Positions 1-64,000 of a stretch of DNA of 64,000 bases are shown piece by piece; within the stretch, counting starts at the first letter, position 1, and the number at the start of each line of letters is the position of its first letter. The position numbers and the translations under genes were made by a program. The DNA comes from Lysobacterales bacterium (GTDB taxonomy: Bacteria > Pseudomonadota > Gammaproteobacteria > Xanthomonadales > SZUA-5): the NCBI GenBank assembly GCA_019187485.1, contig JABAQR010000033.1:1-64000 (forward strand). The letters are read 5' to 3'. A model generated the notes under the pieces. That model did not search any database. It was not told where the DNA came from and saw only the letters and a program-made list of their open reading frames with translations.

Positions 1-2
1 CG

Positions 3-44
3 CCGATGGGCCCGCCACCAGGGCCGCCGCCGCCGCCGCGCTGA
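3..44 (+). CDS. Possible C-terminal end of an upstream gene (partial)
   Basis: One forward frame reads a proline-rich tail (PMGPPPGPPPPPR) into a TGA at 42-44. Only 13 codons are visible, and GC-rich repeats often give such strings by chance, so this may not be a gene end. No function can be assigned. Confidence 0.2.
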   Translation, partial: PMGPPPGPPPPPR

Positions 45-261
45 GCCGGGAGCACAGGAGCGGGACTGGGGACTGAGGGCTGGGGCGAGTGCACCCCGGG
101 CCTCGGGCAACCGCCGGTCCCGGCGCGCGCAAGGTGCATGCGAGGAATCGCGAGATCTTCGCGACCTCATCCGCGCACTCGCCCGGTCCCCGAGCCCCGC
201 TTTTGCAAGCTCCCCCGTCTTCCGCCACACTGCGCGCCCTTTTCGCGAGCCGTCTTCCGCC

Positions 262-1155
262 GTGCCGAATGCCCAAGCGCAGGCCCTGATCGAGGGGCTC
301 GGTTTCACGCCTCGTTTCTTCACGCGCGATGGCTTGTCGATGCACTACCTCGACGAGGGCCAGGGCGAACCCGTGGTCATGGTGCACGGCAATCCCAGCT
401 GGTGCTGGCTGTACCGCGACGTCGTGCGCTCGCTGAAGTCGAACTACCGCTGTCTGGTGCCGGACCACATCGGCATGGGGCTCTCCGACCGCCCGGACGA
501 CAACCGCTACCGCTACACGCTGGACAGCCGCGTCGCCGACTTCTCCGCCTTCATCGAACGCATGCTGCCGAGCGGGCCGCTCACGCTGGTGGTGCATGAC
601 TGGGGCGGCGCGATCGCCAGCGCCTGGGCGGTGCGCAATCCCGAACGCGTGCGGCGGATGGTGGTGTTCAACACCGCGGCCTTCCCGATGCTCGACCAGA
701 AGACGCTGCCGGCGACGCTGCGGCTGGTGCGCAACACCCGCCTCGGGGCCTTCCTGGTCGAACGTTTCAATGCCTTCGCGGTCGGTGCCGCGCGCATCGG
801 CAGCGTGCGCGGCCTGGACGCCGCCGCGCGCGCGGCCTACACCGCGCCCTACGACACCCCGGTCGCGCGCCGGGCCACTTTGCGCTTCGTGCAGGACATC
901 CCGCTCGCCGAGCACGATCCGGCCTTCGCCACCATCGCCGCCACGGGCAAGGGCCTGCACGCACTCGCCGGCAAGCCGATGCTGATCTGCTGGGGCCTGC
1001 GCGACTTCGTGTTCGATCGCGACTATTTCGACGAGTGGTGCGAACGCTTCCCGCGCGCCGAGGCGATCGGCTTCGCCGACGCCGGCCACTACGTGCTCGA
1101 GGATGCCGCCGACACGATCCTGCCGAAGATGCAGGAGTTTCTGGCAAGGACGTAG
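262..1155 (+). CDS. oleB: Alpha/beta hydrolase, OleB-type beta-lactone decarboxylase
   Basis: 297 aa, GTG start. This is a haloalkane-dehalogenase-fold protein: an oxyanion-hole HGNPSW motif near residue 43, the nucleophile Asp inside VHDWGG near residue 115, and the terminal His in DAGHYVLED near residue 275. The strings DHIGMGLSD and NTAAFP are what I recall of the OleB family, which decarboxylates the beta-lactone made by OleC in long-chain olefin biosynthesis. A general haloalkane-dehalogenase-like hydrolase is the alternative. oleA, oleC and oleD are not visible; they could lie upstream of the window or be unlinked, because mnmG converges from the other side. No strong Shine-Dalgarno precedes the GTG. 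Confidence 0.75.
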   Translation: MPNAQAQALIEGLGFTPRFFTRDGLSMHYLDEGQGEPVVMVHGNPSWCWLYRDVVRSLKSNYRCLVPDHIGMGLSDRPDDNRYRYTLDSRVADFSAFIERMLPSGPLTLVVHDWGGAIASAWAVRNPERVRRMVVFNTAAFPMLDQKTLPATLRLVRNTRLGAFLVERFNAFAVGAARIGSVRGLDAAARAAYTAPYDTPVARRATLRFVQDIPLAEHDPAFATIAATGKGLHALAGKPMLICWGLRDFVFDRDYFDEWCERFPRAEAIGFADAGHYVLEDAADTILPKMQEFLART

Positions 1156-1210
1156 GGCGCAGCGGGCGGCGTTTCGGGCTGCCGGTCGTTGGGTGAGCAT
1201 CTCAAACTCC

Positions 1211-1290
1211 CTGTGGGAGCGGCTTCAGCCGCGATCTTTCCCAGCCAGTCGCCCAGCGATCGCGGTTGAAGCCGCTCAGTTTGCGCCGGT
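1211..1290. repeat. Paired REP-like palindrome
   Basis: Two inverted copies of a GGAGCGGCTTCAGCCGCGAT-type unit (about 1214-1234 and 1259-1277) are separated by about 24 nt. Each unit contains its own small palindrome (GCGGCTTCAGCCGC). This is the common intergenic REP core of Pseudomonas and Xanthomonadaceae, which can act as a bidirectional terminator or mRNA stabiliser. Its position between two converging genes (oleB and mnmG) fits that role. Confidence 0.8.
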
Positions 1291-1411
1291 GGCGTGGAGT
1301 TTCAACGGGTTTCGGTCGGCCAAGCGCTTCGGCCTGTCGGCCGAAACGCTGTGAAGCTCTGGGTCGGCAACTGCGGAACGCCCGGAAGCCGAGCCGACCC
1401 ACGGCGCACAC

Positions 1412-3295
1412 CTACGAAGCCTGCGCTGCCCGCGCCCCGCTTCGCTTCAAGTGCACCAGCAGCAACGACACCGCCGCCGGCGTGACGCCCGGGATGCGGC
1501 CGGCCTGGCCGAGGGTTGCCGGGCGCACGCGTTCGAGTTTCTGCAGCACCTCGGCGGACAGCCCGGTGACCGTGCGGAAATCGAAGCCGGCGGGAATCTC
1601 GGCGGTCTCGTGCCGCTGCGTGCGGGCGATCTCATCGCGCTGGCGCTCGACGTAGCCGGCGTAGGTCGCCTCGATCTCGACCTGTTCGGCCACCGCGGGA
1701 TCCTCGACCGCTGGACCGAAGCCAGCAACCGCGGTCAGCCGCGCGTAGTCCATGCCCGGGCGCTTCAGCAGGTCCAGGCCGTGGGTCTCGCGCGACAGGG
1801 GTTCGCCGGTGGCGGCCTGGAAGGTCGCGCCGAGCGCATTGTTCGGCGCCGCCCACAGTGCGCGCAGGCGCGCGCTCTCGCGCTCGACCGCCTCGCGCTT
1901 GCGGCTGTAGGCTGCCCAGCGCGCATCGTCGACCAGACCCAGTTCGCGCCCCGCCGACGTCAGCCGTGCATCGGCATTGTCCTCGCGCAGTTGCAGGCGG
2001 TACTCGGCGCGCGAGGTGAACATCCGGTAGGGCTCGCTGGTGCCGTGGGTGATCAGATCGTCGACCAGCACGCCGAGGTAAGCCTGGTCCCGACGTGGGC
2101 ACCAGGGTGTGCGCTGCTGCACCGCGCGCGCGGCGTTCAGGCCGGCGAGCAGGCCCTGTGCTGCGGCCTCCTCATAGCCGGTGGTGCCATTGATCTGGCC
2201 GGCGAAATACAGTCCGGCGAAGGCCCTGGTCTCCAGCGATGGCTTCAATCCACGCGGATCGAAGTAGTCGTATTCGATCGCGTAGCCGGGACGGGTGATG
2301 TGCGCACGCTCGAAGCCGCGGATCGAGCGCACCAGTTCCAGTTGCACGTCGAAGGGCAGACTGGTCGAGATCCCGTTCGGGTAGATCTCGGTGGTGTCCA
2401 GCCCTTCCGGTTCGATGAAGATCTGGTGCGATTCCTTGTCGGCGAAACGCACCACCTTGTCCTCGATCGACGGGCAGTAGCGCGGGCCGATGCCCTCGAT
2501 GCGACCGGCGTAGAGCGGCGAGCGATGCAGGGCGCCGCGGATGATCTCGTGGCTGCGCGCGCTGGTGTGGGTGATCCAGCAGGACACCTGACGCGGATGG
2601 TCAGCCCGGGTGCCGAGAAAGGAAAACACCGGTGCGGGGTCGTCACCCGGCTGTTCCTGCAGCCCGGTGTAGTCGATGCTGCGGCCGTCGATGCGCGGCG
2701 GCGTGCCGGTCTTGAGCCGGCCCTGGCCGAGCGGCAGTTCGCGCAGGCGTTCGGCCAGGCGTTGCGCCGGCGCGTCGCCGGCGCGACCACCGCGATAGTG
2801 GACGTCGCCGACGTGGATCAGTCCGGCCAGAAAGGTGCCGGCGGTCAGCACCACCGCCGGCGCGTGGAAGCGCAGCCCCATCTGGGTGACCACGCCGGTC
2901 ACGCGGTCACCGTCGAGCAGCAGGTCGTCGACCGATTGCTGAAACAGGCGCAGGTTCGGCTGATGCTCGACTGCGTGACGGATCGCCGCGCGGTACAGCG
3001 TGCGGTCGGCCTGGCAGCGCGTCGCGCGCACCGCCGGGCCCTTGCTGGCATTCAAGGTGCGCCACTGGATGCCGGCGCGGTCCGCCGCGCGCGCCATGAA
3101 GCCGCCGAGGGCGTCGATCTCGCGCACCAGGTGGCCCTTGCCGATGCCGCCGATCGCCGGGTTGCAGCTCATCGCACCGACCGTTTCAACGTTCTGGGTC
3201 AGCAGCAGCGTGCGCACACCCATGCGCGCCGCAGCGAGCGCCGCCTCGGTGCCGGCGTGGCCGCCGCCAATGACGATGACGTCGTAGTGGTGCAT
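1412..3295 (-). CDS. mnmG: tRNA uridine 5-carboxymethylaminomethyl modification enzyme MnmG (GidA)
   Basis: 627 aa from the ATG at 3295, which gives the family N-terminus [19 protein letters not shown]; the frame stays open 19 codons further upstream, but that extension lacks homology. The FAD-binding GxGGGH region is at residues 8-14 and the length matches E. coli MnmG (629 aa). With MnmE it installs the cmnm5 group on U34 of several tRNAs in the cytoplasm. Downstream it converges on oleB across the REP pair. Its 5' side faces a 460-bp intergenic region rich in secondary structure, and a TATACT box (3616-3621) is a possible -10, which would give an unusually long leader of about 310 nt. Confidence 0.97.
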
Positions 3296-3384
3296 GAAAA
3301 CGCCGCACGAACCGGGGACGGCATTGTAGGAGCAGGGCGCGCGTCGCGACACTTCGGCCCGCCGCGGGTTGGCGACGGCGATGG

Positions 3385-3515
3385 GTTCTCAGAAGGTCCT
3401 GGTGCTCCATCCCAGGGAAAGGAAACGGATCTGTTGGCCCGTTTCGTGCAGCGAACCCTGCGTGTCAGGGGGGGAGTCCAGGCCGCCGTCGGCGCGAGCT
3501 GCGGCGGCCTTTTTA
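3385..3515 (+). ncRNA. Candidate small RNA with terminal hairpin
   Basis: In a stretch with no gene, four hairpins follow each other on the plus strand: CCTGG/CCAGG (3398-3416), GAAACGG/CCGTTTC (3422-3445), CCCTG/CAGGG (3456-3470) and AGGCCGCCG/CGGCGGCCT (3480-3510) with a T run. The last looks like an intrinsic terminator with nothing protein-coding upstream to terminate, which is why I propose an RNA gene. Boundaries and promoter are guesses; I do not see a convincing -35/-10. It matches none of 6S, 4.5S, tmRNA or RNase P as I know them. Confidence 0.4.
3480..3514 (+). terminator. Rho-independent terminator
   Basis: A 9-bp perfect GC-rich stem (AGGCCGCCG with CGGCGGCCT) is followed directly by TTTTT. 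The T run lies on the plus-strand side, so it terminates rightward transcription, antisense to the mnmG leader. Confidence 0.75.
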
Positions 3516-3523
3516 TGCCCGGC

Positions 3524-3606
3524 GATGGGCGGTTCCGGCATCCGATGTTCAACAGGAACAGGGGGAATCCGGATGAACTGCACGCCGGATGCCGGAACCA
3601 TCGACT
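3524..3606. repeat. 14-bp perfect inverted repeat, long hairpin
   Basis: GGTTCCGGCATCCG (3532-3545) is mirrored by CGGATGCCGGAACC around 3586-3600. The stem extends by an outer CGAT/ATCG and an inner TTCA/TGAA pairing. It would fold near the very 5' end of an mnmG leader started from the TATACT box at 3616-3621. A regulator-binding site or an RNA structure are both possible. The whole 3296-3755 interval otherwise holds no convincing coding sequence. Confidence 0.6.
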
Positions 3607-3615
3607 GCGGGAGCG

Positions 3616-3621
3616 AGTATA
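3616..3621 (-). promoter_or_regulatory. Possible -10 box of mnmG promoter
   Basis: On the minus strand the sequence reads TATACT, a good sigma-70 -10 hexamer. The hexamer 17 nt upstream (ACAATA) is a poor -35, so this is tentative. Confidence 0.3.
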
Positions 3622-3755
3622 GCCCGCCCGGTCCGTCATATTGTGACGGTGGTCAAGCAATGTGAATGCCATTCACCCCCGTTTACGGTTCATCGTGCTC
3701 AGACACAGCGACCGTCCTGGCACGGAGGCTTCATGAAGCCATGAACCCTCCGGGC

Positions 3756-4418
3756 CTAACGCTCTTCGCGCGACGAGTCGACCGAGGCGCGCTCGGCGCC
3801 CCCGGCGCTGCGGCTGGCGCTGCCGGGCGGCGTGCCGTCGCGGCCGCCGCCGAAATCCGCGGACGTGCGACCCGCGCCCGACAGACCGCCATTCCAAGGA
3901 TCGCGGCTCGCTTCGGAGAGTCCGCTCCGACGCGCGTCCCGACGAGGATCCGGGCGCGCGCGCAGCGCGGGCCAGGAGTCGCGCGCACCGTAGGCGGTGT
4001 CGTCACCAGGATCGCGGCGTCGCTGCGGCGCCAGATCCTCGTAGCGGGTGAACTCCGGGAACATCGGTGCGCCGGCGAGGTGGCGTGCGCGCGCACCGGC
4101 ACGCGGTCCCTCGATGGTGCGCGGAAACAGGTACCAGACCTGCGGGTAGGGCCACCACCAGGTGCCCGGATAAGCGTATCCATAGCCCGCTCGGCCATAA
4201 CCGTAGCCATAATCGTATCCGCAGACGCCCCAGACGTGCGGCGTGTGGCCCCAGGGACCGTACCAGGAGGGTCGGCAATACCAGCCGTAACTCACGTCGA
4301 CGCCGACACTGGCGCCCGGCGCACGCTCGGTCCACCAGCCGCTCTCGTGGCGCGTGTAGCGCTCGGCGGTACAGCCGGACAGCAGCGCCAGTGCGAACAC
4401 TGCAATCAGCCTGCGCAT
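3756..4418 (-). CDS. Tyr/Gly-rich lipoprotein of unknown function
   Basis: 220 aa. The start at 4418 follows a strong GGAGGAGG Shine-Dalgarno. The N-terminus MRRLIAVFALALLSGC is a lipoprotein signal with the lipobox Cys at residue 16, so it should be exported and lipidated. The middle part is packed with Tyr, Trp and Gly (GYGYGRAGYGYAYPG, YGPWGHTPH); the C-terminal third is Arg/Asp/Ser-rich and looks disordered. I do not recognise a domain. It is divergent from parA across about 130 bp and probably shares a promoter region with it. Retention in the inner or outer membrane cannot be told from the residue after the Cys (Thr-Ala). Confidence 0.8.
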   Translation of the reverse strand: MRRLIAVFALALLSGCTAERYTRHESGWWTERAPGASVGVDVSYGWYCRPSWYGPWGHTPHVWGVCGYDYGYGYGRAGYGYAYPGTWWWPYPQVWYLFPRTIEGPRAGARARHLAGAPMFPEFTRYEDLAPQRRRDPGDDTAYGARDSWPALRARPDPRRDARRSGLSEASRDPWNGGLSGAGRTSADFGGGRDGTPPGSASRSAGGAERASVDSSREER

Positions 4419-4550
4419 CGACTTGCCTCCTCCACGGACTCGCGCCGAGCCTATGCCTCGGGCGGTAAAAACCGAATGAACCACGGCCGGTGCGGGCTGC
4501 ATCCCTATACTGCACCGTTCCAATGCGTCACCGAGTAGGGAGTGCCACGC

Positions 4551-5327
4551 ATGATCCGAGTCGTATTCAACCAGAAGGGCGGAGTCGGCAAATCCACCGT
4601 CGCCTGCAACCTCGCCGCGATCGCCGCCACCAGCGGCCAGCGCACTCTGGTGGTCGATCTCGACGCGCAAGCCAATTCGACCCGTTACCTGCTCGGCCCG
4701 CGAGGTGTCGAACCCGAACTCGGGATCGCCGACTTTTTCGAGGAAACCCTGTCCTACCGCCTGCGCACGCGCGATCCGGTCGAGTACCTGACGCCGACGC
4801 CTTTCGAGAATCTCGCGGTGATGGCCGCCGACGCGCGCCTGTCCGACCTGCAGACCAAGCTCGAAACCAAGCTCAAGATCTACAAACTCGGCGAGCTGCT
4901 GGCGGGCCTGAAGAAGGAGTTCGCGCAGATCTGGATCGACACCCCGCCGGCACTGAACTTCTACACCTTGTCGGCGTTGATCGCGGCCGACCGTTGCCTG
5001 GTTCCCTTCGATTGCGACGATTTCTCGCGCCAGGCGCTCTATCGCCTGCTCGAGAACGTCGACGAGATCCGCGCCGATCACAACAAACGGCTCAAGGTCG
5101 AGGGCATCGTCGTCAACCAGTTCAACGCGCGCTCGAAGCTGCCGACGCGAGTGGTGGAGGAGCTGATCGCCGAGAAGTTGCCGGTGCTGCCGCAATACCT
5201 CTCGACCAGCATCAAGGTCAAGGAAAGCCACGAGGCGGGCAAACCGCTGGTGTTCCTGGAACCCGGGCACAAGCTCACGCAGGAATACCGCGCGCTCTAT
5301 GAGTTGCTGGCGAGGAAGAAGCGCTGA
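4551..5327 (+). CDS. Orphan ParA/MinD-family ATPase
   Basis: 258 aa. I chose ATG 4551 because GGGAG at 4538-4542 sits 8 nt upstream; a GTG three codons earlier overlaps that Shine-Dalgarno. The deviant Walker A KGGVGKST (residues 9-16) has the signature lysine of the ParA/MinD class, followed by VVDLDAQANST (switch region) and an IDTPPAL Walker-B-like motif. Such ATPases position plasmids, chromosomes or protein cargo on the nucleoid or membrane. No ParB is adjacent, so the cargo is unknown. The gene is followed within 8 nt by a heptamer tandem repeat and then pspA in the same direction. A TATACT box at 4506-4511 may be its -10. Confidence 0.9.
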   Translation: MIRVVFNQKGGVGKSTVACNLAAIAATSGQRTLVVDLDAQANSTRYLLGPRGVEPELGIADFFEETLSYRLRTRDPVEYLTPTPFENLAVMAADARLSDLQTKLETKLKIYKLGELLAGLKKEFAQIWIDTPPALNFYTLSALIAADRCLVPFDCDDFSRQALYRLLENVDEIRADHNKRLKVEGIVVNQFNARSKLPTRVVEELIAEKLPVLPQYLSTSIKVKESHEAGKPLVFLEPGHKLTQEYRALYELLARKKR

Positions 5328-5334
5328 GCGACTC

Positions 5335-5405
5335 GGGTACGGGGTACGGGGTACGGGGTACGGGGTACGGGGTACGGGGTACGGGGTACGGGAAAAGGCT
5401 CGCAT
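5335..5405 (+). repeat. Heptamer tandem repeat, about 8 copies
   Basis: GGGGTAC is repeated about eight times (5334-5389), then degrades into GGGAAAAGGCTCGCATCC. The flank AGGCTCGC-ATCC also occurs beside the purine element near 9030, so it seems to be a relative of those elements. Because the period is 7, all frames stay open. It lies directly behind the orphan parA. Confidence 0.9.
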
Positions 5406-5538
5406 CCCCAGGCACATGTGCGGCCAACGTTGTTCTGACATTCCCGGCCGGCCGCTCGCGTTATGCTTGGGCACACTCGAGCGTCCGGCGCCGCGCCAGC
5501 CGCGCGCGACCGATGCGCACCACGACAGGAGTACCACG

Positions 5539-6276
5539 ATGATCTTCGGCAAATTCTGGGCCGCGCTGCGCGCGCAGATGAACAAGCTCGCGAACTTCTT
5601 CTGGGAAGCCGACCCGATCGCGCAGATGCAGTACGAGTACGACAAGTCGGTCGAGGAACTGAAGAACGGCCGCGTCGGACTCGAGCAGTACCGCGGCCTG
5701 GTGGAAAGGGTGACGCGCCAGGTCAGGGAGGGCGAACGCCACGTCGCGCAACTGGAGGCGCAGGCCAAGGCCTACCTGAAGGCCGGCGATCGCGCCACCG
5801 CGGCCAAGTTCGCGCTCGAGATGGAGAAGGCGAAGAAGGACCTGGCCGCCAACCAGGAACAACTGGCGATGCACGAGGCCTCGTACAACAACAGCCTCGC
5901 CAAGATCCAGCACGCCACCAAGAAGCTCGGCGAGGTCAAGGCCAAGATCCAGAAGTACGACGCTGAGATCAAGATGAGCGAGGCCGAGGCCGAAGTCGCC
6001 AAGCTCTCCGAATCCTTCAACTTCAACGTCACCACCGATTTCGGCCAGTTGGAGCAGGTGGTGCAGGAGCGCATCGACAAGAACCGCGGCGCGGTGCGCG
6101 TGGCCGCCGACCTTTCCAACCGCGGCATCGCCGAGATCGAGGCCGAGCAGAACATGGAGAAGGTGATGGCCGAGGACGCGCTGAAGCGCATGGAGATGGA
6201 CATGGGCATCGTCACGCCCGAAATCGCCGCCGCGCCGCCCGCGCAGAAGGAACTCGGCCCGGCGCAGCCGAACTGA
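5539..6276 (+). CDS. pspA: Phage shock protein A (PspA/IM30 family)
   Basis: 245 aa, ATG preceded by AGGAGT. The N-terminal amphipathic segment MIFGKFWAALRAQMNKL is followed by long charged coiled-coil helices (residues about 25-220), as in PspA/Vipp1/IM30, which bind and stabilise stressed inner membrane and polymerise as ESCRT-III-like rings. The length is slightly above E. coli PspA (222 aa) because of a Pro/Ala tail. No PspF, PspB or PspC is nearby; instead the next gene, 41 nt downstream, is a tethered substrate-binding/OmpA fusion. That arrangement suggests an envelope-maintenance operon different from the classical psp locus. Confidence 0.93.
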   Translation: MIFGKFWAALRAQMNKLANFFWEADPIAQMQYEYDKSVEELKNGRVGLEQYRGLVERVTRQVREGERHVAQLEAQAKAYLKAGDRATAAKFALEMEKAKKDLAANQEQLAMHEASYNNSLAKIQHATKKLGEVKAKIQKYDAEIKMSEAEAEVAKLSESFNFNVTTDFGQLEQVVQERIDKNRGAVRVAADLSNRGIAEIEAEQNMEKVMAEDALKRMEMDMGIVTPEIAAAPPAQKELGPAQPN

Positions 6277-6317
6277 GCGCGCGGCTCTCCCCTTTTCCTT
6301 TTTCCCGAGGTTGCGGA

Positions 6318-8063
6318 ATGAACGGTCAACCCAAGCCAGGTTTCTACTTCGTCGTCCTGCTGGTGATCCTGTCGCTGGTGGGCTACGGCCTGTATCGGCT
6401 GAAGACGCCCGCGTCGGACGACCGTCCGCCGCCGGTCGTCGCGGATGCCGACGAGGGCCGCAACGACGGCGGCACGACCACGCCATCTGCCGACGGCGGA
6501 GCCGAGGCGCCCGATGCCGCCGGCATCACCACCGTCAAGGAATACGCCTACGTCCCCAGCCAACGCCTGCCGGATGTCAAGGGCGTGTCCAACTACAAGG
6601 CGATGGACGCGCGCACCGTGCGCTTCGCGATCAATGTGTGGGCCGGCTGGGCGCCGATCGTGCACGCCAACGGCGGATTCAAGCCCGGCAAGACCTGGCA
6701 GGCGCCGGGCGGGCAGCCCTTCAAGGTCGAACTGGTGCTGATCGACGACCCGGTCGCGATGCGCGATGCCTACGCCGCCGGCGATGTGCACATCGGCTGG
6801 GCCACCGTCGACATGCTGCCGCTGCTGCTGGAGAGCCTGCAGAAGGACAGCCGCGTGATGCCGCGCATCTACCAGCAGATCGACTGGTCGAACGGCGGCG
6901 ACGGCATCGTCGTGCGCGAGAGCATCAAGACCGCCTCGGATTTGCGCGGCAAGACCGTGGTGCTGGCGCAGAACAGCCCCAGTCACTTCTTCGCGCTGAA
7001 CACGCTGATCAACTCCGGCGTGGAGCCGGCCGAGGTCGATTTCCGCTTCACCAGCACCGCCTTCGAGGCCGCCGCTGCGTTCAACGCCGACAAGAAGATC
7101 GCCGGTGTGGTCAGTTGGGCGCCGGACATCTACAACCTGTCGGATGTGAAGGGCAACAAGCTGCTGGTGTCCACCGCGACCGCCAACAAGCTGATCGCCG
7201 ACGTCTGGTTTGCGCGCGCCGACTTCGCCAAGGACCACGGCGACATCATGGAAGGCCTGGTGCGCGGGATCTTCGACTCGATGGTGACGCTGGAGGCTCA
7301 GGAGGCCAAGCAGCAGGTGGCCACCTGGATGGCGGAAGGCTACTCGCTGCCGCCAGCCGACGCGCTGGCGATGCTGCCCGACGCGCACTGGACCAACTAC
7401 GCCGAGAACCGCGAGTTCTTCCTCAATCGCAACAACCCGACCAACTTCGAGCGCACCTTCAACACCGCCTACGTGATGTACCGCAAGATCGGTGCGGTGG
7501 CCTCGCGCGTCAGCTTCGACCAGATCGCCGATTTCAGCGTGCTGCAGAAGCTCAACGCCGAGCCGAAGTACGCCAACCAGCGTTCCAGCTACGGCATCAA
7601 CTTCGCGCCGATGAGCGCCAGCGCGATCCAGTCGGAGAGCCCGGAGATCCTGACCAAGACGGTCGTGATCCACTTCTTCCCGAACTCCTGGGATCTGCGC
7701 AAGATGGTGGTCAAGGACCAGAACGGCAAGGCGGTCGAGGAGATGTATGACCCCAACGTCGACTTCGTGCTGGAAGAGATCGGCAAACTCGCTGGTTCCT
7801 ACGGCGCCGCGCGCATCGTCATCGAGGGCCACACCGACGGCTCGATGCGCGGCCAGGTGCCGGAATCGGCGGTCAGGGAGTTGTCCAGCAATCGCGCCAA
7901 CGCGGTCAAGCAGGAGCTCCTGCAGAAGTTCCCGACCATGGACCCCAACCAGTTCTCCGCCCAGGGCATGGGCTGGTCACGACCGGCCGACGCCAGCGAC
8001 GCCGACAACCACGCCAAGAACCGGCGTGTCGAGGTGAAGGTGTACCCGCTGGAAGCGCAATAA
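6318..8063 (+). CDS. Membrane-tethered substrate-binding protein fused to OmpA-type peptidoglycan-binding domain
   Basis: 581 aa. Residues 9-27 form an uncleaved-looking membrane anchor, followed by a Pro/Asp/Gly linker to about residue 70. Residues about 75-440 resemble the NMT1/SsuA-like periplasmic binding fold (VRFAINVWAGWAPI, GWATVDMLPLLLES). The C-terminal 120 residues are an OmpA-like domain with the diagnostic EGHTDGS motif near 503 and a later LSSNRANAVKQEL helix. The protein would span from the inner membrane to the cell wall with a ligand-binding domain between. It follows pspA by 41 nt, and a terminator follows it. No permease or ATPase is adjacent; a NitT/TauT-type ATPase at 30.7 kb is a candidate partner (inference). 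The ligand is unknown. Confidence 0.88.
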   Translation: MNGQPKPGFYFVVLLVILSLVGYGLYRLKTPASDDRPPPVVADADEGRNDGGTTTPSADGGAEAPDAAGITTVKEYAYVPSQRLPDVKGVSNYKAMDARTVRFAINVWAGWAPIVHANGGFKPGKTWQAPGGQPFKVELVLIDDPVAMRDAYAAGDVHIGWATVDMLPLLLESLQKDSRVMPRIYQQIDWSNGGDGIVVRESIKTASDLRGKTVVLAQNSPSHFFALNTLINSGVEPAEVDFRFTSTAFEAAAAFNADKKIAGVVSWAPDIYNLSDVKGNKLLVSTATANKLIADVWFARADFAKDHGDIMEGLVRGIFDSMVTLEAQEAKQQVATWMAEGYSLPPADALAMLPDAHWTNYAENREFFLNRNNPTNFERTFNTAYVMYRKIGAVASRVSFDQIADFSVLQKLNAEPKYANQRSSYGINFAPMSASAIQSESPEILTKTVVIHFFPNSWDLRKMVVKDQNGKAVEEMYDPNVDFVLEEIGKLAGSYGAARIVIEGHTDGSMRGQVPESAVRELSSNRANAVKQELLQKFPTMDPNQFSAQGMGWSRPADASDADNHAKNRRVEVKVYPLEAQ

Positions 8064-8098
8064 GGCGGGTTCCTGCTTGTCGATCGCTGGTTTCTGGC

Positions 8099-8131
8099 AG
8101 AAGCCCGCGTTCGTGCGGGCTTCTGCTTTTT
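8099..8131 (+). terminator. Rho-independent terminator
   Basis: The stem AGAAGCCCGC/GCGGGCTTCT has a 6-nt loop and is followed by GCTTTTT. It ends the pspA/SBP-OmpA transcript and separates it from etfB. Confidence 0.85.
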
Positions 8132-8244
8132 CCGACAACCAACAGCTCAGACGAAGCGGGTCCGCAGGCCCACCTCGCTTGGCACCTCCACGCCCCTTGG
8201 CTACCATCGCCCGGTTCTCTTTGTACTGAAGGCTGGCGCTGGGC

Positions 8245-8991
8245 ATGAAGATCCTCGTGGGTTTGAAGCGGGTCGTCGATTACACCGTGCGCGTGCAGGT
8301 CAAGCCGGACGGGTCCGGCGTGGCCATCGATGGCGCCAAGATGAGCGTCAATCCCTTCGACGAGATCGCGCTCGAAGAGGCGCTGCGACTGCGCGAGGCC
8401 GGAAAGGCGAGCGAGGTCGTGGTGGTTTCGATCGGCGTGGCGGCCTGCATGCAGCAGATCGACACCGGCCTCGCGATGGGCGCCAACCGTGGCATCCTGG
8501 TCAAAACCGAGGGGGCGATCCAGCCGCTGACGGCAGCGCGCGTGTTCGCGAAACTGTGCGCGAAGGAACAGCCGGACCTGGTCATCCTCGGCAAGCAGGC
8601 GATCGACGACGACGCCAACCAGACCGCGCAGATGCTGGCCGCGCTGCTCGACCAGCCGCAGGCTACGTTCGCCAGCAAGGTCGAAGTCGATGGCAACGTC
8701 GCGCGCGTGACCCGCGAGGTCGACGCCGGCCTCGAAACCCTGGAAGTCGACCTGCCGGCGGTGCTCAGCGTGGACCTGCGCCTGAACACGCCGCGCTTCA
8801 TCAAGCTGCCGGACATCATGAAGGCCAAGAGCAAGCCGCGCGAGACCATCGAACTCGCCAGCCTCGGCATCGAATCCGGCGACCACCTCGCCACCACCCA
8901 GCACGCGCCGCCGCCGAAACGCCAGAAGGGCGTGATCGTCAAGGACGTGCCGGAGCTGATCGCGGCCCTGAAGGCCAAGGGCTTGCTTTGA
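8245..8991 (+). CDS. etfB: Electron transfer flavoprotein beta subunit
   Basis: 248 aa. The N-terminus MKILVGLKRVVDYTVRVQVK is typical of EtfB, and the AMP-binding region and the conserved ETF beta signature (VDLPAVLSVDLRLNTPR) are present near residues 170-190. With EtfA it forms the soluble FAD/AMP heterodimer that takes electrons from acyl-CoA dehydrogenases and passes them to ETF-ubiquinone oxidoreductase. etfA follows in the same direction, but a 144-bp spacer carrying a purine/pyrimidine stutter hairpin interrupts the pair, which is unusual for genes normally a few bases apart. Confidence 0.97.
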   Translation: MKILVGLKRVVDYTVRVQVKPDGSGVAIDGAKMSVNPFDEIALEEALRLREAGKASEVVVVSIGVAACMQQIDTGLAMGANRGILVKTEGAIQPLTAARVFAKLCAKEQPDLVILGKQAIDDDANQTAQMLAALLDQPQATFASKVEVDGNVARVTREVDAGLETLEVDLPAVLSVDLRLNTPRFIKLPDIMKAKSKPRETIELASLGIESGDHLATTQHAPPPKRQKGVIVKDVPELIAALKAKGLL

Positions 8992-8996
8992 GAGCA

Positions 8997-9118
8997 GGAA
9001 AAAAGGGAAAAGGGAAAAGGGGAGAGCCAAGGCTCGCCTGATCCATCCTGACCCGACTCCCGATTTTCGCCCGGACCTGAACCCCTTTTTCCGTTTTCCG
9101 TTTTCCTTTTTCCCGCTT
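8997..9118 (+). repeat. Purine/pyrimidine stutter inverted repeat between etfB and etfA
   Basis: A purine arm (about 8997-9026, repeated GGGAAAA units) is mirrored by a pyrimidine arm (about 9082-9115, repeated TTTTCCG/TTTTCC units) across about 55 nt. The arms pair imperfectly because copy numbers differ. Similar elements are at 5.3, 46.9 and 54.7 kb, and a lone pyrimidine arm (TTTTCCTTTTTCCCG) follows pspA at about 6290-6306. Confidence 0.8.
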
Positions 9119-9135
9119 CCGAGGGAATCCGAGCC

Positions 9136-10074
9136 ATGTCCAAGATCCTCATCATCGCCGAACACCTGAATGGCCAGCTCAACCCGAGCACCGCCAAGTG
9201 CGTCAGTTGCGCCAGCAAGATCACCGGCGCCAGCATCGACATCGCGGTGCTCGCGGCCGACCCGGCGGCGGTCGCCGCGCAGGCCGCGCAGATCGCCGGG
9301 GTCGCGCGTGTGCGCACACTGGCGAACGCCGCCAACGCGCACGCACTCGCCGTGGTCTACGCGCCGCAGGTACTGGCGATCGCCGGGGAATACACCCACG
9401 TCTTCGGCCCCTCGACCACCTTTGGCAAGGACCTGATGCCACGGATTGCGGCGAAGCTCGGCGTCAGCCAGGTGTCGGACGTGATGGCGGTCGTCGACGC
9501 GCACACCTTCCAGCGTCCGATCTACGCCGGCAACGCGATCGTGACGGTCAAGGCCCCGGCGGGCCGGACCGTGGTCGCGACCGTGCGCACGGCGTCCTTC
9601 GCGGCCGCCAGCGGTGGCGGCTCGGCGGTGATCGAGGCCGTCGCGATGGACGTGCCACTGCCCACACACACGCGTTTCGTGTCCTTGCAGCAGGGCGGTG
9701 GCGACCGCCCCGACCTGCAAACCGCACGCGTGGTCGTCTCCGGCGGCCGCGCGCTCGGCAGTGCCGAGAACTTCCAACTGATCTACGACTTCGCCGACAA
9801 ATTGAAAGCCGGAGTCGGCGCCTCGCGCGCCGCGGTCGATTCCGGCTACGCGCCGAACGACCTGCAGGTCGGCCAGACCGGCAAGATCATCGCCCCCGAG
9901 CTGTACATCGCGATCGGCATCTCCGGCGCGATCCAGCATCTCACCGGCATCAAGGACGCCGGCACCATCGTCGCGATCAACAAGGACGCCGAAGCGCCGA
10001 TCTTCGAAGTCGCCGACATCGGCCTCGTCGCCGATCTGACCAAGGCGGTTCCGGAGCTCATGGCCGCGCTCTGA
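9136..10074 (+). CDS. etfA: Electron transfer flavoprotein alpha subunit
   Basis: 312 aa, ATG behind a GAGGGAATCC stretch. The C-terminal FAD-binding domain is clear ([19 protein letters not shown], then [19 protein letters not shown], residues about 255-305). It is the FAD-carrying partner of EtfB in electron transfer from beta-oxidation and related dehydrogenases. The length fits the usual 310-320 aa. The neighbour downstream is hemC in the same direction after 183 bp. Confidence 0.97.
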
Positions 10075-10257
10075 GGGCCGGAGCGTTGCGGGAGGGCTTG
10101 CGGTCCGTCTGGTCACGCCTGGGGCGCCCGATCAAACCCCGGCGACTGCCCGCCGTCCGCCACCCTGCTCCGCGTCGCACGTTTCATCCCGAACGCGAGG
10201 TTCGCGACCCGAGCTGCCCCACCGCATACTTGCGCGCCTCGTTCCCACGCGCTCCCA

Positions 10258-11175
10258 ATGCCTCTGCGCATCGCCACCCGCAAATCGACGCTCGCCCTGT
10301 GGCAGACCGAACACGTGGCGGCGCGACTGCGCGCGCTCGATCCGCAGTTGCAGGTCGAACTGGTGCCGCTGTCGACGCGCGGCGACGAGGTGCTCGACCG
10401 CTCACTCGCGGCGATCGGTGGCAAGGGCTTGTTCCTCAAGGAGCTGGAACTGGCGCTGGAGCGCGGCGAGGCGGATATCGCGGTGCATTCGCTCAAGGAC
10501 GTGCCGATGGAGCTGGAACCCGGCTTCGAACTGGCCGCGATCCTGGAACGCGAGGACCCGGCGGATGCCTTCGTCAGCAACCACTTCGAGGACCTCGACG
10601 CGCTGCCGCAGGACGCCATCGTCGGCACTTCCTCGCTGCGTCGCCACGCGCAACTGATCGCGCGCCGACCGGACCTCGTCGTGCGCGATCTGCGTGGCAA
10701 CGTCAACACGCGCCTGGCCAGGCTCGATGCAGGCGACTACGACGCGATCATCCTCGCGGTCGCGGGCCTGAGGCGCCTCGGCTTCGACGCACGCATCCGC
10801 TCCCGCCTGTGTGCGCCCGACTGGCTGCCTGCAGCGGCGCAGGGCGCGATCTGCATCGAGGCCCGCGCCGGCGACCACGCGATCATCGAGCGCGTGCGCG
10901 CGCTGCACGATGCCGCCACCGCCACCCGCATCCGCGCCGAACGCGCGCTCAACCAGCACCTCGGCGGCAGCTGCCAGGTGCCGATCGCCGCGCTGGCGAA
11001 CCTTGCGGGTGCCGGGTTGCATCTGCAGGGCCTCGTCGGACACGCGACCAGCGGACGACTTGTGCGCGCCGAGGAGCACGGCGAAACCGTCGAGCCCGAA
11101 GCCTTGGGCCGGCGCGTCGCGCAGGCCTTGCTGGATGCCGGGGCAGGCGAGTTGTTGCAGGGCGTTTGCCGGTGA
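10258..11175 (+). CDS. hemC: Hydroxymethylbilane synthase (porphobilinogen deaminase)
   Basis: 305 aa. The N-terminus [14 protein letters not shown] and the motif [19 protein letters not shown] are family signatures. The dipyrromethane-cofactor cysteine is in GGSCQVP near residue 240. It polymerises four porphobilinogens into hydroxymethylbilane in heme synthesis. The next pathway enzyme, HemD, is not adjacent. hemF lies 12 kb away in the window. Confidence 0.96.
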
Positions 11176-11454
11176 ATCGAGCGCGTCGCCGTGCAGCCCG
11201 GTGTGCGCGCGCGGCGCGTTCGTCACGGAGCGGTATGGACCTGCGAGCGGATTGGCAACCTGACGAAAAATCTCGCCCGCGAGCTCCTGCTGTCGCCAAT
11301 TCGGCGCCGGCGCCATCCGGCAGGCGGTGCCGTCGATCCACTTCCTGTGCCGGTCGTCTTTCCAGCGCGGATAGTCGCCACAGGTGCGGGTCTGGTGCTG
11401 GCGCGCGGGTGTGCTCATGACGAGTTGCCCCCGTTCATCACCAACACCCGCTCC

Positions 11455-12936
11455 TCAATCCCCCACGCCGAGGCGCTTGCGTTCCAGCCGGCGCAGGAAC
11501 TCGGCCATCACGCGCCGGTACAGGTCCTCACCGAGGTAGGCGTCCTCGATGCCCCAGTCGATGTTGGGGTTGTCGTTGATTTCGATGATCACCACGCGGT
11601 CGCCGACCTGTTTCAGGTCGACGCCGTAGAGGCCATCGCCGATCTGTGCGGTCGCGCGCTGGGCGAGCTTGACCACTTCGGACGGGACTTCGCGGATCGG
11701 CAGGGTCTTGAAGTCGCCGCTGCGCGCCTCACCCTTGGCGGCGTGGTTGTAGATCTGCCAGTGCCCGCGCGACATGAAGTACTGGCAGGCGTACAGCGGT
11801 TCGCGGTTGAGGATGCCGATGCGCCAGTCGAATTCGGTCGGCAGGTATTCCTGGGCGAGCACCAGCGCGGTCTGGCCGAACAGTTCCTCGGCGCCGCGCT
11901 TGAGTTCGGCGGCGTCGGCGACCTTGACGATGCCGCGCGAGAAGGAGCCGTCCGGCACTTTCAGCACCAACGGGAAACCGAGGGTATCGCCGAGTTCGGC
12001 GAGTTTCTTGGGCTCGTCCTTGTACAGGATCTCGGTGCGCGGGGTCGGCAGCTTGCGGCTCTTCAGCAGGTCCGACAGGTAGATCTTGTTGGTGCAGCGC
12101 AGGATCGAGGTGGGATCGTCGATCACCACCATGTCTTCCTTCTCCGCCTTGTTGGCGAAGCGGTAGCTGTGGTGGTCGAGCGCGGTGGTCTCGCGGATGA
12201 ACAGCGCGTCGTACTCGGCCAGGCGCGCGTAGTCGTTGCGGGTGATCGGGTCGACCTCGATGCCGAGGTCCTTGCCGGCGCTGATGAAGGCCTTCAGCGC
12301 CTTCTTGTTCGACGGCGGCCACTGTTCGGCCGGGTCGTGCAGCATCGCGATGTCGTAGCGGTACTTCTTCGGCGTGCGCTTGCCGCGCCAGAGCTTCTTG
12401 CTGAAGCGGTCGAGCGCCGCCGCGAAGGCGTCTTCCTGGGCATCGGACAGCGTGTGCAGTCCGGCCGGCTTGACCGCGTCGATCTCCCACTTGCGGTCGC
12501 GCTCGAACTCGATGCGCAGGATCGGGCAGGGGAAGGCTTCGAAGACCTGGCGCGCGAGGTCGCGCAGCGGCTCGTAGCCGGTCTCGCCGAAGTAGACCAG
12601 GATGCCGAAGTCGGTGGTGTCGCGTTCCTGCGCGAGGTGCCGCGTCAGCTTCTGGTTGAGGTCCTCGATGTCGACGCCGTACAGCGAGCGCTTGCGCAAA
12701 TCGTTGATCGCGCGCACCGAGGGAATCACCTTGTGGCCGCGCGCCTCGGCGAGCAGCGAGACGTAGTAGCCGGTGCCGAGGTACTTGTAGCTGCGGCAGA
12801 GATTGATGACCTGGGTGCGCTCCTCGTCGGAGCGGATCGGCTCCTTGAGGTAGTCCATCGCAGTGACGACGTTGTCGGACGGGTAGTAGCTGCCCCAGTC
12901 CGAGGCTTTCTCGACGACGATGACGAGCCGACTCAT
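11455..12936 (-). CDS. RimK-like ATP-grasp ligase with RLAN N-terminal domain
   Basis: 493 aa from ATG 12936 (MSRLVIVVEKASDWGSYYPS). The N-terminal 200 residues match the RLAN-type domain found ahead of RimK-like ATP-grasp modules; the C-terminal ATP-grasp shows LVLKVPDGSFSRGI, the LAQEYLPTEFDWRIGIL segment and a metal-binding EINDNPNID near the end. Family members ligate amino acids or make peptide-like bonds with ATP; the substrate is unknown. A GNAT acetyltransferase is divergent 165 bp away, and RimK-like/GNAT pairs recur in proteobacteria, which hints at a shared modification pathway. Confidence 0.88.
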   Translation of the reverse strand: MSRLVIVVEKASDWGSYYPSDNVVTAMDYLKEPIRSDEERTQVINLCRSYKYLGTGYYVSLLAEARGHKVIPSVRAINDLRKRSLYGVDIEDLNQKLTRHLAQERDTTDFGILVYFGETGYEPLRDLARQVFEAFPCPILRIEFERDRKWEIDAVKPAGLHTLSDAQEDAFAAALDRFSKKLWRGKRTPKKYRYDIAMLHDPAEQWPPSNKKALKAFISAGKDLGIEVDPITRNDYARLAEYDALFIRETTALDHHSYRFANKAEKEDMVVIDDPTSILRCTNKIYLSDLLKSRKLPTPRTEILYKDEPKKLAELGDTLGFPLVLKVPDGSFSRGIVKVADAAELKRGAEELFGQTALVLAQEYLPTEFDWRIGILNREPLYACQYFMSRGHWQIYNHAAKGEARSGDFKTLPIREVPSEVVKLAQRATAQIGDGLYGVDLKQVGDRVVIIEINDNPNIDWGIEDAYLGEDLYRRVMAEFLRRLERKRLGVGD

Positions 12937-13021
12937 GCGACGCGGGATCCTGCACGCTCGCCGTCGCCGCAGCGGAGGGCTGCGCGTTCGCGAGGAAGGG
13001 GGAGCATCGGCGACCGGCCGA

Positions 13022-13060
13022 CGCGGCGACGCCGCGGGCTTGGCAAGCACCGCGGCGCCG
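13022..13060. repeat. GC-rich hairpin in divergent promoter region
   Basis: GCCGCGG (13031-13037) pairs with CCGCGGC (13050-13056), with an inner CTTG/CAAG pairing. It lies between the ATP-grasp and GNAT genes and has no T run, so it may be a regulator site rather than a terminator. Confidence 0.4.
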
Positions 13061-13101
13061 GGTGCATAGTCTGGCACACGGGCTTCGAGGGATTGCACGG
13101 C

Positions 13102-13671
13102 ATGGCGGGTCGTCGGTTCAGCGGGCGTGGGGCGAAACGCGGGCGGACCACGGCGGCGCGCAGCGCGCGCACCGGGCTGGTGCGCGTGCGCCGGGCGGCC
13201 GCGCGCGATTTGCCGGCGTTGCTCGAACTCGAGGGCGGATTCAGCGGCGACCGCCTGTCCGCGCGCCAGTTCACCCACCACGTCGCAGCGACCAGCAGCG
13301 ACCTGATCGTTGCCGACCTCGCCGGCGCGGTGCTCGGCTACGCGCTGCTGTTCCGCCGCCGCGGCAGTCGCATCGGCCGGGTCTATTCGATCGCAGTCGC
13401 GCCGGCGATGCGCGGCCAGGGGCTCGGCGCGCGCCTGCTGCTGCGGCTGGAGGCGATCGCACGCCTGCAGGGCCTCGAGGAGATGCGCCTGGAAGTGCGC
13501 CAGGACAACGCGCCCGCGCTGGCGCTCTACCAGCAACGCGGCTATGTCATCTTCGGCGCGCGTCCGGCCTACTACGAAGACGGCGCGGACGCCTGGCGAC
13601 TGGCGAAGTCCTTGCTGCCGCCGCGCCGGCGCGTACGCCGGATCCCCGCAAGAAGCGTTAAGAAGCGTTAG
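13102..13671 (+). CDS. GNAT-family N-acetyltransferase (RimI-like)
   Basis: 189 aa, ATG with a GAGGG 10 nt upstream. After a basic N-terminal extension of about 25 residues, the GNAT core shows the acetyl-CoA pyrophosphate loop (IAVAPAMRGQGLGARLL, residues about 95-111) and the RimI-like NAPALALYQQRGY segment. It probably acetylates an alpha-amino group of a protein or small molecule; the target is unknown. It is divergent from the RLAN/ATP-grasp ligase. The C-terminus is Arg/Lys-rich. Confidence 0.85.
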   Translation: MAGRRFSGRGAKRGRTTAARSARTGLVRVRRAAARDLPALLELEGGFSGDRLSARQFTHHVAATSSDLIVADLAGAVLGYALLFRRRGSRIGRVYSIAVAPAMRGQGLGARLLLRLEAIARLQGLEEMRLEVRQDNAPALALYQQRGYVIFGARPAYYEDGADAWRLAKSLLPPRRRVRRIPARSVKKR

Positions 13672-13700
13672 CCTGTGCGGGTCGACACGGAGTCCGGGCG

Positions 13701-14096
13701 ATGCGCATCGACAACCCCCTGCTGGCCATCGGTGGCGTCGGATTCCTTGCCTTCGGCGCATGGATGCTGGTGGCGCCTCAATCGGCGATGACAATGGTCG
13801 GCCTCGCGGTTCCGGATGGCGCCGCCGCGACCGAGATCCGCGCCTTCTACGGGGGTCTCGAACTCGGCCTCGGCGCGCTGCTGCTGGCGGCCGTGCACAA
13901 GGTCCAGTACCAGCGCGCGGGCCTGGTGCTGGGCTGCGTCAGCTACGGTTCGATCGGTGGCGCGCGTCTGCTCGGCATGGCCGTCGACCGCGACCCGAGT
14001 GCCTTCCTGTGGCTGGCGCTGGTGATCGAACTCGGCCTCGCGGCGGGCTACTGGTGGCGGCTGCGCACGGGCAAGCGGGTGGCCACGTCGGGTTGA
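13701..14096 (+). CDS. Small four-helix membrane protein (DUF4345-like)
   Basis: 131 aa with four predicted membrane segments (about 7-27, 45-63, 73-92, 101-119). The pattern GGVGFLAFGAWMLVAP, RAFYGGLELGLGALL and the arrangement of helices resemble DUF4345-type inner-membrane proteins. Function unknown. It starts 29 bp after the GNAT gene in the same direction and may be co-transcribed. Confidence 0.75.
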   Translation: MRIDNPLLAIGGVGFLAFGAWMLVAPQSAMTMVGLAVPDGAAATEIRAFYGGLELGLGALLLAAVHKVQYQRAGLVLGCVSYGSIGGARLLGMAVDRDPSAFLWLALVIELGLAAGYWWRLRTGKRVATSG

Positions 14097-14311
14097 TGGC
14101 AAGGTCGCGACGCTTGGGCCGCGAGGTGGGCGCACCCCCACCGAGGACGCTGGACACTCCGCCCATGGAAGGCCGGGGTTCGAGTGCCGCCGCACCGTGA
14201 TCGCACGCGAGGCTCAGCACGCCCTGGGCGCCGCGGATCGCTCCTGCGCCGCCGCTGTGGTCCGGGCCCGCACGCCCTTGCGATCCCGCATCCGGCCCCC
14301 AGAACCGGGGG

Positions 14312-15118
14312 ATGGACCTGCGACCCCTTCCCGATTCCGCCTACACGCCGGACGCCCTCAAGCGCGATCGGCGACGCCTGGAGACGGCATTGTTCTGGGG
14401 CGGAGTGTTCGTCGGGCTGTTGTGGCTGGTGGCAGCAGCGGAGTGGGCTTCCGGTGTGAAGTTCAGCGCGCTCGGGCTCGCACCTCGTGAATGGAGCGGG
14501 CTCGTCGGCATCCTCGGGGCACCGCTGGTGCACGGCTCGCTCGGACATCTGGTCGCCAACAGCCTGCCGTCCTACGTGCTGGTCGCGCTCGGCATGTACG
14601 CGGTACCGCGCGCGACCTTCAAGGCGCTGCCGCTGATCTGGCTGGGCAGCGGCGCGATCGTCTGGCTGTTCGGGCGCGAGTCGCTGCACATCGGCGCCAG
14701 CGGCGTCACCCACGGCCTGATGAGCTTCCTGTTCCTGCTCGGTGCGCTGCGCCGCGACCGCACCACGATCGCGATCGCGCTGGTGGTGTTCTTCCTCTAC
14801 GGCGGCATGACCCTGGGTTTCCTGCCGCAGGAAGCGGGCATCAGCTTCGAGTACCACGGCGGCGGCCTGATCGCCGGCGTGTGCGCGGCGATCCTCTACC
14901 GCAAGCTCGATCCGCCGCCACCGGTGCGCAGCTACTCGTGGGAAGAGGAACCGGAAGAAGACGAGTCGCGCCTCGGCAGCGACCCGCTCGAACCACCGGC
15001 TCCGATCGACGTCAAGCCGCTGTGGGACGGCCCGACCCCGCCGCAGCGCGGCATCGTGCTGCCCTTCCGCCCGCGTCCGCCTGCCGAGGACGAAGAGCCG
15101 CCGCGTACGCTGCACTGA
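14312..15118 (+). CDS. Rhomboid-family intramembrane serine protease
   Basis: 268 aa. Six hydrophobic segments lie between residues 25 and 210. The catalytic serine motif HIGASGVTHG is near residue 133 and the catalytic histidine probably lies in EYHGGGLIAG near 185. An HGSLGHLVANS loop (near 75) matches the rhomboid H-x-H/N region. It should cut membrane proteins within or near the bilayer; the substrate is unknown. A soluble acidic, Pro-rich C-terminal tail of about 70 residues follows the membrane core. Confidence 0.88.
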   Translation: MDLRPLPDSAYTPDALKRDRRRLETALFWGGVFVGLLWLVAAAEWASGVKFSALGLAPREWSGLVGILGAPLVHGSLGHLVANSLPSYVLVALGMYAVPRATFKALPLIWLGSGAIVWLFGRESLHIGASGVTHGLMSFLFLLGALRRDRTTIAIALVVFFLYGGMTLGFLPQEAGISFEYHGGGLIAGVCAAILYRKLDPPPPVRSYSWEEEPEEDESRLGSDPLEPPAPIDVKPLWDGPTPPQRGIVLPFRPRPPAEDEEPPRTLH

Positions 15119-15205
15119 GCGGCCGGGGCCCGGCAGGAATCTCGTAGCGGCAGGATTCATCGCCCGCGCCCGACGCGTGATCGGGACTCACGAACGAGAT
15201 GACCT

Positions 15206-17746
15206 TCAGGCCGCCCTGCGGCGTGGTGCTTTCGGGCTGGCGGCCTTCTTGGCGGCCGGTTTCTGGGTGGTCGCCTTCTTCGCGCCCACCTTTTTCGCCG
15301 CGGGCTTCTTGACCGCCGGCTTGCGCGCGGGCGACTTCTTCGGGGCGGCGGCAGCGGTGGGCTTGCTCGCCCTGGCAGCCTTCACCGGCGTCGCCTTCGG
15401 CGCCGACTCCGCTTTGCCCTTGCGCCCGAAGCGGCCCCTGCCCGCGGCCTTCGCCGGCGTCGCCGCCAGGATCGTCACGCAGTCGGCTTCGCTGAGGTCC
15501 TCCGGCGCGACGTCCTTCGGGATCTTGCCGTTCTTCGCGCCGTCGGTGATGTACGGCCCGAACTTGCCGCGCAGGACCTGGATCGCGCCCTCCTGGAAGC
15601 TCGCGATCACGCGATTCGCCAGCGCCTCGCGCTTGGCACGCACCAGTTCGCAGGCGGCGTCGAGGTCGATCTCCCAGGGATCGGTACCGGCCGGGATCGA
15701 GGCGTAGGTGCTGCCGGCCTTGACGAAGGGACCGAAGCGGCCGATGCCGACGCTGATCTCCTCACCCTGCGCGTTCTCGCCCAATTGGCGCGGCAGCTCA
15801 AACAGTTTCAACGCCTCGGGCAGGGTGATCGAATCCATTTTCTGGCCGGCCTTGAGCGAGGCGAAGCGCGGCTTGTCCTCGTCGTCCTTGGTGCCGATCT
15901 GCACGAAGGGCCCGTAGCGGCCGAGGCGTACCGAGATTTCCTTGCCGGTCTTCGGATCGGCGCCGAGCACGCGGCCCTGGGTGACTTCGGCGCGCGTGAC
16001 CGAGCTGCTCTTTTCCTCGACCTGGGCCTTGAACGGCTCCCAGAACTCGCGCAGCACCGGCACCCAGTCCTTCTCGCCGCGCGCGACCGCGTCGAGTTCG
16101 TCTTCCAGGCGCGCGGTGAACTCGTAGTCGACGTACTGGTTGAAGTGCCCGGAGAGGAACTTGGCGACCACCCGGCCGACATCGGTCGGATGAAAGCGGC
16201 GCTGCTCCAGGGTCACGTATTCGCGCGCCAGCAGCACCTGGATGATGCTGGCGTAGGTGGACGGACGGCCGATGCCGTATTCCTCGAGGGCCTTGACCAG
16301 GCTCGCTTCGGAATAGCGCGGCGGCGGCTCGGTGAAATGCTGCTCGGCGCGCAGGTCGGCGAGTTCGACCAGTTGCCCGATCTCCATCGGCGGCAGCTTG
16401 GAACCGGCCTCGTCGTCTTCCGACTTCGCATCGCGGCCTTCCTCGTAGACCGCGAGGAAGCCGGGGTCGACCACGGTGGTTCCGGAGGCGCGCAGCACAT
16501 CGCCCTTGCCGGCCTCGAGATCGACGCTGACCGTGTTCAGCAGCGCCGGCTTCATCTGGCAGGCGAGCGTGCGCTTCCAGATCAGTTCGTAGAGCTTCAA
16601 CTGGTCCGGCGTCAGGTATTTCACGATCGAGGCCGGCGTGCGCAGCGCGCTGGTCGGGCGGATCGCCTCGTGCGCTTCCTGCGCGTTCTTGCTCTTGGTG
16701 CGGTAGTACTGCGGGCCGGGCGGCAGCTTGTCGGCGCCGAATTCGCGCTCGATCGCGTGGCGCAGCTCCGCCAGTGCCTCGTTCGACAGGTGCACCGAGT
16801 CGGTACGCATGTAGGTGATCAAGCCGATCTGGCCACCCTCGCCGACGTCGACACCCTCGTACAGCCCCTGGGCGACGCGCATCGTGCGCTGGGTGCCGAA
16901 GCCGAGCTTGCGCGCGGCCTCCTGCTGCAGCGTCGAGGTGATGAAGGGCGGCGCCGCACGGCGCTGGCGATCCTTGCGCTGGATGTCGGCCACCTTCAGC
17001 GCGCCCTTCGGCGAGTGCGCCTTCGCGCCGGCGAGCACGCGTTCGCGCGCGGCCTGCGCCTTGGCCTCGTTGTTGAGGTCGAACTGGTCGAGCCTCGATC
17101 CGCCGAGCGTGGTCAGCTTCGCCGTGAACGGCGCGCCGGCGACGCAGTCGCCCTCGATGGTCCAGTACTCGCGCGCGATGAAGCGTTCGATCTCCTCCTC
17201 GCGCTCGACGATCATGCGCAGCGCCGGGCTCTGCACGCGCCCGGCGGACAGGCCGCGCTGGACCTTGCGCCACAGCAGCGGCGACAGGTTGAAGCCGACC
17301 AGGTAGTCGAGCGCGCGGCGCGCCTGCTGGGCGTTGATGAGATCGTGCGAGAGCTTGCGCGGATGCGCGATCGCTTCCTTGATCGCCTTCGGCGTGATCT
17401 CGGCAAAGGTCACGCGGTGGATGTCCTTGTCCGCCAGCAGCTTCTTCTGCTTCAGGATCTCGTAGACATGCCAGGAAATCGCCTCGCCCTCGCGGTCCAG
17501 GTCGGTGGCGAGGTAGATCGCCTCGGCCGCACGCGCCGCCTTGGCGATCGCATCGACATGCTTCTCGTTGCGGTCGATGACCTCGTAGGCCATCGCGAAA
17601 TCGTGCTCGGTGTCGACCGAGCCGTCCTTGCTGGGCAGGTCGCGCACGTGGCCGTAGGAGGCCATCACCTGGAAGTCCTTGCCGAGGACCTTGTTGATGG
17701 TCTTGACCTTCGCCGGCGACTCGACGATCAGCAGATTCTTTGCCAT
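15206..17746 (-). CDS. topA: DNA topoisomerase I (type IA)
   Basis: 846 aa. The Toprim domain begins at MAKNLLIVESPAKVKTI, and DLDREGEAI is near residue 81-89. The active-site tyrosine is in TYMRTDS at about residue 312. The C-terminal region has repeats of the GRYGPFV/GRFGPFV/GKFGPYI type instead of Cys4 zinc fingers, as in Xanthomonas relatives. The last roughly 85 residues are a Lys/Ala/Pro-rich histone-H1-like tail (KKPAAKK, AKKAASPKA), presumably binding DNA non-specifically. It relaxes negative supercoils. Confidence 0.97.
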   Translation of the reverse strand: MAKNLLIVESPAKVKTINKVLGKDFQVMASYGHVRDLPSKDGSVDTEHDFAMAYEVIDRNEKHVDAIAKAARAAEAIYLATDLDREGEAISWHVYEILKQKKLLADKDIHRVTFAEITPKAIKEAIAHPRKLSHDLINAQQARRALDYLVGFNLSPLLWRKVQRGLSAGRVQSPALRMIVEREEEIERFIAREYWTIEGDCVAGAPFTAKLTTLGGSRLDQFDLNNEAKAQAARERVLAGAKAHSPKGALKVADIQRKDRQRRAAPPFITSTLQQEAARKLGFGTQRTMRVAQGLYEGVDVGEGGQIGLITYMRTDSVHLSNEALAELRHAIEREFGADKLPPGPQYYRTKSKNAQEAHEAIRPTSALRTPASIVKYLTPDQLKLYELIWKRTLACQMKPALLNTVSVDLEAGKGDVLRASGTTVVDPGFLAVYEEGRDAKSEDDEAGSKLPPMEIGQLVELADLRAEQHFTEPPPRYSEASLVKALEEYGIGRPSTYASIIQVLLAREYVTLEQRRFHPTDVGRVVAKFLSGHFNQYVDYEFTARLEDELDAVARGEKDWVPVLREFWEPFKAQVEEKSSSVTRAEVTQGRVLGADPKTGKEISVRLGRYGPFVQIGTKDDEDKPRFASLKAGQKMDSITLPEALKLFELPRQLGENAQGEEISVGIGRFGPFVKAGSTYASIPAGTDPWEIDLDAACELVRAKREALANRVIASFQEGAIQVLRGKFGPYITDGAKNGKIPKDVAPEDLSEADCVTILAATPAKAAGRGRFGRKGKAESAPKATPVKAARASKPTAAAAPKKSPARKPAVKKPAAKKVGAKKATTQKPAAKKAASPKAPRRRAA

Positions 17747-17898
17747 GGAGACGGCGGTCAGCCCGGAAAAAGGGCCGGGATGTTAACCGCAATCGTCTGA
17801 GGATGTCCCACGAAAGGGGGTGTTGGGTGGACTGCATCTGGGAAAGCCCGCCGCGGCAGCCTCGACCAACAGCGACAATCCACCCCCAACACCCGTCT

Positions 17899-18408
17899 TC
17901 AGCCCTTCTGCCTGGCCGCCGCTCGCTCGCGCAGGATCTTCTGCTTGAGCGCTTCCAGCTCTTCCTTGTTCATGCTCTTGCGGATCTCGGGATCGCCCGT
18001 GGGAGCGATACCGGAAGGACAGGCGACCGGCTGGTTGTTGCTGGGCGTGCCGAATTTCCACATCGCCATGCCGGATTCCAGGCGGAAGGTGGTGGTGCCG
18101 CAGTAGCACTTCGGCCCGTAGTTGTGGCAGACCTTGCCGTCCTGGAACAGCGTGCCGCTCCGCACCTTGAAGCTGGCATCGTGGGTGCTGGTGCTGCCGT
18201 CGCTCCATTGCACCTTCACCGAGCCGTCCTCGTTGGTGGTGGTGGTGCCCTGGCGCACGGCGCTGGTCGGCTCGACGCCCCAGACCTTGATGTCGGCGCG
18301 GGCTACGCTGACGTTCTCGGCGACCAGCGCCGGGCCGGTGGTGGTGGCGTCGCTGCCGCAGGCGACGAGGGTCATGGTGGTGATGGCGAGAACTGTGAAA
18401 CGCTTCAT
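17899..18408 (-). CDS. Predicted lipoprotein, unknown function
   Basis: 169 aa. ATG 18408 follows GGAGGATTCC. The signal MKRFTVLAITTMTLVACGSD has a lipobox Cys at residue 17. The mature part contains three closely spaced cysteines (CHNYGPKCYCGTTTF, residues about 95-110), which could form disulfides or bind a ligand, and a charged C-terminal helix rich in Glu/Lys/Arg. I recognise no family. It follows topA's start region on the same strand but 150 bp upstream, so an independent transcript is likely. Confidence 0.75.
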   Translation of the reverse strand: MKRFTVLAITTMTLVACGSDATTTGPALVAENVSVARADIKVWGVEPTSAVRQGTTTTNEDGSVKVQWSDGSTSTHDASFKVRSGTLFQDGKVCHNYGPKCYCGTTTFRLESGMAMWKFGTPSNNQPVACPSGIAPTGDPEIRKSMNKEELEALKQKILRERAAARQKG

Positions 18409-18593
18409 GGAATCCTCCGGCGATCTGAGTTTGCACGCTGTCTTCACGGAGGCGCGGCGCGGCCGGGGACAAGGCAGGTTGGGCGCAGGCCGCAGGCGTT
18501 CCCGACAGGCGATGCGGACGCTGTCATCCGTCATGCGGCGTGAGTCCCCTCCCGCCCGCGCTTCGCCATCCACGCCTGGGTGAGACTGCGGCG

Positions 18594-19475
18594 ATGCCCG
18601 TCGCCACCTCCCCGCTACTCCCCTGGTTCGCCTTCGCCGCCTGCACCCTGATCTGGGGGTCGACCTGGCTGGCGCACAAATGGGCACTCGCGGACCTGAC
18701 GCCACTCGGGCTCGCCTCGCTGCGCTTTTCCACCGCCGGCGTCCTGTGCCTGATGGTCGCGCGGTTGTCGGGTGAACGCTTCGTGCGCCGCGCCGAACTG
18801 CCTTCACTGCTGCTCGCCGGGGTGCTGATGGCGGGCGCCGCGAACGTGATCACCGCGTGGTCGCTGCAATACATCCCGAGCGGCGTCGGCGCGGTGCTGC
18901 AGGCGCCGATCCCGGTGTGGCTGGCGTTGCTGTCCTGGCGCAGCGACCCGATGCGCCTGCTCGCCTGGCTCGCGGTGCTGCTGGGCTTCGCCGGCGTCGG
19001 GCTGGTGGTGTGGAAGGGTGAAGGCGGCGCGATCGATCCGCTCGCGGCGCTGGTCTGCGCGGCGACGCCACTGGCCTGGTCCTGGGGCTCCCTGCACCAG
19101 CGCGCGCGCGTGCACAGCGGCGGCCTGTTCGCGAACGCCGGCACCCAGATGCTGTTCAGTGGCCTGCTGTGCGTCGCCCTCACCAGCGCCCTCGGCAGCT
19201 ACACTCAGCACGGCGACGTCGGCCAGCGCGCATGGATCTCTGCCGCCTGGCTCATCGTCGGCGGTTCCTGCATCGCCTTCGCCTCCTACCAGTACCTCGC
19301 CAAGGTCTGGCACCCGGCGCGCGCCGGCAGTTTCTCCTACCTCAACCCGGTGATCGCCGTGCTGCTCGGCTGGGCCCTCGGCGGCGAGGCACTCGGGCTG
19401 CAACTGATCCTCGGCATGGGCGTGGTGCTGGTGTCGGTGGCGGCGCTCCAGGCGGCGACGCGCAGCAAGGACTGA
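18594..19475 (+). CDS. EamA/DMT-superfamily transporter
   Basis: 293 aa from ATG 18594; a GTG 18 codons earlier is possible but gives a non-hydrophobic extension. About ten membrane segments in two EamA repeats are visible. The first repeat starts FAACTLIWGSTWLAHKWAL, the typical DMT signature. The final segments include the conserved YLNPVIAVLLGW motif. Family members export metabolites or amino acids; the substrate is unknown. Confidence 0.9.
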   Translation: MPVATSPLLPWFAFAACTLIWGSTWLAHKWALADLTPLGLASLRFSTAGVLCLMVARLSGERFVRRAELPSLLLAGVLMAGAANVITAWSLQYIPSGVGAVLQAPIPVWLALLSWRSDPMRLLAWLAVLLGFAGVGLVVWKGEGGAIDPLAALVCAATPLAWSWGSLHQRARVHSGGLFANAGTQMLFSGLLCVALTSALGSYTQHGDVGQRAWISAAWLIVGGSCIAFASYQYLAKVWHPARAGSFSYLNPVIAVLLGWALGGEALGLQLILGMGVVLVSVAALQAATRSKD

Positions 19476-19487
19476 CATCACGCGTCC

Positions 19488-19520
19488 CGTGGGAGTGGGG
19501 ACACCAGCCGCGAGCTTTTC
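19488..19520 (+). repeat. Degenerate REP-like fragment
   Basis: CCCGTGGGAGTGGGGACACCAGCCGCGAGC resembles a damaged version of the GTGGGAGCGG...CAGCCGCGA unit at 1211, without a partner copy. Confidence 0.35.
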
Positions 19521-19633
19521 GGCCAAACCAGGAGAAGCCTGCGCCGACGGCGGTGCCCACGCTCTGTCGACCGTCCAGCCGGTCGCACTGCACGCGATGC
19601 TCCTACAATGCGTTGTGCGCCGGGAGCCATCCG

Positions 19634-20227
19634 ATGAGCGACAAGCCCCTCTACCACGACGGCATGCGCCAGTTGCAGGAGGCGCGCGAGACCCGCGCGC
19701 TCGCCGATCGCCTGGAGCAGGTCATTGTACGCAGTGCGTTCACGGACGAAGATCGCGCCTTCATCGCCCGCTGCTCGATGCTGTTCGTCGCCAGCGCCGA
19801 TGCCGAGGGTGCCCCGGATTGCTCCTACAAGGGCGGCGTGCCGGGCTTCGTGCGGATCGTCGACGAGCGCACGCTCGCGATCCCCGACTACGATGGCAAC
19901 GGCATGTACCGCAGTTGGGGCAACGTGCGGGTCAACCCGCAGGTCGGTCTGCTGTTCATCGACTTCGAGCAGCCCAAACGCCTGCGCGTCAACGGCCGCG
20001 CCCGCGTCGAGCCTCCGGACGCGACCATGGAAGGCGCCGTGTTCGTCATCCGCGTCGCCGTCGAACGCATCTTCCCCAACTGCCCGCGCCACCTGCACCG
20101 CATGCAGACGCTCGCGCTCTCCGACCACTCCCCGCGCCCCGGCCACACCCCGCCGGTGCCTGGCTGGAAACAGAGCGAGCAGTTCCGCGATTACCTGCCG
20201 CCGCGCGACCAGCCGCAACCGGAGTGA
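19634..20227 (+). CDS. Pyridoxamine-5'-phosphate-oxidase-like flavoprotein
   Basis: 197 aa. The split-barrel FMN-binding fold is suggested by RCSMLFVASADAEGAPDCSYKGG (residues about 46-68) and by the GNVRVNPQVGLLFIDFEQPKRLRVNGRA segment. Members of this group (PPOX/Pnp-like) bind FMN or heme and reduce small molecules; the true reaction is unknown. The C-terminal CPRHLHRMQ is a conserved patch of the related MSMEG_1061 group. Isolated gene. Confidence 0.8.
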   Translation: MSDKPLYHDGMRQLQEARETRALADRLEQVIVRSAFTDEDRAFIARCSMLFVASADAEGAPDCSYKGGVPGFVRIVDERTLAIPDYDGNGMYRSWGNVRVNPQVGLLFIDFEQPKRLRVNGRARVEPPDATMEGAVFVIRVAVERIFPNCPRHLHRMQTLALSDHSPRPGHTPPVPGWKQSEQFRDYLPPRDQPQPE

Positions 20228-20469
20228 CGTGTGCGCCGCGTCCCCGGCGCGGTATCGGAGGGAAACAGCACCTCGATCCGCCAGGAGTCGATACGCTCGG
20301 CAATCGTCGCCGTGGTGATGCCGCGCTCTGCGAGCACCGGCCTGCCGAAGGCGGCCTTGGCATCGATCGCGATCGGTCGGTCATGGGTGGACGATCGGCT
20401 GGAAACAAAGGAGTGGCGGTGTCCGCTTACACGACCGAGCGCAGCGCAACCGCGCGGACCACTCGCCAC

Positions 20470-21159
20470 TCACCGCCTCCCCCGTGCCATCCCGGTCAGC
20501 CGCGCGATCAGGATCGCCACGTAGAGCACGCCGACCACCTGCTGCAGCATCGCCAGCGCACGCGCAGGTGGTGCGACCGGGGTGATCTCGCCGTAGCCGG
20601 TCGAGGTCAGGGTGGTCATGCTGTAGTAGACGAGGTCCGACCAACCGATCCGGCCGTCCGGGTTGTTGGCCTCGTTGATGTAGATCGCGGTCGCATCGTA
20701 GTGGATCACGATCGCATAGGCGCTGGCCCACAGCAGCGCCAGCAACACGTAGATGCAGGCCAGCGCGTACAGCTCGTCGACGGTGACGATCTCGTCGTGC
20801 AGCACGTACCGCAGCAGCAGCACCACCGCGTAGGCGTGGAAGGCGACCTGGAACACCAGCATCGGCGCTTGCACGCCACTCCAGCCGGGAAGCGCCAGGT
20901 GCAGCAGTTGCAGCAGCACCAGCGGCAGCGAGATCGCCCAGCCGCCGCGCAGCCACAATGCATGCACGCGCAGCATGCGCATCACGCTCAGCACCACGCC
21001 GATGTCCAGCAGTTGCGCGAGCGTGCGCAGGCTGCGGTTGTCGTCGGCGAAGGGATACAGCACCAGACTCAGCGCCAGCACCAGCAGCAGGCCGATGGAG
21101 GGTTGCAGGCGGCGCACCCGCATCGTCGGGTTTGGCTCTGGCTTGGGGAAGGATCGCAT
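20470..21159 (-). CDS. Two-pore-helix-type potassium channel
   Basis: 229 aa from ATG 21159; ATG 21123 (12 codons in) is an alternative. About six hydrophobic segments are visible. The last loop has the selectivity filter TSTGYGEIT (near residue 195) followed by a hydrophobic gating helix, so the topology fits a voltage-sensor-like or Ion_trans_2 potassium channel. No cytoplasmic RCK domain follows, and the protein stops shortly after the last helix. Confidence 0.85.
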   Translation of the reverse strand: MRSFPKPEPNPTMRVRRLQPSIGLLLVLALSLVLYPFADDNRSLRTLAQLLDIGVVLSVMRMLRVHALWLRGGWAISLPLVLLQLLHLALPGWSGVQAPMLVFQVAFHAYAVVLLLRYVLHDEIVTVDELYALACIYVLLALLWASAYAIVIHYDATAIYINEANNPDGRIGWSDLVYYSMTTLTSTGYGEITPVAPPARALAMLQQVVGVLYVAILIARLTGMARGRR

Positions 21160-21262
21160 GCAAGGTCGATCTCGTGGCCGGATTGCGACCGGCGCAACGC
21201 GCGCATCGCGCCCGCCGGGGAACCGCGCTAGCCTACGCGCCTTTGTCGACCGGAGACTGCCG

Positions 21263-22192
21263 ATGCGTGCTCTGCGCAGCTGGATATGGTTGAGCCCACT
21301 GCTGGTGGTTGCCTGTGCGAGCACGCGCGCTCCGACACCGCCGTCTGCCCCCGCACCGACGGCCACGCACACGGCCGACAACTACGAGCTGGACGGGCTG
21401 ATGAGCGTGCTCTGGCAGCGCAGCTCGGCCGAGGCCGAGGCGCTGTACCTGCAGGCCTGGGGCGGTGCCCGGCGCGTGCTCGACGCCGCGCTGGCAGACC
21501 CTCGCTGGACCGCAGCCATCGAGCAGGGCGGGGACTACGGTCGCCTGCCCCCCGCAATCATCGTCGACATCGACGAAACCATACTCGATACCTCGGACTA
21601 CATGGTCGAACGCCTGCGCAGCGGCAAGCCCTTCACGCGCGCGGGCTGGAATGCCTATGTGCAGCGGGCGAGTGCCACGCCGGTGCCGGGCGCGCTGGAT
21701 TTCCTCCAGTACGCCGCAAGCAAGGGCGTGACCGTGTTCTACCTGTCCAACCGCGAGGGGGCCGCACCGGCGCAAGGTTTGCTCGACGAGATCGAACCGA
21801 CTCGCCGCAATCTCGCCAATTTCGGTTTCCCGGACACGGCCGACACCCGCAGTTTCCTGTTCCGCGACCCCAATCGTGGATGGAAGGAGAAGGGACCGCG
21901 GCGCGCCGAAGTGGCGAAGACCCATCGCATCCTGATGCTCGCCGGCGACAACCTCTACGACTTCGTCGATGTCCCGACGCCCAGCCGCGAGAAACGCGAT
22001 GCCGCGGTGGAGAAGCACAAAGGCTGGCTGGGCACGCGCTGGATCGTGCTGCCGAACCCGATGTACGGCTCTTGGGACAGCGTGATCGCCGGCACCAGCG
22101 AGGGCGCCGACGCGCGCCGCCTGCGCTTGCAGGCGGTGGGACTCACGCCTGAGAGTGCCGACACGATCGCCAACGGTGGCTTCGAGCGCTGA
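21263..22192 (+). CDS. HAD-superfamily acid phosphatase lipoprotein (class C, e(P4)-like)
   Basis: 309 aa, ATG after GGAGA. The lipoprotein signal has VVACAST with the Cys near residue 18. The HAD motif I DIDETILDTSDYM is near residue 103 and the metal-binding GDNLYDF is near 235. Haemophilus e(P4) relatives dephosphorylate 5'-nucleotides (for example NMN) at the outer membrane. The final region WIVLPNPMYGSWD is a family signature. The gene is divergent from the potassium channel. Confidence 0.9.
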   Translation: MRALRSWIWLSPLLVVACASTRAPTPPSAPAPTATHTADNYELDGLMSVLWQRSSAEAEALYLQAWGGARRVLDAALADPRWTAAIEQGGDYGRLPPAIIVDIDETILDTSDYMVERLRSGKPFTRAGWNAYVQRASATPVPGALDFLQYAASKGVTVFYLSNREGAAPAQGLLDEIEPTRRNLANFGFPDTADTRSFLFRDPNRGWKEKGPRRAEVAKTHRILMLAGDNLYDFVDVPTPSREKRDAAVEKHKGWLGTRWIVLPNPMYGSWDSVIAGTSEGADARRLRLQAVGLTPESADTIANGGFER

Positions 22193-22319
22193 GGCGCACA
22201 TACCGGACGGGTCGGTTCGAGGCGAAGGCGCAGAGACGTGCAAGGGCCCGATCAGGGCACACCGTTCGTTGCTTTTCTCCGCATCTCCGGCGCCGCCTTC
22301 GTGTCGAACCGGTGCGCGC

Positions 22320-24993
<2,674 letters not shown>

Positions 24994-25134
24994 CACGCAG
25001 GGCGTAAGGAGTCGCTGGCATGGTGGTCGCTTTCCCGTGCGGCCTTCGCGCCCTGCGCGCTTCTTCCCGATCGACGCCGCGACGCTTCATCTCCGACGGA
25101 TCGGGCGTCTCTGGCGAGTATCCAGGCGACACCG

Positions 25135-27555
25135 CTACTCGTACCGCAAGGCCGCCGCCGGTCCGATGCGCGCGGCGCGGCGTGCGGGAATCAGGCAGCT
25201 CAACGCCGCGATCACGATCAGGGTGGCCGCCGCGGCGGCGAGCAACGGCAGGTCGAAGGCGCGCACACCCACGAAGACACCTGCGCACAGTCGCAGCACC
25301 AACAGCGCCAGCGGCAGTGCCAGCAACACGCCGATCAGGACCAGGCGCAGGCCGCGCCAGCCGATCTCGCGCGCGACCCGCGCCGGCTGGGCGCCGAGCG
25401 CCTGGCGCACGCCGAACTCGCGCCTGCGCATGTGCACGAACTGGGTCAGCAGGCCGTACAGTCCGAGCGCGACCAGCACCAGGCCGACCGCCGACAGCAC
25501 GCCGACGACCGCGCTCGCCAGACGCTGCGGCAGCAGAGCGATCGCAGCCTGCTCGGACAGCCGGAATACCCGCGGCGGCGGCAGGTTCGGATCGATCCTT
25601 GCAATCACGCCGGCGAGTGCAGCGGCCGCCGCGCCCGGCGCCATCGGGCTGCGCAACAGCAGGCTGAGTCCGGTCATCGGTCGCTGCGCCAGCGGCAGCA
25701 GCAGATAGCCGCGCGGCGGCTCGCCCGCGCGCGTGGTCTGGCTGTCCTCGATCACGCCGACGACCGTGAGCCGGCTGCGCTGGTCGCCATCGCCATAACC
25801 GAACTCGCGGCCGAGCGGATCGCGCTCGCCGAAGACCTGGCGCGCGAGCGTGCGGTTGATGATCGCGACCGGCGGACCGTCGGCGCGATCGCCGGCATCG
25901 AAGTCGCGTCCGCGCAGCGGGATCCCGAGCAGCTCGGCGAATCCGGGGCTGACCACATTGGTTTCCGGATAGATGCCTTCAGGCGGCAAACCCTCGCCTT
26001 CGATGCTGCCGAGCGACATCGAGGACAGCGTCAGCGGCACCACGGCGGCGAGCGCGGCGGCCTCGACGCCGGGCAGTGCGCCGGCGGCTTCCAGCAGCGC
26101 CTGCGCGGTCGGCTGGGCATTGGTGTCGCCGTAGCCGGCGGTCGCGAGATCGAGTTCCAGCGTGAGTACGCCGTCCACCTTGATCCCGGGATCGGCGATC
26201 TCGCCCTGGTCGGTGGCCTTGAGGATCGCTCCGCCGCCGACCAACAGCACCAGGGTCGCCGCCACCTGGAGCACCGCCAGCAGCTGCTGCGAGCGTTGCG
26301 GACGGAAGCGTGCGACCTCGCCGACGAGGCGACTGCGCGCGGCGCGCCAGGCGGGGAAGAGGCCGCAGGCGCAGGCCGTCAGCAGGGTCAGCGCGAGCGC
26401 GAAGCCGAGCAGGCGCCAGTCCGGCGCGAGCTCGAAGTGCAGCGGAATCGGGACCGGCAGCGGTACCGCCAGCAGCAGCTTCAGTGCGGCCCAGGCCAGC
26501 GCGCTGCCGAGTGCGCTGGCGACCAGCGCCAGCAGCAGCGACTCGGCCAGCATCATCGCCGTCAGTTGCCCGCGCGAGGCGCCGAGCGAGAGCCGCAGCG
26601 CGAGTTCGCTGCGGCGCTCTTCGGCACGCGCCAGCGTCAGTCCGGCGACGTTGATGCAGGCCACCAGCAGCAGGGTCGCGACCAACAGGCCGAGCACACC
26701 CGCGAAGATCAGCACGGCGCGCATCGCCGGGCCGGGCAGCGGACGCAGGGGCGCGGCATCCAGGCGCAGTGCGGCGCCCTCGCCGCCGAGCGCGCTGCGT
26801 TCGGCCGACAGCCGCGCACCGATGGTGGCGAGTTCGGCGCGCGCCTCCTCGAGGCTGCGTCCGGGGGCCAGGCGCGCGCCCATCAGCAGCCATTGCGCGA
26901 GCCGGTTTTCGTAGAGATCGCCCTCACTCGGACGCAGTTGCGCGCGGCGCGTGATCGGCAGGAAGTATTCGGGCGACAGGCCGGCGATGTGGCCGCGGAA
27001 GGCGGGCGCGGCGACGCCGACCACCGTGTAGCCGGCGCCATTGATGGTGAGCATGCGCCCGACGATCGTCGGATCGCCGCCGTATCGACGCTGCCAGGTG
27101 GCATGCGCGAGCACCACCGCCGGGACGTCGCCGGCGTACGTCATATCCCGCGCGAACAGCAGACGTCCAAGCGCCGGGCGCACGCCGAGTGCGGCGAAGT
27201 AGTGGTCATCCACCAGCATGCCGAATCCGTTGTCGGCGCTCGCCTGCCCGACGCGCACCGAGAGCAGCGCGAAGCTGTAGGCGTAGACCTGCTCCAGGGT
27301 CTGCGCCTGCGCGCGGAGGTCGCGGTAGTCGGGCCAGGACTGGCTGTCCAGCGAGAACTCGGAACGGTTGATTTCCACCAGTCCCGGATGCGCGGCGATG
27401 CCGGGCAAGGGCCGCAACAGACCCACGTTCACCACCGTGAACAGCGCCGTCAGCGCGGCCATCGCCAGCGCCAGCGGCAGCAGCGCGAGGGCGGCGAGCA
27501 GCGGACGGCGTGCCCATTGCTGCAGGGCGTAGCGCAGATTGCGTGCGAAGTGCAT
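25135..27555 (-). CDS. Orphan MacB/FtsX-type ABC permease (ADOP family)
   Basis: 806 aa. An N-terminal membrane helix (residues about 20-45) is followed by a large periplasmic MacB_PCD-like domain, three FtsX helices (about 285-400), a further helix, a second periplasmic domain and a final three-helix FtsX block (about 670-790). This duplicated layout without an ATPase is the 'orphan permease' type. No MacB ATPase or MacA adaptor is adjacent. Possible roles are lipoprotein or peptide efflux or envelope signalling. Confidence 0.85.
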   Translation of the reverse strand: MHFARNLRYALQQWARRPLLAALALLPLALAMAALTALFTVVNVGLLRPLPGIAAHPGLVEINRSEFSLDSQSWPDYRDLRAQAQTLEQVYAYSFALLSVRVGQASADNGFGMLVDDHYFAALGVRPALGRLLFARDMTYAGDVPAVVLAHATWQRRYGGDPTIVGRMLTINGAGYTVVGVAAPAFRGHIAGLSPEYFLPITRRAQLRPSEGDLYENRLAQWLLMGARLAPGRSLEEARAELATIGARLSAERSALGGEGAALRLDAAPLRPLPGPAMRAVLIFAGVLGLLVATLLLVACINVAGLTLARAEERRSELALRLSLGASRGQLTAMMLAESLLLALVASALGSALAWAALKLLLAVPLPVPIPLHFELAPDWRLLGFALALTLLTACACGLFPAWRAARSRLVGEVARFRPQRSQQLLAVLQVAATLVLLVGGGAILKATDQGEIADPGIKVDGVLTLELDLATAGYGDTNAQPTAQALLEAAGALPGVEAAALAAVVPLTLSSMSLGSIEGEGLPPEGIYPETNVVSPGFAELLGIPLRGRDFDAGDRADGPPVAIINRTLARQVFGERDPLGREFGYGDGDQRSRLTVVGVIEDSQTTRAGEPPRGYLLLPLAQRPMTGLSLLLRSPMAPGAAAAALAGVIARIDPNLPPPRVFRLSEQAAIALLPQRLASAVVGVLSAVGLVLVALGLYGLLTQFVHMRRREFGVRQALGAQPARVAREIGWRGLRLVLIGVLLALPLALLVLRLCAGVFVGVRAFDLPLLAAAAATLIVIAALSCLIPARRAARIGPAAALRYE

Positions 27556-27726
27556 AGGCGACTCCAGTCAAGCCGGCGAACGACAAGCACGTGGCGTGCC
27601 ATCCACCGGTGGCGCTCGTGGCGAGCGCGCGCGCGCTTCGCGACGGCGATGGTGTCCGTCTGCGCAAGGCTTTGTCCGCTTTCGTCACGACGCGAACTAG
27701 ACTGCAAGCGTGTCCGGGAGATGAGC

Positions 27727-28575
27727 ATGCCCTGCCGACCCGAGCTGCTGGCCGAAGTCGAACTCTTCGAGCACCTGGACGAGGGCGAGCGCGAGCACCT
27801 GGCCGCTTTCATCGGCTGGCGCGAACTCGCCGCCGGCAGCGAGCTGTTCCGGACCGGCCAGCCCGGCGAGGCGATGTACGTGATCAAGCGCGGCGAGATC
27901 GAGCTCTACATCAAGGACCACGCCGGCCAGAAGATCGTCCTCGCGACCGCCACCGAGGGTCAGGTGTTCGGCGAGATGGCCCTGCTCGACCACGGCCCGC
28001 GCACCGCCACCGCCTGCGCGATCAGTGACTGCGAACTGCTCGAACTCGATCGCGACAGCCTGCTGCGACTGTTCCAGACCACGCCGAAGGCCGCGCTCAG
28101 CCTGCTCGCGGCGATGAGCCACATGACCCGCAAGGCCGACGAGTTGCTGCGCACACGGGTCTCGCGCAACGTCAACACCGAGGTCGAGGAGAAGCTGACC
28201 TTCTTCCAGCGCGCTTCCGACGCGATCAGCGCCTTCAGCGGCAGCTTCCTGTTCCTGTTGCTGAATGCGCTCTGGTTCGCGCTGTGGATCGGCGCCAACG
28301 CGCTCGGGCTGGTCGGCTTCGATCCCTATCCCTTCGGCATGCTGACCACGATCGTCTCGCTGGAGGCGATCTTCCTGTCCTGCTTCGTGCTGATCAGCCA
28401 GACCCGCCAGGCCGAGAAGGACCGCGTGCGCTCCGACATCGAGTACGAGGTCAACATCAAGGCCGAGCTCGAGGTCGCCCATCTGCACGAGAAGACCGAC
28501 CAGATCTACACCCACATGCTCGAGCACTTCGCGAAGCTCGAGAAGCGCCTGCAATGCATCGAGGAGCGCCGCTGA
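27727..28575 (+). CDS. Cyclic-nucleotide-binding domain fused to DUF1003 membrane protein
   Basis: 282 aa from ATG 27727, which sits 6 nt after GGGAG; ATG 27721 directly abuts it. Residues 10-125 form a cNMP-binding beta-roll (GEAMYVIKRGEIELYI, then FGEMALLDHGPRTATA, the phosphate-binding cassette). Residues about 150-250 are a DUF1003 two-helix membrane domain with the FSGSFLFLLLNALWFALWI signature, and a charged coiled-coil tail follows. It plausibly senses cAMP or c-di-GMP at the inner membrane. Output unknown. Confidence 0.87.
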   Translation: MPCRPELLAEVELFEHLDEGEREHLAAFIGWRELAAGSELFRTGQPGEAMYVIKRGEIELYIKDHAGQKIVLATATEGQVFGEMALLDHGPRTATACAISDCELLELDRDSLLRLFQTTPKAALSLLAAMSHMTRKADELLRTRVSRNVNTEVEEKLTFFQRASDAISAFSGSFLFLLLNALWFALWIGANALGLVGFDPYPFGMLTTIVSLEAIFLSCFVLISQTRQAEKDRVRSDIEYEVNIKAELEVAHLHEKTDQIYTHMLEHFAKLEKRLQCIEERR

Positions 28576-28590
28576 GCCGGGCGCACCGGA

Positions 28591-29310
28591 TCAACCCTGC
28601 TTCGGCAGCCAGTCGATATCCACGCGGTGGCGCCTCGGGTCGTCGGCGTCGACACGCACGCCGATCTGCTCGCGACCGGCGACGAAGGGCGCCGGATCGA
28701 ACCACAGGCGCTCACTGGTGAACACGTGCACCGTCTGCGTGACCGGATGCTGCCATTGCGCGCGGATCACCCACGGCGAGCGGCCGTTGACCTTGACCGA
28801 GCTGTCGCGATCGACCTCGACGATGCGCGCCTGCACGCTCATCCCGGAGTGTTCCAGCCAGCGCCAGGTACGGATACGCCGGAGTTCCGCAAGCAGAAAG
28901 CCCGTCGCGATGCCGCCGAAGAGCAACGCGAAGACGCCGAGCAGCAGCGGCACGAACCACTGTTCCATGAAGCTGCCGATGCGCGCCTCCTCCGGCGCCG
29001 AGGATCGGTACCAGACCGGTACCTTGTCGCCGGGGTTCCAACCGCGCCAGGAGGAACGCACGCTTCCAACCACTTCGTGGGCCACGCCCGCGCCGCCTTC
29101 CGGCGCCGGTACCACGTAGCGCACGCGCGGCGCGTACACGGTGCCACCCTTGCCGCCGCGGTGACGCTGGTAGCCGACGAGTTCGCCGTCGACCCGCACC
29201 GCATCGGCGCGAAAACGGAAGTGGCTGGCGAGGATGAAGTACTCGCCGATACCGGCACCGGCGCCGACCAGGCCGAACACGAGAATGAAGATCCAGGAGA
29301 CCTTGGACAT
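28591..29310 (-). CDS. DUF3592 membrane protein
   Basis: 239 aa. Membrane helices are at about residues 5-28 and 118-142. The region between (VDGELVGYQRHRGGKGGTVYAPRVRYV, then NPGDKVPVWYRSSAPEEARI) fits the DUF3592 pattern, a predicted periplasmic/extracytoplasmic beta domain. A second such domain follows the second helix. Function unknown. Its stop converges on the cNMP gene with 15 bp between. Confidence 0.8.
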   Translation of the reverse strand: MSKVSWIFILVFGLVGAGAGIGEYFILASHFRFRADAVRVDGELVGYQRHRGGKGGTVYAPRVRYVVPAPEGGAGVAHEVVGSVRSSWRGWNPGDKVPVWYRSSAPEEARIGSFMEQWFVPLLLGVFALLFGGIATGFLLAELRRIRTWRWLEHSGMSVQARIVEVDRDSSVKVNGRSPWVIRAQWQHPVTQTVHVFTSERLWFDPAPFVAGREQIGVRVDADDPRRHRVDIDWLPKQG

Positions 29311-29419
29311 GCCGGCGATGCGCGGGTGCGATCACCCTAGACTCCGCCATTGAACGCATGAGTCAAGCGACCGCTGCCCGCGACGAAAGCCACCGCCGTA
29401 TCCGCCGGTCTGTCCCCGC

Positions 29420-29935
29420 ATGCCCGCCCAACGCGCCGAGTTCGAGCAACTGGTCCGCCGCCTGACGCCGGAGCTGTACCGCTTCGCTTACTGGCTGTGC
29501 CACGACCAGGCGCTCGCCCAGGATCTGGTGCAGGAGGCCTGCCTGCGCGCCTGGCGCTCGCACGCCGACCTGCGCGACGACAAGGCCGCGAAGGCCTGGC
29601 TGATGACCATCGTGCGCCGCGAGCACGCGCGCCTGTACGAACGCAGGCAGCCGCCGCTGGACGACATCGCCGAGGTGGTGATCGAGGACCGCGACACCCC
29701 GAGCGCACAGGAACTGCTGGAAGTGCAGCAGATGCGCGACGCGATCGCGCGGATCGAGCCGAAGTACCGCGAACCGCTGCTGCTGCAACTGGTCGGCGGC
29801 TTCAGTTGCGAGGAGATCGCGCAGCAACTGGGAATCACCGCGGCGGCGGTGATGACCCAGTTGTTCCGTGCGCGCGCCAAGCTCGGCGCGTTGCTGCGCG
29901 GCGACGGACAGGGAAAAGTACATGGACTGTTCTGA
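29420..29935 (+). CDS. ECF-family RNA polymerase sigma factor
   Basis: 171 aa. Sigma2 spans residues about 8-75 (LYRFAYWLCHDQALAQDLVQEACLRAW), and sigma4 spans about 105-155 with a helix-turn-helix (FSCEEIAQQLGITAAAVMTQLFRARAKL). The next gene overlaps by 14 nt and encodes the likely anti-sigma, so the pair is translationally coupled. Typical ECF systems autoregulate; I did not identify the promoter with confidence. Confidence 0.93.
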   Translation: MPAQRAEFEQLVRRLTPELYRFAYWLCHDQALAQDLVQEACLRAWRSHADLRDDKAAKAWLMTIVRREHARLYERRQPPLDDIAEVVIEDRDTPSAQELLEVQQMRDAIARIEPKYREPLLLQLVGGFSCEEIAQQLGITAAAVMTQLFRARAKLGALLRGDGQGKVHGLF

Positions 29936-30632
29936 ATTCCGTCGTCAGCTACTCATCGACCCGTGCGCACCCGCACTGGCGCAGGCGGCCCAGCAGCGCG
30001 TCTGCGAAGACGCGCCGGCGCGCCTGGCCGAAGCGCTGGCGCTCGAACATCGCATCGTCGCGGCGCTCGCGGTGCCGGTGCCGCCCGATCTCGCTGAACG
30101 CGTGATCGCCGCGCTGCCGGCGGGGGCGCCGCAGATCGCGCCGCCGAATCGCTGGTGGCCGCTGGCGCTGGCGGCCTCGCTGCTGCTGGCGGCCTTGCTG
30201 GGTTTCGCGTGGCTGCGCGCGCCGACCGGGCCCGGCGACCTGATCGCCGAGAGTGTGGCCCACCTGGCGCACGAACCCTGGGCGCTGACGCGCACCGAAA
30301 CCGTGCCGCCGCCGCTGGTGGCGCGCATGTTCGCGCAGGCCGGGCTAAGGCTGGACGAGGGCTCGCTGGAGCTGCGTTACCTGAATCGCTGCCCGCTCGC
30401 CGGCCACAAGTCGGTGCACATGGTGATGCGCGGCGAGCAGGGGCCGGTGACCGTGCTCTACGTCCCGGATACCACGGTGGACCGCCTGGACACCCGCCGC
30501 GACATGGTCGCGGTGCGCTCCCTGCCCTTCGCGGACGGGACGCTGCTGCTGCTGGCCGAGAGTGACTACGATTTCAACCGCATCGAGCAGGCTTGGCATG
30601 CGGCCGCCGGAGGCGCGGTGGCACGGTTGTAG
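29922..30632 (+). CDS. Membrane-anchored anti-sigma-like protein (DUF3379)
   Basis: 236 aa. The cytoplasmic N-terminus MDCSEFRRQLLIDPCAPAL resembles the DUF3379/anti-sigma entry domain. A single helix near residues 82-100 (WPLALAASLLLAALLGFAWL) is followed by a periplasmic domain of about 130 residues with one notable Cys (NRCPLAGHKSVH). The 14-nt overlap with the sigma gene supports the pairing. The signal it senses is unknown. Confidence 0.85.
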   Translation: MDCSEFRRQLLIDPCAPALAQAAQQRVCEDAPARLAEALALEHRIVAALAVPVPPDLAERVIAALPAGAPQIAPPNRWWPLALAASLLLAALLGFAWLRAPTGPGDLIAESVAHLAHEPWALTRTETVPPPLVARMFAQAGLRLDEGSLELRYLNRCPLAGHKSVHMVMRGEQGPVTVLYVPDTTVDRLDTRRDMVAVRSLPFADGTLLLLAESDYDFNRIEQAWHAAAGGAVARL

Positions 30633-30660
30633 GGATCGCCTGCCAGCCGTTTCGGGCGCT

Positions 30661-31557
<897 letters not shown>

Positions 31558-31691
31558 GTGCGCATCCGGCAGGCGGAGGGCCGATGATGGCGCCCCCATC
31601 CGGTCCCGACAATCGAACCGCGGCCCGGCTTTCCCTTTTCGCTTTCCACAACTCCTATCCTTCGCGCACCCGAACCCAGGCCCTCGTCCAC

Positions 31692-32843
31692 ATGACCCAG
31701 CACGCCCTCGGCACCCGCGCGATCCATGCCGGCCAGTCGCCCGATCCCTCCACCGGCGCGGTGATGACGCCGATCTACGCGACCAGCACCTATGTGCAGA
31801 AGAGCCCCGGCGAGCACCAGGGCTACGAGTACTCGCGCTCGCACAACCCCACGCGCTTCGCCTGGGAACGCTGCATCGCCGACCTCGAAGGCGGCACGCG
31901 CGGCTACGCCTTCGCCTCGGGCCTGGCCGCCACCAGCACCGTGCTCGACCTGTTCGACTCCGGCAGCCACGTCGTCTGCATGGACGATGTCTACGGCGGC
32001 ACCTACCGGCTCTTCGAGCGCGTGCGCCGGCGCTCGGCGGGCCTCGATTTCAGCTTCGTCGACTTGAACGACTTCGACGCGCTCGCCGCCACGGTGCGCC
32101 CGGCCACGAAACTGATCTGGGCCGAGACCCCGACCAACCCGATGCTGAAGATCGTCGACCTCGCGCGCCTGGGCGCCTTCGCGCGCAGCCGCGGCATCGT
32201 GCTGGTGGTGGACAACACCTTCTGCTCGCCGATGGTGCAGCGCCCGCTCGAACACGGCGCGCACATGGTCATGCACTCGGCGACCAAGTACCTGAACGGG
32301 CACTCGGACATGGTCGGCGGCGTGATCGTGGTCGGCGACGATGCCGATCTCGCCGAGCGCATGACCTTCCTGCAGAACGCCGTCGGTGGCATCCAGGGCC
32401 CTTTCGACAGTTTCCTCGCACTGCGTGGCATCAAAACCCTGCACCTGCGCATGGAACGCACCTGCGCCAATGCGCTGACCATCGCCCGGCACCTCGAAAA
32501 GCATCCGCAGATCGAGCGTGTGATCTATCCGGGCCTGCCGAGCCACCCGCAGCACGCGCTGGCGGCGCGCCAGATGCACGGCTTCGGCGGCATCGTCAGC
32601 GTCTACGTGCGCGGCGGGCTGCCGGCCGCGCGGCGCTTCATGGAGCGCTGCCACCTGTTCGGGCTGGCCGAATCGCTGGGCGGCGTCGAAAGCCTGGTCA
32701 ACCACCCGGCGATCATGACCCACGCCTCGGTGCCACCCGAGCGCCGCGCCGCGCTCGGCATCCACGACCACCTGGTGCGGCTCAGCGTCGGCATCGAGGA
32801 TGTCGGCGACTTGATCGCGGAACTGGATGGAGCGCTGGGCTGA
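31692..32843 (+). CDS. Cystathionine gamma-synthase/gamma-lyase (Cys/Met PLP enzyme)
   Basis: 383 aa. The PLP lysine is in SATKYLNGHSD near residue 199. YSRSHNPTR (near residue 50) and the ETPTNP and DNTF motifs are signatures of the Cys/Met metabolism PLP family. Synthase (MetB) versus lyase (MetC/CGL) activity cannot be told from these motifs. Isolated between two opposite-strand genes. Confidence 0.92.
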   Translation: MTQHALGTRAIHAGQSPDPSTGAVMTPIYATSTYVQKSPGEHQGYEYSRSHNPTRFAWERCIADLEGGTRGYAFASGLAATSTVLDLFDSGSHVVCMDDVYGGTYRLFERVRRRSAGLDFSFVDLNDFDALAATVRPATKLIWAETPTNPMLKIVDLARLGAFARSRGIVLVVDNTFCSPMVQRPLEHGAHMVMHSATKYLNGHSDMVGGVIVVGDDADLAERMTFLQNAVGGIQGPFDSFLALRGIKTLHLRMERTCANALTIARHLEKHPQIERVIYPGLPSHPQHALAARQMHGFGGIVSVYVRGGLPAARRFMERCHLFGLAESLGGVESLVNHPAIMTHASVPPERRAALGIHDHLVRLSVGIEDVGDLIAELDGALG

Positions 32844-32891
32844 GTTCCACACCGCGACGGCCCACTCCCGCGGACTCGCCCGGCGCGAAGC

Positions 32892-34736
32892 CTAGTCGGT
32901 GTAGCCCAGACGTTCGATCCACGGACGCAGCGCGTCCATTGGCGCGCCCTCGAACCAGTCGCGGTAGCGCCGCCAGCGGCCGACGGCGCGCGGATCGACC
33001 GGACGCACCACCTGCGCGTAGCTCGGGGTGCTGATCGCGCCCTTGTGGCGTGCGCGCTCGGTAAAGGCGGCCAGGTCCGCACTCCACGCCAGTCCCAGGA
33101 ATGCGAACAGGGTCCGACCGGTGCCAGCGACATCCGCGACCAGATCCTCGTAGCGGACGATGTGCAGCGGCAGCGGCAGGCGCTGCGACCACTGGTGGTA
33201 GTGCGCGAACACGCGGGCGTACATGCGCGCGGTGCTGGCGAGGGTCTCGAAGCTGATCGAGAAGGCCGGCGAACGGAAGTTCTGCATGTAGCAACTCAGC
33301 ACCACATCGCAGGGATGGCGCAGCGCCAACAGCACCTGCGCGCGCGGGAACAGCGTCGCCACCAGCGGCAGACGCACCAGGTTCAGCGGATTCTTGTCCA
33401 CCGCCCGGCGGGCGCCGAGCGTCGGCAGCACGCGCGCCAGGTCCGCATGGTAGTGCCGGCGCAGATCCCGCGCCTGCTGCGATGAAAGGCGGGCCAGCGC
33501 CTCCGGGTAACCGGGCTGGTGACTCTGCCCGATGCGCGTCACCAGGCGTTGCAGGAAGGGCTGTTCGTCGAAGGAAGCGAGGCCGGTGTGCGCGTCCAGC
33601 AACTGTTCCAGCAGGGTGGTGCCCGAGCGCGGAAAGCCGACCAGGAATACCGGATCCTGCGGCTCGTCGGCCACGTGATCGGCGGCCAGCGGACTGATGA
33701 TCTCCGGCACCGGCGCGTCCAGCACCGCGAGCAGTCCATCGCCCTGCGGCATCGCCGCGTGCGTGCGCAGCACCTGCGCGTGACGCTCCGCGTGGCCCTG
33801 CGCGAAGGCCTGCATGGCCGCCTCGACCTCGCCCTGCGCGTCCAGGCTGCGGCCGAGCTTCAGCCACAGGTCGCCGCGCGCCATCGCGTCGGTCGCGGGC
33901 CGCCGCAGCAGCGTGCGCAGATGCTCGCAGGCGAGCGCGTGCTGGTCGTTCCGACTGGCGAGCTGCGCTTCCAGTTCCAGCAGCAGATCCAATTGTGCCG
34001 GTTTCAGTTCCCCGCGGCGCACGCTCAGCTCCGCGACCAGCGCCTGTGCCCGATCCAGCCGGTTGCAGCGCTCGTGCACCGCCGCCAGACCAAGCCGGGC
34101 GTCGCAATCCTCCACCGCGTCCGTCGGAACCGCCGCGAAGCAGGCTTCAGCGTCCGCGTACAGGCCAAGTTGCAACAGCAGGTTGCCGGCCTCCACGCGC
34201 AGGGCCGCAGTCAGCGGGCCCGTGCGCAGCGCGTCGATCGCGGCACCGGCGGCGGCGTACTCGTCGAGCATCACCAGTGCACGGGCGCGCAGCAAGCGGA
34301 ACTCCGGGTCCAGCGGACACCCACGCAAGGCTTGCTCGACATGCGCCAGCGCCTGCCGCGCATCGCCGTGTGCCAGCCAGGCGCGCGCCAACGCCGAATG
34401 CAGCTCGCCGCCGCCGCCGCCGCACAGCAAGGCCTGCCGCAGCGGTTCCAGCGCCTCGCGTTCGCGCCCCAGCTCGCACAGGCAGTTGCCGAGATTGCTC
34501 CAGTGTTCGGCCACCTGCGGCTGCACGGCCGTCAGGTCCCGATACACCGGCAGGGCTTCCTCGGCGCGCTGCTGCTGACTGAGCGCGAGCGCCAGCACGG
34601 TCAGCCAACCGGGATCGCCGGCCTGCGTGCGCAGCGCCGCCCGCGCCAGGACCTCGGCCGCGCGGGCATCGCCCGCGCGCAGCGCCGACAGGCCGGATCC
34701 GAGTGGTTGCGTCTGCTGCACTTCGCTGGACCGCAC
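32892..34736 (-). CDS. TPR repeat protein fused to sulfotransferase
   Basis: About 614 aa from GTG 34736. The frame runs on to a GTG at 34841, but that would overlap the divergent gene at 34834, and GTG 34721 is also possible. Residues about 15-330 hold TPR-like helical repeats (AEHWSNLGNCLCELGREREAL and others). The C-terminal sulfotransferase domain has the 5'-PAPS loop GFPRSGTTLLEQLLDAH (near 385) and a 3'-phosphate site RHPCDVVLSCYMQNF. Likely sulfates a protein or carbohydrate acceptor from PAPS. Divergent from the TPR/AspH gene, a combination suggestive of a joint modification role. Confidence 0.85.
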   Translation of the reverse strand: MRSSEVQQTQPLGSGLSALRAGDARAAEVLARAALRTQAGDPGWLTVLALALSQQQRAEEALPVYRDLTAVQPQVAEHWSNLGNCLCELGREREALEPLRQALLCGGGGGELHSALARAWLAHGDARQALAHVEQALRGCPLDPEFRLLRARALVMLDEYAAAGAAIDALRTGPLTAALRVEAGNLLLQLGLYADAEACFAAVPTDAVEDCDARLGLAAVHERCNRLDRAQALVAELSVRRGELKPAQLDLLLELEAQLASRNDQHALACEHLRTLLRRPATDAMARGDLWLKLGRSLDAQGEVEAAMQAFAQGHAERHAQVLRTHAAMPQGDGLLAVLDAPVPEIISPLAADHVADEPQDPVFLVGFPRSGTTLLEQLLDAHTGLASFDEQPFLQRLVTRIGQSHQPGYPEALARLSSQQARDLRRHYHADLARVLPTLGARRAVDKNPLNLVRLPLVATLFPRAQVLLALRHPCDVVLSCYMQNFRSPAFSISFETLASTARMYARVFAHYHQWSQRLPLPLHIVRYEDLVADVAGTGRTLFAFLGLAWSADLAAFTERARHKGAISTPSYAQVVRPVDPRAVGRWRRYRDWFEGAPMDALRPWIERLGYTD

Positions 34737-34833
34737 CTGATCGCTCGCTTGGACTCTGCCGGTCGCTCGGCGGCATGCTACCGGAAGGCGCCAGAGCGAC
34801 CACCTGCGGTCGCGCGCCGAACCGCCATCACCG

Positions 34834-36117
34834 ATGACCACCGACCCATCCTCCTCCCTGCTCGCTGCCGCGCAGGCCGCTCTGCTGCGCCGGCAATGGT
34901 CGCCGGCCGCGCAGCTCTACGACCGCGCGCTGGTCGCGCAAGACTCGCTGGAGGCGCGCGTCGGCCGTGCCCGCTGCGCCATGTTCATGGGCCAGCCGGC
35001 GGTCGCAGTCGCGCAGTTGCAGGCGGCGGTGGCACTGGCGCCCGACCATGCCGCGGTGGCGCGCAGTCTGGGCGTGGCCCTGCTGGCGCTGGACAGCCTG
35101 GAGGCGGCCGCGGCCGAGCTGCTGCGCGCCCGCACGCTGGCACCGCGCGATCCGCTCACGCGCCTGCACCTCGGCCAGGTGCGTGAGCGCCAGGGACAGC
35201 CGCGGGCCGCCGCGCAGTCCTATTTGCGAGCGCTGGCGACGGCGCAAGCGAACGGCCTGTGGCTCGACCGCGCGAGCACCCCGCCGCAATGGCAGCGCGC
35301 GGTGCTGCGGGCCATGGACCTGGTCGATCGCGAACGCCGCAGCGCCCTGGAAGGCGTTCTGGGACCGCTGCGCGAGCGCCACGGCGGTGATGCGCTGACG
35401 CGCGTCACGCACTGCCTGGAAGGTTATTTGAATACGCTGGCATCGGCACCGCGGGATCCGCAGCAGCGCCCGCGTTTCCTGTACGTCCCCGGGCTGCCGC
35501 CCACCCGCTTCTTCGAACGTTCGCTGTTCCCCTGGCTGGACCTGCTGGAAGCGGGTACCGGCGAATTACGCGCCGAAGCCGGCGCCCTGCTCGACTGCGA
35601 AGGCGCCCTGCAACCCTTCCTGAAGTTCGACTCGCAGGAGCAGGTGGGCGCCTACCTCGGCGGCGGCGACACGCCGCCGGCCTGGGACGCCTGGTTCTTC
35701 TGGCGCGATGGCGTCCGCGACGATGTCCACCACGCGCGTTGCCCGGCGACCTCGCGCCTGCTCGAACAGCTGCCGTTGGTGCACATCCGCGAACACGCAC
35801 CCGAGATCTGCTTCTCGGTGCTCGCGCCCGGTACCCACATCCTGCCGCACACCGGTGTCAGCAATTTGCGCGCGGTGGTGCATCTGCCGCTGATCGTGCC
35901 GGCCGGCTGCGCGATCGAAGTGGGCGGCGAAGTTCACGAGTGGCGCGAAGGCGAGGCGGTGGCGTTCGACGACACCTTCGAGCACCAGGCCTGGAACCGC
36001 AGCCGCGAACGCCGGACGATTCTGCTGATGGACACCTGGAACCCGCATCTCACCGCACCCGAACGCGAGGCACTGACCGAACTGGTCGGCGCCATCGGCG
36101 ATTTCAACCGAGAGTGA
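34834..36117 (+). CDS. TPR repeat protein fused to aspartyl/asparaginyl beta-hydroxylase
   Basis: 427 aa. The N-terminal 150 residues are TPR helices. The AspH-type 2-oxoglutarate/iron dioxygenase domain has HTGVSNLRAVVHLPLIVPAGC (near 335) and FDDTFEHQAWNRS (near 380), with the His and Arg ligands expected of the family (HxG...H and the C-terminal RTILLMDTWNP). It would hydroxylate Asp/Asn or an unusual peptide. The divergent partner is a TPR-sulfotransferase. Neither gene has a visible export signal, so cytoplasmic action is likely. Confidence 0.9.
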   Translation: MTTDPSSSLLAAAQAALLRRQWSPAAQLYDRALVAQDSLEARVGRARCAMFMGQPAVAVAQLQAAVALAPDHAAVARSLGVALLALDSLEAAAAELLRARTLAPRDPLTRLHLGQVRERQGQPRAAAQSYLRALATAQANGLWLDRASTPPQWQRAVLRAMDLVDRERRSALEGVLGPLRERHGGDALTRVTHCLEGYLNTLASAPRDPQQRPRFLYVPGLPPTRFFERSLFPWLDLLEAGTGELRAEAGALLDCEGALQPFLKFDSQEQVGAYLGGGDTPPAWDAWFFWRDGVRDDVHHARCPATSRLLEQLPLVHIREHAPEICFSVLAPGTHILPHTGVSNLRAVVHLPLIVPAGCAIEVGGEVHEWREGEAVAFDDTFEHQAWNRSRERRTILLMDTWNPHLTAPEREALTELVGAIGDFNRE

Positions 36118-36215
36118 GCTTCTCACCGGAACGGCCCGATCCGCGAGCTCAGATGCGCATGGCGCACCGCTTTCCGGTGCTGGCGTAACATCGATGCAAA
36201 CCAGGGCGCGCACGG

Positions 36216-38575
<2,360 letters not shown>

Positions 38576-38579
<4 letters not shown>

Positions 38580-39220
38580 AACGCTGGCTGCCGGCGTGCG
38601 TCGGCCTGCTGCTGAGCCTCGCGCAGGCACGGCCGCTGGCGCGCGACGAACAGATGCCAATCCTGCCCCCTCGCGCGCAACGCCGCCGGCGGCGGCATCG
38701 AGACGGAGCTGCAAGTCTGGGTGTACGAGCTGGAAGATCGTCCCGGACTCTACGCGCTGCTGGTGCATACGCTCGAAATGGACCTCGATGCACTCGACAC
38801 GGTCTCGCGCCAGCGCTTCCATGCGCGCACGCGGTGGTTTCGGGTCGATTCGGAAAGCTTCAAGGATCTGCGGCTGCGCTTCGGCGGGTGCGTGCACGCA
38901 CTGCCATCGACCGGGTTCGACGGCCGCAGTGGAGCGCGCGTACGGTGCTCGCCGTGATCGCTGCGCCGCTCGCCGGCTTCCCGCGCCGGCGCTTCCTGCT
39001 GGTCGGCGATTCCGACGAGGCCGATCCCGAGATCTACGCGGAGATCGCGCGTGCCCACCCGACGCAAGTCGTCGGCATCCGCATCCGCGACGTCAGCGGC
39101 GAGGGCGCCGATGCGCCGCGCTACGCGCAGAGCTTCGCCGGTCTGCCGGCCACGCTGTGGCAGGTATTCGCGGCCGCACCGGAAATGCGGGCAGCGGTCC
39201 CGGTTCCCGGCGGACCCTGA
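38576..39220 (+). pseudogene. Degenerate App1-like (DUF2183) phosphatidate phosphatase
   Basis: The GTG overlaps the kinase stop (GTGA). The first part gives a signal-like VKRWLPACVGLLLSLAQA followed by the family start DEQMPILPP. The frame then changes near 38650-38690, and a second frame carries TELQVWVYELEDRPG and FRVDSESFKDLRLRFGG. A second change near 38930-38960 returns to the first frame, which reads the C-terminal FPRRRFLLVGDSDEADPEIY. The central catalytic stretch with the DxDxT motif and about 150 residues is missing. So the sequence resembles App1/DUF2183 but is broken by two shifts and an internal deletion; I call it a pseudogene. Confidence 0.8.
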
Positions 39221-39248
39221 CGATTCCCATCCCGCTCCCGGGAGTGCG

Positions 39249-39917
39249 TTACCACGGCAGCACCTCGCCGCGTGCGTGCCAGAAACGCCCGCTGCTGGCG
39301 AGGTCGAGCGCGGCGATCCGCTGCGCCAGCAGGCGCGCGGATTCGGCCGGATCGAGATCGCCGGCGCCGGCGGTCATCGGCGTGCGCACGAAGCCGGGGT
39401 GCAGCAAGGCGACGGCGATGCCGCGTTCGCGCAGGTTGATCGCCAGCGAGCGCCCAGCGATGTTCAACGCCGCCTTGCTCATGCGGTAGCCGTAGTAGTT
39501 GCCGGAGCTGTTGTCGCCCACCGAGCCCATGCGGCTGCTGATCAGCGCCAGTTTGCTGCCTTCTCCGAGGCTGGCGTCGAGCGCGGCGGTCAGCAGCAGC
39601 GGTGCCAGCGCATTGAGCTCGAACTGCGCGCGGATATCGGCGCCGGCCGAAGCCAGGCTGGCGTAATCGTCGCGGCGCAGCAGACCGGCGTTGTGGATGA
39701 CGAGGTCGAGGCGGCGCCCGGCGACCGCCGTCGCGACCCGCTCGATCCCCTGCGCGCGAGTCAGGTCGGCGTCGTCCACACGCTCGCAGCGAAGCGCCGA
39801 CAATCCCGGACCGGGATCGCGGCAGACCGCGATCACCTCGTCGCCGACCGCCAGATAGTGCCTGACCAGTTCGATGCCGATGCCACCGGCGGCGCCGGTG
39901 ATGAGGACGCGGGCCAT
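39249..39917 (-). CDS. Short-chain dehydrogenase/reductase
   Basis: 222 aa. The N-terminal NAD(P)-binding Rossmann motif TGAAGGIG (near residue 9) is followed by IHNAGLL and a catalytic SSRMG (near 125) plus YYGYRMSKAALN, giving the Ser-Tyr-Lys triad. The C-terminus LHPGFVRTPM is typical. The substrate is unknown. It is convergent with the App1 pseudogene. Confidence 0.9.
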   Translation of the reverse strand: MARVLITGAAGGIGIELVRHYLAVGDEVIAVCRDPGPGLSALRCERVDDADLTRAQGIERVATAVAGRRLDLVIHNAGLLRRDDYASLASAGADIRAQFELNALAPLLLTAALDASLGEGSKLALISSRMGSVGDNSSGNYYGYRMSKAALNIAGRSLAINLRERGIAVALLHPGFVRTPMTAGAGDLDPAESARLLAQRIAALDLASSGRFWHARGEVLPW

Positions 39918-40063
39918 GGGTGCTCTCCGATCGTGGGACGTCGCTCCAGGTCGTGCCTGCGAATGGGAGCGCACGCCTCGGGCTCGACCGCCGATGCTAC
40001 GACCATTGGCGCTGCGGGCGCCGCGGGTGCACACTGCCGGCCTGCCTGCGCGCGGTACCCGCG

Positions 40064-40540
40064 ATGCCGATTTTTCCCGCCCTGCTGCTCACCGGACTTT
40101 TTCTGGCGTCCGGCGACATTTACCGCTGCCGCGACGCCGCCGGCAAGCTCAGTTTTCAGGACCAGCCCTGCGCCGGCGGACAGCAGACGCGTCTGGCCGG
40201 CGGCGCCAGCGAGCGTGCGCTGCGCGCCTGGCTGGATGCGCAGCCAGGCGGCTCCCCACCTCCGGCAGCGACGTCGCTGCGTGGGGTGCCGCGACCCACC
40301 AGCGCCATCGGCGAAGCGCAACTGGCGATCTGTTCCGAACGATTCCTGCATTGCGCCAGCGATGATGCCGACGCGATGGACCGTTGCGTCGCCGGCCTCG
40401 CCCGTTCCGGGGGCTGCCCGAACGCCTGCGTCGCCCGCTACCAGGCGCTGCGTGCCGAGGGCCACGCGCTGGCGCCGGCGGTGCGCTTGACGCTGCTCGA
40501 TCCGAGCGCACCGGCCTGCGGTGCGCCGAGCGGTCGCTGA
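40064..40540 (+). CDS. DUF4124-like secreted protein
   Basis: 158 aa. A signal-like N-terminus MPIFPALLLTGLFLASGDIY is followed by the DUF4124 pattern YRCRDAAGKLSFQDQPC. Eight cysteines follow in the mature part (CSERFLHC, CVAGLARSGGCPNAC, CGAPS), so a disulfide-bonded periplasmic protein is likely. Function unknown. Isolated between an SDR and the transaldolase region. Confidence 0.7.
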   Translation: MPIFPALLLTGLFLASGDIYRCRDAAGKLSFQDQPCAGGQQTRLAGGASERALRAWLDAQPGGSPPPAATSLRGVPRPTSAIGEAQLAICSERFLHCASDDADAMDRCVAGLARSGGCPNACVARYQALRAEGHALAPAVRLTLLDPSAPACGAPSGR

Positions 40541-40668
40541 CTTCCGGTAGTTGCAAACGATCCGGCCGGCGCACCCGCGTGTCGCGCACGGCGCCCTGCG
40601 CACGGAAACGGCCATCGGGACGGACCGGGAATGCGGCAGACTACCCATTTGCCCCGAAGGAAACGCGC

Positions 40669-40788
40669 ATGTCGCGAATTGGACCGGTCCACGCGCCCGC
40701 CGGCACGATCAGGCCACCGCGAGTCGCCGAGATCCCTGCCGCCACGGAAGGACTGCCCGCGCACCACCACGTCACCCAAAACCCATGA
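40669..40788 (+). CDS. Candidate 39-residue small protein coupled to transaldolase
   Basis: ATG 40669 is preceded by GAAGGA about 8 nt upstream, and its TGA overlaps the transaldolase ATG as ATGA (40785-40788). The peptide is Pro/His/Ala-rich ([17 protein letters not shown]). It has no recognisable family. Position and overlap suggest a translationally coupled leader-like small protein, but it may be chance. Confidence 0.35.
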
Positions 40789-41732
40789 ATCAGCTCGAAC
40801 AACTCCGGCTATACACCACCGTGGTCGCCGACACCGGCAATTTCCGGCAGTTGGCGCAGTTCGCGCCGCGCGATGCGACCACCAATCCCTCGCTGATCGT
40901 CAAGGCTGCGCAGCAGCCGGAATACGCGCCGCTGCTGGCGGAGGTGGTGGCGTCCCACCGCGATCGGACCATCGACGAACTGGTCGACCGCGTGCTCGTT
41001 CGCTTCGGTCTGGAGATCCTGGCGGTGGTGCCGGGACGGGTCAGCACCGAGGTCGACGCGCGCCTGTCCTTCGACCGCGCTGCGACCGTGGCCCGCGCGC
41101 GCCGGCTGATCGATCTCTACGCGCGCGCCGGCGTCGACCGCGGACGCGTGCTGATCAAGATCGCCGCGACCTGGGAAGGCATCCAGGCCGCCGCGGAACT
41201 GGAGGCCGAAGGGATCCACTGCAACCTGACCTTGCTGTTCGCGCACTGCCAGGCGGTGGCCTGCGGCGCTGCCGGAGTGCGCCTGATCTCGCCCTTCGTC
41301 GGACGCATCCAGGACTGGCACCGCAAGAACGCCGGCGACACCTGGGACCAAGCCGCCCATGCCGGTGCCAACGATCCCGGCGTGCGCTCCGTGATCGCGA
41401 TCTGGCGCTATTTCAAGCGCCACGGCATCGCCACCGAGGTCATGGGCGCGAGTTTCCGCAACCTCGGGCAGATCACCGCGCTCGCCGGCTGCGATCTGCT
41501 GACGATCGCCCCTGAACTGCTGACCGCGCTCCAGCAGGAACAGGCGCCGTTGGCGCGCGCGCTGGATCCGGCGGAAGCGATGCAGGCAGACATTCCACGA
41601 GTCGAGTACGACGAGAGCGGCTTCCGCTATGCGCTGAACCAGGATGCGATGGCCACCGAGAAGCTCGCCGAGGGCATCCGCCTGTTCGCCGCGGACGCCG
41701 CCCGACTGGACGCGATGATCGCCGCACACTGA
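40785..41732 (+). CDS. tal: Transaldolase
   Basis: 315 aa. The N-terminus has [28 protein letters not shown] with the family DATTNPSL motif. The Schiff-base lysine is in [12 protein letters not shown] near residue 125, and ISPFVGRI and [10 protein letters not shown] follow. It interconverts sedoheptulose-7-phosphate plus glyceraldehyde-3-phosphate with fructose-6-phosphate plus erythrose-4-phosphate in the pentose phosphate pathway. Confidence 0.95.
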
Positions 41733-41835
41733 TGCGCGTGCACCGATCACCGTACCGAACTCTGCCTGCCGCCACCGCCGTTCGCCTTCCCGAAAACTCG
41801 CGGCGATCTGGCCCGCCTGACACCTCGCGCTGCAT

Positions 41836-42395
41836 GTGGGCGCGCTGCCGACGACCGTACTGTTCCCATCGCTGGCGACGCTGCTGCGGGACCGCTTCCA
41901 GCGCCATCCGCAACGCCTGTCCGGCATGGGCCGGGATGAACTGGAAGCTCGCCTGTGCGCCGATGAAGACAAACTCGGCACGCTGGCCTGGATGGAGGAG
42001 ACCGGTGGCGAGCCCGCGGTCCTCGGCCGCGGCGCGGCGAGCGGGGAGATCTGGTACTGCGACTTCGGCGCCGAAAGCCCAAGCGGGCGTCGCAGCCTGT
42101 GCTACGACCAGGCCGCGCTGGAATCGCGCAAGGCGAACCAACCGCGCGGCAGCGCCATGGGTTTGGCCCGTGAAGTTGGCCTGGCCTTGCTCGACGGGGC
42201 GCAGTACCGCGCGCTGCACGCGTTCGACGAGTTCGACCGCAAGAGATTTCGAGTTGGATCGCCACACCATCCGAAGTGCGCGCACTCGGTGGCGCCCTCT
42301 TCGGCGACCGCCGCTGCGGGCGCGTGTTCGCCTACCACAACGGCGCCGAGTCCCATTGCGCGGCGCGCGGCTTTCGGGGCCTGTTGCGACTGTGA
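41836..42395 (+). pseudogene. Frameshifted DUF4256 protein
   Basis: The first frame reads LLRDRFQRHP, GTLAWMEETGGEPAVLG, ESPSGRRSLCYDQAALESRK and FDEFDRK up to 42243. The continuing DUF4256 sequence (SSWIATPSEVRALGGALFGDRR, AYHNGAESHCAARGFRGLL) is in another frame from 42246 to the stop at 42393-42395. Two extra bases (AG at 42244-42245) best explain the switch. The family start is uncertain; GTG 41836 is the best first codon. Function of DUF4256 is unknown. Real frameshift or assembly error cannot be told apart here. Confidence 0.75.
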
Positions 42396-42690
42396 GCCAC
42401 CCGCCGGAGCGTGCGCAGCGGTCGACGGAGGCGACGGCCCCGCCACCGTGACGCTGGCATCGTGCGCAACTGCCTGTCGGACAGATCGACCGGCTCGGCG
42501 CTGCGAATCGCATCGAGTCCTTCCATACGGCCAGGCAGAGGGGTTGGTGGTAACGACTGCCGTCGGGGCGAGGCTGTTCGATCCGCCGCAACGTCGAGGC
42601 CGTGGTTCTGCGCAAGCACCCCGGCCTCCAGTGCGCGCTGCCATCGCGCACCCACTGCAGCACCCGAAGTCCGCGGTGTCGCGCCAGAGA

Positions 42691-45100
<2,410 letters not shown>

Positions 45101-45187
45101 GCGATGCGCCGCCAAGTCTACCCGCCGCTGTCGCAATCCGGCGCCGGACGTCGCTTGTTACCGACAAACCCCGCCAAGGCTCCCACC

Positions 45188-45343
45188 ATGCTCCGTGCGA
45201 TCACCTGTCCTGCCACGCTGCTCCTTGCCGCCAGCCAGGCGGATGCGGCCATCCGCAACTGACCGGACCCGGCCCCTGCGATGCCGCTTTCACGCCCTGC
45301 CTGGCGAGCTCCCAGGCCGGCGATACGGTGCGCATCGTTCCTG
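45188..45343 (+). pseudogene. Signal-peptide stub of a secreted beta-helix-type protein
   Basis: ATG 45188 starts MLRAITCPATLLLAASQADA, a clear signal peptide, followed by AIRN and TGA. Reading on in the next frame gives TGPGPCDAAFTPCLASSQ and AGDTVRI, which resembles the N-terminal entry of right-handed beta-helix secreted proteins (typically GPGG...C...AI...A..GDTI.I). The fragment then meets the PIN gene's stop at 45344. Frameshift near 45258 plus truncation explain it. The fit is by eye only. Confidence 0.5.
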
Positions 45344-45724
45344 TCACAGCGCGCGTGGATAGTGCCGACGCAGCGTCGCGTCGAGGGTGATCAGCGGCGC
45401 GCGCAGCAGTTCAGCGTGGGCGACAATCAGGCGGTCGAAGGGGTCGCGCGTGTACGCAAGCGGCAGCGCCTGCGCGACGACGTCGGCGAAGCGCTCGTTC
45501 GCGCACTGCACCGCGAGTTGCTCGCCGAGGTAGCGCGCGATCGCCGCCGCGCCCTGTTTCAGGCGACCGATCTCGTGCAGCAGCTCCAGCTCCAACAGCA
45601 CGACCGGCGAGTACGCCAGCGGCTCGCGATCGATCGCTGCGAGCGCCCTGCGATCGAGTCCTGCCAGCCTGCCCTGGTAGAGCGCGACGGCGATGTGGGT
45701 GTCCAGCATCATCACCGTCGGCAT
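45344..45724 (-). CDS. PIN-domain toxin (VapC-like)
   Basis: 126 aa. MMLDTHIAVALY gives the first conserved Asp (near 8), VVLLELELL the Glu pair (near 43), and DPFDRLIVAHA the third acidic cluster (near 95), so the Mg2+-dependent RNase site of PIN toxins is complete. Likely cleaves RNA unless bound by the antitoxin, three bases upstream on the same strand. The gene abuts a truncated secreted-protein stub, which suggests a past insertion or deletion here. Confidence 0.9.
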   Translation of the reverse strand: MPTVMMLDTHIAVALYQGRLAGLDRRALAAIDREPLAYSPVVLLELELLHEIGRLKQGAAAIARYLGEQLAVQCANERFADVVAQALPLAYTRDPFDRLIVAHAELLRAPLITLDATLRRHYPRAL

Positions 45725-45727
45725 GCT

Positions 45728-46024
45728 TCAGGCCTTCGGCTTGCGCGCGGGCTTGCGCGGAGCCGCGTATCCGGGTGCGGCCTGCGCGACCTTCGCCGGC
45801 AGCTCGCTCCACAACGCCGGGGACTCGTCTGGCGCCAGTGGCGCCCCCTGCACCAGCGCCTGCGCCTTCAGCCGCTGCAGGCGCCCGCCGGCTTCGGGAG
45901 CGTCATCGCGCACCAGCTTGAGGCGCACGCCGCGGCGCTCGATCAGCAGCGGAACGCCGCTGTCGATCACCTGGTCGGCGAGTTTGAACAACTGCTGGCG
46001 CAGCTCGGTGAGCGACAAGGACAT
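45728..46024 (-). CDS. Phd/YefM-type antitoxin
   Basis: 98 aa. The N-terminal part SLSLTELRQQLFKLADQVIDSGVPLLIERRGVRLKLV is typical of Phd/YefM antitoxins, which bind DNA as dimers. The C-terminal half is Pro/Ala/Lys-rich and would bind and neutralise the PIN toxin. A perfect palindrome lies 17 nt upstream of the start, as expected of an autoregulatory operator. Confidence 0.82.
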   Translation of the reverse strand: MSLSLTELRQQLFKLADQVIDSGVPLLIERRGVRLKLVRDDAPEAGGRLQRLKAQALVQGAPLAPDESPALWSELPAKVAQAAPGYAAPRKPARKPKA

Positions 46025-46040
46025 GCGACGGTTCCGGAAT

Positions 46041-46056
46041 TACCGTACGTACGGTA
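46041..46056. promoter_or_regulatory. Toxin-antitoxin operator palindrome
   Basis: TACCGTACGTACGGTA is a perfect 16-bp palindrome, 17 nt upstream of the antitoxin start. It is the obvious site for the antitoxin or the complex to repress its own operon. Confidence 0.7.
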
Positions 46057-46075
46057 CGTCCGTCAGTCGAAACCG

Positions 46076-46849
46076 TCAAGCAAGCTTGTCGAGTTGGTCG
46101 CGGTAGCCGCGCGAGAGCTTCAGCTCGTGGCCGCCGTCGAGGTCGACGAAGTACTCGCCATTGATGTGCGGGCGCAGCCGGGTCACGTAGCGCGCGTGCA
46201 CGATGGTCGAACGGTGGATGCGCACGAAGCGCTCCGGCGGCAGGCGCTCGGCGAGTTCGCGCAGCGAGGCGCGCGCGATGTGGTTGGCCTGCGCGGTGTG
46301 CACCACCACGTAGTCGCCGGCGGCGTCGATCCAGCGGATGTCGGCGAGCGGCACCCGGATCAGCGTGCTGCCGTCCTTCAGGGTCAGCCGGTCGTCCGCG
46401 CGCTCGCCCAGCGAGGACGGCTGGTCGCTCCCGACCAGCGCCAGCAGGCGCGCGTGCTGGGCTTCCAGGTCGCTGTGTTCCTTGAGCTTGCGGGCGCGCG
46501 CCAGCGCCTCGCGCAGGCGCTCGTCCTCGACCGGCTTCAGCAGGTAGTCGACCGCGTGCACGCGGAAGGCATCCAGCGCGTACTGGTCGTAGGCGGTGGT
46601 GAACACCACCAGCGGCCAGCGCGTCACCGGCAGCGTGCGCAACACGCCGAAGCCGTCGATCCCCGGCATCTGGATGTCGAGGAACATCAGGTCGACCTCG
46701 TGCTGGCCGATCAGCGCCAGCGCCTCGCGCCCGTTGCCGGCCTCGGCGACGATCTCGACCCCGCCGATCTGGGTCAGGCGATGGCGCAGGCCGCGGCGCG
46801 CGAGGGCTTCGTCATCGACCAGCAGGCAGCGGAGGGGGCGCGGGGTCAT
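46076..46849 (-). CDS. LytTR-family response regulator
   Basis: 257 aa. The receiver domain has the acidic pair DDE at residue 11-13, the phospho-acceptor Asp in MFLDIQMPG near residue 55, and Lys in YLLKPVEDERL near 105. The C-terminal LytTR DNA-binding domain spans residues about 150-255 (IRWIDAAGDYVVVHT, RFVRIHRSTIVHARYV). A LytS-type sensor kinase is upstream on the same strand, so they form a two-component system. The 260-bp spacer carries a stutter element. Confidence 0.93.
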   Translation of the reverse strand: MTPRPLRCLLVDDEALARRGLRHRLTQIGGVEIVAEAGNGREALALIGQHEVDLMFLDIQMPGIDGFGVLRTLPVTRWPLVVFTTAYDQYALDAFRVHAVDYLLKPVEDERLREALARARKLKEHSDLEAQHARLLALVGSDQPSSLGERADDRLTLKDGSTLIRVPLADIRWIDAAGDYVVVHTAQANHIARASLRELAERLPPERFVRIHRSTIVHARYVTRLRPHINGEYFVDLDGGHELKLSRGYRDQLDKLA

Positions 46850-46855
46850 TGTTGA

Positions 46856-47072
46856 ATGATGAGGAGTGAGTAGTGAGGAGTGAGTAGGAGCCGATGATCG
46901 GGCGGCTCGCGGCAGGATGTGTGCGCTTGCTCTGATGCAACGTGGTCGCTCCGGCCAAGGGTGGAGAAGCGTTGGACGCAAAGTACGCAAAGGGGAAAAG
47001 AAAGGACGCAAAGGAGAGCGAAAGCAGAATCGTCCGCCCGCTCTTGCCTTTCTTTGCGTCCTTGGCGTCCAC
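46856..47072 (-). repeat. Stutter element between lytTR-type regulator and sensor gene
   Basis: Near the regulator start the plus strand has two copies of GAGGAGTGAGTA (about 46862-46888). Then a purine arm (about 46973-47023, repeated GGACGCAAAG-like units) mirrors a pyrimidine arm (about 47043-47072, CTTTCTTTGCGTCC). Pairing is imperfect. It resembles the elements near 9.0 and 54.7 kb. Confidence 0.7.
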
Positions 47073-47110
47073 AAACGGGCGCTGCGATCAGAGCAGGAAC
47101 TCGGGGCCAG

Positions 47111-48181
47111 TTACTCACCGCTCTCGAACGGCAAGGTCATGCGCACGCGCACGCCGCCCTCCGGGCGATTCTCCACGCACAGGCGCTGGCGGTCGCCGTA
47201 GAGGGTGGCGAGGCGCTCGCGGGTGTTGCGCAGGCCGACGCCATTGGAACCGGGCGCGCCCGGCGCGAAGACCGGGGAGCCGGGACCGTCGTCGGTGAGC
47301 TCCAGTTCCAGCCAGTCGCCGCTGGCGTGCGCGCGGATCGCGAGCCGGCAACCACGCTCGCTGCGCGCCACCGCGTACTTGATCGCGTTCTCGATCAACG
47401 GCTGCAGGATCAGGCTGGGCACCAGCGCGCGCTCGGTGGCCGGGTCGATGACGATGTCGAGCATCAGGCGCTCGTCGAAGCGCATCTTCTCGATCTGCAG
47501 ATAGAGGTCCAGCACCTCCATTTCGCGCTTCAGCGGCACCTTCTGCTGCGGTTCCTGGTCCAGGGTGTAACGCAGGAAGCGGCTGAGCGCGCCGAGCATC
47601 TTCTCGGCGGTGTCGTTGGCCTTTTCCAGCACCAGCGTGGCAATGGCGTTGAGCGTGTTGAACAGGAAGTGCGGGTTGAGCTGGTAACGCAGCATCTTCA
47701 ACTGCGCGAGGTTCGCCTGCGACTGCGCCGCGAGCGTGCGTTCGCGCGCGGCGGCGAGTTCGCGGCCGTTGCGGATGCCGAACCAGAGCGCGCTCCACGA
47801 CAGGATCACGTAGGCGGTGAAGCCCGAGTAGGCCATGTAGCCGAGGAAACTCGCGGGCTTGCACTCGTCCGGGCAGTAGTTCTGGATGGCCATCGCATAG
47901 ATCACGCTCATCGCGATCACGATCGCGACGAAGGCCGGCAGCGCGTACAGCGCGGTCCGCAGCGGCGGCAGGTTGCAGATGCGCTTGTACAGCCAGTGCA
48001 GCGGCCAGGTGACGATGGCACCGCCGATGGTGCTGCTGATCGACACCGACAAGTAGGAAATGTGCTTGCCGTGCGCCATCCCGGACAGGAAATGCACGAC
48101 CAGAAAGCCCAGCCAACCGACGATCTGGAAGGCCCAGAACGACAGGCGCCGGTGATGCAGGAGGGTGTGGATCGCGTTCAT
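47111..48181 (-). CDS. LytS/YehU-type sensor histidine kinase
   Basis: 356 aa. Four hydrophobic segments in residues about 15-140 form the membrane domain. The His-kinase entry motif QLNPHFLFNTLNAI (near 170) is typical of the LytS/YehU class (His_kinase pfam06580), followed by an ATPase domain with LVPSLILQPLIENAIKYA and GVGLRNTRERL. It probably phosphorylates the LytTR regulator encoded downstream. The signal is unknown; relatives sense pyruvate or envelope status. Confidence 0.92.
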   Translation of the reverse strand: MNAIHTLLHHRRLSFWAFQIVGWLGFLVVHFLSGMAHGKHISYLSVSISSTIGGAIVTWPLHWLYKRICNLPPLRTALYALPAFVAIVIAMSVIYAMAIQNYCPDECKPASFLGYMAYSGFTAYVILSWSALWFGIRNGRELAAARERTLAAQSQANLAQLKMLRYQLNPHFLFNTLNAIATLVLEKANDTAEKMLGALSRFLRYTLDQEPQQKVPLKREMEVLDLYLQIEKMRFDERLMLDIVIDPATERALVPSLILQPLIENAIKYAVARSERGCRLAIRAHASGDWLELELTDDGPGSPVFAPGAPGSNGVGLRNTRERLATLYGDRQRLCVENRPEGGVRVRMTLPFESGE

Positions 48182-48324
48182 CGGCGAAGCCTAGCAGGAG
48201 CCCGCGACCGACCATTCACGACTTGGCGCGTGTCCTTGGCGGATGGGCGTGTGCACCGTCCGCGACATCGTCGACACGCAGGATCCGGTGCCTCCGCAGA
48301 TGGTGGGTGCGATCGGCCGCGTCG

Positions 48325-49053
48325 CTACGACGGATCCAGGAATCCCGCGGCCCGCCAGGTCAGCACCAGCGTGTCGCGGTGGCCATCGGCGGCATCTGGC
48401 TGCAGCGGCGTGGTCTCGTGGATCACGCGTGCATCGTCGAGCAGAAGGGTGCTGCCCGGTTCGGTCATCGTGAAGCGCATGCCGGCCGGACCTGCGGCTT
48501 CGAACACGCGCGACTCACCGCCACGCACCGCAAGACGCCCGACCAGCACCACCGCGACGAAGTCGACACCGTCGCGATGCGCACCCTCGGGCGTGGGGCG
48601 GCCGATGCCGCTCGCGGTGTCGATACGGAACTGATGGACTTCGACGAATGGCAGCGACCGACCGGCGGCCCGTGCGACAAGATCGCCGAGGCCGAACAGC
48701 AGACCGAGGAAAACCGGGTCGTGCAGGGTATCGGCGTGCACCGCTGCGAACCACCGTTCGAAGCCGCCGTGCAACGCGTTGTAGTCCAGTGGCTGCCAGT
48801 GCGGGCGCTCGACGCGCTCGGCGATCGCGCGTCCATCGGCGCGCAGCCGCAACGAAGCGTGCCGGCGGTGGCGGTAGCAACCACCGTCGCGCAGGTGCGG
48901 ATCGGCCGGCAGATCGTCCCAGCGACGCGCGAAGGCGCCGAAGCCGGCCGCATCGCATTGCGCCAGCGCGTGGGTCGTCGCCGGGCGCAGCAGCACGCAG
49001 CCCTGCGCAGCGAGCGTGGCGAGTGGGGAGGCGTCCGTGAGATCGAAAGGCAT
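48325..49053 (-). CDS. 2-oxoglutarate/Fe(II) dioxygenase family protein
   Basis: 242 aa. HRDGVDFVAVVLVGRLAVRGGESRVF (near 165) gives the His-x-Asp iron pair and VIHETTPL (near 212) the distal His. It resembles the family that includes free amino-acid hydroxylases such as isoleucine 4-hydroxylase. The substrate is unknown. It follows the sigma/anti-sigma/Spy cluster by 88 bp on the same strand but need not be co-transcribed. Confidence 0.85.
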   Translation of the reverse strand: MPFDLTDASPLATLAAQGCVLLRPATTHALAQCDAAGFGAFARRWDDLPADPHLRDGGCYRHRRHASLRLRADGRAIAERVERPHWQPLDYNALHGGFERWFAAVHADTLHDPVFLGLLFGLGDLVARAAGRSLPFVEVHQFRIDTASGIGRPTPEGAHRDGVDFVAVVLVGRLAVRGGESRVFEAAGPAGMRFTMTEPGSTLLLDDARVIHETTPLQPDAADGHRDTLVLTWRAAGFLDPS

Positions 49054-49140
49054 CGGGGTGCCCGGATCCAAGCGTGGTCGCAAACGATAGGGGTGATCGC
49101 GGCGCGGAGCGAGGGTAGTCGGCGGCCCGACCGAAACGCT

Positions 49141-49677
49141 TCAGTCCGGCGCCACCGCAGGCGCCTCCGGTGACCTTTCGGACCGTGCCGACGGCGCATG
49201 CCCACCGCGATGCTCGTGTTCGTGACCGTGTCGCTCCAGTTGCCGGGCGATGCGCTGGCGGCCATCAGCGCTGATGCGGGTGGCGAGTTCCAGCATGAAG
49301 GCATGCATCGCATTCGCGGTCTCGCCTTCGGCGCCGCGCATGCCGGCGAAGGCACGTTCCATCGCGGACGGATCGAAGGGCTCCGCGCGCAAGGCCTCGG
49401 CGAGTTCGCGGCGCGCCGCGCCGAGCGGCTGGTAGTGCGCGCGCAGGTCCTCGCGGTGACGCTCGAAGACCTCGCGCAGGATCGCGCGGTCGGGGTCCTC
49501 GAGCACGCGCAGCAGGTGGCGCGGCATCGGCACCCGCGCCCAGCGTCGTTCGCCGGCTTCGGGGTGGCCGCCATGGCGGTGCTGCCAGTGCATGGTCGCG
49601 AACGCGGCGCCGAGGCCCAGGTTCAGCGCCAGTGACAACAGCAGCAGGTAGCGGTAAGGGCGTGGCAGCACGTTCAT
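49141..49677 (-). CDS. Spy/CnrX-like periplasmic metal-sensor protein
   Basis: 178 aa. An N-terminal helix (YRYLLLLSLALNLGLGAAFA) anchors or exports it. The helical mature domain (LREVFERHREDLRAHYQPLGAARRELAEALRAEPFDPSAMERAF) matches the metal-resistance/Spy-CpxP class that includes CnrX. The C-terminus is His-rich (RHGHEHEHRGGH), a likely metal-binding tail. It overlaps the anti-sigma gene by 4 nt, giving sigma/anti-sigma/sensor order reminiscent of CnrYXH. Confidence 0.85.
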   Translation of the reverse strand: MNVLPRPYRYLLLLSLALNLGLGAAFATMHWQHRHGGHPEAGERRWARVPMPRHLLRVLEDPDRAILREVFERHREDLRAHYQPLGAARRELAEALRAEPFDPSAMERAFAGMRGAEGETANAMHAFMLELATRISADGRQRIARQLERHGHEHEHRGGHAPSARSERSPEAPAVAPD

Positions 49678-50102
49678 GGCGTCGGCTCCGAGAGATCGTC
49701 GACCATCTGCAGGCTCGCCAGCAGGTCCTCGTCCGGCAGATCGGCGATCGCGCCGCCCTCCAGCCACAACGGCAGCAGCGCCCCGAGCGCGAGGCTGGCG
49801 GCGAAGGCCGGAGCGGCCAGGCGCCAGCCGCCGAGTTCGCGCCACAACCGCAGCAGCCAGGACTCGCGCGCCGCAGGCGCGGCCGCCAGCACCCGACGCG
49901 CCAGGTCGGCCGCCGCCGGCGCCACCATCCACGCGTCGAGCGCGGCGTCCAGCGCCGCGGCTTCGGCCTGCAGCGCGCGCGCGGTCGGCGAATGCTGCAG
50001 CAGCGCCAGCGCCGCCGCGCGTTCGGCCTCCGGCCAGCGTTGCGGATCGGCGCCGTAGCTGTCGAGCAGCGCGCGCAGCCGGGTTTCGGTGATTTCGCTC
50101 AT
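49674..50102 (-). CDS. Membrane anti-sigma factor-like protein
   Basis: 142 aa. Cytoplasmic helices (residues 1-90, MSEITETRLRALLDSYGADPQRWPEAERAAA) are followed by one membrane segment near 95-113 and a short periplasmic tail. It starts 4 nt inside the sigma gene (ATGA) and overlaps the Spy-like gene by 4 nt, so all three are coupled. Its small size and position suggest it inhibits the adjacent ECF sigma in the absence of the signal detected by the Spy-like protein (inference). Confidence 0.8.
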   Translation of the reverse strand: MSEITETRLRALLDSYGADPQRWPEAERAAALALLQHSPTARALQAEAAALDAALDAWMVAPAAADLARRVLAAAPAARESWLLRLWRELGGWRLAAPAFAASLALGALLPLWLEGGAIADLPDEDLLASLQMVDDLSEPTP

Positions 50103-50692
50103 GTCGCCACTCCGATCGATTCCAGTTTCCCGCCCAGGTGTGCCCGCAGCCCGCGCCGCGCGCGCGCCAGCAAGGATTCCAGCGCGTCGACGCCGACCTC
50201 GAGCGCCGCCGCCGCTTCGGCGTTGCTGATGCCCTGGAAATGGCACAGCAGCAGCGCCTCGCGCTGCCGCTCCGGCAGTTGCGCCAGCGCCGCGCGCAGG
50301 CCATCGGCCTGCTCGCGACGTTGCTGCTGGCGCTCCGGCGAGTCTTCGTCCGTGCGCTCGCCGATGCTGTCCAGAGGCAGGCCCTCGCGGCGTCCGCGCA
50401 GGCGGTCACGGCAGAGGTTCAGCGCCACCTGGTGCAGCCAGGTCGCGAAGCGCGCCTGGCCGCTGCGCCAGCGCGGCGCCTGCTGCCAGGCGCGCAGGAA
50501 CACGTCCTGGCAGACCTCGTCGGCGTCGGCGCTGCTGCCGGTCAGACGCGTCGCCAGCGCGTGCAGGCGCGCCAGATGACGCTGCACCAGCAGGCGGCAG
50601 CCGCTGGCATCGCCGGCGGTGATCGCGTTCACCGCGTCCTGGTCAGGGTCTTCGGCGTCCACAGCGGGCGACGGGGCGGGACATCCATCCAC
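50099..50692 (-). CDS. ECF-family sigma factor (metal-responsive module)
   Basis: About 197 aa from GTG 50692, chosen because no in-frame ATG precedes the sigma2 region; a shorter start is possible. Sigma2 has LHALATRLTGSSADADEVCQDVFLRAWQQ, and sigma4 has LPERQREALLLCHFQGISNAEAAAALEVGVDALESLLARAR. It overlaps the anti-sigma gene by 4 nt. The EF-hand gene ends 20 nt upstream on the same strand. Typical ECF regulators activate their own cluster. Confidence 0.9.
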   Translation of the reverse strand: MDGCPAPSPAVDAEDPDQDAVNAITAGDASGCRLLVQRHLARLHALATRLTGSSADADEVCQDVFLRAWQQAPRWRSGQARFATWLHQVALNLCRDRLRGRREGLPLDSIGERTDEDSPERQQQRREQADGLRAALAQLPERQREALLLCHFQGISNAEAAAALEVGVDALESLLARARRGLRAHLGGKLESIGVAT

Positions 50693-50712
50693 GGACGTCC
50701 CGTCCGCAGTTC

Positions 50713-51144
50713 TCAATGGTGCCGGTGACCTTCGCCATGGCGGAATCCGCGATGGTCGTTGGCGTCGAGGATGCCATCGCCGTTGCGGTCGAAGCGCTCG
50801 ATGCGCTCGGCGCGCACGGCCGCGAATTCTTCCACCGACACCTTGCCGTCCTTGTTCGCATCGAGCGCCGCGAAACGTTCCGCACGCCGCTGCGCACGCA
50901 TCCGCTCGCGATGCGCCTGCAGCTCTTCGATGCTGATCGCGCCGTCCTTGTTGGCATCGATCGCGACCGCGTTCTGCAGCACCTTGGCCTTGGCCTCGGC
51001 GACCGTGGTCTGGCCATCGCCATCGGCATCGGCCTGCTTCAGCATCTGCGCGTGTTGTCCATGGCCGCCACCGGCGTGCGCCACGCCCACCGCGAGCGCC
51101 GCGACGACCAGCGCGCCGACCATCCATCGGGTCCTGTTGCTCAT
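50713..51144 (-). CDS. Secreted EF-hand protein
   Basis: 143 aa with signal peptide (LVVAALAVGVAHA). Four DxDxDG-type EF-hand loops follow: DADGDGQTTVAEA, DANKDGAISIEEL, DANKDGKVSVEEF and a weaker DRNGDGILDANDH. The C-terminus HGEGHRHH is His-rich. Ca2+ or transition-metal binding in the periplasm is likely. It sits directly upstream of the ECF sigma gene. Confidence 0.9.
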   Translation of the reverse strand: MSNRTRWMVGALVVAALAVGVAHAGGGHGQHAQMLKQADADGDGQTTVAEAKAKVLQNAVAIDANKDGAISIEELQAHRERMRAQRRAERFAALDANKDGKVSVEEFAAVRAERIERFDRNGDGILDANDHRGFRHGEGHRHH

Positions 51145-51232
51145 CTTCGTTCCTTGTCGAATACGAGGCCCGCTTGCCTCGAGCGCTTGAACGCAGCGAC
51201 GGCGCGCGATCCGTCGCGGCGATCGCGGTCGT

Positions 51233-52429
51233 TCAGTCGCCGCCAACGCCTTCGATGCGCGCCAGCGCGATCCGGCTCGAGCCGGTGCCGCTCGACTCGG
51301 TCCACGCGAGGAAGTGCGCGCCACCATGCCAGGCCAGGCGCGGGTGACCGGTGGCGCGATCGGGCGCCAGCGCGGCCACCTCGACGATCTCGCCACGACG
51401 GCCGTGTGCATCGATGTAGGCGACCCGCAGCGCCGCCCCCGCGCTGCCGGCATCGCCGATCCAACTGACCGCGAAGCCGTCGCCGGCGGCGGCGGCGACG
51501 TCGACCCGGCCGAGCGTGCCGGCCGCCTGCTCCAGCGTGTGCAGCGGCGACCAGCCCTGCGCGCCGCGGATCTTGTAGCGCACCGCCAGCGGCGGCTGCG
51601 CCAGCGTCGGCCAGGCCACCAGCGCCTGCGCGCCGCTGACCGCGAGCGCCGGTCCGTTCACCGGGCACGCGGCGATCTGCCAGCCGTCGACGTGCACCGG
51701 CTCCGGCGGCGACCAGCGCCCCTGCGCATCGGCCTCGGCGAATGCGATGTCGCGTACCTCGTCGCGACTGCGATCGCGGTAGACCAGCAGCGTGCGCGCG
51801 CCGAGCCGCGCGGCATCGGTCTGGCAGCAACTGCAGGTCAGCGCGTCGACCTGCGCAGGCGCGAGCACCCGTCCGCGGCGGTCGAGGACGGCGCCGCGCA
51901 GGCTCATCGGGCCCTCGTGGCCGTCGTGGCCGTCGCCGGCATTCCGGCCGTCCAGCCAGGCGAGTTGCACGCGCGCGCTGGCGAGTGGAACCAGCGAGAC
52001 GAAGCCGTGCTCGCCCGGCGTGGCGTCGGCGTGCGGCGTCCGTGGCGCGCTCCAGCGCTGGCCGCCATCGCGGCTGCGCACCACGCGCACGTCGTAGGCG
52101 TAGGTGCCGGGCGCCGACTTCTGCAGCCAGTGGGTGACCCAGTCGCCGTTGTCGAGGATCGCCAGGCTCGGGAAATCGGCCCAGTTGACGAACCAGTCGC
52201 GACCGCTGGCGACTTCGCCGCGGCGCAGTTCACGCCCCTGCCCATCCAGCAACGCGTAGTGCAGGCGCGCCACGCCGGCGGACCGCGTCTGCCAGGTGAG
52301 CACCAGCCCGCGCCGCGGATCGACCGCCAGCGAGGGCGTGCTCGCGGCTGCGCCCGCGTCGAAGTCCACGCGCTCGACCTCGACCGCAAGGCACGGCAGC
52401 AACAGGGCGAGTGCGAGGGCGGCGGGCAT
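51233..52429 (-). CDS. Secreted BNR/sialidase-fold protein with CxCC motif
   Basis: 398 aa. An N-terminal signal (MPAALALALLLPCLA) is followed by repeated Asp-box-like segments (SRDGGQRWSAPR and similar), consistent with a six-bladed propeller of the exo-alpha-sialidase-like type. The middle has an unusual cysteine cluster LTCSCCQTDAARLG (near residue 198) that could bind a metal or form disulfides. It lacks recognised sialidase catalytic residues as far as I can tell, so a non-enzymatic role is possible. It heads the minus-strand cluster that continues with the EF-hand and sigma genes. Confidence 0.75.
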   Translation of the reverse strand: MPAALALALLLPCLAVEVERVDFDAGAAASTPSLAVDPRRGLVLTWQTRSAGVARLHYALLDGQGRELRRGEVASGRDWFVNWADFPSLAILDNGDWVTHWLQKSAPGTYAYDVRVVRSRDGGQRWSAPRTPHADATPGEHGFVSLVPLASARVQLAWLDGRNAGDGHDGHEGPMSLRGAVLDRRGRVLAPAQVDALTCSCCQTDAARLGARTLLVYRDRSRDEVRDIAFAEADAQGRWSPPEPVHVDGWQIAACPVNGPALAVSGAQALVAWPTLAQPPLAVRYKIRGAQGWSPLHTLEQAAGTLGRVDVAAAAGDGFAVSWIGDAGSAGAALRVAYIDAHGRRGEIVEVAALAPDRATGHPRLAWHGGAHFLAWTESSGTGSSRIALARIEGVGGD

Positions 52430-52505
52430 GTGGGCGGAAGTGACCGGGCGGCCCTCCACGTTAGCACGGCGTGCCTCGCCGGCCGCCGCGGCGCATCATC
52501 GGCGC

Positions 52506-53810
52506 ATGCGCTCGATCCCGCCGAATGCCCTGATCGCGGCCATCGTGCTGCCGCTGTTCTACCTCGCGGTCTACCTCGACTACGCGTGGAGCCGTGCGCA
52601 GGGGCGCGCCGACTACGAGCGCAACGACACCGTCGCCAGTCTCTCGGTGTCGATCCTGATGTACGCGCTCGGCACCGTGCTGATCGTGGTACGCACCGCG
52701 ATCTACACCGTCGCCTGGTCGCAGTTCGCGCTGCTGCAGTGGCCGCAGGACAGTCCGTGGGCCTGGATCCTGGGCCTGCTGCTGTACGACTTCACCTATT
52801 ACTGGCAGCACCGCATGGGCCACGAGTGGAACCTCTTGTGGGCCTCGCACGTGGTGCACCACTCGAGCGAGCGCTTCAACCTCGCGACCGCGCTGCGGGT
52901 ACCGACCGCGAGCATGCACCTGTGGACCTGGGTGTTCGCCTTGCCGTTGGCGATCGCCGGCTTTCCGCCGGCGGTGTTCGCGGTGGCGGCGCTGCTGAAC
53001 CTGCTGTACCAGTTCTGGATCCACACCGAACGGGTCGGCAAGCTCGGCTGGTTCGACCGCTGGCTGGGCTCGCCGTCCAACCACCGCGTGCACCACGGCG
53101 TCAACGAGCGCTACCTGGACAAGAACTACGGCGGCATCCTGATGTGCTGGGACCGCCTCTTCGGCACCTTCCAGGAAGAGCGCGCCGACGATCCGGTGCG
53201 CTACGGCACGCGTGCGCCGGTGCGCTCGTGGAATCCGCTGTGGATCAACCTCGACACGCCCTGGGCGCTGCTCAGGGACGCGCTGCGCGCGCGCCGCTGG
53301 CGCGACCGCCTGGCGATCTGGTTCCACGGCCCCGGCTGGCGCCCGGCGGATGTCGCCGCGGCCGATCCGAAGCCGCCCTTCGGCCTCGCCCGCCACCGCA
53401 ATTTCGAAGGCAGCGCGCCGGCCGCGCTCGCGCACTACGGATTGCTGCAGAGCGCGTTGCTGGTGCCGCCGCTGATCCACATGATCGTGGTCGCGAGCTG
53501 GCTGCCGCTGTGGCCGGAACTGCTGTACGCGGTCTGGCTGTCGAGTGCCTCGATCGCGCTCGGCCTGCTGCTGGATGCCGCGCCGGCGCGCCGTCGGCTG
53601 GGCTTCGCGCTGGAGCTGACGCGCTGGCTGGCGGTGCTGGCGATGGCGGCCGGCGGAGCGTGGCTGGGGGAACTGGCGCTGGCGCCGTGGGCGCGCGTGT
53701 TGCTGGCCACGTTCGCGCTCGCCAGCGCGGGCTGGCTGCTGTGGCTGCAGAGCGGGCTCCGCCGCGAGGCTATGCTGCGCGACCCGCCGCCGCCGTCGCA
53801 CACGCCTTGA
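52506..53810 (+). CDS. Sterol-desaturase-like fatty acid hydroxylase
   Basis: 434 aa. The di-iron histidine motifs are HRMGHEWN (HxxxH, near 99), HVVHHSSE (HxxHH, near 115) and HRVHHGVN (near 195). Membrane helices flank them. A C-terminal extension of about 150 residues has four further hydrophobic segments. It probably hydroxylates or desaturates a lipid. Its TGA overlaps the TTG of the next gene (4 nt), so the LpxL-like acyltransferase is coupled to it. Confidence 0.9.
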   Translation: MRSIPPNALIAAIVLPLFYLAVYLDYAWSRAQGRADYERNDTVASLSVSILMYALGTVLIVVRTAIYTVAWSQFALLQWPQDSPWAWILGLLLYDFTYYWQHRMGHEWNLLWASHVVHHSSERFNLATALRVPTASMHLWTWVFALPLAIAGFPPAVFAVAALLNLLYQFWIHTERVGKLGWFDRWLGSPSNHRVHHGVNERYLDKNYGGILMCWDRLFGTFQEERADDPVRYGTRAPVRSWNPLWINLDTPWALLRDALRARRWRDRLAIWFHGPGWRPADVAAADPKPPFGLARHRNFEGSAPAALAHYGLLQSALLVPPLIHMIVVASWLPLWPELLYAVWLSSASIALGLLLDAAPARRRLGFALELTRWLAVLAMAAGGAWLGELALAPWARVLLATFALASAGWLLWLQSGLRREAMLRDPPPPSHTP

Positions 53811-54664
53811 GTCGTTTCGTCCGCCTGCTGCTGTGGCTGCTCGGCCGGCTGCCGCTGCGCGCACTGCACGCACTCGGCGCGGGGCTCGGCCTGCTGTGGC
53901 TGCGCGCGGGCTTCCGTGAGGCGCGGGTCGCGGCGATCAACCTGCGGCTGTGCTTTCCGGAACTCGCCGACGCCGAACGTGCGCAGTTGCTGCGGCAGAC
54001 CCTGGTCGAGACCGGGCGCACCGCCGCGGAGCTGCCGTGGCTGTGGTCGCGCGGCGCGGCGACGCTCGCACGCGCGATCCGCGTGGTCGAAGGCGAGGCG
54101 CTGTTCCTCGACGCGATCACCACGGGCAAGGGCGTGTTGATTGCGGCGCCGCACCTCGGTGCCTGGGAGGCGCTGAACCTGTACCTGTCGCGCACCGCGC
54201 CGGTGGCAATCCTGTACCGGCTGCCGCGGCTGGCCTGGGTCGAGGACCTGATCAACCGTTGCCGCGGCCGCCTCGGCGCCGAACCCGTGCGCGCCGAAGC
54301 CGCCGGCGTGCGCACGCTGCTGAAGCGGCTCAAGGACGGCGGCGTGGTCGGGATCCTGCCGGACCAGCAGCCGAAGGTCGGCGAAGGCGATTTCGCGCCC
54401 TTCTTCGGGCATGCCGCGCTGACCATGGCGCTGTTCCCGAAACTCGCCCAGCGCACCGGCGCGCGCGTGCTCTACGCCTGGGCCGAACGCCTGCCGCGTG
54501 GAGCCGGCTATGCGGTGCGCTTCGCGGACCTCGGCGGCGCCGCCGACGCCGCCGCGATGAACGCCGCGATCGAAGGCCTCGCGCGCGCCTGCCCGGCGCA
54601 GTACCAATGGACCTACAAGCGCTTCGGGATCCAGCCGGACGGAGCGCTGTCGCCGTACCGCTGA
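53807..54664 (+). CDS. LpxL/HtrB-like lysophospholipid acyltransferase
   Basis: 285 aa from TTG 53807, the only reasonable start that preserves the N-terminal helix; it overlaps the hydroxylase stop by 4 nt. The HxxxxE acyltransferase motif HLGAWE is near residue 107. DQQPKVGEGDFAPFFG and PAQYQWTYKRF follow, as in lauroyl acyltransferases. Transfers an acyl chain to a lipid acceptor at the inner membrane. Coupling to a lipid hydroxylase suggests a shared lipid-modification role. Confidence 0.88.
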   Translation: MSRFVRLLLWLLGRLPLRALHALGAGLGLLWLRAGFREARVAAINLRLCFPELADAERAQLLRQTLVETGRTAAELPWLWSRGAATLARAIRVVEGEALFLDAITTGKGVLIAAPHLGAWEALNLYLSRTAPVAILYRLPRLAWVEDLINRCRGRLGAEPVRAEAAGVRTLLKRLKDGGVVGILPDQQPKVGEGDFAPFFGHAALTMALFPKLAQRTGARVLYAWAERLPRGAGYAVRFADLGGAADAAAMNAAIEGLARACPAQYQWTYKRFGIQPDGALSPYR

Positions 54665-54667
54665 AGC

Positions 54668-54850
54668 GTCGAAAGCGGGGCAAGGGGCAAGGGAGAAGGG
54701 GAAAGGCGCCTGGCTCAGGGTGGAGGCCCAGGCGGGGCTGGGAGAAGCCGGATCGCAGCTCGGCGAGGTCCAGGCTTCCGGACCGCCTCGACACCCGACC
54801 CTGCCCGCTCGCTTTTCCCCTTGCCCCCTGCCCCTTGCCCCGCTCCTGGG
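54668..54850 (+). repeat. Purine/pyrimidine stutter element before kefB-like gene
   Basis: A purine arm (about 54668-54707, GGGGCAAGGGGCAAGGG-like) is mirrored by a pyrimidine arm (about 54813-54842, CTTTTCCCCTTGCCCCCTGCC-like) across about 105 nt. The arms pair imperfectly; the spacer has no open frame of note. Confidence 0.75.
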
Positions 54851-54885
54851 TTCATGATCCCCGCACGCCCTTTCCGCCCACCCGC

Positions 54886-56691
54886 ATGCACGACGACCAC
54901 CGCTTCCTGCTGTACGCCGTGATCTTCCTGGCGGCGACCGTGTTCGCGGTGCCGCTCAGCAAGCGCGCGCAACTGGGGGCGGTGCTCGGCTACCTGGTCG
55001 CCGGCGTGGTCATCGGTCCGCAGGCGCTCGGCCTCGTCGCCGACGCCGAACTGGTGCTGACTTTCTCCGAGATCGGCGTGGTCATGCTGCTGTTCCTGCT
55101 CGGCCTGGAGCTGTCGCCGCAACGGCTGTGGCTGATGCGGCGGCTGCTGCTCGGGCTCGGCGCCACCCAGATGGGTCTGGTGACGGCGCTGCTCGCGGTC
55201 GCCGGGCTCGCGCTCGGGCTGCCGCTGGCGGCGGCGCTGATCGCTGCCTTTGGCCTCGCGCTGTCGTCGACCGCCTTCGGCGTGCAGATCCTGTCCGAGC
55301 GCTCGGAGCTGACATCCGAGCACGGTCGCGGCGCCTTCGGCGTGTTCCTCTTCCAGGACCTGGTGGCGGTCCCGGCGCTCGCGCTGATCCCGCTGCTGGC
55401 GGCCGGCGAGGTGCAGTCGGCCGCGCGGCCGGCGTGGCAGTCGGTGGGCCTGGTGATCGGCAGCATCCTCGCGGTGGTGGTCGCCGGGCGCTGGTTGCTG
55501 CGGCCGCTGTTCCGCATCGTCGCCAACACCGGCCTGGTCGAAGTGTTCACCGCGACCTCGCTGCTGGTGGTGCTCGGCACCGCGCTGTTGATGCAGCAGG
55601 CCGGCCTGTCGATGGGCCTCGGCGCCTTCCTCGCCGGCGTGCTGCTGGCCGACTCCGAGTACCGCCACGAACTCGAATCGCACATCGAGCCCTTCAAGGG
55701 CCTGCTGCTCGGGCTGTTCTTCATGGGCGTCGGCATGGCGCTCGACCTCAGGCTGCTGGCGGCACTGCCGTTGGTGGTCGCGGCGCTGGTGGTCGGCGTG
55801 CTGGGCTTGCAGGTCACGGTGATGTGGGCGGTCGGGCGCGCCTTCCGCTACAGCCAGCGCGCGAGCCTGCTGCTCGCCGCGCTGCTCGCTTCCGGCGGCG
55901 AATTCGCCTTCGTGGTGTTCGCCACCGCCGAGCAGGCGCGCCTGCTGGAGCCGCGGCTGGCGGGGCTGCTGAACCTGGTGGTGGCGCTGTCGATGGCGCT
56001 GACGCCGCTGCTGGTGCTCGGCCTCGCGGCCCTCGCCGACCGGCGCGCCGCGCAGGCCGCGCCGAAGCGGCCTTACGACGAGCTGCCGGGCGAACGCGTC
56101 GACGTGGTGATCGCCGGTTTCGGCCGCGTCGGCCAGATCCCCGGCCGCCTGCTCGCGGCGCAGCGGATCCCGTACACGGTGATCGAGCCCTCGTCCGAAC
56201 AGGTCGATTTCAGCCGCCGCTTCGGCAACAAGCTCTATTACGGCGATCCCGCACGTCCGGAGATCCTGCGCGCGGCACGCGTCGGCGAGGCCAAGGTCTT
56301 CGTGCTCGCGCTCGACGACCCCGAGCACTCGCTGCGCGTCGCGCGCGTGCTGCGCCGGCTGTACCCGCAGGTGCGGGTGCTCGCGCGCGCCCGCAACCGC
56401 CAGCACGCCTTCAAGCTGATGGACCTCGGGGTCGAGGACATCATCCGCGAGACCCTGCTGTCCAGCCTCGAGATCGCGCGGCGCACGCTCACCGGCATCG
56501 GGATGTCGGCGGCGGAGGCGGCCGAACGCGCCGAGCGCTTCCACGAGTTCGACGAGCGCCTGCTGGTCGAACAGCACCTCGTCTACGACGACGAGTCGGC
56601 GCTGGTGCAGAGCAGCGAGGATGCGCGCCGCGAGCTGCTCGCGCTGTTCGAGGCCGATACCGCCGGCGATCGCGCCGACGCCTCGCGCTGA
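54886..56691 (+). CDS. kefB: CPA2 monovalent cation:proton antiporter (KefB-like)
   Basis: 601 aa, the same length as E. coli KefB. About twelve membrane helices are followed from residue about 405 by a TrkA-N/RCK domain (VDVVIAGFGRVGQIPGRLL, residues 405-423) that binds NAD(H) or glutathione adducts in relatives. It exchanges K+ or Na+ for H+. No KefG or KefF ancillary subunit is adjacent. Confidence 0.9.
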   Translation: MHDDHRFLLYAVIFLAATVFAVPLSKRAQLGAVLGYLVAGVVIGPQALGLVADAELVLTFSEIGVVMLLFLLGLELSPQRLWLMRRLLLGLGATQMGLVTALLAVAGLALGLPLAAALIAAFGLALSSTAFGVQILSERSELTSEHGRGAFGVFLFQDLVAVPALALIPLLAAGEVQSAARPAWQSVGLVIGSILAVVVAGRWLLRPLFRIVANTGLVEVFTATSLLVVLGTALLMQQAGLSMGLGAFLAGVLLADSEYRHELESHIEPFKGLLLGLFFMGVGMALDLRLLAALPLVVAALVVGVLGLQVTVMWAVGRAFRYSQRASLLLAALLASGGEFAFVVFATAEQARLLEPRLAGLLNLVVALSMALTPLLVLGLAALADRRAAQAAPKRPYDELPGERVDVVIAGFGRVGQIPGRLLAAQRIPYTVIEPSSEQVDFSRRFGNKLYYGDPARPEILRAARVGEAKVFVLALDDPEHSLRVARVLRRLYPQVRVLARARNRQHAFKLMDLGVEDIIRETLLSSLEIARRTLTGIGMSAAEAAERAERFHEFDERLLVEQHLVYDDESALVQSSEDARRELLALFEADTAGDRADASR

Positions 56692-56731
56692 ACGCCCGCG
56701 CTATGCTGCGCGCCCTCGCCGGAGAAGCCGC

Positions 56732-57280
56732 GTGCTGCACGCCAGACTGAATCGCCTCGCCGACGTGCTGGAAGCGCCGGTGCGCTGGACCGGCGCGCTG
56801 CTGGTGCTGCTGGTGCTGCTGGTCGTGGCCGGCGAGTTCGCCGTGGTGCTGCTGCGCTATGGCTGGCAATGGTCGCAGCCCTGGCTGCGCGAAGGCGTGC
56901 TCGCGCTCAACGCGATGGTGTTCCTGCTCGGCGCGGCGTACGCGCTGCAGCAGGACGAACATGTGCGCGTGGACGTGCTCTCGCGCCGCTGGTCGGCGCG
57001 CACGCGCGCCTGGGTCGAGCTCGTCGGCATGCTCGCGATCGTGCTGCCCTTCGTGGTCTTCGTGATCCTGGTGTCCGACCAGTACCTGCTGGCGAGCTGG
57101 CGCATCGGCGAGCGCAGCCAGGAGTCGGCCGGGCTGCCGGCGCTGTGGCTGCAGAAGGCACTGATCCCGGCGATGGCGCTGCTGCTCGGCGTGCAGGCGC
57201 TGGCGCGCGCGGCGCGCTTCGCGGCCTTCCTCGCCGGCGGATCGGAGCCCGGCGTGCGCCATGTGGATGCGCCCGCATGA
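56732..57280 (+). CDS. TRAP transporter small permease (DctQ)
   Basis: 182 aa from GTG 56732, preceded by GGAGAAG. Four membrane helices (about 17-38, 55-73, 95-115, 145-165) match DctQ. Overlaps the DctM gene by 4 nt. TRAP systems take up organic acids with a sodium gradient; the substrate is unknown. Confidence 0.9.
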   Translation: MLHARLNRLADVLEAPVRWTGALLVLLVLLVVAGEFAVVLLRYGWQWSQPWLREGVLALNAMVFLLGAAYALQQDEHVRVDVLSRRWSARTRAWVELVGMLAIVLPFVVFVILVSDQYLLASWRIGERSQESAGLPALWLQKALIPAMALLLGVQALARAARFAAFLAGGSEPGVRHVDAPA

Positions 57281-58650
57281 GCGGCGCCGCCTGGCTGTCG
57301 ATCGCGCTGTTCTTCGCACTCGCGCTGGCGCTCACGGCCGGTCTGCCGGTGGCGTTCACGCTCGCCGGCGTGTCGCTGGTGTTCGCCGGCATCGGCATCG
57401 CCACCGGCACCTTCGACGCGGTGTTCCTGGACGCCTTCCCGAACCGCGTGTTCGGGATCATGGGCAACGAGACCCTGCTGGCGGTGCCGCTGTTCGTGTT
57501 CATGGGCGTGATGCTGGAGCGCTCGCGGATCGCCGAGCGCCTGCTGACCGCGATGGCGGGACTGTTCGGTTCGCTGCGCGGGGGCCTGGCGATCTCGGTG
57601 ATGCTGGTCGGCGCGGTGCTCGCGGCGAGCACCGGCATCGTCGGCGCGACCGTGGTCACGATGGGCCTGATCGCGCTGCCGACCATGCTGCGCGCCGGCT
57701 ACGACCCGCGCATCGCCGCCGGCACCATCTGCTCGGCCGGCACGCTGGGCCAGATCATCCCGCCCTCGGTGATCCTGGTGCTGCTCGGCGACGTGCTCGG
57801 CAACGCCTACCAGAAGGCGCAACTGGCGCAGGGCGTGTACGCGCCGAAGACGGTGTCGGTGGGCGATCTGTTCGCCGGCGCGATGCTGCCGGGGCTGGTG
57901 CTGGTCGGCGGCTACCTGTTGTACCTGGTCGCGGTCGCCTGGCTGCAGCCGCAGCGGATGCCGGCGCTGCCGGCGGCGATGCGCCAACCGCCGGGTCTGG
58001 CCACGCTCGCCGGCGCGCTGCTGCCGCCGCTGCTGCTGGTGTTCGCGGTGCTGGGATCGATCGTTGCGGGCCTCGCCACGCCCACCGAGGCGGCCGCGAT
58101 CGGCGCCGTCGGTGCGCTCGCGCTCGCCGCGCTCGCGCGCCAACTGAGCTGGCAGGCGCTGCGCGAGACCGCGCGCAAGACCGCACTCGTGACCAGCATG
58201 GTCTACATGATCCTGGTCGCCGCCGCGTTGTTCTCGCTGGTCTTCCGCGGCTACGGCGGCGACGACCTCGTGCACGCGCTGCTGACCGATTTGCCCGGCG
58301 GCGTGATCGGCGCGCTGATCATCGTCCACCTGGTGGTGTTCCTGCTCGGTTTCCTGATCGACTTCATCGAGATCACCTTCATCGTCGTGCCACTGGTCGC
58401 GCCGCCGCTGCTCGCGCTCGGCGTCGACCCGGTGTGGCTCGGCGTGCTGCTGGCGGTGAACCTGCAGACCAGTTTCCTGACCCCACCCTTCGGCTTCGCG
58501 CTGTTCTACCTGCGCGGCGCCGCGCCGAAGGAATTCCCGACCGGCGCGATCTACCGCGGCGTGATCCCCTTCATCGCGATCCAGCTCGGCATGTTGCTGG
58601 TGCTGGCGCTGTTCCCTGGACTCGCGACCTGGCTGCCAACGCAGATGTGA
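57277..58650 (+). CDS. TRAP transporter large permease (DctM)
   Basis: 457 aa with about twelve membrane helices. Typical DctM motifs include GLPVAFTLAGVSL near residue 22 and IPPSVILVLLG near 170 (TLGQIIPPSV), and FLTPPFGFALFYL near 405. It is the transport subunit. No DctP binding protein is found in the window, so it must be elsewhere or the system has an unusual one. Confidence 0.93.
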   Translation: MSGAAWLSIALFFALALALTAGLPVAFTLAGVSLVFAGIGIATGTFDAVFLDAFPNRVFGIMGNETLLAVPLFVFMGVMLERSRIAERLLTAMAGLFGSLRGGLAISVMLVGAVLAASTGIVGATVVTMGLIALPTMLRAGYDPRIAAGTICSAGTLGQIIPPSVILVLLGDVLGNAYQKAQLAQGVYAPKTVSVGDLFAGAMLPGLVLVGGYLLYLVAVAWLQPQRMPALPAAMRQPPGLATLAGALLPPLLLVFAVLGSIVAGLATPTEAAAIGAVGALALAALARQLSWQALRETARKTALVTSMVYMILVAAALFSLVFRGYGGDDLVHALLTDLPGGVIGALIIVHLVVFLLGFLIDFIEITFIVVPLVAPPLLALGVDPVWLGVLLAVNLQTSFLTPPFGFALFYLRGAAPKEFPTGAIYRGVIPFIAIQLGMLLVLALFPGLATWLPTQM

Positions 58651-58736
58651 GCATCGAAAGCGGGGCGCACGATCGAAACGAGGTTCACGATTCCTCCGGA
58701 GTCGCATGCACCGACGGGCCGGGCCGCCCGGCCTTC

Positions 58737-58973
58737 CTACCTTTGCCGGCGTCCCACCGGGCATTGTGCGCGCGCGCTGCAACCGGCGCAGGCGCCTGTG
58801 GGTCGTGCGGCGGCACGCGCGAGCGCGGGCGACGCCCGCGCGAGACGTGTTCCGGCGCAACGCCGGGCAATGGCAGCAACACCACGTCGGCGCAGACTTG
58901 CGGGCATCAATTGCCAGACGCTGCCGACAATGGCGGCAGCGACGATGGCGTAGACGAGCAGGATCTCGGCCAT
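58737..58973 (-). CDS. Small Cys-containing membrane protein of feo operon
   Basis: 78 aa. One N-terminal helix MAEILLVYAIVAAAIVGSVW and a Cys-rich tail (CAGCSARAQC). Its ATG overlaps the FeoB stop (TGATG). It fits the small FeoB-associated proteins (FeoC-like or DUF6587-like) of gammaproteobacteria; role in iron import or FeoB stability is inferred. Confidence 0.7.
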   Translation of the reverse strand: MAEILLVYAIVAAAIVGSVWQLMPASLRRRGVAAIARRCAGTRLARASPALARAAARPTGACAGCSARAQCPVGRRQR

Positions 58974-60853
58974 CAGCCGGCTCCCAACGAACGCGCGATC
59001 TGGTAGGTCAGCAGCGAGGCAAGGTAGGCCATTGCGAACAGATAGCCAGCCATCAGCAGCGGGTAGCGCCAGCTCTGGGTCTCGCGCTTGACCACCGCCA
59101 GCGTCGACAGGCACTGCGGCGCGAACACATACCAGGCGAGCAGAGAGAGCGCGGTGGCGAGCGACCACTGACCGGCGATGATCGGCCCCAGTTGCGCCGC
59201 GACGGCTTCGTCGCCGCCCTGCAAGGCGTACACGGTGCCGAGTGCGCCGACCGCGACCTCACGCGCAGCCATGCCGGGGATCAATGCGATGCAGATCTCC
59301 CAGCCGAAACCGATCGGTGCGAACAGCGGCGTGATCGCGTGCCCGAGCATGCCGGCGTAGCTGTAGTCGATGGCCGGGCCGGTGGCATCCGCGGGCGGCG
59401 CCGGAAAGGTCGCCAGCGCCCACACGATGATGGTCAGCGACAGGATGATCCCGCCGACGCGGCGGATGAAGATCTTCACGCGTTCGAGCAGTCCGAGCGC
59501 GAGGTTGCGCAGGTTCGGCAGCCGCCAGGTCGGCAGTTCCATCATCAGCGGGTGGTGCAGGCCGCGACCGACGGTGCGCTTGAGCACGAAGGCGACCAGC
59601 ACGGCGCCGAGAATCCCGGCCAGGTAGAGCGCGAACAGCACCAGACCCTGCAGATTGAACACGCCGGCCACAGTGCGCTCGGGAATGAAGGCACCGATCA
59701 GCAGCGCGTACACCGGCAGGCGCGCCGAACAGGTCATCAGCGGTGCGATCAGGATGGTCGCCAGACGGTCGCGCCAGTTGGCGATCACACGCGTCGCCAT
59801 GATTCCCGGAATCGCGCAGGCGAAGCTCGACAGCAAGGGGATGAAGGAACGCCCGGAGAGTCCGACCTTGCCCATCGCGTGGTCGAGCAGGAAAGCCGCG
59901 CGCGGCAGGTAGCCGGAATCCTCGAGGGCGAGGATGAAGGCGAACAGGATCACGATCTGTGGCAGGAACACCAGTACGCCACCGACACCGGCGATCACGC
60001 CATCGACGAGCAGGCTCCTCAGTGGACCATCGGCCAGCGTCGCGCCCACCGCCTCTCCGAGCCAGGCGGTACCGGCTTCGATCCAACCCATCGGCGCCTC
60101 GGCCCAGGCGTAGACCGCCTGGAACATCAGGAACAGCACGATCGCGAGGATCGCCATGCCCACCTGCGGGTGCATGACCACGCGGTCGATGCGCTCGTCG
60201 AAGCGCCGGTCCACTTCCGGCTCACGCACGCAGACGCGCAGGATCTCGCGTACCTGGCGGTGGGTCTCGGTGATCTCGGCGAGCGTCGGCGGATGCCAGG
60301 GCGGCGCCGGCGCCGGGATCGTCGCCGGCATCGCATCCAGCGCGGCCAGCAGCGGATCGGCGCCACCACGATGCACGCCGACCGTGGGCACCACGGGCAC
60401 ACCGAGTCGCTGCGACAGCTGCGGGAGGTCGATCTCGATGCCGCGGCGCGCGGCGACATCCGACATGTTGAGCGCCAACAGCATCGGCAGGCCGAGGCGC
60501 CGGACCTCGAGCACCAGGCGCAGGTTCAGGCGCAGGTTGGTGGCGTCGGTCACACACACCAGCACCTCGGGCAATTGCTCGCCCTTCAGGTGGCCGAGGA
60601 TGACGTCGCGCGTGACTTCCTCGTCGGCGCTGTCGGCGTTCAGCGAGTAGGCGCCCGGCAGGTCGAGCACCCGGTAGCGGCGGCCGGCCGGCGAAGTCGC
60701 GAGTCCTTCCTTGCGTTCGACGGTGACGCCGGCGTAGTTGGCGACCTTCTGGCGGCTGCCGGTCAGCAGGTTGAACAGCGCCGTCTTGCCGCAGTTGGGG
60801 TTGCCGAGCAGTGCGACCCGGCGGTCGCCCTCGGCGAGCGCGGCGGCACTCAC
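58973..60853 (-). CDS. feoB: Ferrous iron transport protein B
   Basis: 626 aa from GTG 60853, which overlaps the FeoA stop. The G-protein domain has GNPNCGKT (residues 17-24), switch G3 DLPG (near 65) and the G4-like NMSD near 125. A hydrophobic transport domain fills the rest. GTP-driven Fe(II) import across the inner membrane. About 150 residues shorter than E. coli FeoB, as in Xanthomonadales relatives. Confidence 0.95.
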   Translation of the reverse strand: MSAAALAEGDRRVALLGNPNCGKTALFNLLTGSRQKVANYAGVTVERKEGLATSPAGRRYRVLDLPGAYSLNADSADEEVTRDVILGHLKGEQLPEVLVCVTDATNLRLNLRLVLEVRRLGLPMLLALNMSDVAARRGIEIDLPQLSQRLGVPVVPTVGVHRGGADPLLAALDAMPATIPAPAPPWHPPTLAEITETHRQVREILRVCVREPEVDRRFDERIDRVVMHPQVGMAILAIVLFLMFQAVYAWAEAPMGWIEAGTAWLGEAVGATLADGPLRSLLVDGVIAGVGGVLVFLPQIVILFAFILALEDSGYLPRAAFLLDHAMGKVGLSGRSFIPLLSSFACAIPGIMATRVIANWRDRLATILIAPLMTCSARLPVYALLIGAFIPERTVAGVFNLQGLVLFALYLAGILGAVLVAFVLKRTVGRGLHHPLMMELPTWRLPNLRNLALGLLERVKIFIRRVGGIILSLTIIVWALATFPAPPADATGPAIDYSYAGMLGHAITPLFAPIGFGWEICIALIPGMAAREVAVGALGTVYALQGGDEAVAAQLGPIIAGQWSLATALSLLAWYVFAPQCLSTLAVVKRETQSWRYPLLMAGYLFAMAYLASLLTYQIARSLGAG

Positions 60854-61164
60854 AGCGGCTGCACCAGGATGTGCTCGGCCTCGTGCCGGCGCAGCGCGAA
60901 CATGGTGCCGCCGACGCGCACCGCGAGCGGCTCGCCGCCACCGGGTCCATGGGCGACGATGCGCACCCGCTCATCCGGAACGAAGCCGATCTCGAGCAGC
61001 CGCAGCACCAGGTTGGTGTCGTGCCCGTGAATCCCCTGGGGCAGCCGCACCTCGACCACCCGCGCGCGCTGCCCGCGATGCAGGCTCGCCAGCGACACCG
61101 GCGCAGGCGCAGCCGGCTGCGGCTCGGCGGCGGCGAGGGCGGGTTCGGCAGCGGTGGACCACAT
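60850..61164 (-). CDS. feoA: Ferrous iron transport protein A
   Basis: 104 aa. SH3-like FeoA domain from residue about 22 (VSLASLHRGQRARVVEV, then LRLLEIGFVPDERVRIV and GTMFALRRHEAEHILV). Helps FeoB. The N-terminal 20 residues are Ala/Pro-rich. First gene of the operon feoA-feoB-small Cys protein; a possible Fur site lies 55 bp upstream. Confidence 0.93.
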   Translation of the reverse strand: MWSTAAEPALAAAEPQPAAPAPVSLASLHRGQRARVVEVRLPQGIHGHDTNLVLRLLEIGFVPDERVRIVAHGPGGGEPLAVRVGGTMFALRRHEAEHILVQPL

Positions 61165-61219
61165 GGCAGACAGGCACTCCGGCAGGCAGGCGCAAGCTTA
61201 ACCACAGAAAGCCCGCGCG

Positions 61220-61241
61220 TAAATGCGAATGAATATCAAAT
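61220..61241. promoter_or_regulatory. Possible Fur box
   Basis: AAATGCGAATGAATATCAAAT is an AT-rich island upstream of feoA with partial match to three NAT(A/T)AT-like hexamers of the Fur site. It sits in the divergent feoA/argS spacer. By-eye match only. Confidence 0.4.
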
Positions 61242-61341
61242 GGCGTGCGGATGCGGGTCGTGTTGACCGCGGTCAAGGAGCGCCTCCGCTCCAACCCACG
61301 CTGCTATCCTCCGCGACCCCCCGTCTCCAAGCGCTTCCGCC

Positions 61342-63108
61342 GTGAAAGACCACCTCCACGAACTGGTGATGCAGGCGCTGCTGGATGTGCGCCGCAAGCA
61401 GCATGTCGAACTGCCGGAGATTCCGGAGTTCGTCATCGAGCGCACGCGCCAGAAGGAGCATGGCGATTTCGCGACCAACGCGGCGCTGGTGCTGTGCAAG
61501 GCCTTCGGCATGAAGCCGCGCGATCTCGCGCAGGCGGTGCTCGACCACCTGCCGCCCTCGCGCCACGTCGAAGCCACCTCGATCGCCGGCCCCGGCTTCA
61601 TCAACTTCACGCTCAGCCGCAGTTGCCTGCTCGGCACGCTGAAGCGTGTGCTCGAGCGCGGCGCCGAATATGGCCAGGTCGAGATCGACGACAACGAACA
61701 CGTCACCGTCGAGTTCGTGTCCGCCAACCCGACCGGTCCGCTGCATGTGGGCCACGGCCGCGGCGCCGCCTTCGGCGCCAGCCTGACCAACATCCTCGAA
61801 GCCAGCGGCATCAAGGTCCAGCGCGAGTTCTACGTCAACGACTACGGCCGCCAGATGGACATCCTGGCGACCAGCGTCTGGCTGCGCTACCTGGAGCTGA
61901 GCGGCAATCCGGTGCGTTTTCCGGACAATGGCTACAAGGGCGACTACGTGGTCGACGTCGCACGCGCGCTCAAGCACGCGCACGGCGACCGCTTCCGCCG
62001 CAGCCCCTTCGAAGTCGCCAACGGCCTGCCAGCCGACGAGAGCCAGGGCGGCGACAAGGAAGCGCATGTCGACGCGCTGATCGCGCGCGCCCGCGAGTTG
62101 CTCGGCGCGAGCGAGTTCGACGTCATCTACAAGCTCGCGCTCGACACCCTGCTCGGCGCGATCCGCGACGAACTGCTGGCCTTCAACGTGCGCTACGACC
62201 AGTTCTTCTCCGAGCGCTCGCTCGCCGAGTCGGGCGCGGTCGAGCGCGCGATCGCGCGCCTGACGCGGCTCGGCCACATGTACGAGAAGGAAGGCGCGAA
62301 ATGGTTCCGCGCCACCACCTTCGGCGACGAGAAAGACCGCGTGGTGGTGCGCGAGAACGGCGCCACCACCTATTTCGCCTCCGACATCGCCTACCTGCTG
62401 AACAAGTTCGAACGCGGCTACACGCGCGCGGTCTACGTGCTCGGCGCCGACCACCACGGCTACATCGCGCGCCTGAAGGCCGCCGCCAGCGGCCTCGGCC
62501 TGAATCCGGCGAATGTCGAGATCGTGTTGGTGCAGTTCGCGCGGCTGTTCAAGGACGGCAAGGAAGTCGCGATGGGCAAGCGCGAGGGCAACTTCGTGAC
62601 CCTGAAGGACCTGCGCACCGAAGTCGGCACCGACGCCGCGCGCTTCTTCTACGTGATGCGCAGCCACGAGCAGCACCTCGATTTCGACCTCGAGCTGGCC
62701 AAGTCGCAGAGCCGCGACAACCCGGTCTACTACGTGCAGTACGCGCATGCGCGCATCGCCAGCGTGTTTTCGAAACTCGCCGAGCAGCGCCAGACCCACA
62801 ACCGCTCGGCCGGCGAAGCCGCGCGCACGCAACTGACGCATCCGCAGGAACTGGAGCTGATGGGGCTGATGCAGCGCTGGCCGGAGACCATCGAGCGCGC
62901 CGCGGCGCTGCGTACGCCGCACCTGGTGGTGAACTACCTGCGCGAACTCGCAGCCGCCCTGCACGGCTACTACGATGGTTCCGGGCTCAAGGTGCTGGTC
63001 GACGAGGACGATTTGCGCAACGCGCGCCTGAACCTGCTGCTGGCGGTCCAGCAGGTGCTTGCGAACGGCCTCAAGCTGATCGGTGTCTCGGCACCGGAGA
63101 AGATGTAA
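61342..63108 (+). CDS. argS: Arginyl-tRNA synthetase
   Basis: 588 aa from GTG 61342. The N-terminal Add1 domain is followed by the class I signature HVGHGRG (near 134, HIGH-like). The usual KMSK is replaced by MGKREGNF, as in many bacterial ArgRS. The anticodon-binding domain is C-terminal. Charges tRNA-Arg. A SPOR protein follows 29 bp later. Confidence 0.97.
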   Translation: MKDHLHELVMQALLDVRRKQHVELPEIPEFVIERTRQKEHGDFATNAALVLCKAFGMKPRDLAQAVLDHLPPSRHVEATSIAGPGFINFTLSRSCLLGTLKRVLERGAEYGQVEIDDNEHVTVEFVSANPTGPLHVGHGRGAAFGASLTNILEASGIKVQREFYVNDYGRQMDILATSVWLRYLELSGNPVRFPDNGYKGDYVVDVARALKHAHGDRFRRSPFEVANGLPADESQGGDKEAHVDALIARARELLGASEFDVIYKLALDTLLGAIRDELLAFNVRYDQFFSERSLAESGAVERAIARLTRLGHMYEKEGAKWFRATTFGDEKDRVVVRENGATTYFASDIAYLLNKFERGYTRAVYVLGADHHGYIARLKAAASGLGLNPANVEIVLVQFARLFKDGKEVAMGKREGNFVTLKDLRTEVGTDAARFFYVMRSHEQHLDFDLELAKSQSRDNPVYYVQYAHARIASVFSKLAEQRQTHNRSAGEAARTQLTHPQELELMGLMQRWPETIERAAALRTPHLVVNYLRELAAALHGYYDGSGLKVLVDEDDLRNARLNLLLAVQQVLANGLKLIGVSAPEKM

Positions 63109-63137
63109 GCTCGACCGATCGATCCGGGATTCAGCGC

Positions 63138-63728
63138 GTGGCGAAGGGCAGACAGGCGGTGCGTGGCGGCGGCAACAATCCGCTGCCGTTCTGGGTGTGG
63201 CTGCTGGCGGGCTTCGCGCTCGGCGTCGGCCTGTCGATGTTCTTCATCCTCAAGGACGGCCTGCCGACCAGCGGCCCGAAGCCGAATCCGGCCGCACAGC
63301 CGGCCGGCGAGGGCGACAAGCCGCTGGTGGAACTCGCTGCCGGCGACAGCCGCGCGCGCGAGGAAGCCAGGCGCCCGCGCTATGAGTTCTATTCGGTGCT
63401 CCCGGAGATCGAGACCGTGATCCCGGACGCCGAGCTCAAGCGCGAATCCGAACAAACACCGGCCACGCCACCACCGGCGGGCGCCGGCACACCGCGCATG
63501 TATCTGCAGGTCGGCAGCTTCGGCAATGCGGTTGACGCCGAAACCCAGAAGGCGCGCCTCGCGCTGATGGGCGTGCAGGCTCAGGTCACGCCGGTGAAGA
63601 TCAACGAGCGCACCTGGCATCGTGTGCGCGTAGGTCCCTACAGCGACGCACGCGCACTCGACGCCGCCAAACGCGAACTGGCCGCAGCCAATGTCGATGC
63701 GATCGCACTGCGCGAGACCGGGGGCTGA
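63138..63728 (+). CDS. SPOR-domain membrane protein (FtsN-like)
   Basis: 196 aa from GTG 63138. One N-terminal helix (FWVWLLAGFALGVGLSMFFIL, residues about 19-39), a long disordered linker, and a C-terminal SPOR domain (YLQVGSFGNAVDAETQKARLALMG, then WHRVRVGPYSDARALDAAKREL, residues about 122-192). SPOR domains bind denuded septal peptidoglycan. The argS-SPOR neighbourhood is common in gammaproteobacteria, where the gene is often annotated ftsN. Confidence 0.9.
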   Translation: MAKGRQAVRGGGNNPLPFWVWLLAGFALGVGLSMFFILKDGLPTSGPKPNPAAQPAGEGDKPLVELAAGDSRAREEARRPRYEFYSVLPEIETVIPDAELKRESEQTPATPPPAGAGTPRMYLQVGSFGNAVDAETQKARLALMGVQAQVTPVKINERTWHRVRVGPYSDARALDAAKRELAAANVDAIALRETGG

Positions 63729-63901
63729 GGGCGCGCGAGACGGACCGACGCGTACCGAAGGCCTGCGCAACAACCGTGCATTCGGGTGCGGGCATGCGCC
63801 TCGCTCGCTCCCGCCTTTCCCGCACCGCGCCCCCTCCTGCGCCTCGCTCGCCTCCTTGCTCCGTGCACAGGTCCACCCAACGCAAAGCTGAACACCGGAA
63901 A

Positions 63902-63939
63902 CTGTACCAGTCGCATTCCAATTCAACTGCATCTGTACC
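63902..63939 (+). repeat. Direct repeat CTGTACC, 31 bp apart
   Basis: CTGTACC occurs at 63902-63908 and 63933-63939, three helical turns apart, just upstream of the gene start at 63970 in an AT-richer stretch. Could be an activator or repressor site. Confidence 0.4.
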
Positions 63940-63969
63940 TGTTTGCATCCGCCTCGCTACGCTGCCGGC

Positions 63970-64000
63970 ATGGACAGAAGAATGCTGCTGCCGATCATCG
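63970..64000 (+). CDS. Start of a further gene (truncated by window end)
   Basis: ATG 63970 reads MDRRMLLPII before the window ends. The hydrophobic start would fit a membrane or exported protein. No Shine-Dalgarno is obvious and too little is seen to name it. Confidence 0.35.
   Translation, partial: MDRRMLLPII

Follow-up and report, generated by a model that had tools for sequence, protein, structure and literature searches.

A pspA paralogue and a wall-tethered binding-protein gene in a Lysobacterales bacterium: probable parts of an ABC importer linked to membrane remodelling

The window analysed here is a stretch of 64,000 nucleotides from the genome of a Lysobacterales bacterium (contig JABAQR010000033.1, positions 1 to 64,000; the genome is called G000 below). 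Near its start, 41 nucleotides apart on the forward strand, lie a pspA paralogue and the gene for SBP-OmpA, in which a membrane-anchored substrate-binding protein continues into an OmpA domain (Table 1). The initial annotation had placed both reading frames correctly, along with the terminator that follows them, which folds at -27 kcal/mol with a z-score of -5.68. A simple terminator scanner gave no call at this hairpin, apparently because a G-U pair extends its stem into the T run. Inspection of the window neighbours also bore out the absence of PspF-, PspB- and PspC-like genes around pspA. Upstream sits a gene for a ParA-type ATPase, and between it and pspA is a perfect 7-bp tandem repeat, GGGTACG, in 8.3 copies (window 5335-5392).

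Table 1. Features of the window pair and of the related genes in G000 (positions are those of the window unless a G000 contig is named)
Feature	Position	Strand	Details
ParA-type ATPase adjoining pspA	4542..5327	+	PF13614
pspA paralogue	5539..6276	+	245 aa; ESCRT-III/PspA-type coiled coil; PF04012 (PspA_IM30) 47.2 bits, cut-off 33.9; orthologues in six-gene operons 62-75% identical
SBP-OmpA, membrane-anchored substrate-binding protein fused to OmpA peptidoglycan-binding domain	6318..8063	+	581 aa
Predicted inner-membrane anchor helix of SBP-OmpA, residues 7-28	6336..6401	+	AlphaFold2 model, pLDDT profile
TauA/SsuA-like ligand-binding domain, about residues 95-390	6600..7487	+	Foldseek; sub-cut-off TIGR03427/TauA/SsuA matches
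OmpA-type domain, about residues 445-581	7650..8060	+	38.8 bits, above cut-off
Intrinsic terminator	8096..8131	+	13-bp stem, 6-nt loop, T run; RNA fold
ATPase component of the ABC system, solitary and unlinked	30661..31599	-	312 aa as listed; inner ATG 31554; ABC_tran
Double-AAA gene	G000:C50:6073-7800		808 bits (operon-protein profile)
C5	G000:C29:42412-43263		264 bits (operon-protein profile)
Permease	G000:C9:55076-55861		328 bits; sole match of its family in G000

The union of an anchor, an NMT1/SsuA-like binding domain and an OmpA domain in a single protein, as first read from the letters, is upheld by an AlphaFold2 model (mean pLDDT 82.5), by Foldseek and by the OmpA profile. After the anchor the model has a disordered linker (residues 29-73, from pLDDT). 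The best PDB match of the binding domain is TauA (6ssy, E 2e-16, TM-score 0.79 on the target). In fold and in their best sequence hits, the binding domain, the permease and the ATPase all resemble the TauABC/SsuABC importers and Uca-type (TIGR03427) binding proteins. Matches to the curated models nevertheless fall far below their cut-offs: for the binding domain 42 bits against 490 for TauA and 39 bits against 164 for SsuA, with TIGR03427 likewise below its own. Since the urea-, taurine- and sulfonate-type matches are all so far short, we dropped the naming of a ligand and claim none. TauABC/SsuABC-type transporters import anions; unlike them, the system described here has a binding protein with a membrane anchor and an OmpA tether, and PspA and AAA partners. 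Within the OmpA domain, D507 and R526 are invariant in 25 of 25 homologues and align with the Asp-Arg pair conserved in Acinetobacter baumannii Omp38, the residues that bind diaminopimelate in domains of this kind. By its sequence the OmpA domain is of the peptidoglycan-binding type.

The neighbouring PspA is a significant but divergent member of its family, with an N-terminal helix that resembles a membrane-binding helix. G000 has a separate, more typical pspA on contig C16 (L134 7741-9181), followed by pspB- and pspC-like open reading frames whose identities were read by eye rather than by model, and also holds a third PspA-family match; the window PspA is for these reasons a specialised paralogue. 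Between it and the C16 pspA product there is only a non-significant match of 69 residues (27% identity, E 0.2). The classical Psp system (PspF-PspABC) thus shares with the window a PspA-family protein, but the window gene has neighbours other than PspF, PspB and PspC, and its product barely matches the G000 PspA whose gene precedes the pspB- and pspC-like frames. PspA proteins belong to the ESCRT-III superfamily and bind and remodel membranes, according to PMC8281802 and PMC12358876.

The wider setting of the pair came from a scan of 84,980 species genomes, which returned 56 loci. By the labels of the metagenome-assembled genomes, these come from Acidobacteriota, Planctomycetota, Myxococcota/'Deltaproteobacteria', Riflebacteria/Ozemobacter, Aminicenantes, Eisenbacteria, Krumholzibacteriota, Elusimicrobia and others. 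Clustering of their open reading frames gave a common order: pspA, SBP-OmpA, permease, ABC ATPase, C5 and AAA. Among the 22 loci from outside the Lysobacterales that were well flanked (at least 3 kb upstream and at least 6 kb downstream), single-domain queries found the permease and the ATPase in every one (22/22 each), C5 in 21/22, pspA in 19/22 and the double-AAA ATPase in 18/22. Chance adjacency of pspA and SBP-OmpA is ruled out by this recurrence. The idea that the two genes form a unit by themselves does not survive it either, as a permease and an ATPase belonging to the fusion adjoin it in all 22. The original proposal of a ligand- or wall-responsive membrane-maintenance system was right in that, well outside G000 too, a binding protein tethered to membrane and wall recurs together with a PspA paralogue dedicated to it; a self-contained pair, however, is not supported. 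Nor does the constant company of a permease and an ATPase make this an ordinary ABC operon, because pspA, C5 and the double-AAA gene travel with it. An ordinary nutrient importer whose closeness to pspA and AAA genes has no functional meaning would account for the resemblance of binding protein, permease and ATPase to sulfonate/taurine-type importers. We regard it as highly improbable: pspA, C5 and AAA accompany the importer in many phyla and have been kept together beyond the break-up of the operon, and the combination is found again, with a PspA-like protein, in huge phages.

An operon with the same six gene types (PspA/TM-protein/double-AAA/ABC/PBPB-OmpA) was noted in one passage of a 2024 mSystems paper, with OGG56892.1 as its example (PMC11237479). 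The authors proposed that ATP-dependent remodelling of the membrane is linked to the transport of a solute, the OmpA domain engaging peptidoglycan and PBPB the solute. The bacterial six-gene operon is therefore already known in outline; in the literature on SBP-OmpA fusions we found nothing on such a system beyond that paper. Its authors also proposed the C5-type TM protein as a relative of Snf7 (PMC11237479). Our structure model of C5 has two predicted TM-type helices and a coiled coil. A Foldseek search with it gave no match under E 0.001 (CdvB2 came at E 1.1), comparison with BAR-like folds gave Z about 8, which is within helical noise, and profile comparison with PspA gave 0.4%. The likeness to the archaeal (Cdv) and eukaryotic ESCRT-III/Vps4 systems lies in a linked AAA ATPase and in PspA, a member of the ESCRT-III superfamily (PMC8281802). 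It is limited by C5, which has no detectable ESCRT-III relation here, and by the AAA protein, which scores best against CDC48/PAN models and reaches just 53 bits against CdvC.

In the window's own family the arrangement is different. Only pspA and SBP-OmpA are contiguous in G000; the remaining four genes are scattered, the ATPase elsewhere in the window and the others on other contigs. For this reason we call it a dispersed variant. The window ATPase was recognised with the ATPase of a sister genome, G006, as query: the match at window 30676-31467 on the minus strand scores 409 bits, the next G000 ATPase 129 bits. It is 70% identical to the G006 protein, whose gene comes directly after SBP-permease. 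All six genes are kept, though dispersed, in G000, G002, G003, G004, G006 and G007, and the gaps seen in G001, G005 and G008 fall in incomplete genomes (77-86%). As judged from these sequences, the operon in this family is broken up with all of its parts kept. A count across 348 Pseudomonadota genomes finds full-length SBP-OmpA and C5 in exactly the same three, but these include G000 itself, where the two genes are on different contigs, and two genomes in which they are adjacent; retention within the family is therefore the stronger argument. That genes should be dispersed yet retained is independent evidence that their association is functional rather than operon hitch-hiking.

Whether the pspA-fusion neighbourhood holds in relatives has a divided answer. 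Genera g1, g3 and g4 have pspA and SBP-OmpA adjacent, but in the sister genus g2 (G003, G006) the fusion is contiguous with permease and ATPase, and pspA lies elsewhere, beside the same ParA-type gene. The ParA-type ATPase stays next to pspA in both g1 and g2 despite their differing gene order, which hints that PspA and positioning are linked. It adjoins the same pspA also in L036, L090, G003 (C77) and G006 (C303), and is an optional associate outside the six-gene core.

Two Lysobacterales families, f2 and f4, hold a further variant, in which pspA, AAA, C5 and SBP-OmpA form one operon and PspA is of another subtype. A close permease is absent from G022 and G045 (best scores 29 and 21 bits with the permease profile), and in G037 the only one is distant (102 bits) and lies beside an ATPase. 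With PspA, AAA, C5 and SBP-OmpA present and no close permease, transport cannot be the whole function there. At the positions invariant in 23 members of permease-bearing systems, f2 and f4 keep 40% in the ligand domain against 75% in the OmpA domain, figures to be read with the divergence of the branch as a whole in mind. The branch has probably changed or lost its transport role, and SBP-OmpA may have a sensing role, above all here. These families lend themselves to a reading in which the tethered binding protein is a self-sufficient sensor of ligand or of wall distance that controls PspA without any transporter, as does the adjacency of pspA and SBP-OmpA as a terminated unit in g1, g3 and g4 (the terminator being shown for the window). 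Against such a sensor, G000 and its sisters keep an orthologous permease and ATPase; the fusion in g2 adjoins those two genes and not pspA; and the ligand-domain residues that are altered in the permease-less branch stay of the operon, permease-linked type in the window's family. We think it unlikely. The same 75% against 40% could instead speak for a mainly mechanical tether between wall and membrane that recruits PspA and AAA, its binding domain a relic or a spacer. This we consider quite unlikely, since the ligand domain is strongly constrained in permease-bearing members (76 invariant columns among 23 diverse members) and an OmpA core is expected to be the more conserved part anyway.

The explanation we favour, and hold to be probable, is that the pair supplies two of six components that make up an ABC importer and, coupled to it, a PspA/AAA module for membrane remodelling. 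The permease is TauC/SsuC-like and the ATPase TauB-like, and both belong to the same operon family and the same genome as the window pair. From domain content, tethering elements, gene sets and co-retention we infer how such a system might work. The tethered binding protein would hand a small solute, perhaps anionic or urea-like, to the permease near the wall, at sites of contact between membrane and wall. PspA, with C5 as its likely membrane partner, would assemble beneath this membrane patch into an ESCRT-III-like coat, and the AAA protein would disassemble or remodel the coat. Solute flux, or the spacing between wall and membrane, would thereby be linked to membrane stabilisation. The cues for where and when PspA-family proteins, the bacterial relatives of ESCRT-III, assemble are poorly known. 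If the explanation is true, a transporter that is physically fixed to both membrane and wall and has a PspA and an AAA ATPase of its own would offer a defined and testable link from the envelope to membrane remodelling.

The system also has a phage version. PHROG family 25518 matches residues 90-574 of SBP-OmpA, and tblastn located the phage protein in 15 Lak megaphage genomes and in one 735-kb phage assembly filed under two accessions. When IMG/VR was scanned with a profile of the phage protein, 16 contigs of 55-513 kb came up, two of which look near-identical at the SBP-OmpA locus. A PspA-like gene, SBP-OmpA and the permease follow one another in 13 of the 16, and the ATPase is there too in 12, one of them (L203) counted on weak evidence. 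Lak-A2, Lak-C1 and LR756501 have the same gene order; in Lak-B5 an insertion splits the ATPase. The TM-anchored PspA-like proteins have an N-terminal hydrophobic region. In hhalign their profile matches that of bacterial PspA with 96.7% probability over 219 colinear columns, with control values of 25% for C5 and 0.1% for AAA; a profile of three phage sequences gave 50% against bacterial PspA. A coiled-coil open reading frame accompanies the PspA-like, SBP-OmpA, permease and ATPase genes, in conserved order, at L180 (MK250019.1), L181 (LR756501.1), L182, L183 and L188-L203. We judge evenly poised the reading that huge phages encode a version of the system of their own, composed of these last four proteins, with which they would remodel or stabilise the inner membrane of the host and take up or sense a solute in the course of the long infection by so large a phage. 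The cluster goes unmentioned in the main texts of the Lak papers searched and of one on huge-phage ATPases, and the literature searched on huge-phage or TelA systems gave nothing on such a cluster beyond PMC11237479. One further contig, filed as viral (L184, IMGVR_UViG_3300029286_002355, 186 kb), carries all six bacterial-type genes at 4388-12535, preceded by a vWA lipoprotein gene and with the AAA gene split over two overlapping reading frames; no terminase was found on the contig, so it may be bacterial.

What is new here, then, is the dispersed but co-retained version, with pspA and SBP-OmpA standing alone in the window's family, where the published operon is contiguous; the ATPase in the window; the permease-less branch; and the phage version. 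The last points to very large phages co-opting this envelope machinery, and it appears undescribed in the literature searched.

Some loci carry embellishments of their own. An NtrC-type sigma-54 activator or a HATPase-domain protein flanks some of the operons of Myxococcota/'Deltaproteobacteria' (L049, L053, L057, L046, L058), which suggests two-component control. At three Riflebacteria/Ozemobacter loci (L067, L074, L088), pspA is flanked by two SBP-OmpA paralogues in one operon. The Vibrio plasmids pSEA2 and pIFO15640 (L178, L179; about 300 kb) have a cluster of ABC ATPase, SBP-OmpA, vWA, 'phosphate SBP/OmpA', toxic-anion-resistance protein, Uca-type SBP and permease genes, and so two OmpA-tethered binding proteins. 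Like the six-gene system it joins ABC genes to a binding protein on an OmpA tether (23% identity over 82-87%) and includes another membrane-stress-type gene, but PspA, C5 and AAA have given way to vWA and a protein annotated for toxic anion resistance.
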